Assembly: GCF_003999875.1 (NCBI RefSeq)
Contig: NZ_RQVJ01000006.1
Coordinates: 1 to 64,000, forward strand
Length of the DNA stretch: 64,000 bases
Direction of reading: 5' to 3'
Origin: Veillonella sp. 3310
Lineage (GTDB): Bacteria; Bacillota; Negativicutes; Veillonellales; Veillonellaceae
Shown here in pieces: positions 1 to 64,000 of the stretch (positions are counted from its first letter, which is position 1; each line of letters starts with the position of its first letter). The translations under genes and the position numbers were made by a program. The notes beneath the pieces were generated by a model. It saw only the letters and a list, made by a program, of their open reading frames with translations. It ran no database searches and had not been told where the DNA came from.

Positions 1-77
<77 letters not shown>

Positions 78-88
78 TGGATTAGCGA

Positions 89-108
89 GGGCTAGCAAAC
101 GCTAGCCC
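89..108 (+). terminator. Perfect hairpin after 5S rRNA
   Basis: An 8-bp GGGCTAGC/GCTAGCCC stem with an AAAC loop lies directly after the 5S gene. No U-run follows. It may be an rRNA processing or stabilising stem rather than a classical terminator. Confidence 0.4.
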
Positions 109-141
109 AGCTAAATACCTTGGTTCTGCTACAAGAATCAC

Positions 142-170
142 TTGACAAAGTATCAACTTTACGTTATACT
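142..170 (+). promoter_or_regulatory. tRNA operon promoter
   Basis: A consensus -35 TTGACA (142-147) and a -10 TATACT (165-170) are 17 bases apart, about 18 bases before tRNA-Trp. This suggests the three tRNAs are transcribed separately from the rRNA operon. Confidence 0.75.
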
Positions 171-187
171 AATAAAGTCGTAAAGAT

Positions 188-263
188 AGGGGTATAGCTC
201 AATTGGTAGAGTAGCGGTCTCCAAAACCGTTGGTTGTGGGTTCAAGTCCTACTGCCCCTGCCA
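188..263 (+). tRNA. tRNA-Trp (CCA anticodon)
   Basis: A 76-nt cloverleaf has a 7-bp acceptor stem AGGGGUA/UGCCCCU. The anticodon loop CUCCAAA gives anticodon CCA. The discriminator is G, as expected for Trp, and the 3' CCA is encoded. Confidence 0.95.
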
Positions 264-277
264 ACTAAATTACATAT

Positions 278-354
278 GACTCAGTAGCTCAGCTGGATAG
301 AGTGTTTGACTACGAATCAAAAGGTCGGGGGTTCGAATCCCTCCTGGGTCACCA
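278..354 (+). tRNA. tRNA-Arg (ACG anticodon)
   Basis: The 77-nt tRNA has acceptor GACTCAG/CTGGGTC, anticodon loop CTACGAA (anticodon ACG, presumably edited to ICG) and an encoded CCA. It follows tRNA-Trp by 14 bases in the same transcript. Confidence 0.95.
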
Positions 355-360
355 TCTTAT

Positions 361-444
361 GCGGGAGTGGCGGAATTGGCAGACGCACCAGACTTAGGAT
401 CTGGCGCCATTGGCGTGGGGGTTCAAGTCCCTTCTCCCGCACCA
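361..444 (+). tRNA. tRNA-Leu (UAG anticodon)
   Basis: This 84-nt class II tRNA has a long variable arm, acceptor GCGGGAG/CTCCCGC, anticodon loop CTTAGGA (UAG) and an encoded CCA. It is the last gene of the tRNA operon. Confidence 0.95.
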
Positions 445-454
445 ATTTAGAAGA

Positions 455-483
455 TAAGCGAATAGTTATATTCGCTTTTTTTG
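455..483 (+). terminator. Terminator of the tRNA operon
   Basis: An AAGCGAAT/ATTCGCTT hairpin followed by seven T residues sits 10 bases after tRNA-Leu. Confidence 0.85.
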
Positions 484-534
484 TATATGTATTGTAAATA
501 TGGCAAGTACAAGTGTTGGTACAAGGAGGTTGCT

Positions 535-717
535 ATGAAAGTTACAGATTTAAGCTTTTTAGCATCTGCGGTTTCTGGTTTACGTGAAACTCGTTGGAAC
601 AAAGAAATATTCAAAGCCTTTTTCTTCGGTCTTACAGTAGGTGCGTATTTAATATATGCAGCCCTTCATTATATTGAAGAATCCACAAATACGGCGATTA
701 AAGAAAACTTAGAATAA
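535..717 (+). CDS. Small single-pass membrane protein, unknown
   Basis: This 60-residue protein is not recognised as a named family. One hydrophobic segment lies at about residues 27-45, with a charged N-terminal part and an acidic C-terminus, so it is probably a single-pass inner-membrane protein. The ATG at 535 is preferred over an upstream in-frame ATG because AGGAGG lies seven bases before it. It is a monocistronic gene between the tRNA terminator and its own terminator, which supports real expression. Function is unknown. Confidence 0.65.
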   Translation: MKVTDLSFLASAVSGLRETRWNKEIFKAFFFGLTVGAYLIYAALHYIEESTNTAIKENLE

Positions 718-721
718 TCAT

Positions 722-751
722 AAGGGCTATAGTTATCTATAGCCCTTTTCT
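722..751 (+). terminator. Intrinsic terminator
   Basis: An AAGGGCTATAG/CTATAGCCCTT stem with a short loop, followed by TTTTC, comes directly after the small membrane protein gene. Confidence 0.85.
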
Positions 752-972
752 TATATTTTTGATATATCTATATTACTGGATTCTTTTGTTCACAGTATAG
801 TTTTCGAACTATATTTAGATAGTATTGAAAAATTAATTTTTAGACTTATATAATCCTGCCAAAGTAGATAGAATTCAAATGAAATAAGCTTTGTATTGTG
901 GTTAAGAACTAAATAAGTTTACTAGTGTAGCAAGGGCTACAGTATTATAATTAATCGGAAAGGAAATGGTAT

Positions 973-3900
973 ATGTCGATGACATATAAACCTGTATTAG
1001 ATATAGAAGGCACAATGAAAGATACCATAGATGCCTTTTATAAAAAAGGGGCTACGCAAATCTATGGGTTAGGAGCTTCGCAGAAATCGTTTATGTATAG
1101 CCAAGCTATGCTACAAGATACACAGCGACCTACTTTGATTGTGACTCATGATAAAGTACATAAGGACATGTGGGAGCGAGATATACAATGTCTGTTACCA
1201 GAGGTTAAGGTATTATCGTATCCCATAGTGGATCGAGCGCTTTCACAGTGGACTGCAAAGAGTTTAGATACACAGGCTAAACGTATGGAAGCCTTAGGAA
1301 ACTTAGCGTTAGGTAAACCAGTGATTGTATTAGCTACTGTGGAAGAGGCAAGTCAGTTTGTAGGTGCACCATCTACTGTATTAGATCGTATGATACCTCT
1401 GCAGATAGAACAAGATATAGATCAACAACATCTATTGGAACAATTAGTACAAATTGGATATGAACGAGTGGACCAGGTGGAATATCGTGGTCATTTTAGT
1501 GTGCGTGGAGATATTGTAGATATATTCCCTATCCAAAGTGAATTCCCTTATCGTCTAGAGTTTTTTGGCGATACTATCGACACGATGCGCCAATTCAATG
1601 TGGATACACAGCGGTCTATAGGGGAAACTGAGGAATGTATGATCTTGCCTATCCATGCAGATAGTGATGAGGAGACCTATTCTATCCTTTCCTATTTAGA
1701 TAAAAGTTTACTAATTTTAGATGAGCCAAAACGGTTAGAAGAAGCCTTAGGAAAAGTGCATAAAGAAGATTCGACGAATGAAGAGTTATATATGCTGTGG
1801 AAAGATTGGAAAGCATCGTCTAAGGCACATACAACTATTTTATTCAGTATGATGCAACGTTCTGCTGGATGGGGGAAGGTGCACACTATCGGTATGATGG
1901 GGAAATCCATCGCCTCTTATGAACGGCAGATTCCTATGCTCATGGATGATATTAAGTTTAATGCTTCTTTAGAACGACAAATTGTGTTGGTATTGCACAA
2001 TCAGCAACGCCGTGAAGCCATAGAAAATGCCTTATTAGAGAATAAGATTTCTTATGTGCATCGTGAGCGATGGGAATGGACAGCACCGGCTGTGCTTATT
2101 GTGGACGGTATCCTTTCAGAGGGATTTGAATTACCTCATTCTAACCTGACTGTAATTACGGAAGGAAATATATTCGGCTTTCAGAAGAAAAAAATTCGGA
2201 AGAAAGTGGAAAAGGGGCAAGAAATTAAATATTTTACCGATATTAGTGTAGGCGATTATGTAGTGCATAGCATACATGGTATTGGCAAATATCGAGGACT
2301 CAAGACCATTGAAACGGAAGGCATTCATCGAGACTATATTGAAATCGACTATGCTGGTACGGATCGGCTCTTTTTGCCAGCAGACCATTTGGACCAATTG
2401 CAAAAATATATTGGTAATGAAGGGGTTACACCGAAATTACACAAAATGGGCGGTAAGGAATGGATTAAAACAAAAACGAAAGCTCAAAAATCCATTGATG
2501 ATTTAGCGGATACCTTGGTGGAACTCTATGCAAAACGTGAGCTTATAGAGGGGTATGCATTCTTACCAGACCAACCTTGGCAACAAGAGTTTGAAGATCA
2601 ATTCCCTTATGAAGAAACAGATGACCAGTTGCAGGCTATCCAAGAAATTAAAGAATCTATGGAATCTCCACGTCCAATGGACAGATTGTTATGCGGTGAC
2701 GTAGGGTTTGGCAAAACAGAAGTGGCTATGCGGGCCATGTTCAAGGCTGTCATGAGTGGCAAGCAAGTGGCTATGCTAGTGCCCACAACGGTGCTTTCAG
2801 AGCAACATTTTAAAACATTCATGTATCGATTCTCACAATTTGGAGTTCGTGTAGAAGTATTAAACCGATTCCGTTCTGCCAAAGAAAAGAAGGATATCAT
2901 CAAAGCCGTACAAGACGGACAGGTAGATATCTTAATCGGCACCCATGCCCTATTGAGTAAGCAAATACAGTTCAAAAAGCTAGGACTATTAGTGGTGGAT
3001 GAAGAACAGCGATTTGGGGTAGCGCAAAAAGAAAAATGGAAACAGTGGGCTACGAATATTGATATTTTAACCCTCAGTGCCACACCGATTCCGCGGACCT
3101 TGCATATGTCTTTAGTTGGGGTTCGGGAAATGAGTGTCATTCATACACCGCCAATGGAACGGTTACCAGTACAAACTTATGTGGTAGAGTTTGATATGCA
3201 AGTGGTGACGGAAGCGATTCGTCGTGAGCTACAACGAGGTGGACAGGTGTATTTTGTATATAACAAGGTACAGTCCATTACGCATATGGAAGAGCAATTA
3301 CAACGTGCCATGCCGGACTTACGCATTGCGGTGGCCCATGGACAAATGGCAGGGGCTATGATGGAACATGTGATGCAAGACTTTACAGAGGGGCAATATG
3401 ATGTACTCTTATGTACCAGCATTATCGAAACGGGTTTAGATATTCCGAATGCGAATACCATTATTATCTACGATGCAGACCACTTGGGTCTTTCACAGTT
3501 GTACCAAATGCGGGGACGTGTGGGACGTTCTAGTCAGCGGGCCTATGCCTATTTCATGTATCGTCCCGATAAGGTGTTAAATGAAAGTGCCGAAAAACGG
3601 TTGAAAGCCATCCAAGAGTTGACTGAATTGGGGGCAGGATTTAAGCTAGCCATGCGAGATATGGAAATACGTGGAGCTGGCAATTTATTAGGGGCTCAAC
3701 AACATGGTAATATTGCAGCGGTGGGTTTTGCTATGTATGCTGCCATGTTAGAAGAAGCCATCGCTAAAGCACAGAAAAAAGATATGCCAGAACGGTCATT
3801 GCCAGCACCAGTGGTGGATGTGGGCATCGATGCTTTCATTGACAGTGCTTACATTCATGATGAAGCTCGCAAAATTTCTGTGTACCAACGATTATTACAA

Positions 3901-4254
3901 ATTGATACAAAAGATGGTTTAGACGATTTTGTAGATGAATTGATTGATCGTTTTGGATCTCCTACGAAACCAGTGGAACGCCTCATCAAGCTAGCAAGTA
4001 TTAAAGAACGTGCTCGTGCTTTAGGCATGAAGAGCATCATTCGCAAAGATGGGAATATTCTATTCACTTGGCAAGATGAATCGAAAATGGAAGATTGGGA
4101 TATGGGCGCCATCAGTGAAACTATTTGGAAACATATGAAACATCGTGGGTCGAATCCTACAGCCTGGGCCTATACGTTACAAACGGGTGATGTAATTCGC
4201 CAAGTAGAACAAGTAATGAGTGAGTTTGAACGAAAACTTCCAAAGGAGGGCTAA
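973..4254 (+). CDS. mfd: Transcription-repair coupling factor Mfd
   Basis: Mfd releases RNA polymerase stalled at DNA lesions and recruits UvrA. The protein has 1093 residues, slightly shorter than most Mfd proteins. Order of parts: an N-terminal UvrB-like region, a CarD-like RNAP-interaction domain (about 420-500, starting around GDYVVHSIHGIGKY), and an SF2 helicase/translocase with Walker A GDVGFGKTE (about 574-582) and box DEEQ (about 675). The helicase C-terminal region has QMRGRVGRS, followed by the TRCF domain. The start follows a GGAAAGGAAATGG stretch. It heads a tight operon with the flippase and mazG, the order seen in many Firmicutes. Confidence 0.97.
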   Translation: MSMTYKPVLDIEGTMKDTIDAFYKKGATQIYGLGASQKSFMYSQAMLQDTQRPTLIVTHDKVHKDMWERDIQCLLPEVKVLSYPIVDRALSQWTAKSLDTQAKRMEALGNLALGKPVIVLATVEEASQFVGAPSTVLDRMIPLQIEQDIDQQHLLEQLVQIGYERVDQVEYRGHFSVRGDIVDIFPIQSEFPYRLEFFGDTIDTMRQFNVDTQRSIGETEECMILPIHADSDEETYSILSYLDKSLLILDEPKRLEEALGKVHKEDSTNEELYMLWKDWKASSKAHTTILFSMMQRSAGWGKVHTIGMMGKSIASYERQIPMLMDDIKFNASLERQIVLVLHNQQRREAIENALLENKISYVHRERWEWTAPAVLIVDGILSEGFELPHSNLTVITEGNIFGFQKKKIRKKVEKGQEIKYFTDISVGDYVVHSIHGIGKYRGLKTIETEGIHRDYIEIDYAGTDRLFLPADHLDQLQKYIGNEGVTPKLHKMGGKEWIKTKTKAQKSIDDLADTLVELYAKRELIEGYAFLPDQPWQQEFEDQFPYEETDDQLQAIQEIKESMESPRPMDRLLCGDVGFGKTEVAMRAMFKAVMSGKQVAMLVPTTVLSEQHFKTFMYRFSQFGVRVEVLNRFRSAKEKKDIIKAVQDGQVDILIGTHALLSKQIQFKKLGLLVVDEEQRFGVAQKEKWKQWATNIDILTLSATPIPRTLHMSLVGVREMSVIHTPPMERLPVQTYVVEFDMQVVTEAIRRELQRGGQVYFVYNKVQSITHMEEQLQRAMPDLRIAVAHGQMAGAMMEHVMQDFTEGQYDVLLCTSIIETGLDIPNANTIIIYDADHLGLSQLYQMRGRVGRSSQRAYAYFMYRPDKVLNESAEKRLKAIQELTELGAGFKLAMRDMEIRGAGNLLGAQQHGNIAAVGFAMYAAMLEEAIAKAQKKDMPERSLPAPVVDVGIDAFIDSAYIHDEARKISVYQRLLQIDTKDGLDDFVDELIDRFGSPTKPVERLIKLASIKERARALGMKSIIRKDGNILFTWQDESKMEDWDMGAISETIWKHMKHRGSNPTAWAYTLQTGDVIRQVEQVMSEFERKLPKEG

Positions 4255-4255
4255 T

Positions 4256-5800
4256 ATGACAGGATTTATGAAAGGAGCTATGATCTTAACCGTAGCAGGG
4301 CTACTGGTGAAAGTCATAGGAGCCATTAGTAAGGTCATTGTAGCCCGTATTTTGGGCGGTGAAGGGGTAGGGCTCTACCAAATGGCCTATTCTCTGTATC
4401 AGCTTATCATTAGTATTGGCGCAGCGGGTTTGCCGGTGGCTATTTCCATTATGATCGCTCGTAAAGTAGGACAGGAGGACTTTCGAGGGGCACGACATAT
4501 CTTTAAGGTTGCCTTGACCACTATGGGGATTATAGGTGTATTGCTAAGTATAGGGTTTTACCTAGCCATTCCTTATGTCATAGATGTGGGATTAATTACA
4601 GATAGTCGAGCAGAAGGTGCTTTATTAGCGGTAGCTCCTGCTATTGGGATTGTATCCTTGTTGGCGTGTTTTCGTGGCTACTTTCAGGGATTTCAAAATA
4701 TGTTACCTACCGGTATATCCCAGGTGTGCGAACAGTTAGGTCGTGTCCTTGTGATGGTAGGGGCAGCTATCTATTTCTTGCCGCAAGGTATTGAGCTAGC
4801 ATCCAGTCGAGCGGCCTTATCTTCTGTCATCGGTGTCGGTTTAGGGCTTGTGGTATTGCTGTATTATTATGGACGAGAATCTAAGCTAGAAGGGCAGGTA
4901 TACGCTTTAGAATCACCGAGCAAAATCATACAAGAACTAATCGTATTGGCTCTTCCAGTGGCACTAGCTAATATTATGATACCTCTCATAGGAGCTATCG
5001 ATTTGTGGTTAGTACCACAACAGCTAATGCTATCGGGATATGGCAAGGAAGAGGCGACTACAGCCTTTGGGTATTTAACGGGGATGGCTACTTCCTTGAT
5101 TAGTTTACCTGTCATCGTGACTATGTCCTTAGCAACAAGCTTGGTACCTGCTATATCTAGACTACATAGAGAACGAGATCAAGAAGAAATTCATCATCGT
5201 ATGAGGACGGCATTACGGATGACAAATATTGTAACCATCCCTGCCTTTGTAGGATTATGTGTATTGGCTACACCCATCTCTCAGATGATGTTCAACACGC
5301 CTAATGCAGGTGGTGCCATTGCGGTCCTTAGCGCTAGTATTTGGTTATTAGGGGTACAACAGGTTACCACAGGGGCCTTACAAGGCTTAGGACATACGGC
5401 AATCCCTATGTTTACATTGCTCTTAGGGGCTGTACTGAAAATCTTACTAAATCTCTATTTAACACCGCAATGGGGTATTGAAGGAGCTGCGTGGGCTACC
5501 AACGTAGATTTTGGCATAGCGGCAATAGCGAATGTATATATACTGTATCGCAGTACATCGTTTAAGATTTCTTTCATAGAAATTGGAAAAATACTATTCT
5601 CGTCCCTAGCCATGGGGGGAGGTACAGTGATGGTTTATAATTTTATAAGTACTATCCTATCGAATACAATGAGTGTGGCACTTTCCATCGTTTTGGGAAT
5701 TCTATTTTATGTGGTGGCATTAGGTATTACGAAAACGATGGAGTTGAAAGAATTTAAAAGTTTGGCAAAACAAGCCATGAGGAAAGGAGGATCTAAATGA
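4256..5800 (+). CDS. SpoVB/MurJ-like polysaccharide flippase
   Basis: This 514-residue polytopic protein of the MVF/MATE-like flippase superfamily has about 14 hydrophobic segments. The N-terminus (GLLVKVIGAISKVIVARILG) is typical of the SpoVB/YtgP/YabM group. Members move lipid-linked glycans across the inner membrane; a lipid II or polysaccharide-lipid substrate is an inference. The ATG at 4256 is chosen because AAAGGAGGG lies six bases upstream and it begins one base after the mfd stop; a longer reading would overlap mfd. The downstream mazG start overlaps this stop by four bases, so translation is probably coupled. The gene order mfd-yabM-yabN(mazG) is ancestral in Firmicutes. Confidence 0.88.
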   Translation: MTGFMKGAMILTVAGLLVKVIGAISKVIVARILGGEGVGLYQMAYSLYQLIISIGAAGLPVAISIMIARKVGQEDFRGARHIFKVALTTMGIIGVLLSIGFYLAIPYVIDVGLITDSRAEGALLAVAPAIGIVSLLACFRGYFQGFQNMLPTGISQVCEQLGRVLVMVGAAIYFLPQGIELASSRAALSSVIGVGLGLVVLLYYYGRESKLEGQVYALESPSKIIQELIVLALPVALANIMIPLIGAIDLWLVPQQLMLSGYGKEEATTAFGYLTGMATSLISLPVIVTMSLATSLVPAISRLHRERDQEEIHHRMRTALRMTNIVTIPAFVGLCVLATPISQMMFNTPNAGGAIAVLSASIWLLGVQQVTTGALQGLGHTAIPMFTLLLGAVLKILLNLYLTPQWGIEGAAWATNVDFGIAAIANVYILYRSTSFKISFIEIGKILFSSLAMGGGTVMVYNFISTILSNTMSVALSIVLGILFYVVALGITKTMELKEFKSLAKQAMRKGGSK

Positions 5801-6600
5801 GTGAAAAAGAAATGAGTCCTTTTACATTGGATCCCTTAGTGGACGTATTAGCTGAATTGCGGGGACCTAATGGATGTTCCTGGGACAAATTACAAACTCA
5901 TAGTTCTTTACGGAGATATTTATTAGAAGAAGTCTATGAAACTTTAGAGGCTATCGACGAAAAGAATATAGATCATTTACGAGAAGAGTTAGGCGATTTG
6001 TTGTTACAAATTGTATTTCATGCACGAGTGGCGGAAGAAAATGGACATTTTACTATGCAAGATGTGGTGGATGATATAACGGCAAAAATGATACGACGAC
6101 ATCCTCATGTGTTCCAAAGGGCAGACCGAAAAACTGTAGGAGATACATTAGCCACTTGGGAAGAATTGAAGGCAAAAGAAAAAGGGCATGAACGTACATC
6201 TATTTTGGATGGAATTTCTCCTGGCTTACCAGCTCTGTTACGAGCCCAAAAATTGCAAGAAAAAGCAAGTAAAGTAGGCTTTGATTGGCCTACGGAAGAA
6301 GGGGTATGGGCTAAGTTTTATGAAGAAATAGATGAATTTAAGCAAGAAATATTCAAAAAAGATGTAGAAAAAGCAGAAGAAGAGGGAGGAGATATACTTT
6401 TTTCCTTGATAAATCTGTTTAAATGGTATAAAATAGTCGGAGAAAATGCACTACACCGCACAAACACAAAGTTTATACGGCGTTTTTCATACGTGGAACA
6501 AGAGGTTCAACGGAGTGGAAAACAATGGGAGGATTTTACTCTCGAAGAGCTAGATACATTTTGGGAAGCGGCTAAGGTGAAACTTAACTCGAATGATTAA
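5797..6600 (+). CDS. mazG: Nucleoside triphosphate pyrophosphohydrolase MazG
   Basis: MazG hydrolyses (d)NTPs to monophosphate and pyrophosphate in the cytoplasm as a housecleaning enzyme. The 267-residue length fits the two-domain form. The first MazG domain shows [13 protein letters not shown] (26-38), the metal-binding EEVYE (44-48), and [10 protein letters not shown] (62-71). A second, weaker repeat lies at about 185-245 (EEIDEF and [10 protein letters not shown]). The ATG overlaps the flippase stop (ATGA), typical of coupled translation. Confidence 0.93.
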
Positions 6601-6634
6601 GTTAGAGGATACTATTTTTAAGGGAGGTTCAATC

Positions 6635-6934
6635 ATGAACAAAACTGAATTAATTGCAAGCGTTGCAGCAAAAGCTGAATTGACAAAAAAAGATGCTGAA
6701 AAAGCAGTAAAAGCTTTATTCGACACAATTGGCGAAGCATTAGCGAAAGAAGAAAAAGTACAAGTTATCGGTTTCGGTACTTTCGAAGTTCGTACTCGTG
6801 CTGAACGTACTGGTCGCAACCCTCGTACAAAAGAAGAAATGATCATTCCAGCATCTAAATCCCCAGCTTTCAAAGCAGGTAAACAATTAAAAGATCTTGT
6901 TAATGGACCAGCTGCGCCAGTTCGCAAAAAATAA
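6635..6934 (+). CDS. hup: HU-family DNA-binding protein
   Basis: This 99-residue HU/IHF-family nucleoid protein bends and compacts DNA as a dimer. It shows the N-terminal helical dimerisation part ([20 protein letters not shown]), the [12 protein letters not shown] strand, and the DNA-binding arm with GRNPRT and a PAFKAGK end. The ATG at 6635 follows AAGGGAGG. An in-frame upstream ATG near the mazG stop lacks a comparable site and would add an atypical extension. The slightly long C-terminal tail ends in PVRKK. It lies 34 bases after mazG, and a strong terminator follows. Confidence 0.96.
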
Positions 6935-6961
6935 TTCAGGTCATTCCTAAGAGATGTAAAT

Positions 6962-7010
6962 AACGCCACGGTTCCATGCCTATATGGTTTGGAATAGTGG
7001 CGTTGTTTTG
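6962..7010 (+). terminator. Terminator after hup
   Basis: An AACGCCAC/GTGGCGTT stem is extended by TTCCA/TGGAA pairing and followed by a T-rich run. It ends the mfd-hup operon. Confidence 0.8.
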
Positions 7011-7035
7011 TATCTCTTTTAATTTGTGATAGAAT
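7008..7035 (+). promoter_or_regulatory. Possible promoter of the lipid glycosyltransferase
   Basis: TTGTAT (7008-7013) and TAGAAT (7030-7035) are 16 bases apart, upstream of the gene starting at 7113. This is a moderate sigma70 match. Confidence 0.45.
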
Positions 7036-7112
7036 AGACATAATGTAGTGTTCTAATGAATCCCATTAGGACCAGGTAAATCGTTACGACGCATCTAAAG
7101 AAAGGAGGTCTC

Positions 7113-8228
7113 ATGGGACAACGTATTTTAATCGTATCTGCCTCAATTGGTACGGGCCATACGCAAGCAGCGCTAGCTATACAGGAATATTGGCAGCAGA
7201 AGGATCCGACTGCTGTGGTGCATCATGTGGACTTCCTTGGAACAGATACGTTCTCTTTTGATAATCTGTTGAAAGAAACGTATTTCAAAATGCTCGACTT
7301 TTTTCCCTTCCTCTATGACATCGTGTATCGATGGTCGGGGGCTGAATGGAAAGGTAGTGTAGCACAGACCGTAGTGTCTTGGATGCTGAAAAATCGAATG
7401 GAAAAGCTCATTGAAAAGGAAGCACCAGATTTAATTGTCTGTACCCATCCCTTTCCCTGCGGGGCTGCCAGTGTGTTGAAACGGCATCGAAAAATCGATA
7501 TTCCTATTGCAGCTGTACTCACAGATTTTGCAGCTCATCAATTTTGGCGCTATGATGAAATCGATGCGTACCATGTGGCAACGCCATCCATGGTGTACGA
7601 AGTGCTAAATATGGGGGTGCCCTTGGAAAAAATCCATGTGACGGGCATTCCTATTATGCGCCATTTCTTTGAACCTTTAGAGGAACCCTATGGTAGCGAT
7701 CAGTGTAAGCGTGTATTGCTCATGGGAGGTGGCCTTGGCTTAGGTTGTGTAGAAGAAGCGTTACAACGGTTGGACCATGTACCGGGTATCGATGAAATTC
7801 ATGTAGTGGCTGGCTTGAATGATGGATTGTACAACTCGTTACACCATATGAAAGATTCCCTGCGTACACCGATTTCTATTTATGGATATACCAATGAGAT
7901 TCCGCAGTTGATGCGTAAAGCAACCTTGCTCGTGACAAAGCCAGGGGCCCTGACTTGTATGGAAGGGGTCACCATCGGGGTGCCCATGGTATTCTTTAAT
8001 GCCATTCCTGGGCAAGAAGAAGCCAATGCAGAACTGTTAGAACAAAAGGGCTGTGGTAAGTGGGCACGACACATTGAAAACTTGGATGATGTAGTCGGTG
8101 CTTTGTTACAAAATGAGGAACGGTTGCAGGCCATGCATGAAGCGGCCAAAGCTTGGAAAGTTGATGGGGCAGCGGAAATCGTAGCTGCTTGTGAAGAAAT
8201 GATTGCACATAAGACAGAGAAAAATTAA
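7113..8228 (+). CDS. GT28-type diacylglycerol glycosyltransferase-like protein
   Basis: This 371-residue protein resembles MGDG synthase and processive diacylglycerol glucosyltransferases (UgtP/MurG fold). The N-terminal part has the IGTGHTQAA glycine/His motif that begins the MGDG-synthase domain. The C-terminal half has the GT28 donor-binding segment, with KPGALTCMEG and GQEEANAELL (about 270-312). It probably adds a sugar from a UDP donor to a membrane lipid at the cytoplasmic face. AAAGGAGG precedes the ATG. The gene is monocistronic, ending at a bidirectional terminator shared with the minus-strand gene. The exact sugar and acceptor cannot be told from sequence. Confidence 0.82.
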   Translation: MGQRILIVSASIGTGHTQAALAIQEYWQQKDPTAVVHHVDFLGTDTFSFDNLLKETYFKMLDFFPFLYDIVYRWSGAEWKGSVAQTVVSWMLKNRMEKLIEKEAPDLIVCTHPFPCGAASVLKRHRKIDIPIAAVLTDFAAHQFWRYDEIDAYHVATPSMVYEVLNMGVPLEKIHVTGIPIMRHFFEPLEEPYGSDQCKRVLLMGGGLGLGCVEEALQRLDHVPGIDEIHVVAGLNDGLYNSLHHMKDSLRTPISIYGYTNEIPQLMRKATLLVTKPGALTCMEGVTIGVPMVFFNAIPGQEEANAELLEQKGCGKWARHIENLDDVVGALLQNEERLQAMHEAAKAWKVDGAAEIVAACEEMIAHKTEKN

Positions 8229-8291
8229 ATACAATAGGAAACTGTTGAGGCTAGAGTAGCAATATTCCCTTATTTATATAAGATGAATAAG

Positions 8292-8337
8292 AAAGGCTGT
8301 CACACCATGTACACAGTACATGGGATGACAGCCTTTT
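8292..8337. terminator. Bidirectional terminator
   Basis: A long near-perfect hairpin (AAAGGCTGTCA/TGACAGCCTTT with an inner CATGTAC/GTACATG stem) lies between two convergent genes. It has T residues on the + side and an A-tract on the other side. Confidence 0.85.
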
Positions 8338-8343
8338 GCTGTA

Positions 8344-8703
8344 TTACTCGCTATAGGAGTCCATTTCAGAATCGTAACGCTCGATGTTTTCATTGCGAAT
8401 ATCTTGCAATGTATCTAGCAGTTCTTCTGCACTTTCCACGCGCAGGAATAATTCTTTCAATTCTTCGCCATTCGGAAGTGTTACGCTCCATTGAAATGTA
8501 TCATTATCATCATACACAGAAACAATAACTGGGGTATCCATTGAAACAGGAATACGTCCATCCTCATCGGAAACAATGGCATATTGACCGTCTTCTTCCT
8601 CGCTACCATCAGATAACTCGTACAATAGAACGTCCCGTTCGTCAACTTCTACAATTTCAAAACCAATATGTTCAAACTCTTGCTGAACCGTGTCAGTGTC
8701 CAT
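8344..8703 (-). CDS. Acidic hypothetical protein
   Basis: This 119-residue, strongly acidic cytoplasmic protein has no signal peptide or membrane segment. It is the only convincing full-size minus-strand protein gene in the window. The start is set at the ATG whose complement is 8701-8703, because AAGGAGG lies six bases upstream. The sequence alternates predicted strands (IVEVDERDVLLYEL, QYAIVSDEDG) and ends in a helical tail. It recalls small DUF1292-like proteins in character, but I cannot assign a family. Function is unknown. Confidence 0.7.
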   Translation of the reverse strand: MDTDTVQQEFEHIGFEIVEVDERDVLLYELSDGSEEEDGQYAIVSDEDGRIPVSMDTPVIVSVYDDNDTFQWSVTLPNGEELKELFLRVESAEELLDTLQDIRNENIERYDSEMDSYSE

Positions 8704-8783
8704 GACAACCTCCTTATAAAATAATGAATAGATTACTTTCATTCTAATCCATGAAAGTAGGTGTGTCAATGGAGGAATGTGTG

Positions 8784-8812
8784 TTTACAAAGTGATAGAT
8801 TTTAGATATGAT
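8784..8812 (+). promoter_or_regulatory. Promoter of the toxin-antitoxin pair
   Basis: TTTACA (8784-8789) and TATGAT (8807-8812) are separated by 17 bases and lie 21 bases upstream of the antitoxin start. Confidence 0.65.
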
Positions 8813-8833
8813 AATAAAAAAGGAGGGATTACT

Positions 8834-9325
8834 ATGGAAAAGGTATTAGATGTTGCTAAATATATTATTAATCGATATGAAGAAGTGGCAGGAGTCACTA
8901 TTGATGAGTTAAAATTACATAAACTTCTTTATTTTGTGCAAAGAGAAGCAATAGCCATTACAGGTAATCCTATGTTTAAAGAAGACTTAGAAGGATGGAA
9001 GTATGGTCCAGTAAGCCCAGTAGTTAGAAATTATTTTACGGATGATGGCTTATCTTTTATAGATGAAAAAGAAATACAAGAAGAAAATAAATACATTGTT
9101 AATAATATCATTCATCAATATGGTGGTTTTGAATCCTGGAAATTGAGTGATTTATCACATCAAGAGTATTCTTGGAAACAGGCCCGTATAGGAGTAGCAC
9201 CATTAGAAAATGGAAATCATATTATAAAAATTGAAGATATTTGCAAGGATGCTCAAAAAATTAGACCTTATGACTCAGTATATGATATGTATTATGATGA
9301 ATTTGAGGATGCGGAGGGCATGTGA
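8834..9325 (+). CDS. Panacea/DUF4065-type antitoxin
   Basis: This 163-residue protein matches the Panacea (DUF4065, SocA/GepA-like) pattern. The N-terminus (VLDVAKYIINRYEE) leads into LKLHKLLYFVQREAIAITG and the LEGWKYGPVSPVVRNYF motif (about 50-68), which are the diagnostic family segments. Panacea domains act as versatile antitoxins for many unrelated toxins. The start at 8834 follows AGGAGG. The stop overlaps the next gene by one to four bases, the usual toxin-antitoxin arrangement. The gene is more AT-rich than its neighbours, which suggests acquisition. Confidence 0.85.
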   Translation: MEKVLDVAKYIINRYEEVAGVTIDELKLHKLLYFVQREAIAITGNPMFKEDLEGWKYGPVSPVVRNYFTDDGLSFIDEKEIQEENKYIVNNIIHQYGGFESWKLSDLSHQEYSWKQARIGVAPLENGNHIIKIEDICKDAQKIRPYDSVYDMYYDEFEDAEGM

Positions 9326-9699
9326 TGGTTGGAGATTTTTGTTTAGCAATATTTCCATATTATGATGTGAGAGTCAAAAAAAATAAATTTAAATATCGTC
9401 CTATTCTTGTCATTGCAGAAGCTGGACAAAATGATTGGGTAACATTACCAGTATCTAAGATTTCTCATAAAGAATGTATTGATTTAGAATATGATATCAA
9501 AATAGAACCTATAAACTATCCGTTAATGAACTTGGCATGCGTTTCTTATATAAGAACACATAAACAAACCGTTACGCATCGTGCATCGATTACGAAGGTA
9601 ATTATTAATGTAAAGAAAATGTATCCTGCCTTATATACTAGGGTAATAGATAAAGTTGAAGAGAAGTATAAAAGAAATATAATCGAAGCAAGAAGCTAA
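9325..9699 (+). CDS. MazF/PemK-like toxin
   Basis: This 124-residue protein is probably an endoribonuclease toxin of the MazF/PemK/Kid fold. It begins VGDFCLAIFPYYD, followed by the RPILVI strand and DWVTLPVSKIS, the core strands of that fold. It then has LACVSYIRTHKQTVTHR, where MazF proteins place the S/T-x-x-R catalytic region. The match is weaker than for canonical MazF, so substrate and activity are uncertain. A GTG at 9322 just before the ATG could also start it. AGGGC and GGAGG lie within the antitoxin's last codons, so it is translationally coupled. Confidence 0.75.
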   Translation: MVGDFCLAIFPYYDVRVKKNKFKYRPILVIAEAGQNDWVTLPVSKISHKECIDLEYDIKIEPINYPLMNLACVSYIRTHKQTVTHRASITKVIINVKKMYPALYTRVIDKVEEKYKRNIIEARS

Positions 9700-9735
9700 C
9701 ACTTTGCTATATTGATATATAAATTTTTAGTTTTA

Positions 9736-9770
9736 GGTACCAATTATTATTAATTGGTACCATTTTTTAA
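9736..9770 (+). terminator. Terminator of the toxin-antitoxin operon
   Basis: A GGTACCAATT/AATTGGTACC 10-bp stem is followed by a T run. Confidence 0.85.
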
Positions 9771-9821
9771 TCTGTAAATATATAAGTTATTATCACAAGT
9801 ATGATAATTGAAAGGAAACAT

Positions 9822-11846
9822 ATGAACATTTTAACATTACATAACATAGAAAAATCCTATGGCACACGGTTATTATTTAAAGAAGTAAATGTAACCATAG
9901 CATCGTATCATCGCATTGGCTTAATTGGTGTCAATGGGACAGGAAAAACAACTTTATTACAGGTCTTAGAAGGAACGCAAGAACCAGATAAGGGCAGTAT
10001 AGAACGGAATGGGAAGGCTACCATCCATCGACTGGAGCAAGATCCGTATATCGATGAAACAAGCACATTGCTAGATAATGTATTATTAGGGGACCATCCT
10101 AAACTTTCATTAGTACGAGATTTTGAAAGAGCTTTACAAGATCCAGAATCACCGCAGTATATGAAATTATTAGCGCGCATGGATGAAGAAGATGGCTGGG
10201 TTGTAGAACAAGAAGCAAAAATGATATTGACACGCCTTGGCTTTCATGATGTACATGGGCCAGTAAACTCATTATCTGGGGGACAACGCCGAAGATTAGC
10301 ATTAGCTAGAGCCTTGGTCTATCCTTGTGATTTATTATTGCTTGACGAACCTACGAATCATTTGGATGAGGCCACCATTGAATGGCTAGAACTATATTTA
10401 AAAGATAGAAAAGGGGCTGTATTATTGAGCACCCATGATAGATATTTCCTAGATGCCGTATGTAACACCATATGGGAACTATCGAATCAGACTATATATG
10501 AATTTCAAGAGACCTACGAAACCTATGTATCGTTGAAAGAAGAACGAGAAGCACAGTTAGATGCCATTGAGGAAAAGCGCAGAAAACTGATTGCCAGTGA
10601 ATTACAATGGGTGCGCCGTGGTGCGAAGGCGCGTACCACGAAACAAAAGGCAAGATTGCAACGGTTCGAGCAATTGAAAGCTATGGAAAAACGACAAAAA
10701 GTAGGTACTGTGGATCCCGTAGTATTAGCCTCTCGTTTAGGAAATACCATTTTTGATATAGAGCATTTGTCCTTTGCGTATCCTACAGGACGAGAAGTGA
10801 TTAAAGACTTTACGTACCATATGGTACGTCATGACCGAATTGGTGTGGTAGGACCTAATGGGATTGGTAAGACTACGTTGATGAAGCTATTCCAAGGGTC
10901 CCTAGAACCGACAGGTGGGACTATGGGGCGTGGAGAAACAGTTCGCATTGGATATTTCTCGCAACAATTGCCGACCTTTAAAGAGGACCAACGGGTGTTG
11001 GACTATATTCGAGAAAATCGCTCGTATTTGCACTTGCCCAATGGCAGTTCCTTAAGTGCAGGTCAATTATTGGAACGTTTTTTATTTTCTCCATCCCACC
11101 ATGGTTTGCCAATCCGTAAACTGTCTGGTGGGGAAAAGCGAAGATTATTTTTACTTCGCATCTTAATGGATGCCCCCAATGTGCTACTCCTAGATGAGCC
11201 TACCAATGATTTAGATATTCCAACCTTAGAAGTCTTAGAAGAGTTCTTAGATTCTTATAGTGGTATTGTCATCACCGTGTGTCATGACCGGTACTTTTTG
11301 GACAGAGTGGTAGATAAACTCTTTGTATTCACTGGAGCAGGTCATATCGAGATATACCATGGTGGTTACTCTGATTATGAAGCGGATACGAATCTAACGA
11401 GCGGCATGGGTGGTGATACAAAACGTGGTGTCCTACGCCATGCAGTGCAGGTACAGGGTGGATCCGCTGGTTCTAGGGGGCAGAATGCGGAACAACATGC
11501 CAATGATGAGATGGTAGTAGATGCTGAAAGTGGAGGTGTACAAAACCTATCACGTGATACAGGCATAGATGTGAATACTAGTATAAATCCAGAAGCAATA
11601 GATACTACGGTGGATAACAACGAAGGTGGCAAAAAGAAACTGACATTAGGGGAGATGAAAGAACTTGAACAATTAGAATTTCGCATTGCGGAACTAGAAG
11701 GTCTAGTGAAAGCCTATGATGCTATGATTGCTCAAGGGGGTAGTGACTATGAAGCCATTGAAAGTACCATCAAAGAACGAGAACAAGTGGTAGAAGAGTT
11801 GGACATGAGTACTTTACGTTGGTTGGAATTGGAGGAGAGAAAATAG
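9822..11846 (+). CDS. ABC-F family ATPase (Uup-like)
   Basis: This 674-residue soluble protein has two ABC nucleotide-binding domains and no membrane segments. Domain 1 has Walker A GVNGTGKTT (36-44) and signature LSGGQRRRLALARAL. Domain 2 has GPNGIGKTT and LSGGEKRRLFLLRIL. The interdomain linker is rich in Arg and Lys, as in ABC-F proteins that bind the ribosomal E site. A low-complexity, Gly/Asn/Asp-rich spacer of about 100 residues (about 507-610) follows, then a C-terminal coiled coil (about 611-674) like that of Uup. The ATG at 9822 follows AAAGGAA. Role as a translation factor or Uup-type factor is inferred from family. Confidence 0.9.
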   Translation: MNILTLHNIEKSYGTRLLFKEVNVTIASYHRIGLIGVNGTGKTTLLQVLEGTQEPDKGSIERNGKATIHRLEQDPYIDETSTLLDNVLLGDHPKLSLVRDFERALQDPESPQYMKLLARMDEEDGWVVEQEAKMILTRLGFHDVHGPVNSLSGGQRRRLALARALVYPCDLLLLDEPTNHLDEATIEWLELYLKDRKGAVLLSTHDRYFLDAVCNTIWELSNQTIYEFQETYETYVSLKEEREAQLDAIEEKRRKLIASELQWVRRGAKARTTKQKARLQRFEQLKAMEKRQKVGTVDPVVLASRLGNTIFDIEHLSFAYPTGREVIKDFTYHMVRHDRIGVVGPNGIGKTTLMKLFQGSLEPTGGTMGRGETVRIGYFSQQLPTFKEDQRVLDYIRENRSYLHLPNGSSLSAGQLLERFLFSPSHHGLPIRKLSGGEKRRLFLLRILMDAPNVLLLDEPTNDLDIPTLEVLEEFLDSYSGIVITVCHDRYFLDRVVDKLFVFTGAGHIEIYHGGYSDYEADTNLTSGMGGDTKRGVLRHAVQVQGGSAGSRGQNAEQHANDEMVVDAESGGVQNLSRDTGIDVNTSINPEAIDTTVDNNEGGKKKLTLGEMKELEQLEFRIAELEGLVKAYDAMIAQGGSDYEAIESTIKEREQVVEELDMSTLRWLELEERK

Positions 11847-11908
11847 CTTATTATCGGTGTTTTAAACAAAATGTATTAGACATCATAGAGGGATATCGAA
11901 AAAAATAG

Positions 11909-12140
11909 TTGTACTTTCTTTAAATTTATGGTATCATACAAAAGTCTTTTCAATACATTTAAGTAAATGGATATAACAAAATTTTGTAGAATACATATAT
12001 AAATCATAGATATAAATTACTAGAGGGAACATGGAGACTCTATTAAAAATATAAAGATGAATTGTATATGTAGAATAAATTTTGTTATATGATTCAGAAA
12101 AGATTAAGTAATTTTATGTTTTTAGTAAGAGGTACTAACA
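11909..12140 (+). promoter_or_regulatory. Promoter and 200-nt leader of first ompM
   Basis: TTGTAC (11909-11914) and TATCAT (11932-11937) are 17 bases apart. The transcript would carry an untranslated leader of about 200 nt. It includes GAGGGAACATGGAGACTCTAT (12023 onward), a variant of an element kept in the other two ompM leaders. This accounts for most of the 294 bases between the ABC-F gene and ompM. Confidence 0.65.
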
Positions 12141-13496
12141 ATGAAAAAACATTTAGCAGTATTAGCTGCAACAGCAGTATTGGGTGTAACTTCTGCATTC
12201 GCAGCAAACCCATTCTCCGACGTAACTCCACAAGATTGGGCATACCAAGCAGTAGCTCAATTGGCTTCCCAAGGTATCGTTAACGGTTACCCAGATGGCA
12301 CATTCAAAGGCCAACAAAACATCACTCGTTATGAAATGGCTCAAATGGTAGCAAAAGCTTTAGTTCGTCAAGATCGTGTTGACGCTGAACAAAACGCTAT
12401 CATCAACCGTTTAGCTAACGAATTCTCCGCTGAATTGAATAACTTAGGCGTTCGTGTTTCTACATTAGAAAACAAAGTGGGCAACTTCAAATTCACTGGT
12501 GATGCACGTGTTCGTTACCAAGGTTCCAATACTGTAGAAAATGCATATGTAAATGATATTACATTTGGTGATGCTGAAGAAGCAGATGTTGATGCAGCTG
12601 ATGCAGCTGATGTAGCTGATGTAGATGTAAACGATGAATCTTTAGCAGTAGATGAAGATAATGTAAAAGCAGTTACAAAAAAACGTTCTAAAATTGACTA
12701 CCGTGCACGTGTACAATTCGAAGCTACTGTAAACGACAACACTAAAGCAGTAGTTCGTTTAGCAACAGGCGATAAAGAATTCGGTTCTAACGACAGCGTA
12801 GGTGCTTCCTTAGATCGTATCTATGTACAACATAACTTCGGTAAATACGCGACTGCTTCCGTAGGTCGTCAAGATATCTTAATCGGTAGCGGTTTGACTT
12901 ATGACAGCGCATTCGAAGGTGCAAAAGCAACTGTAGGTAAAGATAAATTGAATGCAACAGTAGCGCATGGTTACATGGTTGGTGGTGACTTCGAAAACCT
13001 TTCCCGTGAAGATCGTTACCAAACAACAGTTTACCAAGTAAATGCAAAATTAGGTAAACATGTTGATGCAAAAGGTTACTATGTACAAGACCATGGTCAA
13101 AACTCTGAAAACTACTTTGGTGGAGCATTAGATACACACTTCGGCGCTCATAATAAAATTTGGGTTGGCGGTGAATTCGCTAAATTCGAATCCTTCGGTA
13201 AAGAAGGAAATGCTTGGACTGCAGGTATCGGTTACGGTGCATACGATATCTCCAAAGCCGGTTCTTGGAATGTAAAAGCTCAATATTTCCGTAATGGAGA
13301 AATGAGCCCTGTAACTATTCCATCCTCTAAATTACCTAAAGCTTCTACAGATGACTTCAAAGGTTGGTTAGGAACTGTTAACTATACAGTAGCTAAAAAT
13401 GTTGGTTTAACAGCATATGCACAATTACGTGGTAAACATCTTGATGGTTATGAATTACCTGACTACTACCGTGCAGACCTTAACTACAAATTCTAA
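12141..13496 (+). CDS. ompM: OmpM-type SLH porin, copy 1
   Basis: This outer-membrane porin also tethers the membrane to peptidoglycan. It has 451 residues: signal peptide 1-21 (cleavage after SAFA), an SLH domain at about 23-80 (NPFSDVTPQDWAYQAV and IVNGYPDGTF), a short coiled coil at about 92-118, then a beta-barrel ending in aromatic LNYKF, the usual OM barrel signature. In Veillonella, the SLH domain of OmpM binds polyaminated peptidoglycan (established for the family). Compared with copies 2 and 3 it has a unique acidic insert at about 133-182, rich in Asp and Ala. The barrel half diverges from the near-identical N-terminus. It is monocistronic. Confidence 0.93.
   Translation: MKKHLAVLAATAVLGVTSAFAANPFSDVTPQDWAYQAVAQLASQGIVNGYPDGTFKGQQNITRYEMAQMVAKALVRQDRVDAEQNAIINRLANEFSAELNNLGVRVSTLENKVGNFKFTGDARVRYQGSNTVENAYVNDITFGDAEEADVDAADAADVADVDVNDESLAVDEDNVKAVTKKRSKIDYRARVQFEATVNDNTKAVVRLATGDKEFGSNDSVGASLDRIYVQHNFGKYATASVGRQDILIGSGLTYDSAFEGAKATVGKDKLNATVAHGYMVGGDFENLSREDRYQTTVYQVNAKLGKHVDAKGYYVQDHGQNSENYFGGALDTHFGAHNKIWVGGEFAKFESFGKEGNAWTAGIGYGAYDISKAGSWNVKAQYFRNGEMSPVTIPSSKLPKASTDDFKGWLGTVNYTVAKNVGLTAYAQLRGKHLDGYELPDYYRADLNYKF
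12591..12626 (+). repeat. Four tandem 9-bp repeats inside ompM copy 1
   Basis: GATGCAGCT occurs twice, then GATGTAGCT and GATGTAGAT, in frame. They encode the Asp-Ala-rich stretch of the insert that is absent from the other two porins. Slippage here would lengthen or shorten an extracellular loop without breaking the frame. Confidence 0.8.
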
Positions 13497-13513
13497 TTTG
13501 AAAGTTAATTATA

Positions 13514-13542
13514 AAAAAGAACTCCTTCGGGAGTTCTTTTTT
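13514..13542 (+). terminator. Terminator of ompM copy 1
   Basis: An AAAGAACTCC-TTC-GGGAGTTCTTT hairpin with a T run. The same hairpin ends all three ompM genes. Confidence 0.92.
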
Positions 13543-13821
13543 ATATGATAAATGATAGATTGTAAATAGGATTGCTCCATATACTTAGGTAGTGTGTTAA
13601 AAGTATGGGTAAATATATTCAATTTTTATTTGCAATTTAAGTGAAACTTGGGGCTAAGTAAGTATTCATTTATTATCTCGATCTAGGAGTTTTAAAGGTC
13701 TAAAATGCTGTAAGAAAAGATTGGAATAATACATGTTATAGCAAATAGTTAGATATGGTTATTAAAAGTATATATATTTTGCGTGCGAAAATAAACGAAA
13801 CGCTTATTTATTGGGAAGTAT

Positions 13822-13851
13822 TTGCTTTATATGGATATCCTATGATATGAT
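13822..13851 (+). promoter_or_regulatory. Promoter of ompM copy 2
   Basis: TTGCTT (13822-13827) and TATGAT (13846-13851) are 18 bases apart. Between the copy 1 terminator and this promoter (13543-13821) I see no gene. Confidence 0.6.
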
Positions 13852-13907
13852 ACTTTCGAGTCAAGTATGTTTGCTATGATTTAGATTATAGGTATGTCAT
13901 TACTGAA

Positions 13908-14022
13908 TGTTGAGGAAACATGGACACTCCATGAAAAGTAATGCGATGATATAATCAGTCAAGCTATACGTATGAGACGATGTATATTATTTTATTTTAT
14001 TTTTCATTGAGAGGTAATTATC
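13908..14022 (+). promoter_or_regulatory. Conserved ompM 5' leader, copy 2
   Basis: The stretch from TTGAGGAAACATGG to the start codon is closely repeated before copy 3. It contains a small hairpin CATGGA-CAC-TCCATG and ends in TTTTCATTGAGAGGTAATTATC, where GAGAGG is the ribosome site. Conservation outside the coding region suggests post-transcriptional control. Confidence 0.6.
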
Positions 14023-15252
14023 ATGAAAAAACATTTAGCAGTATTAGCTGCAACAGCAGTATTGGGTGTTACTTCTGCATTCGCAGCAAACCCATTCTCC
14101 GACGTAACTCCACAAGATTGGGCATACCAAGCAGTAGCTCAATTGGCTTCCCAAGGTATCGTTAACGGTTACCCAGATGGTACTTTCAAAGGCCAAAACA
14201 ACATCACTCGTTATGAAATGGCGCAAATGGTTGCTAAAGCATTAGTTCGTCAAGATCGTGTTGACGCTGAACAAAATGCAATCATCAATCGTTTAGCTAA
14301 CGAATTCTCCGCTGAGTTGAACAACTTAGGCGTTCGTGTAGCTACATTGGAAAACAAAGTGGGCAACTTCAAATTCACTGGTGACGCTCGTCTTCGTTAC
14401 ATTGGTTCCAATGATGCACGTGATTCTAAATTTGACTACCGTGGTCGTGTAAAATTCGAAGCAACTGTAAATGATAATACTAAAGCAGTGGTTCGTTTAA
14501 TGGGTAGCAAAGAGTTTGGCGCAGCAGGTAACCCTAATACAGCTATCGATCGCGTATATGTGCAACATAACTTCGGCAAATATGCAACTGTAACAGCTGG
14601 TCGTCAAGATTTAGTAGTTGGTGCAGGTCTTGCATATGATGATGTATTTGAAGGCGTTGTAGCTAACGTTGGTAAAGATAAATTAAATGCGTCTGTTGCA
14701 TTTGGTTACTTACAAGCTGGCGAAGCTTATGGACAAAAACTTAATAAAATTGGTCGTAAAGCAGACGAACAAAACCCTAACACAAATGAACAACTTTCTG
14801 TATACCAATTAAACTATAATCCAACAGCAAAAGTTGCAGTAAAAGGTTTCTATGCTGATGTTCATGAAGAAAATCTAGACAATGCATATGGTGCATCCCT
14901 TGACCTTATGCTTGGCAAAAAAGTTTGGGTTGGCGGTGAATATGTTAAAACTGAAACTTTAGGTGCTAATGGTGAAGGCTGGACTGCAGGTTTAGGCTAT
15001 GGTAACTACAACATGGCAAAACAAGGTACTTGGAGTGTGAAAGCTCAATACTTCGACATCAAGAAAGATGCTCCTGTAGTATCCACTACTTGGAACTTGA
15101 TTGAGAAAGATCAAAAAGGCGTATTGGCAACAGCTAAATATGCTGTTGCTAAAAACGTAGGTCTTGCTGGTTATGCAACAATTGACACTAAAGGTCAAGA
15201 TGACAAAGCTAAAGCAGAAGCTTACCGTGCAGAACTTAACTACAAATTCTAG
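14023..15252 (+). CDS. ompM: OmpM-type SLH porin, copy 2
   Basis: This 409-residue paralogue has the same architecture: signal peptide 1-21, SLH domain about 23-80, coiled coil about 92-118, and an OM beta-barrel ending LNYKF. The first 130 residues are almost identical to copies 1 and 3, while the barrel is closer to copy 3 than to copy 1 (for example the KEFGAAGNP and GKYAT segments). It lacks the acidic insert of copy 1. It has its own promoter, leader and terminator, so the three porins can be expressed independently. Confidence 0.93.
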   Translation: MKKHLAVLAATAVLGVTSAFAANPFSDVTPQDWAYQAVAQLASQGIVNGYPDGTFKGQNNITRYEMAQMVAKALVRQDRVDAEQNAIINRLANEFSAELNNLGVRVATLENKVGNFKFTGDARLRYIGSNDARDSKFDYRGRVKFEATVNDNTKAVVRLMGSKEFGAAGNPNTAIDRVYVQHNFGKYATVTAGRQDLVVGAGLAYDDVFEGVVANVGKDKLNASVAFGYLQAGEAYGQKLNKIGRKADEQNPNTNEQLSVYQLNYNPTAKVAVKGFYADVHEENLDNAYGASLDLMLGKKVWVGGEYVKTETLGANGEGWTAGLGYGNYNMAKQGTWSVKAQYFDIKKDAPVVSTTWNLIEKDQKGVLATAKYAVAKNVGLAGYATIDTKGQDDKAKAEAYRAELNYKF

Positions 15253-15270
15253 TTTGACAGTTAAACATAT

Positions 15271-15301
15271 AAAAAGAACTCCTTCGGGAGTTCTTTTTTT
15301 T
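15271..15301 (+). terminator. Terminator of ompM copy 2
   Basis: A GAACTCC-TTC-GGGAGTTC hairpin followed by eight T residues. Confidence 0.92.
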
Positions 15302-15343
15302 GTTCAAAATTAAACGAATTGAGTAAAAAACGGAAAAATATTG

Positions 15344-15372
15344 TTGAGTTTTATAATTTCTTGTGTTATGAT
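15344..15372 (+). promoter_or_regulatory. Promoter of ompM copy 3
   Basis: TTGAGT (15344-15349) and TATGAT (15367-15372) are 17 bases apart, giving a leader of about 160 nt. Confidence 0.7.
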
Positions 15373-15426
15373 GGTCTCAAGTCAAATATAGAAGAATTAG
15401 ATTCGATTACAGACATGTATTGCTTA

Positions 15427-15538
15427 TATGTGAGGAAACGTGGACACTCCATTGAAAAGTAATGCAATGATATAATTCAATCTGACTCATTATAGGAGAC
15501 GGTTTATATTATTTTATTTTCATTGAGAGGTAATTATC
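15427..15538 (+). promoter_or_regulatory. Conserved ompM 5' leader, copy 3
   Basis: Aligns over its whole length with the copy 2 leader: GAGGAAACGTGGACACTCCA, GAAAAGTAATGCAATGATATAA, and an identical final 20 bases before the start codon. The shared core hairpin is TGGA-CAC-TCCA. Confidence 0.6.
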
Positions 15539-16801
15539 ATGAAAAAACATTTAGCAGTATTGGCTGCCACAGCAGTATTGGGTGTAACTTCTGCATTCGC
15601 AGCAAACCCATTCTCCGATGTAACTCCACAAGATTGGGCATACCAAGCAGTAGCTCAATTAGCTTCCCAAGGTATCGTTAACGGTTACCCAGATGGCACT
15701 TTCAAAGGCCAACACAATATCACTCGTTTTGAAATGGCTCAAATGGTAGCAAAAGCTATGGCTCGTCAAGATCGTGTTGACGCTGAACAAAATGCTATCA
15801 TCAACCGTTTGGCTAACGAATTCTCCGCTGAATTGAACAACTTAGGTGTTCGTGTTTCTACATTAGAAAACAAAGTAGGCAACTTCTCTTTCACTGGTGA
15901 TGCTCGTCTTCGTTACCAACACTCTAAAGTAGAAAATGAAGATAAATCTGAAACTTATAAATCTAAATTTGATTATCGTGGTCGTGTGCAATTTGCGGCA
16001 ACTGTAAATGACAATACTAAAGCAGTAGTTCGTTTAGTTGGCGAAAAAGAATTCGGTGCAGCAGGTAATCCAGAAACTAGCCTTGACCGTGTATATGTAC
16101 AACATAACTTCGGTAAATATGCAACAGCTACAGTAGGTCGTCAAGATTTAGTAGTTGGTAATGGCCTTGTATACGATGATGCATTTGAAGGTGCAGTAGC
16201 GACAGTTGGTAAAGATAAATTAAATGCATCTGTTGCCTATGGTTACTTACAAGGTGGTAGCTATATTAATGAAGCTGGTAAAAAAGTAGAATTTGATAAA
16301 GCTGAACGTAAAGATAATTCTCAAGTAACAGTTTATCAATTAAACACTATGCCAACTGAAAAATTAGCGGTAAAAGGTTTCTATGCTGATGTTCATGAAA
16401 AAGGCGTAAATAGTGTATATGGTGCATCTGTTGATGCTAAATTAGGCTCCAAAGTTTGGGTTGGTGGCGAATATGCTAAACAAGAAACTAAAGGTGCAGC
16501 AGGTGAAGCTTGGACTGCAGGCCTAGGCTATGGCGAAGCTGATATGGCTAAAGCTGGTACTTGGGGTGCAAAAGTTCAATACTTCGACTTGAAAAAAGCA
16601 GCTCCAGTAGTATCCAATACTTGGAACTTGAATGATCAAAACCAAAACTACAGAGGTTACCTAGCAACTGTAGACTACACTGTAGCTAAAAACGTTGGTC
16701 TTTCTGCTTACGCTACATTCGACAGCAAGAAAAAAGATGACAACAATAAATCTGTTAACTTGCCAGAATACTACCGTGCAGAACTTAACTACAAATTCTA
16801 A
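15539..16801 (+). CDS. ompM: OmpM-type SLH porin, copy 3
   Basis: This 420-residue third tandem porin has signal peptide 1-21, SLH domain about 23-80 (here ITRFEMAQMV instead of ITRYEMAQMV), coiled coil, and a barrel ending LNYKF. It is most similar to copy 2 in both leader and barrel, suggesting the two arose by the more recent duplication. As in the family, it probably spans the OM as a trimer and anchors it to the cell wall. Confidence 0.93.
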   Translation: MKKHLAVLAATAVLGVTSAFAANPFSDVTPQDWAYQAVAQLASQGIVNGYPDGTFKGQHNITRFEMAQMVAKAMARQDRVDAEQNAIINRLANEFSAELNNLGVRVSTLENKVGNFSFTGDARLRYQHSKVENEDKSETYKSKFDYRGRVQFAATVNDNTKAVVRLVGEKEFGAAGNPETSLDRVYVQHNFGKYATATVGRQDLVVGNGLVYDDAFEGAVATVGKDKLNASVAYGYLQGGSYINEAGKKVEFDKAERKDNSQVTVYQLNTMPTEKLAVKGFYADVHEKGVNSVYGASVDAKLGSKVWVGGEYAKQETKGAAGEAWTAGLGYGEADMAKAGTWGAKVQYFDLKKAAPVVSNTWNLNDQNQNYRGYLATVDYTVAKNVGLSAYATFDSKKKDDNNKSVNLPEYYRAELNYKF

Positions 16802-16820
16802 TTTGATAGTTACACATATG

Positions 16821-16850
16821 AAAAGAACTCCTTCGGGAGTTCTTTTTTTA
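16821..16850 (+). terminator. Terminator of ompM copy 3
   Basis: Same GAACTCC-TTC-GGGAGTTC hairpin with a T7 run as the other two copies. Confidence 0.92.
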
Positions 16851-16936
16851 TGTAGTTATATGTGTTATGAACGATTGATATAATAATACTTTGTCAATGA
16901 CTTTAACAGGAATAAGAAGCTTTTACAATCTCTACA

Positions 16937-16964
16937 TTACAATCTACAGGAACCATGATATAAT
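16937..16964 (+). promoter_or_regulatory. Promoter of the PAP2 phosphatase gene
   Basis: TTACAA (16937-16942), 16 bases, TATAAT (16959-16964), about 37 bases before the likely transcribed start region of the gene at 17008. Confidence 0.55.
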
Positions 16965-17007
16965 AGAAAATAATTTATCTCTTTGTTAGGAAATGGAAGG
17001 TGTTATA

Positions 17008-17601
17008 ATGAATGATTGGTTGTTCTCGCTTATCAATGGTATGGCCAACCACAGTGTGATAGTGGATGCATTGATGATATCGATTTCTAAACTAGTGCCA
17101 TACTTATATATACTTATATTGGCTTGGTTATATGTGAAAGGTTTCTGCACAGGCAGCTTTAAGCTTCGTGGTGAAAGCTTCGCTACGGCTGTGTTATTGG
17201 TCATCTGTCTGATTGGTAGTTTCATTCTAGGATCCATGTTCTATGAAAATCGTCCTTTTGTGGATCATCCAGATGCTGTCTTAATTTTAAATCATGCAGC
17301 GGATGCTAGTTTTCCAAGTGACCATGCAGTAGGAACGATGGCCATTGCTTGCGGGATCTTATTTTATCGTTGGAATCAAGGTACATGGATGGTATATGGC
17401 TCTATCTTAGTGGGATTCTCTCGTGTGTTTGTGGGAAATCATTACCCTGGGGATATACTAGGGGCTTTCATCCTCGTGTGGATTTTGACTGCTATCTATA
17501 ATAAAACCATACGTCGTAGCGTGGTACGAATGTATAGAGGATTAGATGCACGACTTATGCGAGAGTATGTAAGACGATTTCAAAAACAAAGAACCGTGTA
17601 G
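17008..17601 (+). CDS. BcrC-like undecaprenyl-diphosphate phosphatase (PAP2)
   Basis: This 197-residue polytopic membrane phosphatase probably recycles undecaprenyl diphosphate for cell-wall and LPS glycan synthesis. PAP2 motifs: an NRPF version of motif 1, SFPSDHAVG (motif 2) and SRVFVGNHYPGD (motif 3, with catalytic His and Asp). Motif 1 lacks the usual upstream Lys. The text between motifs 1 and 2 (VDHPDAVLILNHAADASFPSD) resembles BcrC. The ATG at 17008 has GGAAGG 7 bases upstream; an in-frame ATG at 16993 overlaps that site. A DnaA domain I-like gene follows after 17 bases and is likely cotranscribed. Confidence 0.85.
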   Translation: MNDWLFSLINGMANHSVIVDALMISISKLVPYLYILILAWLYVKGFCTGSFKLRGESFATAVLLVICLIGSFILGSMFYENRPFVDHPDAVLILNHAADASFPSDHAVGTMAIACGILFYRWNQGTWMVYGSILVGFSRVFVGNHYPGDILGAFILVWILTAIYNKTIRRSVVRMYRGLDARLMREYVRRFQKQRTV

Positions 17602-17618
17602 GAATATAGGAGGTTATC

Positions 17619-17933
17619 ATGGATTTTCAAAGTTCTGCAGGTCCGAATCAATATAGTGATTCTGTGTATGAAGTAGTATTTACACCAGTGTTAGAGCGTC
17701 CAGAGTATCAAGGGGAGCCATTGCATTCTTTATTGTTAGAATTGCGTGAGAAAATGGGACAATCCGACTTTGATCAATACATCAATAGTTTAATTTCTAT
17801 CAAATATAATGGGACAGCTTTGTGGTTGATTACGAAAAGTGAACGAAATCGTACATTGATTGAAGGTCGATTTCTACCATTGTTGCGTGAAGTATTCAAG
17901 GTCGCAGCACCACGGATTATTTCGCAACCATAA
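17619..17933 (+). CDS. Small protein resembling DnaA N-terminal domain
   Basis: This 104-residue soluble protein has a second half (about 42-96) that reads like DnaA domain I: LLELREKMGQSDFDQYINSL, then a short strand pair, then LIEGRFLPLLREVFK. This corresponds to the L-x-x-L-x-x-x-x-S-x-x-x-F-x-x-W and R-Y-L-P-L-L pattern of DnaA N-termini. DnaA domain I mediates self-association, DnaB loading and regulator binding. A free-standing copy could modulate initiation, but this is inference. AGGAGG lies seven bases before the ATG. It sits behind the PAP2 gene in an apparent two-gene operon. Confidence 0.7.
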   Translation: MDFQSSAGPNQYSDSVYEVVFTPVLERPEYQGEPLHSLLLELREKMGQSDFDQYINSLISIKYNGTALWLITKSERNRTLIEGRFLPLLREVFKVAAPRIISQP

Positions 17934-17950
17934 GTGTGCGTTAACTAGTT

Positions 17951-17992
17951 AAGGTCTGATAATAGATAACAGCTTCTATTGTCAGACCTTTT
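17951..17992 (+). terminator. Terminator after the DnaA-like gene
   Basis: An AAGGTCTGA(T)AATAG/CTATTGTCAGACCTT hairpin followed by TTTT. Confidence 0.85.
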
Positions 17993-18130
17993 CAGTATGT
18001 ATAGTATACGATTTAAGGATGAGAAATACATCTTTATCAAATGCGAAGGCTAGCCACATATAGGTACTTTTAAGAGTTAATATAAAGCTGTATATGCCTA
18101 GTATAAACTTCTTTCAACAATCTTAATAAC

Positions 18131-18174
18131 TGAGAAAAATTATCATTGACATAATGCAAAACGTGACGTATGAT
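18131..18174 (+). promoter_or_regulatory. cbiK promoter with Fur-like site
   Basis: TTGACA (18146-18151) and TATGAT (18169-18174) with a 17-base spacer form a near-consensus promoter. GAGAAAAATTATCATTGAC (18132-18150) overlaps the -35 and matches about 13 of 19 positions of a Fur box by my alignment. Iron control is only a suggestion. Confidence 0.5.
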
Positions 18175-18233
18175 AAGTATTAAGAAGTGTGTTTATGTAA
18201 CCCAACAAACAAGGAATTAATATGGAGGCATAT

Positions 18234-19106
18234 ATGAATCAACGTGGTATTGTGTTAGCAACATTTGGATCTATCTACGGAGATGCGGTGGAAGCATCTG
18301 TAGGAGCTATGGAACGACGGATTACAGAAATGTATCCAGGCGTCGAAGTGCGCCGTGTATTTTTATCGGATGCATTAGTAGATAAATGGAATGAAAAATA
18401 TGATGCGCAAGTCTATACATTAACAGGTGCTATTGAAAGCTTGGCAAGTGTAGGGGTAACAGATATCTTTGTACAACCATTTGCTTTAGTATGGGATCAA
18501 TGTTATGTACAAATGCGCAAAGAAGTGATGAAAGAAGCTCACGATCGTGGCTTGCGTGCTACGGTGGGTAAACCATTGTTGAACTCCTTAGGCGTGAAGA
18601 ACTATGCTGACGATTATTCCGATACCATAGAAGCCATCATCAAACATATTAATATACGTGCTTTAAATAAAACAGTGTTATTAATGGCGAATGGACAAAA
18701 TCAATTAGAATACAGTGCGTTGCAATTGAAATGCTTGTACGGGGCGGGACAAAATGTAGTAGTATTTACCGCTAATGGATTCCCTAATTTCAAACAAGCT
18801 TTGACGTTGTTGGAACGATTGGATCATCAAGAAGTATTGGTGGTGCCATTGGCGTTGATCGGCTCAGCTCACTTAATGGACTACTTAGGTGGCGAGCGTT
18901 CAGACTCCATTGCAACCTTGTTAGGCCAACAAGGCTATGGCGTATCTATTTGGAACGAAGGCTTAGGAGAAAATCCGTACATCCAAGAATTATTCGTGAA
19001 ACATTTATCCCAAGTGATTCGAAGTGCAGAACGTCGCACCTTGCGTCAACGTGAAACAGGAGAAGGCAAACCTGTTGTGAAACATGGGGCTTTCAGAACC
19101 GCATAA
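18234..19106 (+). CDS. cbiK: CbiK-like sirohydrochlorin cobaltochelatase, divergent
   Basis: This 290-residue protein has the CbiK/class II chelatase fold: the N-terminus (GIVLATFGSIYGDAVEAS), a central FVQPFALVWDQCY, and the C-terminal GLGENPYIQELFVKHL typical of CbiK. CbiK inserts Co2+ (or Fe2+) into sirohydrochlorin. The canonical GHG motif bearing the first catalytic His is MANGQNQ here, while a His is retained in SAHLMDYLGGE. The start at 18234 has GGAGG six bases upstream; an ATG at 18222 with AAGGA is the alternative. It is monocistronic with no other cobalamin genes in view, so it may have a changed metal or substrate. Confidence 0.75.
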   Translation: MNQRGIVLATFGSIYGDAVEASVGAMERRITEMYPGVEVRRVFLSDALVDKWNEKYDAQVYTLTGAIESLASVGVTDIFVQPFALVWDQCYVQMRKEVMKEAHDRGLRATVGKPLLNSLGVKNYADDYSDTIEAIIKHINIRALNKTVLLMANGQNQLEYSALQLKCLYGAGQNVVVFTANGFPNFKQALTLLERLDHQEVLVVPLALIGSAHLMDYLGGERSDSIATLLGQQGYGVSIWNEGLGENPYIQELFVKHLSQVIRSAERRTLRQRETGEGKPVVKHGAFRTA

Positions 19107-19119
19107 GAAAATAAGAACT

Positions 19120-19157
19120 ATCGCATATCATGATGTATCATGGTATGCGATTTTTTG
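19120..19157 (+). terminator. Terminator after cbiK
   Basis: A TCGCATA(TC)ATGAT/ATGGTATGCGA hairpin followed by TTTTTT. Confidence 0.85.
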
Positions 19158-19263
19158 ATTGTTATGGGAATTTGGAGTATAATGGAAAGTAATAATAGTT
19201 GAACGATGACGATATTCTGTCACAACAGATATCGATACAATTTGTAATAAGGGGAGTACACAC

Positions 19264-21213
19264 ATGGGACATACAAAGCTATCTAACTGGATACATGGAC
19301 TACAGTTAGATGTAAAAGGATTAGTTTGGTTCTCCGCACTATTCATGGTGTTTCGGATTGCCTTTATCGGGCTCTTTCAAGATCAACTAGGAGAAGTAGG
19401 TGCCGGGGACATTCTTGAGGCTTTATGGTTAGGATTTCGGATTAGCTTAAAAACAGCGGGGGCTATCGTACTGCTTACGTTAGTATTTTCTACATTACCT
19501 GGTATATGGGGGAGTTGGAAATGGTATTCACCTTGGACGATTCGTCGTTGGATATACGGTATTAGCACGGCAGTGTTTACGTTTTTATTTTGCTTGCGTA
19601 TACCTTATTTTACGATTTTCCATGCTACTTTCAATGCCATGATTATCAACGGGGCTCATGACGACATTGGTGCCACCTTACAAACAGGGATTTCTGAATA
19701 TGGATTGCTATGGCGTGTGCCCTTAGCTATTGTATTCTGTGTAGTGATGGTCTATATATTTATGAAAGTTTATACGAACCGTACGTGGGCGATACAGATA
19801 CATGGTAAAGGCAAACAAATTGCCGCAGTACTAGGATCCATCCTATTGGTTGTAGCCGTAGGCATTGGATTGCGATTTGGTGGGGCTTTTACCTATAATG
19901 GTTCCATCCATTGGGAAAATGCAGCACGGACGAAATCCAATCTATTAAATGAAGCAATTTTAGATGATGGACAAGCGTTGAAACGGGTATCCACCATTTA
20001 TGAACGGTCTAAACAAGCGAAGAAAATTACCATTACTGGTGCTGAGCTGAAAGATATCATCCAATCTGTGGGAGGTAATCCAGAGGCAAACACCATTGAT
20101 GAAGCGTTCACACGGACCATTACAGAAGAAAAATTACCTACTCAGCCGAATAATGTTATCTTTGTACTAGGTGAAAGTTACGGCTTATGGCCGTTTTTAC
20201 CAAACTATGAAGAATTAGGTACTTACATTGTACAAGAAGGTAAGGCGATTCAAAATTCACCAAAGGCGATGCACACGAAGTATATGCTAGCCCATGGTAC
20301 AGGAACTATGCCAGCGATTAATGGATATGTTACTGGCTTAGCCGATGTGGGTTTATATCCAAATTATGAAGGGCAGTCCTATAAAGCGAAATATGGTACT
20401 GGTATTGCGCAAATGATGAAACATTTTGGTTATAAAACAGTGTTCTGGTATGGTGGATTTGGGACTTGGCAAGACGTGGAACGATTTGCACTAGCACAAG
20501 GGTTTGACGAGTTTCATGGTGCGACTAGTTTCCCTTATGAAGGTGGTAATGCTTGGGGCGCTCCTGATGGAGATTTGTTTAAGGCCATAACCAATTATGT
20601 AAAAGGGGAACAACCAGGCGAAAAAGTGTTCCACTTTATCATGACATCTTCTAACCATCCACCATACTCGGTAGATTTAGCAAAAGCTGGTTTTGATGCC
20701 TCCAAAGTAATTGGCAAAGGTGATGACTCTATTAAAAAGGATGACAAAACGGTGAACGAAATCGGCCATTTCTGGTATGCAGATATGACAATGGGGAAAA
20801 TGATTCATGATGTAGAGAAATTGGACCCTACTATGCTGGCCTTGATTACAGGCGACCACTCTGAACGCTTTAGCTTTGCTACTCAAGTGGATATTCCGAC
20901 ATTCTCGGCGATACCATTCATTGTCTATGGACAAGGTGTCAACCCTAATTGGCTGAGTGAAAGTAGCTTCGGTAGTGCCTTACAAATTAATCCTACCTTG
21001 GCAGAGCTAGTAGGCCGTAAAGGTGATACGTACATGAGTTTAATGCCAAGTCTATTTACACAACCCAAAATGGGCTTTAATCATCGATTGTATGTAGATA
21101 CTAGTGGTATCCATGAACAAGGTCAAGCTATGCCAGAAGAATATGCGAAGTATATTAAGGCATTGCGGACAATAAGCGTGTGGCGGATCGTGAGAGGGAA
21201 TACGATGGAGTAG
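19264..21213 (+). CDS. LTA-synthase-like sulfatase-fold transferase 1
   Basis: This 649-residue membrane enzyme has about five N-terminal hydrophobic segments (20-40, 58-80, 98-117, 148-168, 186-204), then an extracytoplasmic sulfatase/alkaline-phosphatase-fold domain. It shows GES (303-305), GTGTMPAINGY with the expected Thr nucleophile at about 348, FWYGG, SSNHPPY and the metal-binding TGDHSERF (529-536). LtaS relatives transfer phosphoglycerol from phosphatidylglycerol. In a diderm without lipoteichoic acid the acceptor may be LPS or another envelope glycan (inference). GGGGAG precedes the ATG. A paralogue lies at 22435. Confidence 0.85.
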   Translation: MGHTKLSNWIHGLQLDVKGLVWFSALFMVFRIAFIGLFQDQLGEVGAGDILEALWLGFRISLKTAGAIVLLTLVFSTLPGIWGSWKWYSPWTIRRWIYGISTAVFTFLFCLRIPYFTIFHATFNAMIINGAHDDIGATLQTGISEYGLLWRVPLAIVFCVVMVYIFMKVYTNRTWAIQIHGKGKQIAAVLGSILLVVAVGIGLRFGGAFTYNGSIHWENAARTKSNLLNEAILDDGQALKRVSTIYERSKQAKKITITGAELKDIIQSVGGNPEANTIDEAFTRTITEEKLPTQPNNVIFVLGESYGLWPFLPNYEELGTYIVQEGKAIQNSPKAMHTKYMLAHGTGTMPAINGYVTGLADVGLYPNYEGQSYKAKYGTGIAQMMKHFGYKTVFWYGGFGTWQDVERFALAQGFDEFHGATSFPYEGGNAWGAPDGDLFKAITNYVKGEQPGEKVFHFIMTSSNHPPYSVDLAKAGFDASKVIGKGDDSIKKDDKTVNEIGHFWYADMTMGKMIHDVEKLDPTMLALITGDHSERFSFATQVDIPTFSAIPFIVYGQGVNPNWLSESSFGSALQINPTLAELVGRKGDTYMSLMPSLFTQPKMGFNHRLYVDTSGIHEQGQAMPEEYAKYIKALRTISVWRIVRGNTME

Positions 21214-21240
21214 GGAGCTTATTTAGATGAATGCTCCATA

Positions 21241-21270
21241 TTGACTGTAGATATGTATATATGTTATAAA
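21241..21270 (+). promoter_or_regulatory. Promoter of rfbB
   Basis: TTGACT (21241-21246), 18 bases, TATAAA (21265-21270), just after the transferase gene. Confidence 0.6.
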
Positions 21271-21310
21271 ATAAGTAGTAAAACGGTATCGTCATAGAAC
21301 ATACCACCAT

Positions 21311-21339
21311 GCCCGCTACTTATGTAGCGGGTTTCTTTT
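21311..21339 (+). terminator. Terminator-like hairpin in the rfbB leader
   Basis: CCCGCTAC-TTAT-GTAGCGGG followed by TTTCTTTT lies about 35 nt after the predicted start of transcription and 15 bases before the rfbB start. It may be an attenuator or simply the terminator of the gene before. Confidence 0.75.
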
Positions 21340-21353
21340 GTATAGGAGAGTAT

Positions 21354-22301
21354 ATGAAAATCCTAGTTACAGGCGGTTGTGGTTTTATCGGTAGTCACTT
21401 CTTACGATATATGATGAATGCCTATCCAGATGATTCTTTTATCTGTTTAGATGCCTTAACCTATGCAGGGAATAAGAACAATATAGTAGATTTCTTACAT
21501 CGTTCACGGTTCACTATGGCGGAAGGCAATATTCGAGATACTGTTTTTGTAGATGCTTTGTTTGCTACGTATAAACCAGATATAGTAGTACATTTTGCAG
21601 CAGAGACCCATGTAGATCGGAGTATTACAGGTCCACAAGTATTCTTAGAGACGAATGTTATTGGAACAGGAATTTTATTAGATGCTTGTTTACGATATGG
21701 CATAGAACGATTTCATCATGTATCTACTGATGAAGTATATGGCACATTACCCTTGCAAGGAGGGAGTCCATTTACGGAACAAAGCCCGTTACATCCCACG
21801 AGCCCTTATGCAGCTTCAAAGGCGTCTTCAGATCTATTAGTATTGAGTTATTATAAAACCTATGGATTGCCAGTAACAATATCTAGATGCTCTAATAATT
21901 ATGGAACTCATCAGTATCCTGAAAAATTAATTCCTCTTATGATACAAAAGGCGTTACAAGGGAAACCATTGCCAGTCTATGGCGATGGATTAAATGTACG
22001 AGATTGGATTCATGTTGTGGACCATTGTAAAGCTATTGATTTCACTCTACAAAGAGGTACAGTGGGAGATGTCTATAATGTTGGGGCTGGTGAAGAGATT
22101 CCTAATATCAAGTTAATAAAACAAATTCTAGACGCGTTGGGAAAACCTTATGAATTAATTACGTATGTACCAGACCGATTGGGTCATGATTTACGATATG
22201 CCATAGATAGCAGTAAGCTAGAATCATTGGGATGGAAACCAGAATATACTATGAAGGATACTTTAAAAGGGATTGTGGAATGGTATAGGAAACGATTGTA
22301 A
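21354..22301 (+). CDS. rfbB: dTDP-glucose 4,6-dehydratase-like NAD-sugar dehydratase
   Basis: This 315-residue extended-SDR enzyme probably converts dTDP-glucose to dTDP-4-keto-6-deoxyglucose. It has the Rossmann motif TGGCGFIGSHF (about 7-17), HFAAETHVDRS, VSTDEVYG, and the YAASKASSD catalytic Tyr/Lys pair. The C-terminal part has the CSNNYG and DWIHVVDH segments typical of RfbB/RmlB. The ATG at 21354 follows AGGAGAG; an upstream in-frame ATG would read through the leader terminator. No rmlA, rmlC or rmlD is nearby, so the sugar made is uncertain. Confidence 0.9.
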   Translation: MKILVTGGCGFIGSHFLRYMMNAYPDDSFICLDALTYAGNKNNIVDFLHRSRFTMAEGNIRDTVFVDALFATYKPDIVVHFAAETHVDRSITGPQVFLETNVIGTGILLDACLRYGIERFHHVSTDEVYGTLPLQGGSPFTEQSPLHPTSPYAASKASSDLLVLSYYKTYGLPVTISRCSNNYGTHQYPEKLIPLMIQKALQGKPLPVYGDGLNVRDWIHVVDHCKAIDFTLQRGTVGDVYNVGAGEEIPNIKLIKQILDALGKPYELITYVPDRLGHDLRYAIDSSKLESLGWKPEYTMKDTLKGIVEWYRKRL

Positions 22302-22373
22302 CGTTAAATCTATATTCGGGATAGCAGTTCAGTGGATTTTAGATAGTATAGACATAGAAAATAGGGAGGATGT

Positions 22374-22418
22374 ATGTCAGAACTCTTATTATCGGTAATA
22401 ATACAGTATCTTTTTTAA
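22374..22418 (+). pseudogene. Stub of a family 2 glycosyltransferase
   Basis: Behind GGGAGG there is a 14-codon reading frame, MSELLLSVIIQYLF, then a stop. MSELLLSVII is how GT2 enzymes begin (normally continuing PVYN), so this looks like the start of a glycosyltransferase whose body was deleted, with the next gene fused 16 bases downstream. It is too short to be sure. Confidence 0.5.
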
Positions 22419-22434
22419 TATATTATGGTGAATT

Positions 22435-24411
22435 ATGGAACTCTCAATTTTACAAGGATTACAACAAGATATAAAAATATTTTTGTTAAGTCCCATACTA
22501 TGTGCTATCTTTAGATTTTTATTTATCTACTTTTTTGCACCTAATAAGACTTATAAAGGGCAGGAAAAGAAATGGTGTTCCTGCTTTAGCTATGGATTTT
22601 GGTGGGGGATGGATTTTAATGCCTATGTGTTACTATTTTTATTTTTACTAGTAACATTACCTTCAATAGGTATGGAATCTGTTGATAGGCATAGTGATTT
22701 AATTAGAACAATTTTGGGAACTTTATATTTTTTTGTAGTATATATAGCGTTTCTAGGAAAGCTAATCTTTTATTATCACTATAAGGATACCTATAATTCC
22801 AGTTTAAGATTAGGGAAAAATGCAGACAAAAGGAATTTACTAGATATTTTCTTTAACCAAAATCATGGATGGTGGATTTTGGTATCCTTGCCAATCTATG
22901 CAGTAGGAATGTATTACTTCCTTAGTTGGCTATTAGCTTTAGGAACTATTGCTGTACCGACCGTTTATTCAGGGTATATGTATTATACATATAATACTGT
23001 AATTGTTATAGCTACAGTGGTTGTATATTATTGGTTCCGTTATGGTGGCACATTTAAGCATCGTAATAAGCCTGAATGGGATACCGTACCTGAAGTGGTT
23101 AAACGAGATATGTTTTTTGCTAAAGCTTGTATCGATGATTTGATTGCTTTTGAATTAGCTATTCGAACAAAACCGCAAGAAATACTAGCGCATAGTGATG
23201 CGGAAACTATCCAAATTTTAACGCCTTTAATTAAGGTTGAACAGGATTTAGTAGGTACAATCTGGAACTCTATGCGAAAAAAAGCAGCAGGACCTCGAAT
23301 CAAAAAGCCTAAAAAGATATTTTTAATCGTAGAAGAAAGTTATAGTCAGTTCGCATTTGATGATATATATAAAGATATACCCATTGCTAATGCAGGCCGA
23401 TTAATTCGTGAACAAAGTAGTACAATTTCTATTGACAATTTTTTGGCAGGTGGCTTAATATCTCAACCATCTATTAGCTCCATGTTGAATGGTATTTACG
23501 ATGTTAATTTAGAATTAAATGAAAAAGCATATTTTTGGAATCACCAACTACCGACATCATTGGGAAAACAAATTTCAGAGTTAGGGTATACATGTTCGCT
23601 GTGGTATGGGGGATCCTTATCCTGGTCTAGCTTAGGTCTATTTGCTAAAGGAAATGGGTTTCATAATATATATTCTGGTTTTGATATTACATCTAATGAT
23701 ACACCACATACTTGGTTGGGTGTATATGACCATTTATTTTTAGAGGGGATACAACAAAAGTTAGATGAGAACAATACAGATAACTATGAGTTTCATTTTA
23801 TTTACACTACCTCAAATCATGGACCATACACGATTCCAATTGAAAAGTATGGCTTTGAAAAAGAAGCGTTGTTAAAAGAACTGCCAGATTATTTACATAA
23901 GCATACTGAGGATATTGGCACCTATGCATATTGTGATTATTATTTAAGTCAGTTTATTCGTTATATCCAAGAAACCTATGAAGATAGTTTAGTTATCGTA
24001 ACGGGTGACCATACAAGAAGATTACCTATGCCAAGTCAAGATAGTAACAGAATACATAGCTTACGCGAAGATATAAGTACAGCATTTTATATGTTACATA
24101 AGGATTTTGACAAAGATTTATTAAATGGTGTAAGGATAGGAACGCATATGAACATTCTGCCAACTATTATGGAATTAGTAGCGCCTAAAAACCACGAATA
24201 TACAAGCTTATTTCCATCGTTATTTGTACCACAAGAGCTTATTGTAACCCCATATCATTGGCTCAGTAATAGTCATATTGGGTTCTTCAAAGATCAACAT
24301 GTAGAGACTTTAGATGGAACTCCTGTATATGATTATAATTTAAAAGATGTAGTTGCTTTACAACGAGCCTATATGGAAGTAACGGGGGCTATTGTACGAC
24401 ATCAACTATAA
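22435..24411 (+). CDS. LTA-synthase-like sulfatase-fold transferase 2
   Basis: This 658-residue protein has about five hydrophobic segments in the first 200 residues, then a sulfatase-fold domain. It shares EESY, LWYGGSLSW, TTSNHGPYTIP and VTGDHTRRL with the transferase at 19264. Where the first enzyme has the Thr of GTGTMPA, this one reads GLISQPSISS, so a Ser may serve as nucleophile or the activity may be altered. It lies inside the glycan cluster between rfbB and the glycosyltransferases, pointing to phospho-substituent addition to LPS or a surface glycan (inference). No strong ribosome site precedes the ATG. Confidence 0.78.
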   Translation: MELSILQGLQQDIKIFLLSPILCAIFRFLFIYFFAPNKTYKGQEKKWCSCFSYGFWWGMDFNAYVLLFLFLLVTLPSIGMESVDRHSDLIRTILGTLYFFVVYIAFLGKLIFYYHYKDTYNSSLRLGKNADKRNLLDIFFNQNHGWWILVSLPIYAVGMYYFLSWLLALGTIAVPTVYSGYMYYTYNTVIVIATVVVYYWFRYGGTFKHRNKPEWDTVPEVVKRDMFFAKACIDDLIAFELAIRTKPQEILAHSDAETIQILTPLIKVEQDLVGTIWNSMRKKAAGPRIKKPKKIFLIVEESYSQFAFDDIYKDIPIANAGRLIREQSSTISIDNFLAGGLISQPSISSMLNGIYDVNLELNEKAYFWNHQLPTSLGKQISELGYTCSLWYGGSLSWSSLGLFAKGNGFHNIYSGFDITSNDTPHTWLGVYDHLFLEGIQQKLDENNTDNYEFHFIYTTSNHGPYTIPIEKYGFEKEALLKELPDYLHKHTEDIGTYAYCDYYLSQFIRYIQETYEDSLVIVTGDHTRRLPMPSQDSNRIHSLREDISTAFYMLHKDFDKDLLNGVRIGTHMNILPTIMELVAPKNHEYTSLFPSLFVPQELIVTPYHWLSNSHIGFFKDQHVETLDGTPVYDYNLKDVVALQRAYMEVTGAIVRHQL

Positions 24412-24418
24412 CCTACTG

Positions 24419-24447
24419 TTGAATACAAGGCGTAAACTTGATACAAT
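24419..24447 (+). promoter_or_regulatory. Promoter of glycosyltransferase cassette A
   Basis: TTGAAT (24419-24424), 17 bases, TACAAT (24442-24447). The same promoter occurs at 30547-30575. Confidence 0.7.
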
Positions 24448-24459
24448 AAAGAATGAATA

Positions 24460-24490
24460 AAAGACTATCACGTAAGGTGATAGTCTTTGT
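24460..24490 (+). terminator. Leader terminator hairpin, cassette A
   Basis: AAAGACTATCAC-GTAAG-GTGATAGTCTTT followed by GTC lies immediately after the predicted transcription start. The same hairpin occurs before cassette B. It may terminate upstream transcripts or attenuate this operon. Confidence 0.7.
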
Positions 24491-24517
24491 CATATGTGGA
24501 TAAATAAGAGGAAGTTT

Positions 24518-25276
24518 ATGAATACAGTTAGTGTGCTAATTTTAACAAGAAATGAAGAACAGAATATTAAGGATTGTATAGAAAGTTGTCAACCCTTTGC
24601 AGATGAAGTGATTGTTATCGATGATGGTAGTGAAGATAATACAGTATCCATTGCAGAGTCACTAGGTGCAAAAGTCGTGAATCGTTCAATGAATGGTGAT
24701 TGGGGAGCTCAACAAACATTTGCTATAGAACAAGCCTGCAGTCATTGGATATTCTTTATTGATGCAGATGAACGATGTAGTTCAGAGTTATGTAAAGAAA
24801 TTAAATTAGCTATACAAGGAGAGGATTTAGCATACTGGATACAACGATATAATCGCTTTCATCATAATGTAGCCACTCATGGAGTACTACGTCCAGATTA
24901 TGTATGCCGTTTGATGCCCAAAGAAGGTTCGTATGTAGAAGGATATGTTCATCCTGCGATTATTACACCTTATGATAAGAAAGAATTAACAGCACCTATG
25001 TATCATTACACCTACGATAATTGGGAGCAATATTTTAATAAATTCAACAAATATACAACCTCATCAGCAGAAAAATATAAAAAGGCTAATAAATCGGTCT
25101 CCTTTTTGAAAGATATTGTATTTCGACCATTCTGGGCATTTATTAAAATGTATCTTTTACAAGGTGGTATATTAGATGGGAAAATGGGATGGGTATTGTC
25201 TGTGAACCATTATTTTTACACCATGACAAAATACGTGAAGTTGTATTATTTATATAAATCCAATGGTAAGTTGTAA
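24518..25276 (+). CDS. WaaE/KdtX-like family 2 glycosyltransferase, copy A
   Basis: This 252-residue GT-A glycosyltransferase acts at the cytoplasmic face. It shows VSVLILTRNEEQNI (4-17), the nucleotide-binding DDGSEDNT, GDWGAQQTFAIEQA and the FIDADER metal-binding DxD-type motif. These are hallmarks of WaaE/KdtX LPS-core glucosyltransferases. The ATG at 24518 follows AGAGGAAG; a longer in-frame ATG at 24494 is less likely. It is first in an operon running at least to 30490. A paralogue of identical length is at 30646. Confidence 0.88.
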   Translation: MNTVSVLILTRNEEQNIKDCIESCQPFADEVIVIDDGSEDNTVSIAESLGAKVVNRSMNGDWGAQQTFAIEQACSHWIFFIDADERCSSELCKEIKLAIQGEDLAYWIQRYNRFHHNVATHGVLRPDYVCRLMPKEGSYVEGYVHPAIITPYDKKELTAPMYHYTYDNWEQYFNKFNKYTTSSAEKYKKANKSVSFLKDIVFRPFWAFIKMYLLQGGILDGKMGWVLSVNHYFYTMTKYVKLYYLYKSNGKL

Positions 25277-25310
25277 TTAAAGTATTATAAGGTTGCAGTA
25301 AGGAGTTTCT

Positions 25311-26444
25311 ATGCGAGTTGCCATATTAGAAAGTATTATCATGCCAGCTGGTCATGAAGTAGAATTTGATAGAATCCTTGTGAATGAAATGAAGCAACAA
25401 GGACATGAACCTATGTTTTTTGTGCCAGAAAAGTTTCCTTTTAAAGTTGATTATGGAGTTCCTGTTCATGAGTTACAAGGTGGCGAAGTTGTGACGTATG
25501 CAGGAGCTACTTGGTATCAAAAACTGTGGCGATCCATACAACGTGAGAAACGACGTATAGCTTGGTTTAATAGTGCTTATGAATTAGCAAAACAAGGAGC
25601 TTGTGATGCCATAATTATTCCTACAGCAACCTATCGGTATATTAAATCTTTGTTAAGAAGTAAATTAAAATATTCACCAGTTCCTGTACATATTATATTT
25701 CATGGGATTAATCCTAAGGAACAGCCTAAGTTTGAAAAACAAGCTAAACGAATACAAGCGTATAAGAATGTTAAGTTGCATGTCATTACATTGCGAAATG
25801 ATTTTGCTAATAGCGGGTTAACCAATGTTCAATTAGTGGCTCCACCTGTGTTTAAGCCAGTATATAATGAAAGTTATATTATAAAAGATAAAGAAGAACC
25901 ACTACGTATTGGTTTTTTTGGACAATTCCGTAAAGAAAAAAATCTAGAACCATTTATACAAGCTTTTATCCATGCAAAGTTTTCAGTACCTGTTGAATTA
26001 GTAGTACAAGGTGCAACTGCAAAGCCTGAGGATACAACATTATTTAATTCGCTTATAGAAAAGTATAAACATATTACCAATATTGTATTTAGACATGAAA
26101 ATCTAATTGGTAAAGATTGGGAAGAGGCTTTGCTATCTGTGGATGCTATTGCAATGCCGTATGCGGCAGAGCGATATAGATACCATTGGGGAGCGATGCT
26201 ATTTACTGCAATTGGATATAACAAACCGGTATTAGTATCACCAGAATTAAATCCTGAAGTACTAGCGCAGTTTCCTATCGGTTGTGTGATACAATCATTA
26301 AAAGAATCAGATATTATTCATGCCTTGCAAGAGTTAGTAGATTTATTAAGTACAAAAAAAGCACAAACAGAAGTGGCATTAAAACAGGCAAATGAGGCAT
26401 ATAGCCATGAGGCACTAATTCGAGAGGTTTTAAGAGGGCGGTAA
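25311..26444 (+). CDS. GT-B glycosyltransferase, copy A
   Basis: This 377-residue protein with a GT-B appearance has an N-terminal RVAILESIIMPAGHEVEFDR, a mid-protein LRIGFFGQFRKEKNLEPF linker strand where GT4 enzymes begin their donor domain, and a late LVSPELNPEVL. A classic E-x7-E motif is not obvious, so the family assignment is loose. AAGGAG precedes the start. It follows the WaaE-like gene and has a diverged copy at 31431. Role in LPS core or surface glycan assembly is inferred from context. Confidence 0.75.
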   Translation: MRVAILESIIMPAGHEVEFDRILVNEMKQQGHEPMFFVPEKFPFKVDYGVPVHELQGGEVVTYAGATWYQKLWRSIQREKRRIAWFNSAYELAKQGACDAIIIPTATYRYIKSLLRSKLKYSPVPVHIIFHGINPKEQPKFEKQAKRIQAYKNVKLHVITLRNDFANSGLTNVQLVAPPVFKPVYNESYIIKDKEEPLRIGFFGQFRKEKNLEPFIQAFIHAKFSVPVELVVQGATAKPEDTTLFNSLIEKYKHITNIVFRHENLIGKDWEEALLSVDAIAMPYAAERYRYHWGAMLFTAIGYNKPVLVSPELNPEVLAQFPIGCVIQSLKESDIIHALQELVDLLSTKKAQTEVALKQANEAYSHEALIREVLRGR

Positions 26445-26445
26445 T

Positions 26446-27621
26446 ATGAAAATTTTGTTAGCCAATTTTACCAAAATGGTTGCAGATAGTGGTGGATTAG
26501 CCAAGGTAACTTGTGCGTTTGCTAATGAAATGAACCGACGAGGTCATGAGGTTGTATTAGTATACAGCGATGAACAATCTGGAGAATTTTATTATCCGAT
26601 TAATGGAGATATCTTGCAATATGATTTACGGAATATGGATGGAAAAAGGGTGACCTATCCGCTCATATTACGTCTCAAACGTGAATGGTATCGTATGTTT
26701 AATAAGCAAAAAGCGAGAACTGTTAATAATGATTTTGCTGAATCGTATTTATTAAGACCATTGCAAAGTATATTGGAAAAGACACAACCAGATGTTATTG
26801 TAAGCTTTCAACCAGCAGCCACAAAACTGTTGGTTATGGATTTAGAGACTTCCATACCAGTTGTAACAATGAGTCATGGTGATCCAGAAGATTATTTTCA
26901 CTTTTATCCAAAAGCAGAAATACCAGCTGTAGAGAAGTGTGCAATGAATCAAGTTCTTTTACCATCCTTTAAGGAACATCTGTTATATCATTTACCGAAT
27001 GCTAAGGTGACTGTAATTGGTAATGCGATTCCACAATACAAGGAACAAGTAGATTTAACTAGACTAAAAGAATTTTATAGAATTGGTTTTTTAGCGAGAT
27101 TATCAAAAAATCATAAACAACCACACTTGTTAATTGAAGCATTTTGTAAATTGGCAAATGATTTTCCAAACTGGGAGCTAGTTTTATGGGGGGCAAAAGA
27201 AGGCGAGTCCTTTTTTAAGCAAATGGAATTAATGATAGCTGCACATGGATTACAAGAACGGATTCGTTTTGCAGGCACTACAAATGACGTAGAAGGTGCA
27301 TTAGCAAGTTGTGATATTTTTGCTTTTCCAAGTGCATATGAAGGATTTGGACTATCCTTAGGGGAAGCTATGAGTAAAGGCTTACCAGCAGTTGGCTTTG
27401 CATCTTGTAGTGCTGTTAATGAATTAATCATTGATGGCTATAATGGAATACTATGTGAAGATAGTGCTGAGGGGTTAGCTAGAGGATTAAAGAAATTAAT
27501 GGGGAATCAGGCATTACGTGTAGAATATGGAGCAAATGCCAATACAAGTATGAAAGCGTATGCACCGGATAAAATATGGGATGAGTGGGAACGGTTATTA
27601 AATAACATTAATATAAAATAG
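26446..27621 (+). CDS. Family 4 glycosyltransferase
   Basis: This 391-residue GT-B retaining glycosyltransferase has an N-terminal GGLAKVTCAFANEMNRRGHEV acceptor-domain start, a RIGFLARLSKNHKQPHLLIEAF donor-domain start, and the GT4 motif FAFPSAYEGFGLSLGEAMSKG with the E-x7-E acid pair. It starts one base after the preceding stop. The broken gene at 33353-34531 is a relative. Confidence 0.88.
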   Translation: MKILLANFTKMVADSGGLAKVTCAFANEMNRRGHEVVLVYSDEQSGEFYYPINGDILQYDLRNMDGKRVTYPLILRLKREWYRMFNKQKARTVNNDFAESYLLRPLQSILEKTQPDVIVSFQPAATKLLVMDLETSIPVVTMSHGDPEDYFHFYPKAEIPAVEKCAMNQVLLPSFKEHLLYHLPNAKVTVIGNAIPQYKEQVDLTRLKEFYRIGFLARLSKNHKQPHLLIEAFCKLANDFPNWELVLWGAKEGESFFKQMELMIAAHGLQERIRFAGTTNDVEGALASCDIFAFPSAYEGFGLSLGEAMSKGLPAVGFASCSAVNELIIDGYNGILCEDSAEGLARGLKKLMGNQALRVEYGANANTSMKAYAPDKIWDEWERLLNNINIK

Positions 27622-27640
27622 GAATTGCTAAGGTAATAAT

Positions 27641-28687
27641 ATGTACAAAAAAGTTGTAATGAGTCGATTTGGTGGTTTAGGGGATATGGTGATGCTTACC
27701 CCTATATTGAGAGGAATAAAAACGCTCTTGCCAGAAACTAAACTAATAGTAGTAGGGGAAGAAAATGCTAGAGCCCTAATGGAGGGATGTCCATTTGTAG
27801 ACGAATATCTAGGATTTGATAAAAGCTATAAAAGTTCTTGGAATATTATAAAAAAACTATGGAGAGCTGATATTGTATATTTGATGGATACGTTGTATCG
27901 TATCTCTATAATTTATTGGTTAGCGAGAGTAAAGAAAAGAATTGGTTTTCCTCACAAAAGAAAGTTTTTTTTAACGGATCTTATTTCTGCTAAATCATGG
28001 ATGAATTATGCCTATGAACCAGTAGTGTATGCGGACTTTGTAAAAGATATACTACAAATTGATATTACACAAATACCAGAATGGGATAGTCTTTTCTATC
28101 CAGAGGGAAGTGAATTAGAGAAGAAGAATGTAATTGAATTATTACAACATAGACGTTATAAAGATTTTATTGTTTGTAGTTTAGAAACAGGTGGATATCC
28201 TAAAGATTGGCCTATTGAACACTGGTTGGAACTATTTAGAGAATTAGAAAAAATAGAAAAGAGTGTGGTTATTATTGGCGTTCCGTCAAAAAAATATAAT
28301 GATATAGAATTTCCTGATAATGTTCTTGATTTAAGAGGAAGAACAAACCTCCTTGAAACAGGAGAAGTTATACGATTAGCAGATATGGTTGTTAATGGAT
28401 GTAGTTTTCCTATCCATGTAGCAAATGCTGTTAATACTCCAGTCATTGGTCTATATGGCTCAGAGCCTGATTGGCGATGTAGACCACAACGTATATTTGC
28501 TAGTATATGTGCTGAAATGGATTGTTCACCGTGTGATTATATGTTTAAAGGACCTGGTTGGTGTGAGAATCCAATATGCATGAAGCAGATCTCTGTAAAA
28601 AGAGTTATCACAGAAATTCAAAGATGCTATGATGAAGGAAAACCTTTGGGAGAATATCGATTAATAACTGGAGAAAATGATGGATAA
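27641..28687 (+). CDS. Family 9 (heptosyltransferase-like) glycosyltransferase
   Basis: This 348-residue GT9-type enzyme shows the N-terminal [20 protein letters not shown] (residues 7-26), the same glycine-rich acceptor loop as WaaC/WaaF, and a C-terminal [13 protein letters not shown] donor region. GT9 enzymes transfer ADP-heptose to LPS inner core, and the window encodes the whole ADP-heptose pathway at 45-49 kb, which fits. A Cys-rich patch ([19 protein letters not shown]) near the C-terminus is shared by many GT9 proteins. Confidence 0.85.
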
Positions 28688-29327
28688 TGATTTAATTGAG
28701 AAATATGATATTTCTAAAATGGATGCGTATTTAGCAGAAATGGTTTATAGAATCAAGGGTAGCAGAATTTGCCCAGAATATGTCTATAAATTATCATTAA
28801 AAAAATATGGATTTAAAGATAATTTGGGAAGATATTATACAGAAAAATATTCAGGAATTCCTGTTGGCAAATTCACTTGGGGATATAAATATATACGGGA
28901 TGATATTATCAAGTCTATTGGAGCATATTGTTCTATTGCGATTGACCAATTAGTAGTTCCGAATGGACATAAAACTGATTATGTTACTACGTGGCAGTCA
29001 GAATTGGAATATCGGAATGAATTACCTATTAACAAAAGTACAGTCATTGGTAATGATGTTTGGATTGGTGCACGGTGTACAATTTTAAATAACCTTACAA
29101 TTGGTGATGGAGCTGTTATTGGTGCAGGTAGTGTGATAACAAAAGATGTACCACCATATGCCATTGTAGTAGGTGCTAATAAAATTATTAGATATCGTTT
29201 CCCAGAAGAGATAATCCAAAAATTGCTTATCATGAAATGGTGGGAATGGGAAGATGAAAAAATACGTTCCTCTTACAAGTTATTTGAAGATCCTGTTGCT
29301 TTTGTAGATGCGTATTATTTAAAGTAG
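28677..29327 (+). CDS. CatB-like hexapeptide acetyltransferase
   Basis: This 216-residue left-handed beta-helix acyltransferase of the xenobiotic/CatB type has hexapeptide repeats from about 75 ([11 protein letters not shown]) through [20 protein letters not shown] to [24 protein letters not shown], with the expected catalytic His in NGHKTDY. It probably O-acetylates an LPS or glycan sugar using acetyl-CoA. The start ATG ATG overlaps the preceding gene by 11 bases. It looks intact. Confidence 0.85.
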
Positions 29328-29335
29328 AGTAAAAT

Positions 29336-30490
29336 ATGAGAATACTAGAAATATTATCAGGTCCATCATACGATTCGGTCATTGCCTATAAAGATGCGGG
29401 GATGTTATTGTATGAATTGAATAAATCTTTTAATTACACAGCTAATTATTGTGGATGTAATAGTAGTGAGTATGAAGCAGAGTGGAATCCTCAATTTTTA
29501 AGATCTGTGTGTGTTAATAAAGTTTCAGAAAGCTTAGAATTCAGGAAACAGGTATTAGACATAAAAAAATATATAGTAGACCATATAAAAAATTATGACG
29601 TAATTATATTTTTTAATTATGGAAGTACTGTATATAAATTAGCTAAACTTTGTAAGAAAATTAATCCTAATATCACTGTATATTCTAAGCTAGATATGGG
29701 ACAAGGTGGATTTTCCCACTTTTCTCCAAAGCGAAACTTCTCGAATTTACGCAGTCGTCTTGAGGTTTTTAAAAGTAGGTATATTGATTTTTTTACTGTA
29801 GAAACAAAAGAGTATTATAATACTTTAAAAAATAGCCCAATGTTTAAAGATAGGTTATATTACTTACCAAACGGTGTATCTACATTAGGGATCGATGATG
29901 CCACAGTAAATATAGATCAAAAAGAAAATATTGTGATTACTGTTGGTAGACTTGGCATTTATGAGAAAAATACTGAATTATTTTTGAATAGTATATTAGA
30001 AATTCCTGATAAAATACGTAGTCAATGGAAATTCTACTTTGTGGGACCACAAACAAAGGAATTTTCACAGTATATCACGAAATTTTTAGAAGAGAATCCA
30101 AGGCTTGTATCTAATATAATTCAATTAGGAAATATAACAGATAGAAATGAATTAGCTGACCTATTAAAACAATCAAAAATAATTTGTATGCCTAGTAGAA
30201 CAGAAGGGGCGTGTATTGCAACTTTAGAAGGTATGTATTTTGGTTGTGTACCTATTATTAGCCGGTATAGCTCTTTTGTAAGAGATACAACAAATAATGA
30301 AACTATTGGTAAGGTAGTGGATGACTATACATCTAATGGTTTTGCAAATGCAATGGTAGAATATATGAATGATGAACATCTTATAAAATCTGAAATAGAA
30401 AAAGCGATAAGCTATGCAAGAGATACATTCGATTATAAAACTATTGGTGCTGAATTAAATCGATTGTTGATGTTGTATAAAAAAGATTAG
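29336..30490 (+). CDS. Family 4 glycosyltransferase
   Basis: This 384-residue GT4-like enzyme has a donor domain beginning near NIVITVGRLGIYEKNTELFL and the motif CMPSRTEGACIATLEGMYFG with the E-x7-E pair. The N-terminal acceptor half is poorly conserved. It is last in cassette A's operon; after it comes a copy of the cassette promoter. Base composition is distinctly AT-rich. The ribosome site (AGAG) is weak. Confidence 0.82.
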   Translation: MRILEILSGPSYDSVIAYKDAGMLLYELNKSFNYTANYCGCNSSEYEAEWNPQFLRSVCVNKVSESLEFRKQVLDIKKYIVDHIKNYDVIIFFNYGSTVYKLAKLCKKINPNITVYSKLDMGQGGFSHFSPKRNFSNLRSRLEVFKSRYIDFFTVETKEYYNTLKNSPMFKDRLYYLPNGVSTLGIDDATVNIDQKENIVITVGRLGIYEKNTELFLNSILEIPDKIRSQWKFYFVGPQTKEFSQYITKFLEENPRLVSNIIQLGNITDRNELADLLKQSKIICMPSRTEGACIATLEGMYFGCVPIISRYSSFVRDTTNNETIGKVVDDYTSNGFANAMVEYMNDEHLIKSEIEKAISYARDTFDYKTIGAELNRLLMLYKKD

Positions 30491-30546
30491 TAAAATAAAT
30501 AGCGACACTTATAATGGATTGCTAAAATTTATGTTATAATCTATCA

Positions 30547-30575
30547 TTGAATGCATGGTGTAAAATTGATACAAT
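30547..30575 (+). promoter_or_regulatory. Promoter of glycosyltransferase cassette B
   Basis: TTGAAT (30547-30552), 17 bases, TACAAT (30570-30575). Duplicate of the promoter at 24419. Confidence 0.7.
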
Positions 30576-30586
30576 AGAAAATGAAT

Positions 30587-30617
30587 AAAAGACTATCACG
30601 CAAGATGATAGTCTTTG
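30587..30617 (+). terminator. Leader terminator hairpin, cassette B
   Basis: AAAGACTATCA(C)-GCAAG-(A)TGATAGTCTTT followed by GTT, the counterpart of the cassette A hairpin with an 11-bp stem kept. Confidence 0.7.
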
Positions 30618-30645
30618 TTATATGTGGATAGATAAGAGGAAGTAT

Positions 30646-31404
30646 ATGAATACGGTTGGTGTGTTAATTTTAACAAGAAATGAAGAACAAAACATCAAAG
30701 ATTGTATAGAAAGTTGTCAAGCTTTTGCTGATGAAATTCTTGTCATCGATGATGGCAGTGAAGATAATACAGTATCTATTGCGGAATCGTTAGGAGCAAA
30801 AGTCTTGCAACGATCAATGAATGGAGATTGGGGAGCACAACAAACATTTGCGATAGAACAAGCTAGCAGTCATTGGATATTCTTTATTGATGCGGATGAA
30901 CGATGCAGCCCAGAATTATGTGCAGAAATTAAGCTAGCTATACAAGGAGAAGATTTAGCGTATTGGATACAGCGACATAATCGCTTTCATCATAATGTAG
31001 CAACGCATGGAGTATTACGTCCAGATTATGTATGTCGGTTGATGCCCGCTAAGGGATCTTGGGTTAAAGGATATGTACATCCACAAATTATTACACCTTA
31101 TGAAAATAAGCGTCTAGAATCACCAATGTACCATTATACCTATGATAATTGGCAACAATATTTTAATAAGTTTAATAACTATACGACATTAGCAGCTAAT
31201 CGTTATAAAGATGAAGGAAAATCGTGCTCTTTTTTAAGAGATATTATATTACGACCAATGTGGGCATTCTTTAAAATGTATATATTGGATCGTGGATTTT
31301 TAGATGGAAAAATAGGATTTATCTTATCTATTAATCATTATTTTTACACGATGACAAAATATGTAAAATTATATTATTTACTTAAATCTAATGGTAAGTT
31401 GTAA
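30646..31404 (+). CDS. WaaE/KdtX-like family 2 glycosyltransferase, copy B
   Basis: This 252-residue paralogue of the gene at 24518 is the same length and keeps LILTRNEEQNIKDC, DDGSEDNT, GDWGAQQTFAIEQA and FIDADER. Divergence is concentrated in the C-terminal 80 residues, as expected if acceptor choice has changed. It is preceded by the same promoter, hairpin and AAGAGGAAG ribosome site. Confidence 0.88.
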   Translation: MNTVGVLILTRNEEQNIKDCIESCQAFADEILVIDDGSEDNTVSIAESLGAKVLQRSMNGDWGAQQTFAIEQASSHWIFFIDADERCSPELCAEIKLAIQGEDLAYWIQRHNRFHHNVATHGVLRPDYVCRLMPAKGSWVKGYVHPQIITPYENKRLESPMYHYTYDNWQQYFNKFNNYTTLAANRYKDEGKSCSFLRDIILRPMWAFFKMYILDRGFLDGKIGFILSINHYFYTMTKYVKLYYLLKSNGKL

Positions 31405-31430
31405 GAAATTATAAAATACTGGAGATACGA

Positions 31431-32555
31431 ATGAGAGTAGCTATATTAGAAAGTATAGTTATGCCCGCAGGGCATGAAGTAGAATTTGATAGAATTTTAG
31501 TTGAGGAGTTGAAAAAGCAAGGGCATGAACCAGTGTTCTTTGTTCCAGAAAACTTTCCCTTTAAAGTTGATTATGGAGTAGACATAGAATATCTAGAGGG
31601 TGGCGAAGCGATTTCTTATGCAGGTGTCAGTCGTTGGAAACGGATCTGGCTTTCCTTACTTCGAGAAAAAAGACGAAAAGCTTGGTTTAATTCTGCATAT
31701 AAAAAAATACTCGATGGAAAATGTGATGCTTTAATTATTCCTACTGCAAGCTTTAGGTTTGCTAGGTCTATTGTTCGTACTGAATTGAAACATTCTCCAG
31801 TTCCTATTATTATGCTATTTCATGGAATTATGGAAAAGGAACGAGAGCGATTTGAGGCACATGCTAAAAAATGTGAACCTTATGAAAACATATACTTGAA
31901 AGTATTGACTTTTAGAGATGAGTATAATGATGGAAATAAGAAAAATATTACATCTGTAGTCCCTCCAGTGTATACTCCAAAAGAAGGAGTAGTAAGAAGT
32001 AGTAGTGATGAGCCATTGACAATAGGGTTCTTTGGACAGTTTAGAAAAGAAAAACAACTAAATCAATTTTTAGATGCCTTTATAGAGGCTAAATTTGATT
32101 GTCCAGTGAGTTTACTAGTGCAAGGAGCAACGGTTACCCCTAGTGATTCAGAACTATTTGAGTCTATGATGAAAAAATATAGTACATATGATAATATTCG
32201 GTTCTTACATAAAAACTTAAATGGTAAAGAATGGGATGAACAGTTGATTAATGTAGATGCATTATTATTGCCATATGGAGCAGAACGATATCGCTATCAA
32301 TGTAGTGCCATTTTATTTACAGCTATAGGATTTAATAAACCAGTGCTAGTGTCGGAAGAAATTAACCCTGAAGTGTTAGAAAATTATCATATTGGGCATA
32401 CGTTAGATTTGACATCTAACGAAACAATTGTGAAAGGGCTAGAGGAGTTTGTACATGTGATGAGTTGCCGACCAGAGGTATTTGAGATGGGATTAAAAAA
32501 AGCTAACGACGTATATAGTCAAAGTCGCTTAGTAGAGGAAATTTTAGAGTTATAG
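31431..32555 (+). CDS. GT-B glycosyltransferase, copy B
   Basis: This 374-residue paralogue of the gene at 25311 has RVAILESIVMPAGHEVEFDR, TIGFFGQFRKEKQLNQFLDAF and LVSEEINPEVL. More divergent from its partner than the WaaE-like pair are from each other. CTGGAG precedes the start. It ends the duplicated segment; the genes beyond it are damaged. Confidence 0.75.
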   Translation: MRVAILESIVMPAGHEVEFDRILVEELKKQGHEPVFFVPENFPFKVDYGVDIEYLEGGEAISYAGVSRWKRIWLSLLREKRRKAWFNSAYKKILDGKCDALIIPTASFRFARSIVRTELKHSPVPIIMLFHGIMEKERERFEAHAKKCEPYENIYLKVLTFRDEYNDGNKKNITSVVPPVYTPKEGVVRSSSDEPLTIGFFGQFRKEKQLNQFLDAFIEAKFDCPVSLLVQGATVTPSDSELFESMMKKYSTYDNIRFLHKNLNGKEWDEQLINVDALLLPYGAERYRYQCSAILFTAIGFNKPVLVSEEINPEVLENYHIGHTLDLTSNETIVKGLEEFVHVMSCRPEVFEMGLKKANDVYSQSRLVEEILEL

Positions 32556-32702
32556 ATAGTTTTTCTGTACAACATTAGCTTTGTATAGGAGTTTATGTTT
32601 GTCAATTTAACGATGTATATTGATATTATTAGGCTAGCAATTTTGTATTAGTTTAGTACTAAAAGTAATGAGAAAGAATATGAACAAAATAAGGAAGGGT
32701 CT

Positions 32703-33344
32703 ATTCCAAAAGTAAAATATTTTGTTTGGTTTGGTAATAATCCATATCCTACTAAAATAGAAGAATGTATGAAATCCTGGGAAAAATTAGAAGGTTATAC
32801 TCTAAAAAAATGGGATGAATCAAACTTTCCGTTTGAACAATATCCGTTTGCAAAAAAAGCTTATGAAAATAAAAAGTGGGCATTTGTTTCAGATGTAGCA
32901 CGATTACATGCGGTATATATAGAGGGAGGGATTTACCTTGATTCTGATATAGAAGTGCTAAAGGATTTTGATGATTTATTGAAATATGATGGATTTTTTG
33001 GGATAGAAGATTCTAGAATGATTAGTAATGCAATTATGGGAAGTAAAAAAGGCAATCCTTTAATTGGCCTTTTATTAAAATGGTATGATGTTATTTCTTA
33101 TAAAACAGCTTATATAAGAATGACTAATACTCGTATTGTTACTAAAATTATCCGAATCATATATGGTATCAAAGTAAATAAGCAAGGTTTTATGCTGCCA
33201 TTTAATACTAAAGTTTTAAAGGATGTTGGATTGGTTTGCACACCTAATATAACAGATACTTTTTATCCAACAAAAGATACGTATGCGATTCATCATATTA
33301 CAGGATCTTGGGGAGATACCTACATTCCTAAATTTGAAAAATAA
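32703..33344 (+). pseudogene. Family 32 glycosyltransferase lacking a normal start
   Basis: The frame encodes IPKVKYFVWFGNNPYP, then the DxD region FVSDVARLHAVYIEGGIYLDSD and a HHITGSW end. This is a complete capsular or OCH1-like GT32 (Gly_transf_sug) sequence of about 213 residues. GT32 proteins normally begin M(I)PKIIHYxWFG, but no ATG, GTG or TTG stands before the IPK here. The frame is open only from 32652, and the first ATG (32769) would remove the conserved start. An AAGGAAGGG stands before the ATT codon at 32703. Either a rare ATT start is used or the gene is dead. Confidence 0.7.
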
Positions 33345-33352
33345 GGTATATT

Positions 33353-34531
33353 ATGAAGATTGCAATTATGGCATTTGGAATCAATAGTATAAGTAACATT
33401 TCAGGTATGGAACGAGTCTTTGTAAATATGTCAAATGAAATGTCTAGGCGCGGTCATACAGTGTATATGATCTGGAAGGGTGATGAGGGAGAAGAACCAT
33501 TTTATAAATTTGATCAATCTGTTCGTAAATATAATCTAGGCTTAGGAAATATTAAGGTTCCATATATATAAGATCGAAAGAGAAATTACTAGATTTTTAA
33601 GGCTTTCGGTTATTAATAAAGTTGATCAATATAAATATGAGCAAATAAGTTCAGCAATTACCAAGGTTATTAATATCGATGAAATAGATATATTTATTTG
33701 TCATGAGTTAAATAGTGTTTTTGTTGCTCAACATTTAACTAATGGATGTAAGCCCATTATAGGAATGGTTCACGGAAATGTTGAAAGAGAGTTTCATAGA
33801 ATATCTATCAATCAAAAAAATCATTATCTAAATTAGATTTATATCAAGTTTTAACACCGTCCTTTAAAAAAGACTTAGAGAGAGTTTTGGGGATTCCAGT
33901 AGTAGTGATTCCTAATGCTGTAGAACCGACAAAGTTGTCAAAAATAGAAAGAGGAGTAAAGTCTAGTTATACTCTATTATCTGTTGGAAGAGTTGAAGGG
34001 GAGAATAAACGCCCTTTTATTACGATACAAAGTTTTGCTGAAATTTGCCATAAATATCCTAATTGGTTTTTAGATTTTTATGGGCCAGTAACAGATGAAG
34101 CTTATATGCACGAAATTCAGATGTTTATTAAAACGCATAATTTAGAGAATCGTATAAGGTACAAAGGTGTATCAAATAATTTACAACCAATTTATGAAAA
34201 TGCTGATATTTTAGGGTTTCCTTCAAAGTACGAAGGATTTAGTGTAGTTATGGCGGAAGCTATGGAATCGGGATTGCCTGTTATTGGATTTAAAGACTCT
34301 CCAGGAGTTAATGAAATGATAATTGATAATTATAATGGATTTCTTGTAGGTTCCATAAAAGAATATACCGAAAAGTTAGAAGTTTTGATGGCAAATTATA
34401 ATATACGAAATAAAATGGCATTACAATCGCATAAATCAGTAGAGAATTTGTCAAATGGGGAAGTATGGATTCGTTGGGAATATGTTATGAAACAATTAAT
34501 TGATAGGTATAATGATAAAAAGGTAAGATGA
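33353..34531 (+). pseudogene. Family 4 glycosyltransferase broken by two frameshifts
   Basis: Three successive frames together make one GT4 protein related to the gene at 26446. 33353-33571 gives the N-terminus (SGMERVFVNMSNEMSRRGH). A middle part about 33563-33835 includes PIIGMVHGNVEREFHR. A third part from about 33817 carries YTLLSVGRVEGENKRPFITI and FPSKYEGFSVVMAEAMESG. The breaks fall at an ATATATATA tract near 33565 and an A7 tract near 33820. As written no full-length product is made; slippage or sequencing error at these tracts are alternatives. Confidence 0.8.
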
Positions 34532-34558
34532 AGCATGAAGTCTAGCAGACTTTATAAG

Positions 34559-35309
34559 GGCTCTATACCCAATGTTGGGGCTACTCATATAAGAGTAGTC
34601 ACCAACATTTTTTGTTGCAATAAAATAGACATATACAAATGTGTCCACATTGTGGAGCGCTCCCTAGAAAGTCTAAAGGTAAAGGACCTAGATAGGTTAA
34701 ATTTGACGCTGCACAGCATTATTCAGTGACTGTAACCTATTTACAAAGACGTTACAAATGTCAGGAATCTAATCACACTTTCATAGAAAAGCATTCTTTT
34801 GTTTGCCGTTATTTATGACTTAGTAAAACTAATATGGAATATCTATTTAGACAACTTGGCGAAAAAGGATCCTTCACTGAGATGGTTAAATGTAGTAATG
34901 TTTCTGTCTCCACTATTTAAGTTAGTGATGCAAACTATGTTCCCTCATGTACATATTGTGGCAGATTGTTACCATTGTGTGTCGCTTGGTAGATTGGGAT
35001 CTCGAGCGAGTACGCAAGCGTGACAAAAAACAATTAGTAGCGCACTCTAGGATGCTCAAATATAACCGAAGGATTCTTATGAAGAATCCAGATACATTAA
35101 CTGAAGACGAGCGAGAATTGTTAATGCCTTTGTATTACCCTATTCCAACGGTTTACAGAAGGCTGTAATAATATTAAAGTGTTAAAAAGAATAAGTTATG
35201 AGTTACGTCATTTTGAACACTTCAGAGTTCGTATACTTCTATTAAGCAAAAAGAATAGCTAGTGCTAAGAACTTTTTATATTAGTAGCTCCTGCATTTGA
35301 CAAAGGGGC
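34559..35309 (+). mobile_element. Decayed ISL3-family insertion sequence
   Basis: The left end (34559-34584) reads GGCTCTATACCCAATGTTGG then GGCTAC. The right end (35284-35309), on the other strand, reads GCCCCTTTGTCAAATGCAGG then AGCTAC. These are imperfect inverted repeats of 26 bases. Between them is a fragmented transposase. The left end also forms a long hairpin (34570-34612). Confidence 0.75.
34638..35255 (+). pseudogene. ISL3-family transposase remnant
   Basis: Fragments in several frames recall ISL3 transposases: a CPHCG zinc-finger start near 34641, LQRRYKCQESNHTFIE (34740-34795), VIADCYH with RLVDWDLERVRKRDKKQL (about 34960-35030), a DTLTEDERELL stretch, and a KVLKRISYELRHFEHFRVRI C-terminus (about 35177-35240). 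Frameshifts and internal deletions prevent any functional product. Confidence 0.8.
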
Positions 35310-35316
35310 TTTAAAG

Positions 35317-35345
35317 TTATAGTTACTTATATAATGTGCTATAAT
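35317..35345 (+). promoter_or_regulatory. Possible promoter of the YobI-like gene
   Basis: TTATAG (35317-35322), 17 bases, TATAAT (35340-35345), just outside the right end of the dead insertion sequence. The IS end itself carries an outward TTGACA (35297-35302). Confidence 0.45.
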
Positions 35346-35432
35346 AATACATAATATTTTGGGTAAAATTTGCAAGGAATTAAATTCAGATATAGGAGAC
35401 TTAATTTGTCTTGACAAAGAAAGATAGGTGAT

Positions 35433-38400
35433 ATGATGCTGGAAGGTGTAAAACATAATAAATTCAATGCACTTACCCCTGAAGTGTTAGAAGAAAACGA
35501 GCAAATATATACAGAAGCACTTGATTATGCTTTTAGCAATAGTAGTATAAAAAATATTGCTATTACCGGCATATATGGTGCTGGAAAAAGTACAGTATGG
35601 AATACCTATGTTCATGAAAAGGAATTAAGAAATATAATTACAGTTTCTTTGGGTAAATATAAAAATAATATTAAAGATGATGACGATAGACTAAAAGAAG
35701 CATCTTCGACGAATGCTTTAAATTCAGGGGTTGATGGTGCTAAAAATAAGTGTAGTAATGAAAATCAAAAAGCAGAGGATATAGGCGATGACAATAGGGT
35801 AGAAAGACAACTCATCAATCAAATATTATCTCAGATAGAATCAAAGAAAATACCACTTAGTAAATATGGTTTTAAATCAAATAAAAGCATCTTTAGCATA
35901 TGCATGGAATCATTGGCATTTCTTTCAATAATTTGCTCAATACTACTTTGGATAATAAAAGATAATTTTATATCGTTTGTTAATGAGTCGTATAAAAATT
36001 TTAATGGCATATCTTTGATGTTTATATGTGCCTTGTTGTTATTTGCACCATTGTTTTATTATTTGTATATATTCAATAGAGGGAACAAATTTAAAATTTC
36101 TAAAATAACATTCAAAGGTGCGGAAGCAAATATTAATGATAATAATAGCGATGAGTCAGTATTAGATAGAGATATTAAAGAGTTGGTTTACTTACTGAGA
36201 AGTTCTGATTCAAAGATTGTTGTTTTTGAAGATTTAGATAGATATGATAATGCGTCCATTTACACAAAGTTAAGAGAGCTGAATTTTCTGTTAAACAAAT
36301 ATGTAAAAGTAAACGATGAAAGGGAAACTCTGATAAGATTTGTATATATGCTTAAGGATAGTTTATTTTACTCTAAAAACAGAACTAAATTCTTCGATTT
36401 CATTTTACCTATAGTCCCTGTGGTAGACTCAAAAACATCAGAAAATGCACTTATTGAACTTTTGAAAAAAGTAGAGAATACCCCTGATAGAAGTTTATTG
36501 ACTGATATTTCTTTATATGTGGATGATATGAGGCTTCTAAAAAACATAGTTAATGAGTATATTGTGTACTCTAAAATTATACCAATAGGAAAGATTGACT
36601 TGGAGAGTAATAAACTATTTGCACTTATTACTTTAAAAAATATATTCCCAAATGAGTTTGATCTTTTGCAGGAAGATAAAGGCTTTATAAGGGCAATATT
36701 TGATGAATTGGAGTCTAATAGGAAAAAAATTGTTAGTAATTTTAAGCAGGATCTAGAGAAAATCGAGGATAATATTAAATTTATAAATAGTAGGATTGCG
36801 AATGATAAGTTTGAAGCAATGGCATTGATGATATCGACTGATGTAAGACCAAATAATAATCAATTTAAAACAATGCCGCAGTTTCTAAAAGATTGGAGTC
36901 AAAACCCTGATAATATTTTTTACATTGAGTATCCAAGCGGTACTGAATGGATTAATTATAATGATTTTTTGAATAAGTATGTTTTAACTGATAATGAAAA
37001 AAAGGTATTAGTTAAAAAATTACCAGAAGATTTTTCTGTTGAAATGAATAAACTTAATTTAGATAGAGAAAAAATAAAAAAGCAGATTAAAGATATTGAA
37101 ATATATAGCTATAAAGAGCTTATATCTAAAATGAACACTGAACAAAGGAATAAATTATTTTCAATTGATGGATTTGATATTGTAGAAAGTCATTATTTTC
37201 CTCTAATTAGATTTTTAATTGTAGACGGATTATTGGATGAAACATATTGGTACTATAAGGGCAACTTTAATGTGGATACATCAAATATATTAAAGAAAAA
37301 TGACATGATCTATATGAAAGGATTAAAGGAAGGTAAAGCTCTAGATATTTTCTTGGATGTTGAAACGCCTAATGAGATAATAAGAAGATTAAAACTATCT
37401 GATTTTAGTCGTTTCAATGTATTGAATAAGAAAGTATTAAATACTTGTTTAGAGCAAAAACAAACTGAAAATGTATTAGCTATTGTTGATTCAGTTGACA
37501 TAAATGACAAGTATAAGGATTTATTAAAAATTTTAAACGAGTTTGACTTAGATATAGTAAGAATCTATTCTAATATGTTATTGAAAAATAATGTGGATAG
37601 CCTTGTTAGAACTTTGGAATTTTGCGAAGATGAAAATATTGATACTTTTAAGAATATACTGATTTCAGTTTTAACAAATAAAACTATAGATTTAGCTAAC
37701 TTAGTAAAATTTAAGGAATATATAGAACAAAATGAGAACATAATATCTTTAATACCTGAAGAAGAGTTTGATGTTTTTGTCGATAATATTCGTTCTGCGA
37801 GCATCGAGTTTGAAGATGTGTCAGAAGCAAATTGTGATAAAGTGAGATTGGCTGGTGTTGAGCAGGTTCATGCATATAAGCTAAACGTTAGAAATTTATT
37901 GTTTATAACTGAAGCGATATTAGAAAAGACTATAAACTATGGTAGTTTGTTAAGTGAGATTTACCACTCTTCTCAGTTATCGTCAAGCAAAGAGTATATT
38001 GAGGATAATTTTTCGATCGTTATATCCGATTATATAGATGAAAACAAGAATGAAAAAAACTATACTAACAGTGAGGAGATACTATTAAGAATTCTTAATT
38101 CTGATATTTCTGATAAATATAAATTAGAGTATGTAGAGAAGAATGAAACAGCAATTTCAAAGTTAACTGATCTACAAGATAACTCTGTAACGACTGGAAT
38201 GCTTGATTGTTTATTACGAAAAAATAAAGTTCAGTTCTGCTCAGATAATATAGCTTCATATTGGAATATGATTGAAAAATATAGTGATGATTTCGTTGAA
38301 TATCTAAATGACAACTTGGATGAAGATAATAATGAAGATATATTAAAAAATAATATTTCTGTCTGTAATACCTTTATAAATAGTTCATTAGTAAGTGATA

Positions 38401-39185
38401 AGGTTTTTGGATTCGTCATAAAATATGCGAATGAACCAATAAGTAATATCAATCATGAACTAACACAAAATAGAGTTAATACTTTAGTTCACCAGAGATT
38501 AATTGAAGTGACAGAAAAGAATATTGAGACATTATGGAATAACTCATATTATGCCGAATTGATTTTGATGGCAGATTATGGTGACGATGTGGCAGAGGAA
38601 CTTGTTATAAATATGCTTTTAAATTATGAGCTTTCTGATGAGTTGATATATGGTTTAGTTAATAGTGATATTGCAGATGGTAATTCTATGAAGCTAATAG
38701 ATTCAATAAAAGATAGTGTCTTAGTTGAAAAGATACATCAAACTAAAAAAACTATCATAGAATATATTATTAAGGGAGATTTATCTTCGGTAAATATTAA
38801 CTATATATGTAAATCCTTTAAGATGTTTGAGTTAAAAGATGAGTTTATAAAGTCATTAGATGATAAAGACAAATTGGAAGATTTGGAAGATGAAAATCTC
38901 AATGAAGTTTTTATGCAATATGTACTAAGCTCACCAGATATCAAATTAAGTACCAAAGTATCTTTGGTGTTAACTAAGATTAAAAATGGATTGAGTGTTA
39001 ATATTCTGAAAGGTTATATATCCTCTGTAAAAGAAATCTCAGAGTTATCTAATGTTTGGGAGAATAAACAGCCTTTGTTGGATGATTCTTATAAGGATAA
39101 AGTGGGACAGGCATTAATAGAATTTGGCTATGTTAAACCACGTAAAAATAAAGGTTATCCTAGAATCATGCTTTCGAGGATATAA
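35433..39185 (+). CDS. YobI-like membrane P-loop NTPase
   Basis: This 1250-residue protein begins NALTPEVLEENEQIYTEALD, the opening seen in the YobI P-loop NTPase family. Walker A is GIYGAGKST (46-54). Two hydrophobic segments (about 157-178 and 192-213) follow a charged, low-complexity spacer. Walker B is KIVVFEDLDRYD (261-272). The rest is a long, mostly helical, Asp/Glu/Asn-rich region, probably an alpha-solenoid sensor, ending in a basic tail. The architecture (NTPase split by a membrane hairpin, then a large helical tail) resembles STAND-like or conflict NTPases, but function is not established. The gene is very AT-rich, sits next to a dead IS and is likely acquired. AGGTG is a weak ribosome site. 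Confidence 0.78.
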   Translation: MMLEGVKHNKFNALTPEVLEENEQIYTEALDYAFSNSSIKNIAITGIYGAGKSTVWNTYVHEKELRNIITVSLGKYKNNIKDDDDRLKEASSTNALNSGVDGAKNKCSNENQKAEDIGDDNRVERQLINQILSQIESKKIPLSKYGFKSNKSIFSICMESLAFLSIICSILLWIIKDNFISFVNESYKNFNGISLMFICALLLFAPLFYYLYIFNRGNKFKISKITFKGAEANINDNNSDESVLDRDIKELVYLLRSSDSKIVVFEDLDRYDNASIYTKLRELNFLLNKYVKVNDERETLIRFVYMLKDSLFYSKNRTKFFDFILPIVPVVDSKTSENALIELLKKVENTPDRSLLTDISLYVDDMRLLKNIVNEYIVYSKIIPIGKIDLESNKLFALITLKNIFPNEFDLLQEDKGFIRAIFDELESNRKKIVSNFKQDLEKIEDNIKFINSRIANDKFEAMALMISTDVRPNNNQFKTMPQFLKDWSQNPDNIFYIEYPSGTEWINYNDFLNKYVLTDNEKKVLVKKLPEDFSVEMNKLNLDREKIKKQIKDIEIYSYKELISKMNTEQRNKLFSIDGFDIVESHYFPLIRFLIVDGLLDETYWYYKGNFNVDTSNILKKNDMIYMKGLKEGKALDIFLDVETPNEIIRRLKLSDFSRFNVLNKKVLNTCLEQKQTENVLAIVDSVDINDKYKDLLKILNEFDLDIVRIYSNMLLKNNVDSLVRTLEFCEDENIDTFKNILISVLTNKTIDLANLVKFKEYIEQNENIISLIPEEEFDVFVDNIRSASIEFEDVSEANCDKVRLAGVEQVHAYKLNVRNLLFITEAILEKTINYGSLLSEIYHSSQLSSSKEYIEDNFSIVISDYIDENKNEKNYTNSEEILLRILNSDISDKYKLEYVEKNETAISKLTDLQDNSVTTGMLDCLLRKNKVQFCSDNIASYWNMIEKYSDDFVEYLNDNLDEDNNEDILKNNISVCNTFINSSLVSDKVFGFVIKYANEPISNINHELTQNRVNTLVHQRLIEVTEKNIETLWNNSYYAELILMADYGDDVAEELVINMLLNYELSDELIYGLVNSDIADGNSMKLIDSIKDSVLVEKIHQTKKTIIEYIIKGDLSSVNINYICKSFKMFELKDEFIKSLDDKDKLEDLEDENLNEVFMQYVLSSPDIKLSTKVSLVLTKIKNGLSVNILKGYISSVKEISELSNVWENKQPLLDDSYKDKVGQALIEFGYVKPRKNKGYPRIMLSRI

Positions 39186-39317
39186 AATAAAACAAAGATA
39201 GATGATTATTTGCTGTAAATAGTTTGTAAGGAGATGGCTATCTCTCTATCTCCTTGCCATATAAATTCCATAGTTCTTTCGTATTTGATAAAGTTCGTCC
39301 ATAGTAGATTTTGTAGA

Positions 39318-39368
39318 AGGGGCTGTAACTAAAATGCAAAAAAGTACATTTTGTTACAGCCCCTTTTT
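39318..39368 (+). terminator. Long hairpin downstream of the NTPase gene
   Basis: AAGGGGCTGTAAC(T)AAAATG pairs with CATTTTGTTACAGCCCCTT (about 19 bp), followed by TTTTATT. It could terminate the NTPase transcript. The GGGGCTGTAAC ends also look like abutting inverted repeats of an insertion sequence or MITE. In the rest of 39186-39982 I find only the minus-strand elements listed separately. Confidence 0.7.
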
Positions 39369-39462
39369 ATTAACTTGAATTTATAATCTAAGTGCAACTA
39401 AAAAAATATACTTTAGAAGGAGGACTATTGCCATCCCTAAAAAGTATATTATAGAACTAAAA

Positions 39463-39491
39463 ACAGCAAATCGTTTTTCGACTTGCTGTTA
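39463..39491 (-). terminator. Terminator downstream of the tRNA-like element
   Basis: On the minus strand AACAGCAAGTCG/CGATTTGCTGTT forms a hairpin followed by TTTTAG, 16 bases beyond the CCA of the tRNA-like element. A second minus-strand hairpin with T7 lies at 39401-39447. Confidence 0.6.
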
Positions 39492-39506
39492 CTAAAATTA
39501 TTTAAT

Positions 39507-39614
39507 TGGTGGGATGCGGGGGATTTGAACCCCCAGCACAAATCTATGTTAAATGTAATTCTTCAATCTATGTTTCTTTTTTCATATGGAGCCATCCCGA
39601 AAAGTGCCGCATCC
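39507..39614 (-). ncRNA. tRNA-like 3' domain with encoded CCA
   Basis: Read on the minus strand, this has a perfect T-arm GGGGGTTCAAATCCCCC (39534-39518), acceptor strand GCATCCC, discriminator A and CCA. The matching 5' acceptor strand GGATGC occurs at 39614-39609, followed by GGCAC that pairs with GTGCT just before the T-arm. An alternative 5' strand, GGGATGG, starts at 39598. There is no recognisable D-arm or anticodon arm. It may be a wrecked tRNA, an attachment-site remnant or a novel tRNA-like RNA. Confidence 0.5.
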
Positions 39615-39638
39615 ATCCATATTTCTTATCATTTCCAT
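39582..39638 (-). CDS. Possible 18-residue peptide ORF
   Basis: Minus-strand ATG with GGGAGGAC upstream encodes MEMIRNMDGCGTFRDGSI. The ribosome site is strong and well spaced, and the ORF runs into the 5' side of the tRNA-like element. It may be a leader peptide or the start of a deleted gene. No homologue is recognised. Confidence 0.35.
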   Translation of the reverse strand: MEMIRNMDGCGTFRDGSI

Positions 39639-39982
39639 AATAAGTCCTCCCTTTAACATGATTTTAAAATCACCAGTTTCGGTAAGTTTCTTTGTTAGGC
39701 TGACAGAAACACATGAAAATAAGATTGAAATTACATGTAACAATACAAAATAATTTCTGAACACTTTTAGTATACTATATTTTGTAATCTATTGCACTAT
39801 CTTCGTAATAGCGGTTTCTCTATTTACCTTTGCATACCCTTTTTCCTGCATATACCTTTCTATGTCAAACTTACGATTATTGACAGCATCATATGTCATT
39901 CATAGTATAATTCATGTATTGTAGATTATTATTGATATAAAGGTAATCTAGGTATGTAATTAAGATATAAAGGAGGGATATA

Positions 39983-40480
39983 GTGAATGATTTAGAAAAT
40001 AAAGAGCTGAAAAAAACAGAGATAATTGTAAAGCTTAGTTATGAGCCTAATTGGCCAACGCGAATAATATTTATTAGATTAATTATTACAATTGTATCCG
40101 CACTCATTATATTTACTGATATTAGTGAAGGAACAAGTTTTTTTAGATCTTTATTTATTTTTTGTTCATCTATCCTTTTTGCGACAATAGGCATTAGTAG
40201 TTTCGGTTGGAAGCAGAAGCTACATAATGTAATTCACTTTGTATTATATATGTATATTACAATTGCGGCTTTGGGGCTATTTAATCTACTGCAAGTTATG
40301 ACAGTAGATGGTAAGGGATATGTTTACTTCAACCCTATGGGGCCGATGCCTTTGATACATGTATCGACTAATGTGTTGTTTTATATCTTAGTGGTTGTAA
40401 TTATATTATTATCATGTATTCAATATGTGAATTCGTATGAACCAGATGTAAGGAACCTAGAAAAAGAGGAGGCGAGATAA
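39983..40480 (+). CDS. Four-helix membrane protein, unknown
   Basis: This 165-residue protein has four hydrophobic segments (about 28-47, 52-70, 79-101, 128-148) and charged ends. The GTG start at 39983 follows AGGAGGG at good distance; the next in-frame ATG is much later. I do not recognise a family. The next gene starts one base after its stop, so the two form an operon. It is AT-rich, like the NTPase region. Confidence 0.7.
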   Translation: MNDLENKELKKTEIIVKLSYEPNWPTRIIFIRLIITIVSALIIFTDISEGTSFFRSLFIFCSSILFATIGISSFGWKQKLHNVIHFVLYMYITIAALGLFNLLQVMTVDGKGYVYFNPMGPMPLIHVSTNVLFYILVVVIILLSCIQYVNSYEPDVRNLEKEEAR

Positions 40481-40481
40481 T

Positions 40482-40856
40482 ATGTTTACATTATTTATTA
40501 TTATAGTCTCGGCTTGTTATTTTGGCGTTGTTTTTGGTGCAATTATTAAATTTAAAGAAAAAAATGTCTGTACTGTATCTACCATTTTGTTTTCCTTTAT
40601 TTTACCATTTGAACATTTTTTTCTATTTCCTAAGCATTATTTTAAAGATAAGAAGAATATTAGCTTGTACAAGCGTATACGTATTGTTTTAACAACCGCA
40701 GAACTACTACCGATTATTATTACTGGATTGGCTGAAACACTAGTTATGAGTGGCTATACACAAGTAGATGAAGAAAAACAACCTCGTGTATTAGAAGGTA
40801 TTGCTAAAAATCAATATGATGAAATATATGGAACCCTGTGTCCTCATTGCGTATAA
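40482..40856 (+). CDS. Small membrane protein with C-terminal CxxC, unknown
   Basis: This 124-residue protein has hydrophobic segments at about 2-24, 30-50 and 65-87, and a soluble tail ending CPHCV. It is translationally linked to the preceding membrane protein (GAGGCGAG before the ATG lies inside that gene's end). The final CxxC might bind metal or be redox active. No family is recognised. A terminator follows after about 100 bases. Confidence 0.65.
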   Translation: MFTLFIIIVSACYFGVVFGAIIKFKEKNVCTVSTILFSFILPFEHFFLFPKHYFKDKKNISLYKRIRIVLTTAELLPIIITGLAETLVMSGYTQVDEEKQPRVLEGIAKNQYDEIYGTLCPHCV

Positions 40857-40960
40857 TGATAGGACATAATCGTGATAAACGGTAGGTTATAGAATAAAAA
40901 GGAACTGTAAAATATAGCTTTAATTAAAATAAAGAAAAGTGACTAAATTGTATAATAATA

Positions 40961-40997
40961 AAAAGCGCTCCAATTAGGAGCGCCTTTTCTTTTTTAC
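40961..40997. terminator. Terminator between the membrane pair and pnp
   Basis: An AAAAGCGCTCC-AATTA-GGAGCGCCTTTT hairpin followed by CTTTTTT, with an A-rich run upstream so it could act in both directions. The remaining bases 40998-41187 hold the pnp promoter. Confidence 0.85.
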
Positions 40998-41109
40998 CCC
41001 AAAGGATAATATAAAGTTAGTTTTGGGAATCATAACCCAATTTGTATTTTTATTGTATAGTTACTGTTATAGAATGTCAATCGTATCTCACTCAGTATCA
41101 CTACTTAAA

Positions 41110-41138
41110 TTGTATTTCCCCTTCTTCTCGTGTATAAT
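41110..41138 (+). promoter_or_regulatory. pnp promoter
   Basis: TTGTAT (41110-41115), 17 bases, extended TG-TATAAT (41133-41138). Confidence 0.7.
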
Positions 41139-41187
41139 AACAACTATAAAGATTTTTAAGGATAAAGAATTAAACAGGAGGCATGGA

Positions 41188-43257
41188 ATGAATCGATTCC
41201 AAATGGAACTTGCTGGTCGCACGTTATCGATTGAAACTGGCGAGTTGGCAAAACAAGCAAGTGGTTCTGCATTAGTACAATATGGTGATACGGTTGTATT
41301 GGTTACAGCAACGGCATCAAAAGAGGCAAAAGACATTGACTTCTTCCCATTAACAGTGGATTATGAAGAAAAAATGTATGCTGTTGGTAGATTCCCAGGT
41401 GGTTTTATTAAACGTGAAGCACGTCCACCAGAGTCTGCTATTTTAAATAGTCGTTTGATTGACCGTCCAATCCGTCCTTTATTCGATAAAGGTAGCCGTA
41501 ATGAAGTACATGTAGTAGCTACTGTATTATCTGTTGATCATGACCATGCACCTGAAATCTGTGCATTGATTGGTGCGTCTGCGGCATTATCCATTTCCGA
41601 TATTCCATGGGCAGGTCCTATTGCGGGCGTGCGCATGGGTCTTGTAGATGGCAATATCGTAGTCAACCCAACTGAAGTACAATTAGAAGCAACTACATTA
41701 AATATGGTTGTAGCTGGTACGAAAGATGCGATTTTGATGGTAGAAGGGGAAGCAAACGAAATTCCTGAAGACATCATCTTAGAAGTAATCATGACAGCTC
41801 ACGAAGAAATCAAAAAAATCGTAGCGTTCCAAGAGTCTATGGTAGCTGAAATTGGACATGCGAAACGCACATTCCCAATTAAAGAAGTAGACCCAGTGGT
41901 AGCAGAAGCAGTTCGTGCCTATGCACATGATAAATTAGATGCAGCTGTACGTTGCGCAGATAAAGTGCAACGTGAAGAGCAACAACAAGCTGTATTCGAA
42001 GAAGTGTTGGCTCATTTTGCTGAACAATTCCCAGAACAAGCGGGTGATATTTACGCTACATTAGAAAAAATGGTGAAAGAAATTGTACGTCATATGATTA
42101 CGGTAGAAAAAATCCGTCCAGATGGCCGTCAATTAGACGAAGTTCGTCCTATTTCTTGTCGTGTTAACGCCTTGCCACGTACTCATGGATCTGGCTTGTT
42201 TACACGTGGTCAAACACAAGTGTTAAACATTTGTACCTTAGCGCCATTATCTGAAAAACAAACTATCGATGGCATTGGTTTAGATACAGAAAAACGCTAC
42301 ATTCATCATTACAATTTCCCATCCTACTCCGTAGGGGAAACTCGTTCCTCTCGTGGTCCTGGACGTCGTGAAATTGGTCATGGTGCATTAGCTGAAAGAG
42401 CATTATTAGCAGTGCTTCCAACAGAAGAAGAATTTCCATATGCTATGCGTTTAGTATCTGAAGTATTAGAATCCAACGGATCTAGCTCTATGGCCAGCGT
42501 ATGTGGTTCCACTTTATCCTTGATGGACGCAGGGGTGCCGATCAAAGCGCCAGTAGCTGGTGTTGCAATGGGTCTTGTCACACAGGATGAACATTACACA
42601 ATCTTAACAGATATTCAAGGTATGGAAGATGCCTTAGGAGACATGGACTTCAAAGTAGCCGGTACTACAAAAGGTGTGACTGCGATCCAAATGGATATTA
42701 AAATTTCCGGTCTATCTCGTGAAATTTTAGAAGAAGCATTAGCACAAGCTCACAAAGGTCGTATGCACATCATGGGTAAAATGATGGAAGCTATCCAAGC
42801 ACCACGTGAAGAAATGTCTAAATGGGCTCCTCGCATTGTAACGATGAAAATTGATCCAGATAAAATCCGTGACGTTATCGGTACAGGCGGTAAAGTCATC
42901 CGTGGCATCATTGAAGAAACTGGTGCTAAAATTGACATCGAAGATGATGGCACAATCTCCATTGCTGCAGTAGAAGCGGAAGCAGCTGAAAAAGCAATCC
43001 AAATCATTACGAACTTGACAAAAGAAGTGGAAGCAGGCGAAGTGTACATGGGTAAAGTCACTCGTTTGATGAACTTCGGTGCTTTCGTAGAAGTATTGCC
43101 AGGTAAAGAAGGTTTGGTTCATATTTCTCAATTAGCAAGAGAACGTGTGGAAAAAGTAGAAGATGTAGTGAATGTAGGCGATGAAATTATGGTCAAAGTT
43201 ATCGAAATTGATGACAAAGGTCGTATTAACTTGTCTCGCAAAGAGCTATTGAAATAA
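41188..43257 (+). CDS. pnp: Polynucleotide phosphorylase
   Basis: This 689-residue phosphorolytic 3'-5' exoribonuclease forms the trimeric ring of RNA decay. Two RNase PH domains (about 12-225 and 300-535) flank a helical domain. They show [22 protein letters not shown] and the second-core [24 protein letters not shown] domain ([13 protein letters not shown], about 560) and an S1 domain (about 620-687) follow. The ATG at 41188 has AGGAGG six bases upstream; longer frames run into the promoter. dut follows after 12 bases. Confidence 0.97.
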
Positions 43258-43269
43258 TCGAGGTGCACT

Positions 43270-43719
43270 ATGGATATTCGTGGATTTGAAGTAGTGTCTG
43301 CTTTTGAAGGGCAAGGCATCAATTTGCCGAAGCGTAAGACTTCTGAAAGTGCAGGCTATGATATTGAATGTGCAGAATCTGTTGTGGTAGGTCCTAAGGA
43401 AACGGTATTGATTCCTACAGGACTGAAAGCGTTCATGCATTATGATGAATATTTGGCGATCCACGTTCGCTCGAGCATGGCTATTAAACGAGGTTTGATG
43501 CTCACAAATAGTACAGGGATTATTGATTCTGATTACTATAACAATGAAGATAACGAAGGTCATATTATGATTGCTGTGTACAATATCACAGATGCTCCTG
43601 TTGCCTTGGAAAAAGGGGAACGAGTAGCACAAGGTATCTTCTCTAAATACTTACTGACCAATGATGACGATGCGCGCGGTATTCGTACGGGTGGTATCGG
43701 TAGTACAGGCAGTAAATAA
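43270..43719 (+). CDS. dut: dUTP diphosphatase
   Basis: This 149-residue trimeric dUTPase hydrolyses dUTP to dUMP and PPi. All five motifs are visible: AGYDIE (1), RSSMAIKRGL (2), GIIDSDYYNNED (3), GERVAQGIF (4) and RTGGIGSTG (5). It is probably cotranscribed with pnp, 12 bases upstream, with GAGGTG as ribosome site. Confidence 0.95.
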   Translation: MDIRGFEVVSAFEGQGINLPKRKTSESAGYDIECAESVVVGPKETVLIPTGLKAFMHYDEYLAIHVRSSMAIKRGLMLTNSTGIIDSDYYNNEDNEGHIMIAVYNITDAPVALEKGERVAQGIFSKYLLTNDDDARGIRTGGIGSTGSK

Positions 43720-43756
43720 CAACATATACTAGGGAATGTAATAACATTTCTTTCAC

Positions 43757-43800
43757 TAGAGAGTTTTAAGCGGTAGTCTTAGGACTCTCTAGTTTTTTAT
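43757..43800 (+). terminator. Terminator after dut
   Basis: An ACTAGAGAGT/ACTCTCTAGT stem with a loop of about 20 bases, then TTTTT. Confidence 0.8.
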
Positions 43801-43847
43801 GAAACTAGACTTTCATAGAAAATGCTATGACCTATGAGGGGTACACA

Positions 43848-43877
43848 TTGAATTTCATTGTTAAAATGGAGTATAAT
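43848..43877 (+). promoter_or_regulatory. Promoter of the VirK-like gene
   Basis: TTGAAT (43848-43853), 18 bases, TATAAT (43872-43877). Confidence 0.65.
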
Positions 43878-43913
43878 ATAGCTTGATATAGTCTATCCTA
43901 AGGAGGATGTACC

Positions 43914-44831
43914 GTGTTTACATATGCAAAACAACAATGGGAATTAGGTAAAAGAATCTATGGATACCATAGCTGGCGTGAAAAACGACGTATCTTTTTG
44001 TTCACCGCCCGTTCCTATAAAAATAAATCTCAGCTGAAACAATTAGAAGCATATTTTGCAAACTATCGTTGCTATTCTAATTTGCTACAAGATCAAGAAG
44101 GGATTTGGGAGATTATTAACCGTGTATTCTTGTATAAAGAATCCACGGCACAAGAGCGTTTGACATGCATTATGCAACATTTTGATGCGTTACCAAAATA
44201 TTTTACAGATGGCGCGATTCGTGCTTTGTACAGTCCTTCTGAAAGCGGCATTCGAGTATGGCATTCCGAAGAATTAGCTCTAGAAGCTACCTTACAATAT
44301 ATGCCTGGGCAACGTAAAGAAGGATTACTTAGTTTGCTCCTAACCTACGAAGGAGATGGTATTTATCATATCAACTTCCGATTAGGTGTGGATCCATCGG
44401 GACAACCATGTATTTGGGTTGGTACTATTCAGGGATATAAAGAGGGTTTAGATAAGGCGAAAAAGCTAACGAAAAAAATGCATGGCTACCGTCCTAAAAA
44501 CTTTATGTTCTTTTTATTACGCCAATTAGCCACTTGCTTAGGTATTGAGACCTTGTATGCAGTGTCCGACGAAGGGTTCTATACAAATACACATTTAATT
44601 CGTTTCAATCGTCATAAATTAGTGAAATTTGATGACTTCTGGGAAGAATTAGGTGGTCACGTATGGGAGAAAGATTCTAGGTTCTTTGTGATTCCTTTAG
44701 CAGAGGAACGTAAAACTTACGAAACGGCGAAAACACATAAACGAAATATGTATCGCAAACGCTATGAAATGTTAGATACTTTTATAGAAGAAATTCAACA
44801 GCAAGGAAAGACCTTCTTGCACAACCAATAG
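43914..44831 (+). CDS. VirK/YbjX (DUF535) family protein
   Basis: This 305-residue protein matches the DUF535/VirK pattern: an N-terminal region with SHWREKRRI-like text (YHSWREKRRIFLF), a central YHINFRLG and VGTIQGYKEGLDKAKKLTKKMHGYRPKN, and KFDDFWEELGG near the C-terminus. Family members are linked to envelope integrity and antimicrobial-peptide resistance in enteric bacteria; the biochemistry is unknown. The GTG start follows AAGGAGG. It heads a run of short-spaced genes (nrdR, gmhA, hldE, hldD, gmhB). Confidence 0.85.
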   Translation: MFTYAKQQWELGKRIYGYHSWREKRRIFLFTARSYKNKSQLKQLEAYFANYRCYSNLLQDQEGIWEIINRVFLYKESTAQERLTCIMQHFDALPKYFTDGAIRALYSPSESGIRVWHSEELALEATLQYMPGQRKEGLLSLLLTYEGDGIYHINFRLGVDPSGQPCIWVGTIQGYKEGLDKAKKLTKKMHGYRPKNFMFFLLRQLATCLGIETLYAVSDEGFYTNTHLIRFNRHKLVKFDDFWEELGGHVWEKDSRFFVIPLAEERKTYETAKTHKRNMYRKRYEMLDTFIEEIQQQGKTFLHNQ

Positions 44832-44842
44832 GAGGATACGGT

Positions 44843-45316
44843 ATGAAATGTCCTTATTGTCATCATGATGAAATCAAAGTGACAGACTCACGGTCTACGG
44901 ACGATAATAATATTCGTCGCCGTCGCGAATGTATGAGCTGTGGGAAACGGTTCACGACCTATGAAGTCATTGAAGATTTACCGATTATGGTGATTAAACG
45001 AGATCAGAAAAAAGAATTATTTGATCGATCTAAATTGATGAATGGCTTGTGGAGATCTTGTAGTAAACGAGGGATTTCTACGGATCAATTAGAATCGATT
45101 GTGAATGAAACAGAAAAACAAATTCGTATGGAAGTAGAGCAAGAAGTGACTACGGAACGAATTGGTGAAATTGTTTTATCCTTGTTGAAAGATGTGGACC
45201 AAGTTGCCTATGTGCGATTTGCCTCTGTGTATCGACAATTTAATAATGTAGAAAGTTTCTTACAAGAATTACACGACTTATTGGACAATCATGGAAAGGA
45301 TACAACACATGAGTGA
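44843..45316 (+). CDS. nrdR: Ribonucleotide reductase repressor NrdR
   Basis: This 157-residue regulator has a zinc ribbon ([15 protein letters not shown] and [12 protein letters not shown], about 3-45) followed by an ATP-cone domain (about 49-139). NrdR senses (d)ATP and represses nrd genes at NrdR boxes. No nrd gene is in the window. AGGAGG precedes the ATG, and its 3' end overlaps gmhA by 8 bases. Confidence 0.95.
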
Positions 45317-45881
45317 GTTACATCCAACTATTAGTGCCCGCTTTTCAGATCATGTAGACACATTGAGTGCTACTTATGAAGTAATGGGTGTTATTGAAGC
45401 TATGGCGGAGCGTTGTAAAGCAGCGCTAGCGGCAGGCAATAAAATTTTATTTTGCGGTAATGGTGGATCCGCTGCAGATTCTCAGCATTTAGCAGCTGAA
45501 TTAGTGGGACGTTTTCAGAAAGAACGCCGTTCCTTTGCATCCATTGCGCTGACTACAGATACGTCTATTTTGACAGCAGTAGGCAATGATTATGGATATG
45601 ATGAAGTATTTGCCCGACAAGTAGATGGGCTAGGCCGTTCCGGAGATATTTTGATTGGTATTTCCACATCTGGGAATAGTAAAAATGTAGTGAAAGCCGT
45701 AGAGTCTGCCCGTAATATCGGTATGCATACCTTTGCCTTTACTGGTGAAGGTGGTGGAAAGATGGCAGAATTATGTGATTTAACGTTTGCAGTGCCATCA
45801 AAAGTGACAGCCCGCATTCAAGAAATGCATATTTTAGCGGGTCATATTTTATGTGAATTGGTGGAAGAAGACTATGCCTAA
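45309..45881 (+). CDS. gmhA: Sedoheptulose-7-phosphate isomerase
   Basis: This 190-residue SIS-domain enzyme makes D-glycero-D-manno-heptose 7-phosphate, the first step to ADP-heptose. It has [21 protein letters not shown] (about 50-70), [11 protein letters not shown], and an ELVEEDYA C-terminus. The start is set at 45309 (MSELHPT) because GGAAAGGA lies eight bases before it; an ATG at 45291 is also in frame. It overlaps nrdR upstream and hldE downstream by 8 bases each, so translation is coupled. Confidence 0.95.
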
Positions 45882-47358
45882 TCGTACATTACAATCCTTT
45901 TTACTTCGTGATTTACCACAGTTACAAGTAGGGGTTATTGGAGATTGCATGTTAGATCGCTATATTTTTGGTGATGTAAGTCGCATCTCTCCAGAATCTC
46001 CGGTGCCTGTGAATTTAGTCCAACGTGAAACGGAAGTTTTGGGCGGTGCCGCTAATGTGGCGAATAATTTAGCGCAATTAGATTGCCAAGTGCATATGGC
46101 ATCCCGCATTGGCGATGATACACATGGTAAAATTGTACGCCAACTATTAGCGGATAATGGCATCCAATGTACTGGCGTTTTTACAGAAGATTCCATTCCG
46201 ACCACAACCAAAACACGTATTTTAGGGGGACAACAGCAAATGATTCGCTTAGATTATGAAGTGAATCAGCCCTTGTCCAGTGATAGTGAAACAGCGATAC
46301 TTACTTGGCTAGATGAGTTGTTACGCAAAGGGTTACAAGGTCTTGTAATTTCCGATTATGGGAAAGGTATTTGCCAGCCCTCCTTGCTAAGCCAAGTGTT
46401 CAGTAAAACTCGAGCTGCTGGCATTATGACTATTGTGGATCCAAAAGGTTCTGATTGGTCAAAATATAATGGTGCTACTTGCATTACTCCTAATGTGAAG
46501 GAGCTTAGTGAAGCCGTAGGTTATGAAGTGCCGAATACAGATGAAGAAGTTGTGAAGGCAGCGCACCATATTTTACATAAGATGGAACTAGATTTTATCA
46601 TTGTTACTCGTTCGGCTAAAGGGATTACCTTAGTTCGTAAAGATGGTAATGTATGGCACAATGCAGAGACAAAACAGCAAGATGTATTCGATGTGAGTGG
46701 TGCCGGTGATACGGTTGTAGCTATGATGCTTACTACATTAATTGCGGGCTTATCTATCCGAGCTGCTTTAGTGGCAGCCAATGCAGCAGCGGGTGTAGTA
46801 GTGTCTAAAGTTGGTACATATCCGATCCATCGTCAAGAACTATTAGATTTATTGTCTTCTATGAAAGCTAAAAAAGAAGATAAAGAAAGTGTCTATTCTG
46901 TAGAAGCATTAGCCCAAAAGATCCGGTTTTGGCAAGATCGGGGCGAAGTGGTTGTCTTTACGAATGGGTGCTTTGATATTTTACATCGTGGTCATTTGAC
47001 CTACTTGAAAGAAGCAGCTACATTGGGTGATCATTTGGTGGTGGCCCTCAATTCAGATAGTTCTGTGCGCCGTTTAAAAGGGGATAGTCGTCCTATCAAC
47101 CATGAACTAGATAGAGCTTTGTCGATGAGTTCTTTAAGTTTTGTCGATGGTGTAGTTCTTTTTGAAGAAGATACACCGGCAGAGGTACTTTCACAGTTGC
47201 GACCAAATATATTGGTCAAAGGTGGAGATTACAAGCCAGAAGAAGTGATTGGCAAAGAGTTTGTAGAAGAAGTGAGAATCTTGCCATTCCAAGATGGATA
47301 TTCCACAACAGGAATTATTAAACATATTCAAGAATTAGTAAAGGAAGGAAAATTATGA
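45874..47358 (+). CDS. hldE: Bifunctional heptose kinase/adenylyltransferase HldE
   Basis: This 494-residue fusion has an N-terminal PfkB/ribokinase-like domain (about 1-325; [13 protein letters not shown], and [13 protein letters not shown] with the catalytic Asp) that phosphorylates heptose-7-P at C1. A C-terminal cytidylyltransferase-like domain (about 350-490; [19 protein letters not shown]) adds AMP. The preferred start at 45874 lies within the end of gmhA. It supplies the third and fifth steps of ADP-heptose synthesis. Confidence 0.96.
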
Positions 47359-48320
47359 TTATTGTTACAGGTGGTGCTGGGTTTATTGGATCCAATATTG
47401 TAAAACAGTTGAATAATAAAGGTCGCAATGACATTTTAATCGTTGATGATTTGACGGATGGTCGTAAAATCAAAAATATTGAAATGTTGGATTTTGCTGA
47501 CTATATTGATTATGAAGATTTTGATATTGCGGTAGAGCAAAATACTTTCGATTGTGGTCCTATTGAAGTAGTATTCCACGAAGGTGCTTGTACAGACACT
47601 ATGGATTACGATGGCAGATATATGATGAAAAATAACTATGAAGGGTCTAAAAATCTCTTTCATTATTGCCAAGAACGCCGAGTTCCTTTCATTTATGCCT
47701 CTTCTGCATCCACCTATGGGCATGGTACCAATGGATTCCGCGAAGATCCAGCCTGCGAACAAGCATTAAACCCATATGCGTATTCTAAATTGTTGTTTGA
47801 CCGTTATGTGGCAAAATTTAGAAATCAATTGCAATCTCAATGTGTAGGTTTGCGCTATTTCAATGTATTTGGACCGAATGAAACACATAAAGATAAAATG
47901 GCATCCTTGGTGCGCCAAATGTACTATAAATTGATGGAGACTGGTGAAATTACCTTGTTTAAAGGCATCGATGGATATGGTGACGGTGAGCAAACACGTG
48001 ATTTTATCTATGTCAACGACGTGGTTAATGTGAACTTCTATTTCTGGGAACATCCTGAAATTAGTGGCGTATTTAACTGTGGTACAGGTCATGCTCATAC
48101 ATTTAATGAGTTTATGAAAGCTGTCATTTCCTTCGCTGGAAAAGGTGAGATTCGCTATATCGATTTCCCAGAAGTATTAAAAGGTAAATACCAAAGCTAT
48201 ACGCAAGCAGATACTACAAAATTGTTAGCTGCTGGTTATGACAAAGGGTTTACCCCATTAGAACAAGCAGTTCATGAATATTGTGCATTATTACGAGATA
48301 ATGAAGGATATGTAAAATAA
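47355..48320 (+). CDS. hldD: ADP-glyceromanno-heptose 6-epimerase
   Basis: This 321-residue extended SDR converts ADP-D-glycero- to ADP-L-glycero-D-manno-heptose, the donor for GT9 heptosyltransferases. It shows TGGAGFIGSNIVKQLN (5-20), FHEGACTDTM, YASSASTYG and YAYSKLLFDRY with the Tyr/Lys pair. It overlaps hldE by 4 bases and gmhB by 1. Confidence 0.95.
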   Translation: MIIVTGGAGFIGSNIVKQLNNKGRNDILIVDDLTDGRKIKNIEMLDFADYIDYEDFDIAVEQNTFDCGPIEVVFHEGACTDTMDYDGRYMMKNNYEGSKNLFHYCQERRVPFIYASSASTYGHGTNGFREDPACEQALNPYAYSKLLFDRYVAKFRNQLQSQCVGLRYFNVFGPNETHKDKMASLVRQMYYKLMETGEITLFKGIDGYGDGEQTRDFIYVNDVVNVNFYFWEHPEISGVFNCGTGHAHTFNEFMKAVISFAGKGEIRYIDFPEVLKGKYQSYTQADTTKLLAAGYDKGFTPLEQAVHEYCALLRDNEGYVK

Positions 48321-48853
48321 TGGAAACTAGAAATGTATTGTTTTTAGACCGTGATGGGGTTATCAATGTCGATGTAGGATATTTGAGCGACCCTGCGCAA
48401 TTGGAATTTATTCCTGGCGCTATTGAGGCTATGAAAGAAGCCCAAACACGTGGGTATGACATCATTGTGGTGACAAACCAAAGTGGTGTGGCCCGTGGTT
48501 ATTATACAGAGGAAGACGTGCAAGCGTTACATGCTGAAATGTCTCGCCGTTTGGAAGCAGAAGGTGTACATATATTAGCCTACTATTACTGCCCACATCA
48601 TCCAGAAGGAACAGTGGAAGAGTACAAGAAGGCTTGTGATTGTCGCAAACCGAATCCAGGTATGCTAACAAAAGCCATTGAAGAGTGGCATGTAGATGTA
48701 GATGGCAGTTTCCTTGTAGGTGACAAACCATCTGATGCGCAGGCTGCTGAGTCCATTGGCATGCGTGCGTACCCATTTGAAGAAGACAACTTAATGACAT
48801 TCTTAGAGCCTATTTTTGCCTGGGAAGAAGGCAGAAAGCTATTGGGGCTGTAA
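48320..48853 (+). CDS. gmhB: D-glycero-beta-D-manno-heptose 1,7-bisphosphate phosphatase
   Basis: This 177-residue HAD phosphatase has FLDRDGVINVDVGY (8-21), TNQSGVARG, the zinc-binding CPHHPEG and CDCRKPNPGM, and VGDKPSDAQAA. It removes the C7 phosphate in the ADP-heptose route, so gmhA-hldE-hldD-gmhB forms a complete set. Its 3' third was copied in the tandem duplication that follows. Confidence 0.95.
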   Translation: METRNVLFLDRDGVINVDVGYLSDPAQLEFIPGAIEAMKEAQTRGYDIIVVTNQSGVARGYYTEEDVQALHAEMSRRLEAEGVHILAYYYCPHHPEGTVEEYKKACDCRKPNPGMLTKAIEEWHVDVDGSFLVGDKPSDAQAAESIGMRAYPFEEDNLMTFLEPIFAWEEGRKLLGL

Positions 48854-48860
48854 TGGTAGA

Positions 48861-48904
48861 ACGAACACTTGTATGAGGCACCTCATAAGGTGTTCGTTTT
48901 CTTG
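48861..48904 (+). terminator. Terminator after gmhB
   Basis: An ACGAACACTT...ATGAGG/CCTCAT...AAGGTGTTCGT hairpin followed by TTTTCTT. Copied at 49968-50010. Confidence 0.85.
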
Positions 48905-48931
48905 TAGTGTAAGAAAAGTTACATTTTATGA

Positions 48932-49066
48932 TTGACGGAATAGCTGATTTGTACTACTCTATACGAGGAACTAACTGTATAGTCTGTATCAAGAAGAACA
49001 GAACTGAGTTCCATTTTTTAGTATTGGTTCGACTTATATCCTAAGGGAATAAGAACGGAGGAAAAC
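48932..49066 (+). promoter_or_regulatory. Promoter and structured leader of ECF-S copy 1
   Basis: TTGACG (48932-48937) and TACTCT (48955-48960) are 17 bases apart. The leader then has GGAACT...AGTTCC with inner pairing, followed by ATTTTTTAG: a terminator-like stem 40 to 50 bases before the start codon. The same leader precedes copy 2 with mostly conservative changes, so it is a candidate regulatory RNA. Confidence 0.55.
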
Positions 49067-49666
49067 ATGGAAAAAGAAACAGCGTTGCAAACACAACCAT
49101 CGCAAAAATTTACGGTACGTCAATTAACGATTATTGGCTTATTGGCAGGGATTACGATTGTACTTGGCATGACAGGATGGGGCTTTGTGCCAATCCCACC
49201 AATTAGTGGGACCATCTTGCATATTCCAACCCTTTTAGGTGGTATCGTAGAAGGTCCTAAAGTGGGGATGTCAGTAGGGTTCTTATTTGGTGCTTACAGT
49301 ATGGTACGAGCGTATATGTCACCGAATGTTTTATCTTTCGTGTTTATGAATCCAATCATTTCTATATTACCAAGAATGTTGATTGGTTTAGTAGCAGCGT
49401 TGGTATATATGTACTTGCCAGTTAAGGTAAGAGCTATCCGTATTGGTGTAGCCGCTTTCTTAGGAAAAGTCACAAGTACTATCCTTGTATTGACTGGTAT
49501 TTATACAATCTATGGTGTAGAATTTGCAAAGGCAACACACATTTCACAAGAAGCTGTATTTGATGTGGTGATGGGTATTGCATGGTCTCATGGTATTCCA
49601 GAAGCACTATTAGGAGTAGCCGTTGTAACACCTGTGGCACTAGCTGTCATCAAAAAATTTAAATGA
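49067..49666 (+). CDS. ECF transporter S component, copy 1
   Basis: This 199-residue integral membrane protein has about six hydrophobic helices and the ECF-S look: a charged N-terminus, LTIIGLLAGITIVLGMTGWG in helix 1, GFLFGAYSMV, FMNPIISILPRMLIG, and IPEALLGVAVV near the end. It would bind a micronutrient and dock to an EcfAA'T module, none of which is in this window. The substrate is not evident; the neighbouring znuA might hint at metal, but this is inference. AACGGAGG precedes the ATG. Confidence 0.85.
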   Translation: MEKETALQTQPSQKFTVRQLTIIGLLAGITIVLGMTGWGFVPIPPISGTILHIPTLLGGIVEGPKVGMSVGFLFGAYSMVRAYMSPNVLSFVFMNPIISILPRMLIGLVAALVYMYLPVKVRAIRIGVAAFLGKVTSTILVLTGIYTIYGVEFAKATHISQEAVFDVVMGIAWSHGIPEALLGVAVVTPVALAVIKKFK

Positions 49667-49730
49667 TAATGAAATTGAGTGTATAGACTGCTCATGCATT
49701 CAAGTACGGATTTTTTAAATCGGATATAAT

Positions 49731-49772
49731 CAAGAAGTGAATTAGCAAAGACTGATCACTTCTTGTTTTTTT
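49731..49772 (+). terminator. Terminator hairpin after ECF-S copy 1
   Basis: CAAGAAGTGAatTAG...CTGATCACTTCTTG followed by T7, starting at the end of a TATAAT (49725-49730). Copy at 50899-50940. Confidence 0.8.
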
Positions 49773-49794
49773 ATGTGTTAGGAGGAGTATACTC

Positions 49795-49961
49795 ATGAAT
49801 TGGAAAAACGATTAATCTACTTTGTGGGTGATAAACCTTCTGATGTACAGGCTGCTGAAGCGATTGGAATGCGTGCCTATCCATTTGAAGAAGAAAATTT
49901 AATGACATTCCTAACACCTATCTTCGCTTGGGAAGAAGGCAGAAAATTGTTAGGTTTGTAA
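49795..49961 (+). pseudogene. Hybrid znuA-start / gmhB-end duplication scar
   Basis: The first 30 bases copy the znuA start (with one A lost, so it reads MNWKND and stops). From about 49826 the sequence copies the last 45 codons of gmhB (GDKPSDVQAAEAIGMRAYPF through RKLLGL) and its stop. It marks the junction of the tandem duplication and has no likely product. Confidence 0.9.
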
Positions 49962-49967
49962 ATTAAC

Positions 49968-50010
49968 AACGAACACTTTTATGAGAGTCTCATAAGGTGT
50001 TCGTTTTTTA
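49968..50010 (+). terminator. Copied gmhB terminator
   Basis: An ACGAACACTTTTATGAGA/TCTCATAAGGTGTTCGT hairpin followed by T6, the duplicate of 48861-48904. Confidence 0.85.
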
Positions 50011-50038
50011 TAGGATCTATTAATACATGTTGGGACAA

Positions 50039-50064
50039 GTAGTCGCTACATTTGACAAAGAGCC
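50039..50064. mobile_element. Solo ISL3-type inverted repeat
   Basis: GTAGTCGCTACATTTGACAA then AGAGCC matches the right end of the dead ISL3 element at 35284-35309. No transposase is nearby. It lies in the only block where duplication copy 2 differs by insertion. Confidence 0.6.
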
Positions 50065-50098
50065 TTTTTATAACTGTAAGAAAAATTACATTTTATGA

Positions 50099-50234
50099 TT
50101 GACAGAACCGCTGATTTGTACTACTCTATACGAGGAACTAACTGTATAGTCTGTATCAGGAAGAGCAGAACTGAGTTCCATTTTTTTATTATTGGTTCGA
50201 CTTATATCCTAAGGGAATAAGAACGGAGGAAAAC
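50099..50234 (+). promoter_or_regulatory. Promoter and structured leader of ECF-S copy 2
   Basis: TTGACA (50099-50104), 17 bases, TACTCT (50122-50127), then the conserved leader with GGAACT/AGTTCC stem and ATTTTTTTA. It differs from copy 1 by a few substitutions, mostly in loops. Confidence 0.55.
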
Positions 50235-50834
50235 ATGGAAAAAGAAACAGCGTTGCAAACACAGCCATCGCAAAAATTTACGGTACGTCAATTAACGATT
50301 ATTGGTTTATTGGCAGGGATTACCATTGTACTTGGTATGACAGGTTGGGGCTTTGTGCCAATTCCACCAATTAGTGCTACTATCTTGCACATCCCAACTA
50401 TCTTAGGTGGTGTTGTGGAAGGGCCTAAAGTAGGTATGTCAGTAGGTTTCTTATTCGGTGCGTACAGTATGGTACAAGCTTACATGGCGCCTAATATTTT
50501 ATCCTTTGCATTTATGAATCCTATTATTTCTGTATTGCCAAGAATGTTGATCGGTTTAGTGGCAGCGTTGGTGTATATGTATGTACCAATTAAGGTGAAA
50601 GCCATCCGTATCGGCTTAGCTGCATTCTTGGGAACAGCTACTAATACAATCCTTGTTATGACTGGTATTTACACAATTTATGGTGTAGAATTTGCAAAAG
50701 CTACACATATTTCACAAGAGGCAGTATTTAATGTTGTGATGGGTATCGTATGGTCTCATGGTATTCCAGAAGCCTTGTTAGCAGTAGCTGTTGTAACACC
50801 AGTGGCAATTGCGGTGATCAAGAAGTTTAAATGA
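50235..50834 (+). CDS. ECF transporter S component, copy 2
   Basis: This 199-residue protein is about 88 percent identical to copy 1 by eye. The N-terminal 45 residues match fully, while substitutions cluster in the middle helices (for example AYMAPNILSFAFMNP against AYMSPNVLSFVFMNP, and AFLGTATNTILVM against AFLGKVTSTILVL). Both copies keep intact frames, ribosome sites and leaders, so both are probably used. Slightly different substrates or dosage are possible. Confidence 0.85.
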   Translation: MEKETALQTQPSQKFTVRQLTIIGLLAGITIVLGMTGWGFVPIPPISATILHIPTILGGVVEGPKVGMSVGFLFGAYSMVQAYMAPNILSFAFMNPIISVLPRMLIGLVAALVYMYVPIKVKAIRIGLAAFLGTATNTILVMTGIYTIYGVEFAKATHISQEAVFNVVMGIVWSHGIPEALLAVAVVTPVAIAVIKKFK

Positions 50835-50898
50835 TAATGATATTGAGTGTATAGACTGCTCATGCATTCAAGCACGGATTTTTTAAATCGGATATAAT

Positions 50899-50940
50899 CA
50901 AGAAGTGAATTAGCAAAGACTAATCACTTCTTGTTTTTTA
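50899..50940 (+). terminator. Terminator hairpin before znuA
   Basis: CAAGAAGTGA...TCACTTCTTG with T6, immediately after GATATAAT (50891-50898). It ends the ECF-S transcript or sits at the very 5' end of the znuA transcript. Confidence 0.8.
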
Positions 50941-50961
50941 TGTGTTAGGAGGAGTATACTC

Positions 50962-51996
50962 ATGAATTGGAAAAAACGATTAACCTATTTTGTACTAGGA
51001 GCTACTATGGTGGCTACTGCAGTAGGTATTGCTGGGTGTGGCAGTGATACAAAACAAGCAGCACCAGCTGAAAAAATGAAGGTCGTTACTACCGTGTTCC
51101 CTGTATATGATGTAGCGAAACAAGTAGGGGGAGACAAAGTTGATGTGACTTTATTAGTACCTCCAGGAGCAGAACCACATGATTGGGATCCAACTGCAAA
51201 AGATTTAAAAGAAATTGGTACTGCTAAAGTGTTCTTATATAGCGGTGCAGGTTTGGAACCAACAGAAAAGATTTTAGAAAAAGATGTGCTACAAAAAGCG
51301 CAACCTGTAGAATTGTCTAAATCTGTTACTTTGTTGCCAGCTCCAGATGAAGATGAAGACGAACATGATCATGACAAAGATCATAAAGATGACAAAGATC
51401 ATAAAGACGACAAAGATGACCATAATAAAGCTCAAAAAGAAGATAAACATGAGCACGAACATGAACATGGCGAGTTTGATCCACATGTATGGTTAGATCC
51501 AATGAATGTTGCTAAAGAAGTAGATGCCGTTGTAGAAGCCTTCTCTAAAGCAGACCCTACGAATGCAAAATACTATGAAGCTAACGGCAAAGCATACAAA
51601 GAAAAATTACAAGCTTTGCATGCTAAATATGAAGAATTTGGTAAAACACAACACGACAAACATTTAGTAGTTAGCCATATGGCATTTGGGTACTTAGCAA
51701 ACGCATACGGTTTTGAACAATTGGGTATTATGGGAGTATCTCCAGATGCTGAACCAACACCAGAACGCATGGCAGATATCGTGGCTTTCATCAAAGAACA
51801 TAATGTAAAAGCAATCTTCAGTGAAGAATTGGTAAGCCCTAAATTGGCTAATGCTATCGCTGCTGAAACTGGCGTAAAAGTGTATGTATTAAACCCTGCA
51901 GAAGGTTTAACAGAAGAACAAGCACAAAAAAATGTGACATACCTTGACATCATGGAAGAAAACCTTAAAACATTGAAAGAAGCGTTAGCTCACTAA
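50962..51996 (+). CDS. znuA: Zinc/manganese-type ABC substrate-binding lipoprotein
   Basis: This 344-residue cluster A-I solute-binding protein has signal peptide and lipobox GIAGC with Cys26, the FPVYDVAKQVGGDKV start, EPHDWDP with His73, a His/Asp/Lys-rich loop (about 129-170), DPHVWLDP with His175, and HLVVSHMAFGYL with the third His. Such a loop is typical of zinc-binding ZnuA/AdcA proteins. GTTAGGAGG precedes the ATG. No znuB or znuC is adjacent, so the permease must lie elsewhere. Its first bases were copied in the upstream duplication. Confidence 0.9.
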   Translation: MNWKKRLTYFVLGATMVATAVGIAGCGSDTKQAAPAEKMKVVTTVFPVYDVAKQVGGDKVDVTLLVPPGAEPHDWDPTAKDLKEIGTAKVFLYSGAGLEPTEKILEKDVLQKAQPVELSKSVTLLPAPDEDEDEHDHDKDHKDDKDHKDDKDDHNKAQKEDKHEHEHEHGEFDPHVWLDPMNVAKEVDAVVEAFSKADPTNAKYYEANGKAYKEKLQALHAKYEEFGKTQHDKHLVVSHMAFGYLANAYGFEQLGIMGVSPDAEPTPERMADIVAFIKEHNVKAIFSEELVSPKLANAIAAETGVKVYVLNPAEGLTEEQAQKNVTYLDIMEENLKTLKEALAH

Positions 51997-52074
51997 TTCC
52001 TATGCCTTTTGCTTGCTTGAAACGGTATTAGATGATAATATATAAGAGTAAGTTTGTGCTTAGGAGGAATGAAG

Positions 52075-52218
52075 ATGTCTAAACGTATTCGTACAATTAA
52101 CACTGAATCCCTACAAAAAACTGCTAAAACAGGCGGCTGCGGCGAATGTCAAACATCCTGCCAATCTGCTTGCAAAACTAGCTGTACAGTAGGCAACCAA
52201 GTGTGCAAACAAAAATAA
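52075..52218 (+). CDS. SCIFF ranthipeptide precursor (six cysteines)
   Basis: This 47-residue peptide begins MSKRIRTINTESLQKTAKT and then has six Cys at 22, 25, 29, 33, 37 and 44. That is the six-cysteines-in-forty-five-residues pattern of SCIFF peptides. In the family, a radical SAM enzyme links each Cys sulfur to another residue, often Thr, as gamma/beta-thioethers. AGGAGG stands eight bases before the ATG. A terminator follows, then the maturase gene 290 bases downstream. The biological role of SCIFF products is unknown. Confidence 0.92.
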   Translation: MSKRIRTINTESLQKTAKTGGCGECQTSCQSACKTSCTVGNQVCKQK

Positions 52219-52230
52219 TCATTGGATTAG

Positions 52231-52266
52231 CAACAAGCTGTTCACCATTCGGTGGACAGCTTGTTT
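52231..52266 (+). terminator. Terminator of the SCIFF peptide gene
   Basis: AACAAGCTGTTCACC-ATTC-GGTGGACAGCTTGTT hairpin followed by TGCTTT. Confidence 0.85.
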
Positions 52267-52293
52267 GCTTTATATTGTATTTAAGAGTATACA

Positions 52294-52332
52294 AAAAAAT
52301 CCCCCTAGATGTGCATGATCTAGGGGGATTCT
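52294..52332 (-). terminator. Strong hairpin, terminator-like on the minus strand
   Basis: AATCCCCCTAGAT-catgca-ATCTAGGGGGATT forms a 13-bp stem. On the minus strand it is followed by TTTTTTT; on the + strand there is no T run. No minus-strand gene is evident nearby. Apart from this, 52219-52511 holds only the SCIFF terminator and the maturase promoter. Confidence 0.65.
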
Positions 52333-52474
52333 GTATGCTAACCCTTTATATCTTTAGCCTGTCTAAATTATAATACATGTGCTTTAAAAGTACAATTTTT
52401 TGCATACTATAATTTTAGAAAAAGTATACCCTATATTGATAGCTTTCTATACGTTATACGTATAAAGTGATATA

Positions 52475-52480
52475 ATACAA
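52475..52480 (+). promoter_or_regulatory. -10 element of the maturase gene
   Basis: TATAAT stands about 30 bases before the maturase start. No good -35 is seen at the proper distance. Confidence 0.4.
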
Positions 52481-52511
52481 GTTAGACTTTAGTAAGTTAA
52501 TGGAGGTATGA

Positions 52512-53906
52512 ATGTTAGAATTACAACCGATGATTCATAAATTTAAAATGAAAGATAAGTTCTTTCTACTAGACGTGAATAGTGGCATTATCCATGTTAT
52601 CGATGAGCTTATCGATCGCGTGTTAGATATCTATAATGGCACAAACCGTGAGGCGGTACATAGTGCACTAGATGCGACAGAGGATGCAGCAGAATTAGAC
52701 GAAATTATGGATGAGTTAGATGAGCTCATCAAAGAGGAAATGCTCTTTGCTCCTATGTCTGCAGAGTTCAAACTTGTGGTGGATGAAAAGCCAATCGTCA
52801 AAGCTCTTTGCTTAAATATTGCTCATGATTGCAACTTAGCTTGTAAATATTGTTTTGCCAGCCAAGGTGATTACGGCGGAGTGAAACGGGAATTAATGAG
52901 TTTTGACGTGGCGAAACGTGCCGTAGACTTCTTAATTTCCATGAGTGGTCCACGCCAACATTGCGAAATCGACTTCTTCGGTGGTGAGCCTTTGTTGAAC
53001 TGGGATGTAGTGAAACAGACCGTAGAATATATTGAATCGATTCAAGACAAACATGGAAAGATTTTTAAATTGACCTTAACCACCAACGGTGTGTTGCTTA
53101 CACAAGATAAAATCGATTATGTGAATGAACATAACATGAGTTTAGTTCTTTCCTTAGATGGTCGTGAAGATGTACATAATAGCATGCGCCCTAGTGCAGG
53201 TGGCAGAGATACGTACCAAACGGTAGCAAAAAACTTGGTCAATGCCGTACAGCAACGTGATGGCCGTGAATATTATGTGCGTGGTACGTATACGCATAAT
53301 AATCTAGACTTCTGTAAAGACGTAGAAGCTATGTCCGACTTAGGTTTCGAGCATTTGTCTATGGAACCAGTAGTTGGGGAAGACGGTGCTTATGTATTGC
53401 GTCCAGAAGATATGCCAATTATTGAAAAAGAATATGAAAAATTGGCAGACTTATATTTAGAACGTCAATTAGCTGGTTGGGGTGAGAAGTTTAACTTCTT
53501 CCACTTCCGTATGGATTTATATCGTGGACCATGTATGGCAAAACGTTTACGTGGTTGCGGAGCGGGTCATGAATATATGGCGGTTGTACCAAATGGAGAT
53601 ATTTATCCATGTCACCAATATGTAGGTAAAGATGGGTATGTGATCGGTACTGTTTTCGATGGTTTGAAAAACTACGATATACCAACACAGTTTAGAAACA
53701 CTCACGTATTTACGAAAGAAACATGTGCTAATTGCTGGGCAAAATTCTTCTGCTCTGGCGGTTGCCATGCAAATAATGAAACATTAGGTGGAGACCTTAG
53801 CACACCATACGAAATGGGATGTAAATTACAGAAAAAACGTATTGAATGTGCTATTATGATCCAAGCTGAACTTGATGCAGCAGGGATCCGACAAGAAAAT
53901 CACTAA
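52512..53906 (+). CDS. SCIFF peptide maturase (radical SAM/SPASM)
   Basis: This 464-residue enzyme forms thioether cross-links in the SCIFF peptide. An N-terminal peptide-recognition-like region (about 1-90) precedes the radical SAM core with CNLACKYCFA (CX3CX2C, about 111-118) and FFGGEPLLNW. The SPASM domain has CGAGHEYMAVVPNGDIYPCHQ and CANCWAKFFCSGGCHANNE, giving two further [4Fe-4S] clusters. Length and motifs match SCIFF maturases. GGAGG is five bases before the ATG. The precursor is the neighbouring upstream gene. Confidence 0.94.
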   Translation: MLELQPMIHKFKMKDKFFLLDVNSGIIHVIDELIDRVLDIYNGTNREAVHSALDATEDAAELDEIMDELDELIKEEMLFAPMSAEFKLVVDEKPIVKALCLNIAHDCNLACKYCFASQGDYGGVKRELMSFDVAKRAVDFLISMSGPRQHCEIDFFGGEPLLNWDVVKQTVEYIESIQDKHGKIFKLTLTTNGVLLTQDKIDYVNEHNMSLVLSLDGREDVHNSMRPSAGGRDTYQTVAKNLVNAVQQRDGREYYVRGTYTHNNLDFCKDVEAMSDLGFEHLSMEPVVGEDGAYVLRPEDMPIIEKEYEKLADLYLERQLAGWGEKFNFFHFRMDLYRGPCMAKRLRGCGAGHEYMAVVPNGDIYPCHQYVGKDGYVIGTVFDGLKNYDIPTQFRNTHVFTKETCANCWAKFFCSGGCHANNETLGGDLSTPYEMGCKLQKKRIECAIMIQAELDAAGIRQENH

Positions 53907-53935
53907 AATTATATAACAGAAGGGAGGCGGGTTCT

Positions 53936-56191
53936 ATGAAGGCATACACCATACATGTAACGGGCATTGTACAGGGCATAGGATTCCGCCCCTTTGTGTC
54001 TAAACTAGCTCACGAATTAGGAATCGTGGGCACAGTAAGAAATGACACGAGCGGTGTGGAGATACACATACAAGGTGTGGATGCAGATTGCCAACTGTTT
54101 GTAGAGCGATTGCAGTCTGAGTTACCTATACATGGACGTATCGATACCTTACAAATGGAACCGACGGAATTACAGACTTTGGATGATTTTACCATCATCC
54201 TTTCTCATGGTGTGAAAGGACATGCCTTTATTGGGGCTGATATGGCGCCTTGCGAGGCGTGCTTGCAAGATATACAAGACCCTGAGAATCGACGCTTTCA
54301 CTATGGGTTTACGAATTGTACGAATTGCGGTCCAAGGTATACGATTATTGAAAGTACCCCTTACGACCGTGACAAAACATCAATGAAAGTATTCCCTATG
54401 TGTGAAAACTGTCAGAAGGAATATGACGACCTAAACGGTCGGAGATACCATGCAGAGCCCAATGCTTGCGAGCACTGTGGCCCTATGTTTACATTGAAAG
54501 GCGCAGATGGAACGGTACTCACCACTGGGCTGGATGCGATAGAACAAGCCAAAGAGCATATACAAAATGGTTCTATCGTGGCACTAAAAGGCGTGGGAGG
54601 CTATCACTTGGTGTGTGATGCTTTACAAGAAAACGCAGTACAATCCTTAAGACAGCGCAAAGGACGACCTCGAAAACCATTAGCGGTCATGGCAGGGTCT
54701 TTGGAAATAGCAAAACAATATGTACATATATCTGAAAAGGAAGAAGAACTGCTATTGAGTCCTGCAAGGCCTATTGTGTTGTTGCAAAAGATAACAGAGC
54801 GTACTATAGCCCCTAGTGTAGCTCCTGGCATGGCAACGTTGGGCATTCTTTTACCTTATGCACCGTATCATTATAGCTTGATACCGTCTGAGGCTTTGTG
54901 GGTGATGACCAGTGCCAACCGCAGTGGAGACCCTGTGCTATATGATGATGTACAGGCAGCGGAAGAGCTACAGGGCATTGCAGAGTATATATTGACTCAC
55001 AATCGGGAGATTATTTCTCCCGTGGACGATTCGGTGGTGCAAGTGGTTCAGAATGAACCGATTCTAATCCGCCGTAGCCGAGGATACGTACCGTTGTCCA
55101 TTCTTGTAGTACCATTAGAAAAGAGTCCTACCATGCTTGCCATGGGGGCAGATATGAAAGCCTCTTTTGGTATGAATCGTGGGTCTCATGCGATCCTTAG
55201 TCCCTATATGGGAGATATGGAACATCAGCGAGTGCAAGATTTATTGTGGATTACGACGAAACGTTATGAAGACTTATTTCAGTTACAGCCTACTCAAGTT
55301 ATTGTAGATGCCCATCCGAATTATTATACTTCGCAGTGTGGTAGAATCTATGCAGAGAAGCATCAATTACCTGTCATAGAAGTGCAGCATCATCATGCCC
55401 ATGTGGCAGCGGTACTGGCGGAGCATAACATTCAAGATCCTGTGCTAGGAATCTGCTTTGATGGGACAGGATATGGCACAGATGGCACTTTATGGGGTGG
55501 TGAATTTTTATATTGCCACAAAGAATATATGGAACGGATGGCACATTTGAGTTATGCCCCTTTGCCAGGTGGTGAAATAGCCGTACGAGAACCGTGGCGC
55601 CAAGCCTTGTGGTATGTGAATCAGCTCTATCCAGCAGGAGCGCCTACAGTGCTAGAACAGTGGAAAGAATCACTGCCTAAAGGCTGGCAATTGTTAGAAA
55701 AAATGATGCCCCATATGCAGATGATACAGTCTTCTAGTGGTGGTCGTTTATTTGATACCGTAGCATCTTTGTTGGGGTTAGGTTATGAGCATCTCTATGA
55801 TGCGCATCTTGCTATAGAGTTAGAGCAATTGGCGCTTTCAGAGAAGGGCAGTATCCTAGATATGAAGATGGATGAAACTGTATTAGATACGATGAGTTTA
55901 GTACGTTCTGTCATAGAACAATTAGAATGTGGTGAAAGTGTAGCAAAAATCTCAGCGAACTTTCACAGAACTTTGATATATTATATAGGACAGATGGCGA
56001 AACAATGTTGTGAAAAACGACAGATTTCGCACATTGTTTTGTGTGGAGGAGTATTCCAAAATCGCATTCTCCTAGGAGGAGTAATGCAAGAATTACAGGG
56101 ATATAAGGTCCACGTTCCAACCCAAAGCCCTATGAATGATGGCGCTATCGCCTTGGGACAATTATGGTTAGGAAGTTATATAAATAGATAG
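53936..56191 (+). CDS. hypF: Carbamoyltransferase HypF
   Basis: This 751-residue HypF uses carbamoyl phosphate and ATP to make the thiocarboxamide on HypE, the source of the CN ligands of [NiFe] hydrogenase. An N-terminal acylphosphatase domain (GIVQGIGFRPFV, 10-21) is followed by two zinc fingers (CEACLQ...CTNCGPRYT and CENCQ...CEHCGP, about 105-190). A YrdC-like domain (about 205-385) precedes a Kae1-like carbamoyltransferase domain with QHHHAHVAAVLAEH. GGGAGGCGGG precedes the ATG. It heads hypFCDE. Confidence 0.96.
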   Translation: MKAYTIHVTGIVQGIGFRPFVSKLAHELGIVGTVRNDTSGVEIHIQGVDADCQLFVERLQSELPIHGRIDTLQMEPTELQTLDDFTIILSHGVKGHAFIGADMAPCEACLQDIQDPENRRFHYGFTNCTNCGPRYTIIESTPYDRDKTSMKVFPMCENCQKEYDDLNGRRYHAEPNACEHCGPMFTLKGADGTVLTTGLDAIEQAKEHIQNGSIVALKGVGGYHLVCDALQENAVQSLRQRKGRPRKPLAVMAGSLEIAKQYVHISEKEEELLLSPARPIVLLQKITERTIAPSVAPGMATLGILLPYAPYHYSLIPSEALWVMTSANRSGDPVLYDDVQAAEELQGIAEYILTHNREIISPVDDSVVQVVQNEPILIRRSRGYVPLSILVVPLEKSPTMLAMGADMKASFGMNRGSHAILSPYMGDMEHQRVQDLLWITTKRYEDLFQLQPTQVIVDAHPNYYTSQCGRIYAEKHQLPVIEVQHHHAHVAAVLAEHNIQDPVLGICFDGTGYGTDGTLWGGEFLYCHKEYMERMAHLSYAPLPGGEIAVREPWRQALWYVNQLYPAGAPTVLEQWKESLPKGWQLLEKMMPHMQMIQSSSGGRLFDTVASLLGLGYEHLYDAHLAIELEQLALSEKGSILDMKMDETVLDTMSLVRSVIEQLECGESVAKISANFHRTLIYYIGQMAKQCCEKRQISHIVLCGGVFQNRILLGGVMQELQGYKVHVPTQSPMNDGAIALGQLWLGSYINR

Positions 56192-56199
56192 GAGATACT

Positions 56200-56454
56200 A
56201 TGTGTTTAGCAGTACCTGCACAATTGGTGCATATTAATGAAACCATCGGTACCGTGGAATTAACAGGGGTGCAACGAGAGTGCAGCCTGTTATTGGTGCC
56301 GGAAGCAAAAATTGGAGATTGGTTATTAGTCCATGCGGGCTGTGCCGTACAAATTGTAGATGAGGAGGAAGCGCGTTTGACCCTTGAGGCATTCCGCGAA
56401 TTAGAAGAACTTGAACAAGATTACTTTAACGGAAAAATCGAAAGTCGCAGCTAG
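56200..56454 (+). CDS. hypC: Hydrogenase maturation chaperone HypC
   Basis: This 84-residue HypC/HybG family chaperone has the essential N-terminal MCLAVPAQ with Cys2, and GDWLLVHAGCAVQIVDEEEA. It shuttles the Fe(CN)2CO unit with HypD to the hydrogenase large subunit. It starts eight bases after hypF and its 3' end overlaps the likely hypD start by 44 bases. Confidence 0.95.
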   Translation: MCLAVPAQLVHINETIGTVELTGVQRECSLLLVPEAKIGDWLLVHAGCAVQIVDEEEARLTLEAFRELEELEQDYFNGKIESRS

Positions 56455-57529
56455 TTTACTAGAGCGCATTCACGAATTACATAATCCAGAGGAAACGGTA
56501 CGATTCATGGAAGTCTGTGGGACCCATACAGTGGCTATCTTTCGTGAAGGGATTCGTCAAATGTTGCCGAAAGGCATAGAATTAATCAGCGGTCCTGGAT
56601 GTCCTGTGTGTGTGACAGACCAACAATATATGGATCAAGCCTTGGCGTATGCGGCTCGAGAGGATGTAGTCATCGCTACCTTTGGAGATATGCTGAAGAT
56701 TCCTGGTACAACAGGTAATTTATGGCAGTCAAAAGAAAATGGGGCTCATATTGAAATTATTTATAGCCCTATGGAAGTGATTGGATTGAGTGAACAATAT
56801 CCAGATAAAAAGATTATTTTCTTAGGCATCGGCTTTGAAACGACTATCGCTGTCATTGCGGCCACTATTCAGGCAGTACATGCTAAGGGATTAAAAAATG
56901 TATTTTTCTTGATTTCTCATAAATTGGTGCCTCCTGCATTACGTGCATTATTGAGTAATCCAGAGCATCAAATTGATGGATTTCTGTTGCCAGGCCATGT
57001 AAGTGTTATCATTGGGGAACAGCCGTATCAATTCTTGGCCGATGAATATCATATGCCAAGCTGTATTGCTGGTTTTGATGGTGTAGAAATTTTGGCGGCT
57101 ATTGTGAATTTGTTGGAACAACGAAAAGAACAAACATTTTATGTAGGTAATACGTATCGTTCTGTGGTAGCAAAAACGGGCAATTCTGTAGCACAACAGT
57201 TGATGGATACTTTATATGAACCGTCCGATGATGGTTGGCGAGGTATCGGTGTATTGCCAGCATCGGGTTTAAAATTGCGCGGAGAATGGTCTGCCTATGA
57301 TGCGTTGGTACAACTACCTTTAGGAACATTTACAACCAGTGATGGGCCGAAAGGATGCCAATGTGGATCTGTCATTCAAGGAATGATTCATCCGGATGCA
57401 TGTCCTTTATTTGGTAAACTTTGTACACCAGAGCATCCAGTGGGGGCTTGTATGGTATCGGTAGAAGGCAGTTGTTCAGCTTGGTATAAATATGGTTTTT
57501 CCAGTGGTGGAATGACCTGGGAGGAATAA
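56411..57529 (+). CDS. hypD: Hydrogenase maturation protein HypD
   Basis: This 372-residue [4Fe-4S] scaffold assembles the Fe(CN)2CO centre. It shows FMEVCGTHTVAIFREGIR, SGPGCPVCVTD, FLGIGFETT, and a C-terminal CQCG...CPLFGKLC...GACMVSVEGSCSAWY cluster region. The start is taken as a TTG at 56411, giving the usual family length. No good ribosome site is seen and it overlaps hypC by 44 bases, so coupling is likely. The first ATG (56508) would delete the N-terminal 32 residues. Confidence 0.92.
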   Translation: MNKITLTEKSKVAASLLERIHELHNPEETVRFMEVCGTHTVAIFREGIRQMLPKGIELISGPGCPVCVTDQQYMDQALAYAAREDVVIATFGDMLKIPGTTGNLWQSKENGAHIEIIYSPMEVIGLSEQYPDKKIIFLGIGFETTIAVIAATIQAVHAKGLKNVFFLISHKLVPPALRALLSNPEHQIDGFLLPGHVSVIIGEQPYQFLADEYHMPSCIAGFDGVEILAAIVNLLEQRKEQTFYVGNTYRSVVAKTGNSVAQQLMDTLYEPSDDGWRGIGVLPASGLKLRGEWSAYDALVQLPLGTFTTSDGPKGCQCGSVIQGMIHPDACPLFGKLCTPEHPVGACMVSVEGSCSAWYKYGFSSGGMTWEE

Positions 57530-58537
57530 ATGGAACGTATTCGCTTAGTCCATGGTAATGGCGGTAAATTTAGCCATGAATTGGTGGACCAATATATTGT
57601 GAAATATTTTTCGAATCCAATATTAAATGAATTACATGATGGCGCTGTATTTCCAGTCACAACGGGACGTATGGCTATGAGTACAGATTCCTATGTAGTG
57701 ACACCACATATTTTCCCCGGTGGCAACATTGGTAAGTTAGCTGTATGCGGTACAGTAAATGATTTAGCTATGATGGGCGCAGTGCCTCAGTATTTGTCGT
57801 GCGGGCTCATCTTAGAAGAAGGATTGCCTATTTCGACATTAGAAACTGTGTTGCAAACCATGTCAGATATGGCACAACTTTCAGGGGTATCCATTGTGAC
57901 AGGGGATACGAAGGTAGTAGAAAAGGGGTCTGTTGACGGCATCTACATCAATACTGCCGGCGTAGGTATCGTACCAGACTATGTACAGTTAGGTACTTCC
58001 TATATTGAAAGTGGTATGAAAGTTATCATTTCCGGCACCTTGGGGGACCATGCGATTGCTGTCATGGGAACTCGGTATGGATTGGATTTACCAGATACGA
58101 TACAAACAGATTGTGCGCCTTTACATAAAATGGCTCACAAGTTATTAGAAACCTTTGGTAAAGATATTGCATTCTTTAGAGATCCTACTCGTGGTGGCTT
58201 AGCGACGACGCTCCAAGAGATTGCCAACTCCGCACAAAAAGGGATTCGTTTGCAAGAGTCTGCCATCCCTATTAGAGAGGAAGTACAAGCTGTATGCCAA
58301 GTGTTAGGGTACGATCCATTGTATTTGGCAAATGAAGGTAAGATGATTGCCATTGTACGTGCTGATGTGGCAGATGAGGTAGTGCAGGTGATGCGTACTT
58401 TCACAGAAGGTCGTGATGCGGTGATCATCGGCGATGTGGTGAATGGCAATGCCGGCAAAGTAGGGTTACAAACGGCAGTAGGTGGAATTCGCCTCTTGGA
58501 TATGCTGGGAGAAGACCAAGTGCCACGAATTTGCTAG
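57530..58537 (+). CDS. hypE: Hydrogenase maturation protein HypE
   Basis: This 335-residue PurM/ThiL-fold ATPase dehydrates the thiocarboxamide to thiocyanate on its C-terminal Cys. It has the family start LVHGNGGKFSHELVDQYIVKYF, TDSYVVTPHIFPGGNIGKLAVCGTVNDLAMMGA, DPTRGGLATTL, and the diagnostic C-terminus VPRIC. It starts at the base after the hypD stop. Genes hypA and hypB and the hydrogenase itself are not in the window. Confidence 0.96.
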   Translation: MERIRLVHGNGGKFSHELVDQYIVKYFSNPILNELHDGAVFPVTTGRMAMSTDSYVVTPHIFPGGNIGKLAVCGTVNDLAMMGAVPQYLSCGLILEEGLPISTLETVLQTMSDMAQLSGVSIVTGDTKVVEKGSVDGIYINTAGVGIVPDYVQLGTSYIESGMKVIISGTLGDHAIAVMGTRYGLDLPDTIQTDCAPLHKMAHKLLETFGKDIAFFRDPTRGGLATTLQEIANSAQKGIRLQESAIPIREEVQAVCQVLGYDPLYLANEGKMIAIVRADVADEVVQVMRTFTEGRDAVIIGDVVNGNAGKVGLQTAVGGIRLLDMLGEDQVPRIC

Positions 58538-58640
58538 AAAATTGTAATAATTCATGAAAAAATCATACATATCCCGTATACTTTGTATAGAATAAAAATG
58601 TATTTTTTGATACAATGGAAAGGAAAAGGAGGATATTACG

Positions 58641-59087
58641 ATGAAAAAACAAATCGTAGCTGCTATGGTAGCATTCTCAGTAGCCACTGTAGGTGTTGTT
58701 GGCGTTCAACAAGCACAGGCATTTAATTTAGGCAGTCTAGTAGGGGGCGTATTGAAAGTAGGAGGCGTGGGCTTTCTAGTGGATAAGTACGGTGACTCCA
58801 TCAATAATTTCTTGAACAATTTATTAAAGCAAAATAATTTGAGTACTACGTACTCAACAAAAGTAGTTCCTATTGTGAGTCTAGGTAAAGGCGGCCATAT
58901 TGGTGCGGCGCAGGTAACAGGCCCTAGCAGTGAAGTGGAACGTGTTGAGGCGGTAGCGCAAATAGAGGCTAGTTTTAATTCCGTAGCTCGCGTAAAAGGA
59001 CTAGTACCGATTGATAGCACAAACCCAACGACTGCTAATCGCATTCAAGGGGTCGGTGTATCAGCAATTATAGATTTGAAGATTTAA
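58641..59087 (+). CDS. Exported hypothetical protein
   Basis: This 148-residue protein has a Sec signal peptide (1-27, cleavage after QQAQA) and no further membrane segment, so it is periplasmic or surface-exposed. The mature part starts FNLGSLVGGVLKVGG, a glycine-rich amphipathic stretch, followed by strand-rich sequence. No family is recognised. AAGGAGG precedes the ATG. A short GC-rich hairpin follows, then another exported protein. Confidence 0.7.
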   Translation: MKKQIVAAMVAFSVATVGVVGVQQAQAFNLGSLVGGVLKVGGVGFLVDKYGDSINNFLNNLLKQNNLSTTYSTKVVPIVSLGKGGHIGAAQVTGPSSEVERVEAVAQIEASFNSVARVKGLVPIDSTNPTTANRIQGVGVSAIIDLKI

Positions 59088-59092
59088 TGGAT

Positions 59093-59116
59093 TAGCACGG
59101 GCTTGCCCGTGCTATC
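59093..59116 (+). terminator. GC-rich hairpin between exported-protein genes
   Basis: TAGCACGGG-CTTG-CCCGTGCTA perfect stem but only CTATG after it. It is a weak terminator at best and may instead stabilise the upstream mRNA. Confidence 0.5.
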
Positions 59117-59144
59117 TATGTGTTAGTAGAGATGAGGAGATACT

Positions 59145-60218
59145 ATGAAACGTTCTGCTGTATTGGGAGCCGTATTCGCTCTTTTAACAACAAGTGTATG
59201 GGCTGCACCAGACACTGTTTTAGAAAAAACAGAAGCCTTAGAAAGTACTGTATATGGTAAAGTGCAAGTAGGGGCCTTAACAGATCGAGTGCATCAATTG
59301 CAAGATACTATTTTGGGAGCCAAACAACAAGGCAGTATTACTGGTCAAGTGGAATCTTTGTACAAATCTGTAGAAGGGCAAGGTACAAAGGTAACGTTAC
59401 ATCAGGAAGTGAATGCTTTGGAATGGATGTATTTCGATGAAGTTCATAGTGGATCTCTTGTAGAGCGCATTGGGGAAATGGAACGCAGTGTGAATGGGCT
59501 AGAAACAAAAGGCTCCTTACAAAGTCGTGTACAAAAACTAAAACAATCTATTTTTGGCACACAAGTAGCGTTAAAAACTAAGACTGGCACAATTGGAGCA
59601 GATCAAGTATTTACTCTAGAGTTGACAGAACCTGTGACATCTCAAAAAAATGTAAAAGATGATGTGGTACATGTCAAAGTAGCCGAAGATGTAATGGATG
59701 GAGAAACTTTGTTGATTCCTAAAGGTACGGTAGGAACTGGGCATATTACAGAAATTACAAAAGCTCGTTCCTTTGGTCGTAATGCCAAATTGAACATTGT
59801 ATTTGATCAATTACAAGGTATTGATGGCACAATTTTCACAGCTATCCAAGGGGAAGAAGCAAAAGCGAAAACAAAAGGCGAATTAAAAGCGGCTGGTGCC
59901 TCTGTAGCGGGAGCTGTGTTATTGGGGCCAGTGGGCTTAGTAGGTGGTTTCTTTGTAAAAGGTAAATCCATTGATTTGCCAGTAGGAACTCTTGTATATG
60001 TACAACCGGAATCTTCTGTTACTATTTCTGGTATAGAAATACATGGTGTGGATACCGGTGTAGCTCCTAAAGCTCCAGTGGAGCCAGTGGTGGCGCCAAA
60101 AGCAGCAGAGCCAGTTGCTACACAAGTAAAAGCTGCAAAAGCAGAACCAGTACAAGTAGTACCAGATGATACATTAACAGAAAAACCTGTTATTATTGTA
60201 AAACGCGAGCAAAACTAG
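59145..60218 (+). CDS. Exported repeat protein, unknown
   Basis: This 357-residue protein has a signal peptide (1-21, cleavage after VWA). Residues about 25-142 hold five degenerate repeats of 21-23 residues with the pattern G-[SA]-[LI]-x-x-[RQ]-V-x-x-L-x-x-x-[IV]-x-G (for example GALTDRVHQLQDTILG, GSITGQVESLYKSVEG, GSLQSRVQKLKQSIFG). A strand-rich domain (about 145-290) contains PKGTVGTGHITEI, and the C-terminal tail is Ala/Pro/Val-rich. It lies directly before lptD and is likely cotranscribed, suggesting an envelope role. No family is assigned. Confidence 0.7.
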   Translation: MKRSAVLGAVFALLTTSVWAAPDTVLEKTEALESTVYGKVQVGALTDRVHQLQDTILGAKQQGSITGQVESLYKSVEGQGTKVTLHQEVNALEWMYFDEVHSGSLVERIGEMERSVNGLETKGSLQSRVQKLKQSIFGTQVALKTKTGTIGADQVFTLELTEPVTSQKNVKDDVVHVKVAEDVMDGETLLIPKGTVGTGHITEITKARSFGRNAKLNIVFDQLQGIDGTIFTAIQGEEAKAKTKGELKAAGASVAGAVLLGPVGLVGGFFVKGKSIDLPVGTLVYVQPESSVTISGIEIHGVDTGVAPKAPVEPVVAPKAAEPVATQVKAAKAEPVQVVPDDTLTEKPVIIVKREQN

Positions 60219-60227
60219 GAGATGGGC

Positions 60228-61787
60228 ATGAAAAGATATTCTGTAACAGCCGCTGCCATTTTGACGGCATTGGCATGTACACAAAGCCATGCACAAGCAG
60301 TAGATACGACAGCTCCAGTATTTGAAACGGAGCCCCAAGTAGCTACGGTTCAGTATGTGCAAACGCCTATGGGTTCCACTGTATCTACGGATACAAAGTA
60401 TGTACCAAATCTGCAAGTGAAGCCAGTATCTCCTAAAGAAAAACAAGAGGTACAGAAGCCAGCTGTGCCAGTTCGTATTGATGCAGATAAAATGTATTAT
60501 AATGATACCACTGGTCGTGTATGGGCCAATGGCTCTGTAGAAGTTGAACGTGGCAATCAACAATTATTGTCGCAAAACATAGAAGGCAATGTGAAGACAC
60601 AACAGTATGAAAGTACATCAGACTATCGCTTTTTAGAAGATAAAGGGGACACAAAAGATTTAAAAGGTTCTCATATTACCTACAATGCGACTACTGGTGA
60701 AGCGCATACAAAGGATGTATTTGGCTATGCGGATCCCTATTGGGTGAAAGCTGAAGTGGGTGACTTTGATGGTAAAACAGGTCGTATTGAAAAGGGTTGG
60801 TTAACTACAAAACATGCGATCGCTTTCAAAGGAGCCCCTGATTATCGTGTGGAAGGGGATTATATTGAAGTATTCCCTGGCGATAAAGCAGTCATTCATA
60901 ATGCAAGCTTTTATATTAAAAATAAACGAATTATTTCTGTAAAAAAATATACCGTGTCTTTGCGCCAAGATAAACAAGGAGAAGTCAGTGTATTTTCCTT
61001 TGTACCAAGACCAAAATACAATTCTTCTGATGGATTGAGCTTACATGGTAAGATTGACTATCCTGTATCTAAGCATGGAGAGTTATTCTTGCATTATACT
61101 TGGGGTACCAATATTGGGTTTAAACCGTCTTTTGGGTATGTACAGTTCTTGCCATGGGGTGAAGCAAAGATTGCATATAGTCGTGAATCAGCTACATTAA
61201 ATGCTAAAAAGGTATGGGTAGAAAAGAAACCTGAACTGTCCATAGATACGCATGCCTATCATATAGGTACTACGCCGTTTACCATTCGTGGTGGTGCTAG
61301 CTATGGTAGATGGGTAGAAGGCCATATCAAGGGCTCACATGCTAAGTATTTTGGGGAACTTTCTCATGACCCAGTTCACGTTGGACCAAAGACAGAGGTA
61401 AAATTCTATGGTGGTTACCAACGGGACTATTATGGATATGATTCATCCGTACGGTCTATGCCATATTGGGGCGTAGGAGCGACTACAAAATTAGGACCAC
61501 GAGTGGATGCATGGGCTGGATATCGTCAAAGTAATGTATCGGTTTCAGCAGATTCTCCATATCCATTTGACCAAATCGATGTGAAGTATAATCTGTACTA
61601 TGGTTTAAGTGTACAAGCTACACGATTAGACCGTTTTAGTATACAAATGCAACGAGACTTGCAAACCCATGAATTACGCTATGTAGATTTGACGTGGCAT
61701 AGAGATTTGCATTCCTTTGAGGGCTCTTTGACATATCGCACGAAACAAAAGAAATGGGAATATACATTGGTAGCGAAAGATTTTTAA
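60228..61787 (+). CDS. lptD: LptD-like LPS-assembly outer-membrane protein (short)
   Basis: This 519-residue protein has a signal peptide (about 1-24) and an OstA/LptA jellyroll domain from about 85 (RIDADKMYYNDTTGRVWANGSVEVERGNQ, first 20 residues RIDADKMYYNDTTGRVWANG). A beta-barrel domain then ends TLVAKDF. LptD inserts LPS into the outer leaflet with LptE. At 519 residues it is shorter than proteobacterial LptD (about 780), as in some Negativicutes. The ATG at 60228 is six bases after AGGAG; the ATG at 60222 is too close. It follows the repeat protein and precedes galU. Confidence 0.82.
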   Translation: MKRYSVTAAAILTALACTQSHAQAVDTTAPVFETEPQVATVQYVQTPMGSTVSTDTKYVPNLQVKPVSPKEKQEVQKPAVPVRIDADKMYYNDTTGRVWANGSVEVERGNQQLLSQNIEGNVKTQQYESTSDYRFLEDKGDTKDLKGSHITYNATTGEAHTKDVFGYADPYWVKAEVGDFDGKTGRIEKGWLTTKHAIAFKGAPDYRVEGDYIEVFPGDKAVIHNASFYIKNKRIISVKKYTVSLRQDKQGEVSVFSFVPRPKYNSSDGLSLHGKIDYPVSKHGELFLHYTWGTNIGFKPSFGYVQFLPWGEAKIAYSRESATLNAKKVWVEKKPELSIDTHAYHIGTTPFTIRGGASYGRWVEGHIKGSHAKYFGELSHDPVHVGPKTEVKFYGGYQRDYYGYDSSVRSMPYWGVGATTKLGPRVDAWAGYRQSNVSVSADSPYPFDQIDVKYNLYYGLSVQATRLDRFSIQMQRDLQTHELRYVDLTWHRDLHSFEGSLTYRTKQKKWEYTLVAKDF

Positions 61788-61801
61788 TCTAAGGGGACGC
61801 C

Positions 61802-62689
61802 ATGAAAAAAGTTAGAAAAGCAGTCATTCCAGCGGCAGGCTTTGGAACGCGCTTTTTGCCAGCCACTAAGGCACAACCAAAAGAGATGTTGCCTATTGTG
61901 GATACACCAACTATACAATATATTGTGCAAGAGGCCATCGATTCAGGTATTGAGGATATTCTAATTATTACGGGGCGCAATAAGCGGGCTATTGAAGATC
62001 ATTTTGATACTAGTGTGGAGTTGGAACAACTATTACAACAACAGGGAAAACAACAACATCTAGAGATGGTACGAAACTTGGCGAGTATTAAAGTTCATTA
62101 CATTCGTCAGAAAACAGCCCGTGGCTTAGGTGATGCGATTTACTGTGCGAAGTCTTTCATAGGGGATGAGCCATTTGCTGTTCTCTTGGGGGATGATGTG
62201 GTGTATAATCCACAAAATCCATGTTTGAAGCAGTTGATTGATTGTCATTACGCCCATGATGGCGTAACAATTTTAGGTACTCAATTTGTAGCTCCCGAAA
62301 AAGTTAGCTCTTATGGTATTGTGTCGGGACATGAAATTGAACCGAATGTGTACGAGGTAGCTGGGCTAGTGGAAAAACCACCACTTGAATATGCCCCATC
62401 GAACTTGGCCGTATTAGGTCGTTATATTTTGACTCCAGACATATTTGACGAGTTAGAAAAAACGCCTCAAGGAGCGGGCAATGAAATTCAGTTGACCGAT
62501 GCTATTGCGAGACTTTCATCGAAAATTCTAGCCTATTCCTATGAAGGGGTACGCTATGATATAGGTGATCGCTTAGGCTATTTAAAAGCAACTGTAGAAT
62601 ACGGCTTGCGAAATCCACAGTTGGCAGAGGCTTTCAAAACCTATTTACAAGAACTAGACATCGATTCTGTTATGAATCTTAAAGCGTAG
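61802..62689 (+). CDS. galU: UTP-glucose-1-phosphate uridylyltransferase
   Basis: This 295-residue GalU makes UDP-glucose from UTP and Glc-1-P, a donor for LPS-core and glycolipid glucosyltransferases elsewhere in the window. It shows KAVIPAAGFGTRFLPATKAQPKEM (first part AVIPAAGFGTRFLPATKA), GLGDAIYCAK, LLGDDVV, GLVEKP and GNEIQLTDAI. AAGGGGACG precedes the ATG. It follows lptD by 14 bases and ends in a terminator. Confidence 0.96.
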   Translation: MKKVRKAVIPAAGFGTRFLPATKAQPKEMLPIVDTPTIQYIVQEAIDSGIEDILIITGRNKRAIEDHFDTSVELEQLLQQQGKQQHLEMVRNLASIKVHYIRQKTARGLGDAIYCAKSFIGDEPFAVLLGDDVVYNPQNPCLKQLIDCHYAHDGVTILGTQFVAPEKVSSYGIVSGHEIEPNVYEVAGLVEKPPLEYAPSNLAVLGRYILTPDIFDELEKTPQGAGNEIQLTDAIARLSSKILAYSYEGVRYDIGDRLGYLKATVEYGLRNPQLAEAFKTYLQELDIDSVMNLKA

Positions 62690-62703
62690 TTGTATATATG
62701 TAA

Positions 62704-62747
62704 GTAACGGATGTTATGAGGTGCATACCTTGTGATATCCGTTTTTG
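62704..62747 (+). terminator. Terminator after galU
   Basis: AACGGAT...ATATCCGTT hairpin with inner GAGGTGCATACCTTG pairing, followed by TTTTGC. Confidence 0.75.
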
Positions 62748-62778
62748 CATATCTACTCACTGCATAGCAAGAATGCGT

Positions 62779-62794
62779 TGTGATACATATCACA
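62779..62794. promoter_or_regulatory. Crp/Fnr-type operator upstream of pckA
   Basis: TGTGAT-ACAT-ATCACA is a dyad matching the Crp/Fnr-family consensus TGTGA-N6-TCACA. Its centre lies about 92 bases before the predicted pckA transcription start, a classical upstream activator position. Which regulator binds is unknown. Confidence 0.6.
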
Positions 62795-62843
62795 GATGCT
62801 TGGATTTACTAAGGCTAATGCAGTGTATATGATGAGGCTCATA

Positions 62844-62872
62844 TTGTGAAATACTTAATTAAATGTTAGAAT
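62844..62872 (+). promoter_or_regulatory. pckA promoter
   Basis: TTGTGA (62844-62849), 17 bases, TAGAAT (62867-62872), about 49 bases before the start codon. Confidence 0.6.
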
Positions 62873-62920
62873 ATAAGAGAATATACATAAGTATAATAAG
62901 TTACAACGAATGAGGAAACT

Positions 62921-64000
62921 ATGGCAACAAGATTAAAATGGAAACAGTCCGAAATTAAAGAAAACCCGCTTTTTTCTAAATTGAGAAGTACGATAGAAAC
63001 AGCGTTTTATGGAAATAATGTAACACCTGTTAAATCCATTGCACAGGCCTATGAGTTAGCAGCTAAGGAACCTGGTGTCATTGTATTAGATATGCCAATC
63101 TACCGTGCGGAAGAGCAAGGTTTACCACAAGATGCAAAAGTATTAGTTACTAATAATGGTAAAACTACAGGTCGTTATGCAAAAGCACGTCGTATCATCG
63201 GTGATGAAGGTATTAACGAAGTAGAATTATGTGATATTGCTCGTGAAGCTGTGTATGATAGCCGTCATAAAGAGTGGATTTCTGCGCAAGCTATTGTAGG
63301 CTTGGATGAAGCTTTCACCGCTCGTGCACATTTAATGATTCCTAAAGAACATGCTTCTATCTTGTACTCCTGGGCTATCAACTTCCAATTTTTCAATGAG
63401 GAAGTAAAGGCTTTTTACAGAGAGAGTAAGGAAATTCCTGAAGGGGATATTTTTATCTATTCTGATCCAGATTATGTGGTAGAAGGATACCCTGGAGGAC
63501 TAGCTATTTTTGACCCTGCTCATAACTGCGCTATGATTTTAGGCATGCGCTATTTTGGGGAACATAAAAAAGGCACTCTTACATTAGGATGGTCCTTGGC
63601 AAATCGTTATGGTTATGTGGCATGCCATGGTGGTATGAAGCGATATAATTTACAAGATGGTTCTTCCTATACAATTGGCGTATTCGGATTATCCGGATCG
63701 GGTAAATCTACCTTAACCCATGAACAACATGATGGACGATATGATATTTCTGTGTTACATGATGATGCGTATATCATTCATACAGAAGATTTATCCTCTA
63801 TTGCTTTAGAACCAACATATTTTGATAAAATGCAAGACTATCCGGTGGAACATCCTGCTAATAAATATTTATTAACATTGCAAAATGTTGGGGTCACCTT
63901 AGATGAAGATGGCAACAAAGTTGTTTTAGCAGAAGATGTGCGTAATAACAATGGTCGTGCTATTAAATCGCAATTCTGGACAGACAATCGCGTGAACTTT
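62921..64000 (+). CDS. pckA: Phosphoenolpyruvate carboxykinase (ATP), 5' part
   Basis: The first 360 codons of a PckA-like enzyme, cut by the window end. It catalyses the ATP-dependent oxaloacetate/PEP interconversion. It shows YSDPDYVVEGYPGGLAIFDP, the kinase-1a P-loop GVFGLSGSGKSTLTH (about 248-262) and HDDAY (about 274-278), the kinase-2 metal region. It differs from E. coli PckA (SGTGKTTL, and FNFEGGCYAK after the P-loop) and looks like the divergent Clostridia/Negativicutes form. TGAGGA precedes the ATG. In Veillonella-type metabolism it would link C4 acids to PEP. Confidence 0.88.
   Translation, partial: MATRLKWKQSEIKENPLFSKLRSTIETAFYGNNVTPVKSIAQAYELAAKEPGVIVLDMPIYRAEEQGLPQDAKVLVTNNGKTTGRYAKARRIIGDEGINEVELCDIAREAVYDSRHKEWISAQAIVGLDEAFTARAHLMIPKEHASILYSWAINFQFFNEEVKAFYRESKEIPEGDIFIYSDPDYVVEGYPGGLAIFDPAHNCAMILGMRYFGEHKKGTLTLGWSLANRYGYVACHGGMKRYNLQDGSSYTIGVFGLSGSGKSTLTHEQHDGRYDISVLHDDAYIIHTEDLSSIALEPTYFDKMQDYPVEHPANKYLLTLQNVGVTLDEDGNKVVLAEDVRNNNGRAIKSQFWTDNRVNF

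Follow-up and report, generated by a model that had tools for sequence, protein, structure and literature searches.

A divergent Tmn/YobI-family membrane NTPase upstream of pnp in Veillonella sp. 3310, probably a single-gene anti-phage system

We analysed a 64,000-nucleotide stretch of Veillonella sp. 3310 DNA (the window) in which one gene encodes a large membrane NTPase. Judged from its sequence, this protein is no new system but a real, active-looking and divergent representative of an anti-phage family of single genes that is already known, and we consider it probable (roughly 0.8) that it acts in defence as a single-gene anti-phage system of the Tmn/YobI type. This role is favoured by Pfam and PADLOC matches, an end-to-end alignment with a Klebsiella protein, tail homology and invariant motifs. 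It is also favoured by the CBASS, AbiLi-like ATPase and RnlB antitoxin genes on the same side of pnp in sister genomes, and by homologues elsewhere, some with restriction-modification genes or integrases as neighbours and others carried by conjugative plasmids or prophage contigs. Patchy presence in the family, a dS well below that of pnp and a dN/dS of 0.32 speak for it too. Weighing against it are an identity of only about 22% to the Klebsiella protein, itself near tested Tmn, a long isolated branch, and a moderate structural model with no decisive fold match. A preliminary description of this DNA had suggested a defence role; the Tmn and YobI matches, the tail homology, the patchy presence and the defence genes at sister sites suggest that it was probably right. 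The family and phage protection by Tmn in E. coli were known already; new here are a member on a distant branch and an HTH gene beside its sister copy.

The NTPase gene is a single unbroken ORF with an ATG start (Table 1). A chance ORF was ruled out by the family match (E 1e-104) and by a 92% identical copy in another species. Pfam assigned residues 26-419 to the NTPase domain, and hydropathy predicted two membrane helices inside that domain, between Walker A and Walker B. In a full-length alignment of the window protein with 10 homologues, the Walker A, FEDxDR and RTKFF motifs were invariant, the conserved positions across the 11 sequences being Y48, G51, K52, S53, E266, D267, D269, R270, R317-F321, D365, R367, N374 and E375. 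ORF, motif and hydropathy results thus agree with the preliminary description, which had reported a 1250-residue protein with Walker A and two membrane helices ahead of Walker B. Its tail of about 950 residues shortens to about 830, since the Pfam domain ends at residue 419. The tail was rightly called acidic and helical, with a net charge of -40 over residues 431-1250 and a predicted all-helical structure.

Table 1. Features at and around the NTPase gene, in window coordinates
Feature	Coordinates	Strand	Basis
Decayed ISL3-family insertion sequence	34559..35305	+	Fragmented PF01610 matches, stops in all frames
Upstream segment with TATAATAAT, possible retained promoter	35310..35354	+	89% identical to L016:127-171
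3' remnant of Cro/CI-type HTH_26 regulator gene, last 22 codons and stop	35359..35427	+	Intact gene in sister genome
YobI-ATPase/Tmn-family membrane NTPase, 1250 aa	35433..39185	+	PF20693 and PADLOC Tmn matches, full-length alignment with 10 homologues
Walker A GIYGAGKS, residues 46-53	35568..35591	+	Motif; Y48, G51, K52 and S53 invariant in 11 homologues
Transmembrane hairpin, residues 156-174 and 193-211	35898..36065	+	Hydropathy >1.5, 19-residue windows
Walker B-like IVVFEDLDR, residues 262-270	36216..36242	+	E266, D267, D269 and R270 invariant in 11 homologues
Helical tail, residues 421-1250, divergent internal repeats	36693..39182	+	Model, tail-profile self-match, relation to Tmn tail
tRNA 3' fragment (T-arm, acceptor 3' strand, CCA), possible old integration site	39507..39545	-	T-arm recognised
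pnp (polynucleotide phosphorylase), fixed right flank of variable site	41191..43257	+	Present in 28/28 family genomes

The earlier YobI-like label held up in an HMM search, in which PF20693 (YobI-ATPase) matched over the whole model (positions 1-362 of 363) at E 1.1e-104 and 351 bits, against a cut-off of 27. Among defence-system models, which had been named as a further check, the PADLOC Tmn model PDLC02220, which comes without a displayed curated cut-off, matched in one stretch at E 4.4e-58 (model 22-1091 of 1273, 84% of the model). Tmn was the sole PADLOC match at E up to 1, AVAST models being unmatched. The Pfam search gave no match to PF07693 (KAP_NTPase) up to E 1, NCBIfam and PHROGs contained nothing matching the NTPase, and a PDB sequence search with it returned no match; no housekeeping family appeared among the Pfam and NCBIfam matches. 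As a stand-in for Tmn proper we took a protein from a Klebsiella plasmid, with a score of 2180 bits against PDLC02220, and it aligned with the window NTPase from end to end at about 20-22% identity. The family had been described as uncharacterised, which has to be corrected, as the protein falls in the Tmn family, phage-tested in E. coli (PMC11846954 and work cited there). On these comparisons "Tmn/YobI family" is a fitting name and "orthologue of E. coli Tmn" is not, because the window protein lies outside the clade of enterobacterial Tmn proteins in our tree.

Helical tails may resemble each other by composition, so tail profiles were compared alone and with reversed controls. The window tail matched Tmn tails at E 1.2e-6 over 601 columns (hhalign) and Firmicutes tails at E 4e-16, with reversed-tail controls at E 0.23 and 0.53, which indicates homology between the two tails of the window protein and Tmn. 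The family tail profile also matched itself off the diagonal (E 4.6e-6) and therefore appears to contain divergent internal repeats; the tail is a probable sensor solenoid. A structure check for helical repeats had been proposed at the outset, and alongside the repeats found by profile self-match, an AlphaFold model of the NTPase (pLDDT 68, pTM 0.38) gave, at moderate confidence, an all-helical tail. A PDB fold search with this moderate-quality model yielded no usable match. Its sole match below E 0.001, to dynein, was regarded as spurious (TM-score 0.09, 47 A rmsd), and weak matches to AAA+ (VPS4, RuvB) and solenoid (beta-catenin, Avs4) folds are consistent but were not counted as evidence.

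The gene is patchily distributed, in line with the accessory setting described earlier. It was present in 2 of 28 family genomes, both of the window's genus; the other four of the six genomes in that genus lack it, as do the family's remaining genera; order-wide, four genomes carried clear full-length members. The only find of a genome-contig search with the single NTPase protein was Veillonella sp. VA139, which the coordinates and 92% identity of its copy equate with contig 39 of our genome G003, a different species. In the tree this pair stands alone on a long branch and groups beside a Firmicutes/Fusobacteria YobI clade (support 94/99). The other two members from this order lie elsewhere in the tree, G038 next to a genome from a different family of the phylum and G051 next to G307. 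Because members from the order scatter in this way, the tree indicates that the gene has not spread by vertical descent, and we found neither the same locus occupied in all related genomes nor a vertical phylogeny. That the gene adjoins a glycan locus would suit a host physiological membrane ATPase with a stress or envelope function, variable by happenstance. We regard this as extremely improbable, given a gene absent from 26 of the 28 family genomes, with a scattered tree, recent exchange and no housekeeping match.

Homologues were found on 639 plasmid records, mostly from Escherichia, Klebsiella and Salmonella (480 predicted conjugative), and relatives at 23 loci on IMG/VR contigs; INPHARED phage records gave no match to the NTPase. 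Elsewhere in the phylum, our own reading of the sequences placed homologues beside type I or type III restriction genes, a type II methyltransferase accompanied by an HNH protein, integrases, or serine recombinases. We also observed a dense defence cluster near the Tmn relative of G051 (L022, 2674-7789), comprising an AbiLi-like ATPase, a HEPN protein and a DUF4917/PDC-S21 protein. The hundreds of plasmid-borne homologues, mostly on conjugative plasmids, the relatives in prophage contigs, and the tRNA and IS scars near the window gene are likewise in line with a YobI-family NTPase in some other conflict role, such as plasmid exclusion, mobile-element competition or maintenance of a carrier element. 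Tested members of the family block phages, however (PMC11846954), and phage-defence genes occupy the sister site, so that we consider such a role unlikely.

Between the window and sister copies of the NTPase gene, dS was 0.106 and dN/dS 0.32, while dS for pnp in the same two genomes was 0.309. Recent exchange of the NTPase gene is thus pointed to, because its dS is a third of that of pnp. Highly expressed genes usually show lowered dS, so this contrast is, if anything, understated. The dN/dS values, which like the dS values come from one sequence pair and a simple method (NG86), were 0.21 for the NTPase part and 0.44 for the last third of the tail, and the overall value indicates that the gene is maintained under purifying selection. 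That value also bears on whether this is a decaying copy whose function is gone, as might be suspected from an HTH gene cut to its last 22 codons and from the dead IS and tRNA scraps around it. A full-length ORF with all invariant motifs and an upstream segment that keeps TATAATAAT likewise argue against decay, which we consider very unlikely.

The cut HTH gene has an intact counterpart in G003 (68 aa, L016:206-412, HTH_26 E 8e-14), which ends 5 bases before the NTPase start, as the stop of the remnant does in the window. Compared with G003, about 168 bp are absent from the window between the 45-bp upstream segment and the last 22 HTH codons. A consensus promoter scan did not call TATAATAAT in that segment. 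From its position, the HTH protein may normally keep NTPase expression low, and because most of the regulator is deleted in this strain, expression here may be constitutive. Farther upstream, the ISL3 element had correctly been described as decayed, with DDE_Tnp_ISL3 matches split over frames and only about 0.75 kb remaining; it is 79-91% identical to ISL3 copies in L018, a sister-genome locus. The GT4-type glycosyltransferase gene adjoining it (33353-34531) appears broken, into fragments of 72 and 214 aa.

Downstream, the tRNA-like fragment of the preliminary description was recovered, with T-arm, 3' acceptor strand and CCA; ARAGORN called no tRNA at 39507 to about 39545. A 28-mer of this fragment had no other occurrence in 61 genomes of the order, the strain's own included, and the fragment was probably imported. 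We rejected the idea that it marks an att site whose intact partner is still present, since the genome has no second copy at up to 2 mismatches. Two small hydrophobic ORFs (165 and 124 aa) follow at 39983-40856, with no credible NCBIfam or PHROGs match; the 165-aa ORF is absent from five sister genomes. The surroundings had been called a strongly AT-rich block, and the low GC is real, at 27-28% between 36 and 39 kb compared with 38-43% from 41 kb onwards. The NTPase block is, however, only where AT content peaks within a broader AT-rich stretch that begins at about 22 kb and takes in the glycan locus. Elsewhere in the window (14023-16801), tandem near-duplicate genes encode SLH-domain outer-membrane proteins of 409 and 420 aa whose N-termini are almost identical.

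Both NTPase copies lie just upstream of pnp, and from 40.9-41.1 kb onwards the window is again homologous at the DNA level to each of the five sister genomes. In G003, an AbiLi-like AAA ATPase (469 aa) followed by a 228-aa protein without a Pfam match lies between the NTPase copy and pnp (L016, 6140-8238), possibly forming a two-gene defence system. On the same side of pnp, G005 (L018, 3746-8826) has a CBASS nucleotidyltransferase gene (PADLOC E 3e-164) together with genes for a 2TM-NUDIX effector (E 2e-88) and a SocA_Panacea protein. An RnlB antitoxin gene lies there in G001, a BRO-N gene in G002 and housekeeping genes in G004. These assignments were made by PADLOC and Pfam on inserts read up to contig ends, several of which are close by. 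A hotspot common to the whole family was ruled out: in 18 of 20 genomes from other genera, pnp follows the same ABC-transporter genes, and the variable site is therefore a feature of this genus.

Tmn protects E. coli against T2, P1, phiVi, phiX, T1 and Dhillonvirus phages by a mechanism that remains unexplored; a phage anti-Tmn protein counteracts it, and a point change in the phage gene nmad5 allows escape (PMC11846954). A genome survey lists Tmn, without detail, among systems interfering with replication or transcription (PMC12479173), and synergy between Gabija and tmn is mentioned second-hand in PMC12735699. For the window protein, we tentatively propose, at somewhat less than even odds, that the tail senses infection, the NTPase acts as a switch, and the effect passes through the membrane or the NTP pool. 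We favour this scheme because no effector domain is recognisable in the window protein besides the NTPase and hairpin. At rest, the NTPase would be held in the inner membrane by the hairpin. Binding of a phage product, or of an infection-caused change, by the helical tail would release NTP hydrolysis and self-assembly of the AAA-like core. The switch would then pass to the hairpin, or simply burn NTP, and infection would halt before progeny are made. More speculatively, the protein could represent a deep Tmn/YobI branch that responds to a trigger of its own and was formerly under a neighbouring Cro/CI-type repressor, within a genus-specific defence hotspot upstream of pnp; with the repressor lost here, it may be constitutive.

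Tmn protects bacteria in a way that is still unexplained. With 92% identity between them and an HTH regulator adjacent to only one, the two copies form a natural pair for work on expression control. The helical tails are family-wide and here evolve faster than the ATPase, offering material on what the tail senses. The site upstream of pnp is a place to seek more defence genes in this genus.

AVAST/STAND sensors such as Avs4 likewise combine an NTPase with a long helical tail, but the fold match (8dgf_B, E 0.03) is weak and not significant, the window protein has no AVAST model match in PADLOC, and it carries a membrane hairpin where they have a nuclease effector. The F-plasmid protein PifA is a KAP family NTPase. 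KAP NTPases have membrane segments inserted in the P-loop NTPase domain (Aravind et al. 2004, as cited in PMC11846954), a layout shared by the window protein, which Pfam nevertheless places in a separate family, with no PF07693 match up to E 1. With the YobI-ATPase family, named for B. subtilis YobI, it shares a match over the whole of PF20693, and B. subtilis gave a match in the control search. From Tmn (PDLC02220; E. coli PLG026 Tmn, PMC11846954) it differs in tree branch and in its roughly 22% identity to the Klebsiella copy, and the 350 bases upstream of the other homologues checked hold no obvious counterpart of the sister copy's HTH gene. With Tmn it nonetheless shares a single-gene organisation, a length of about 1250 aa, an NTPase with two membrane helices inside its domain, and a helical tail homologous over most of its length.
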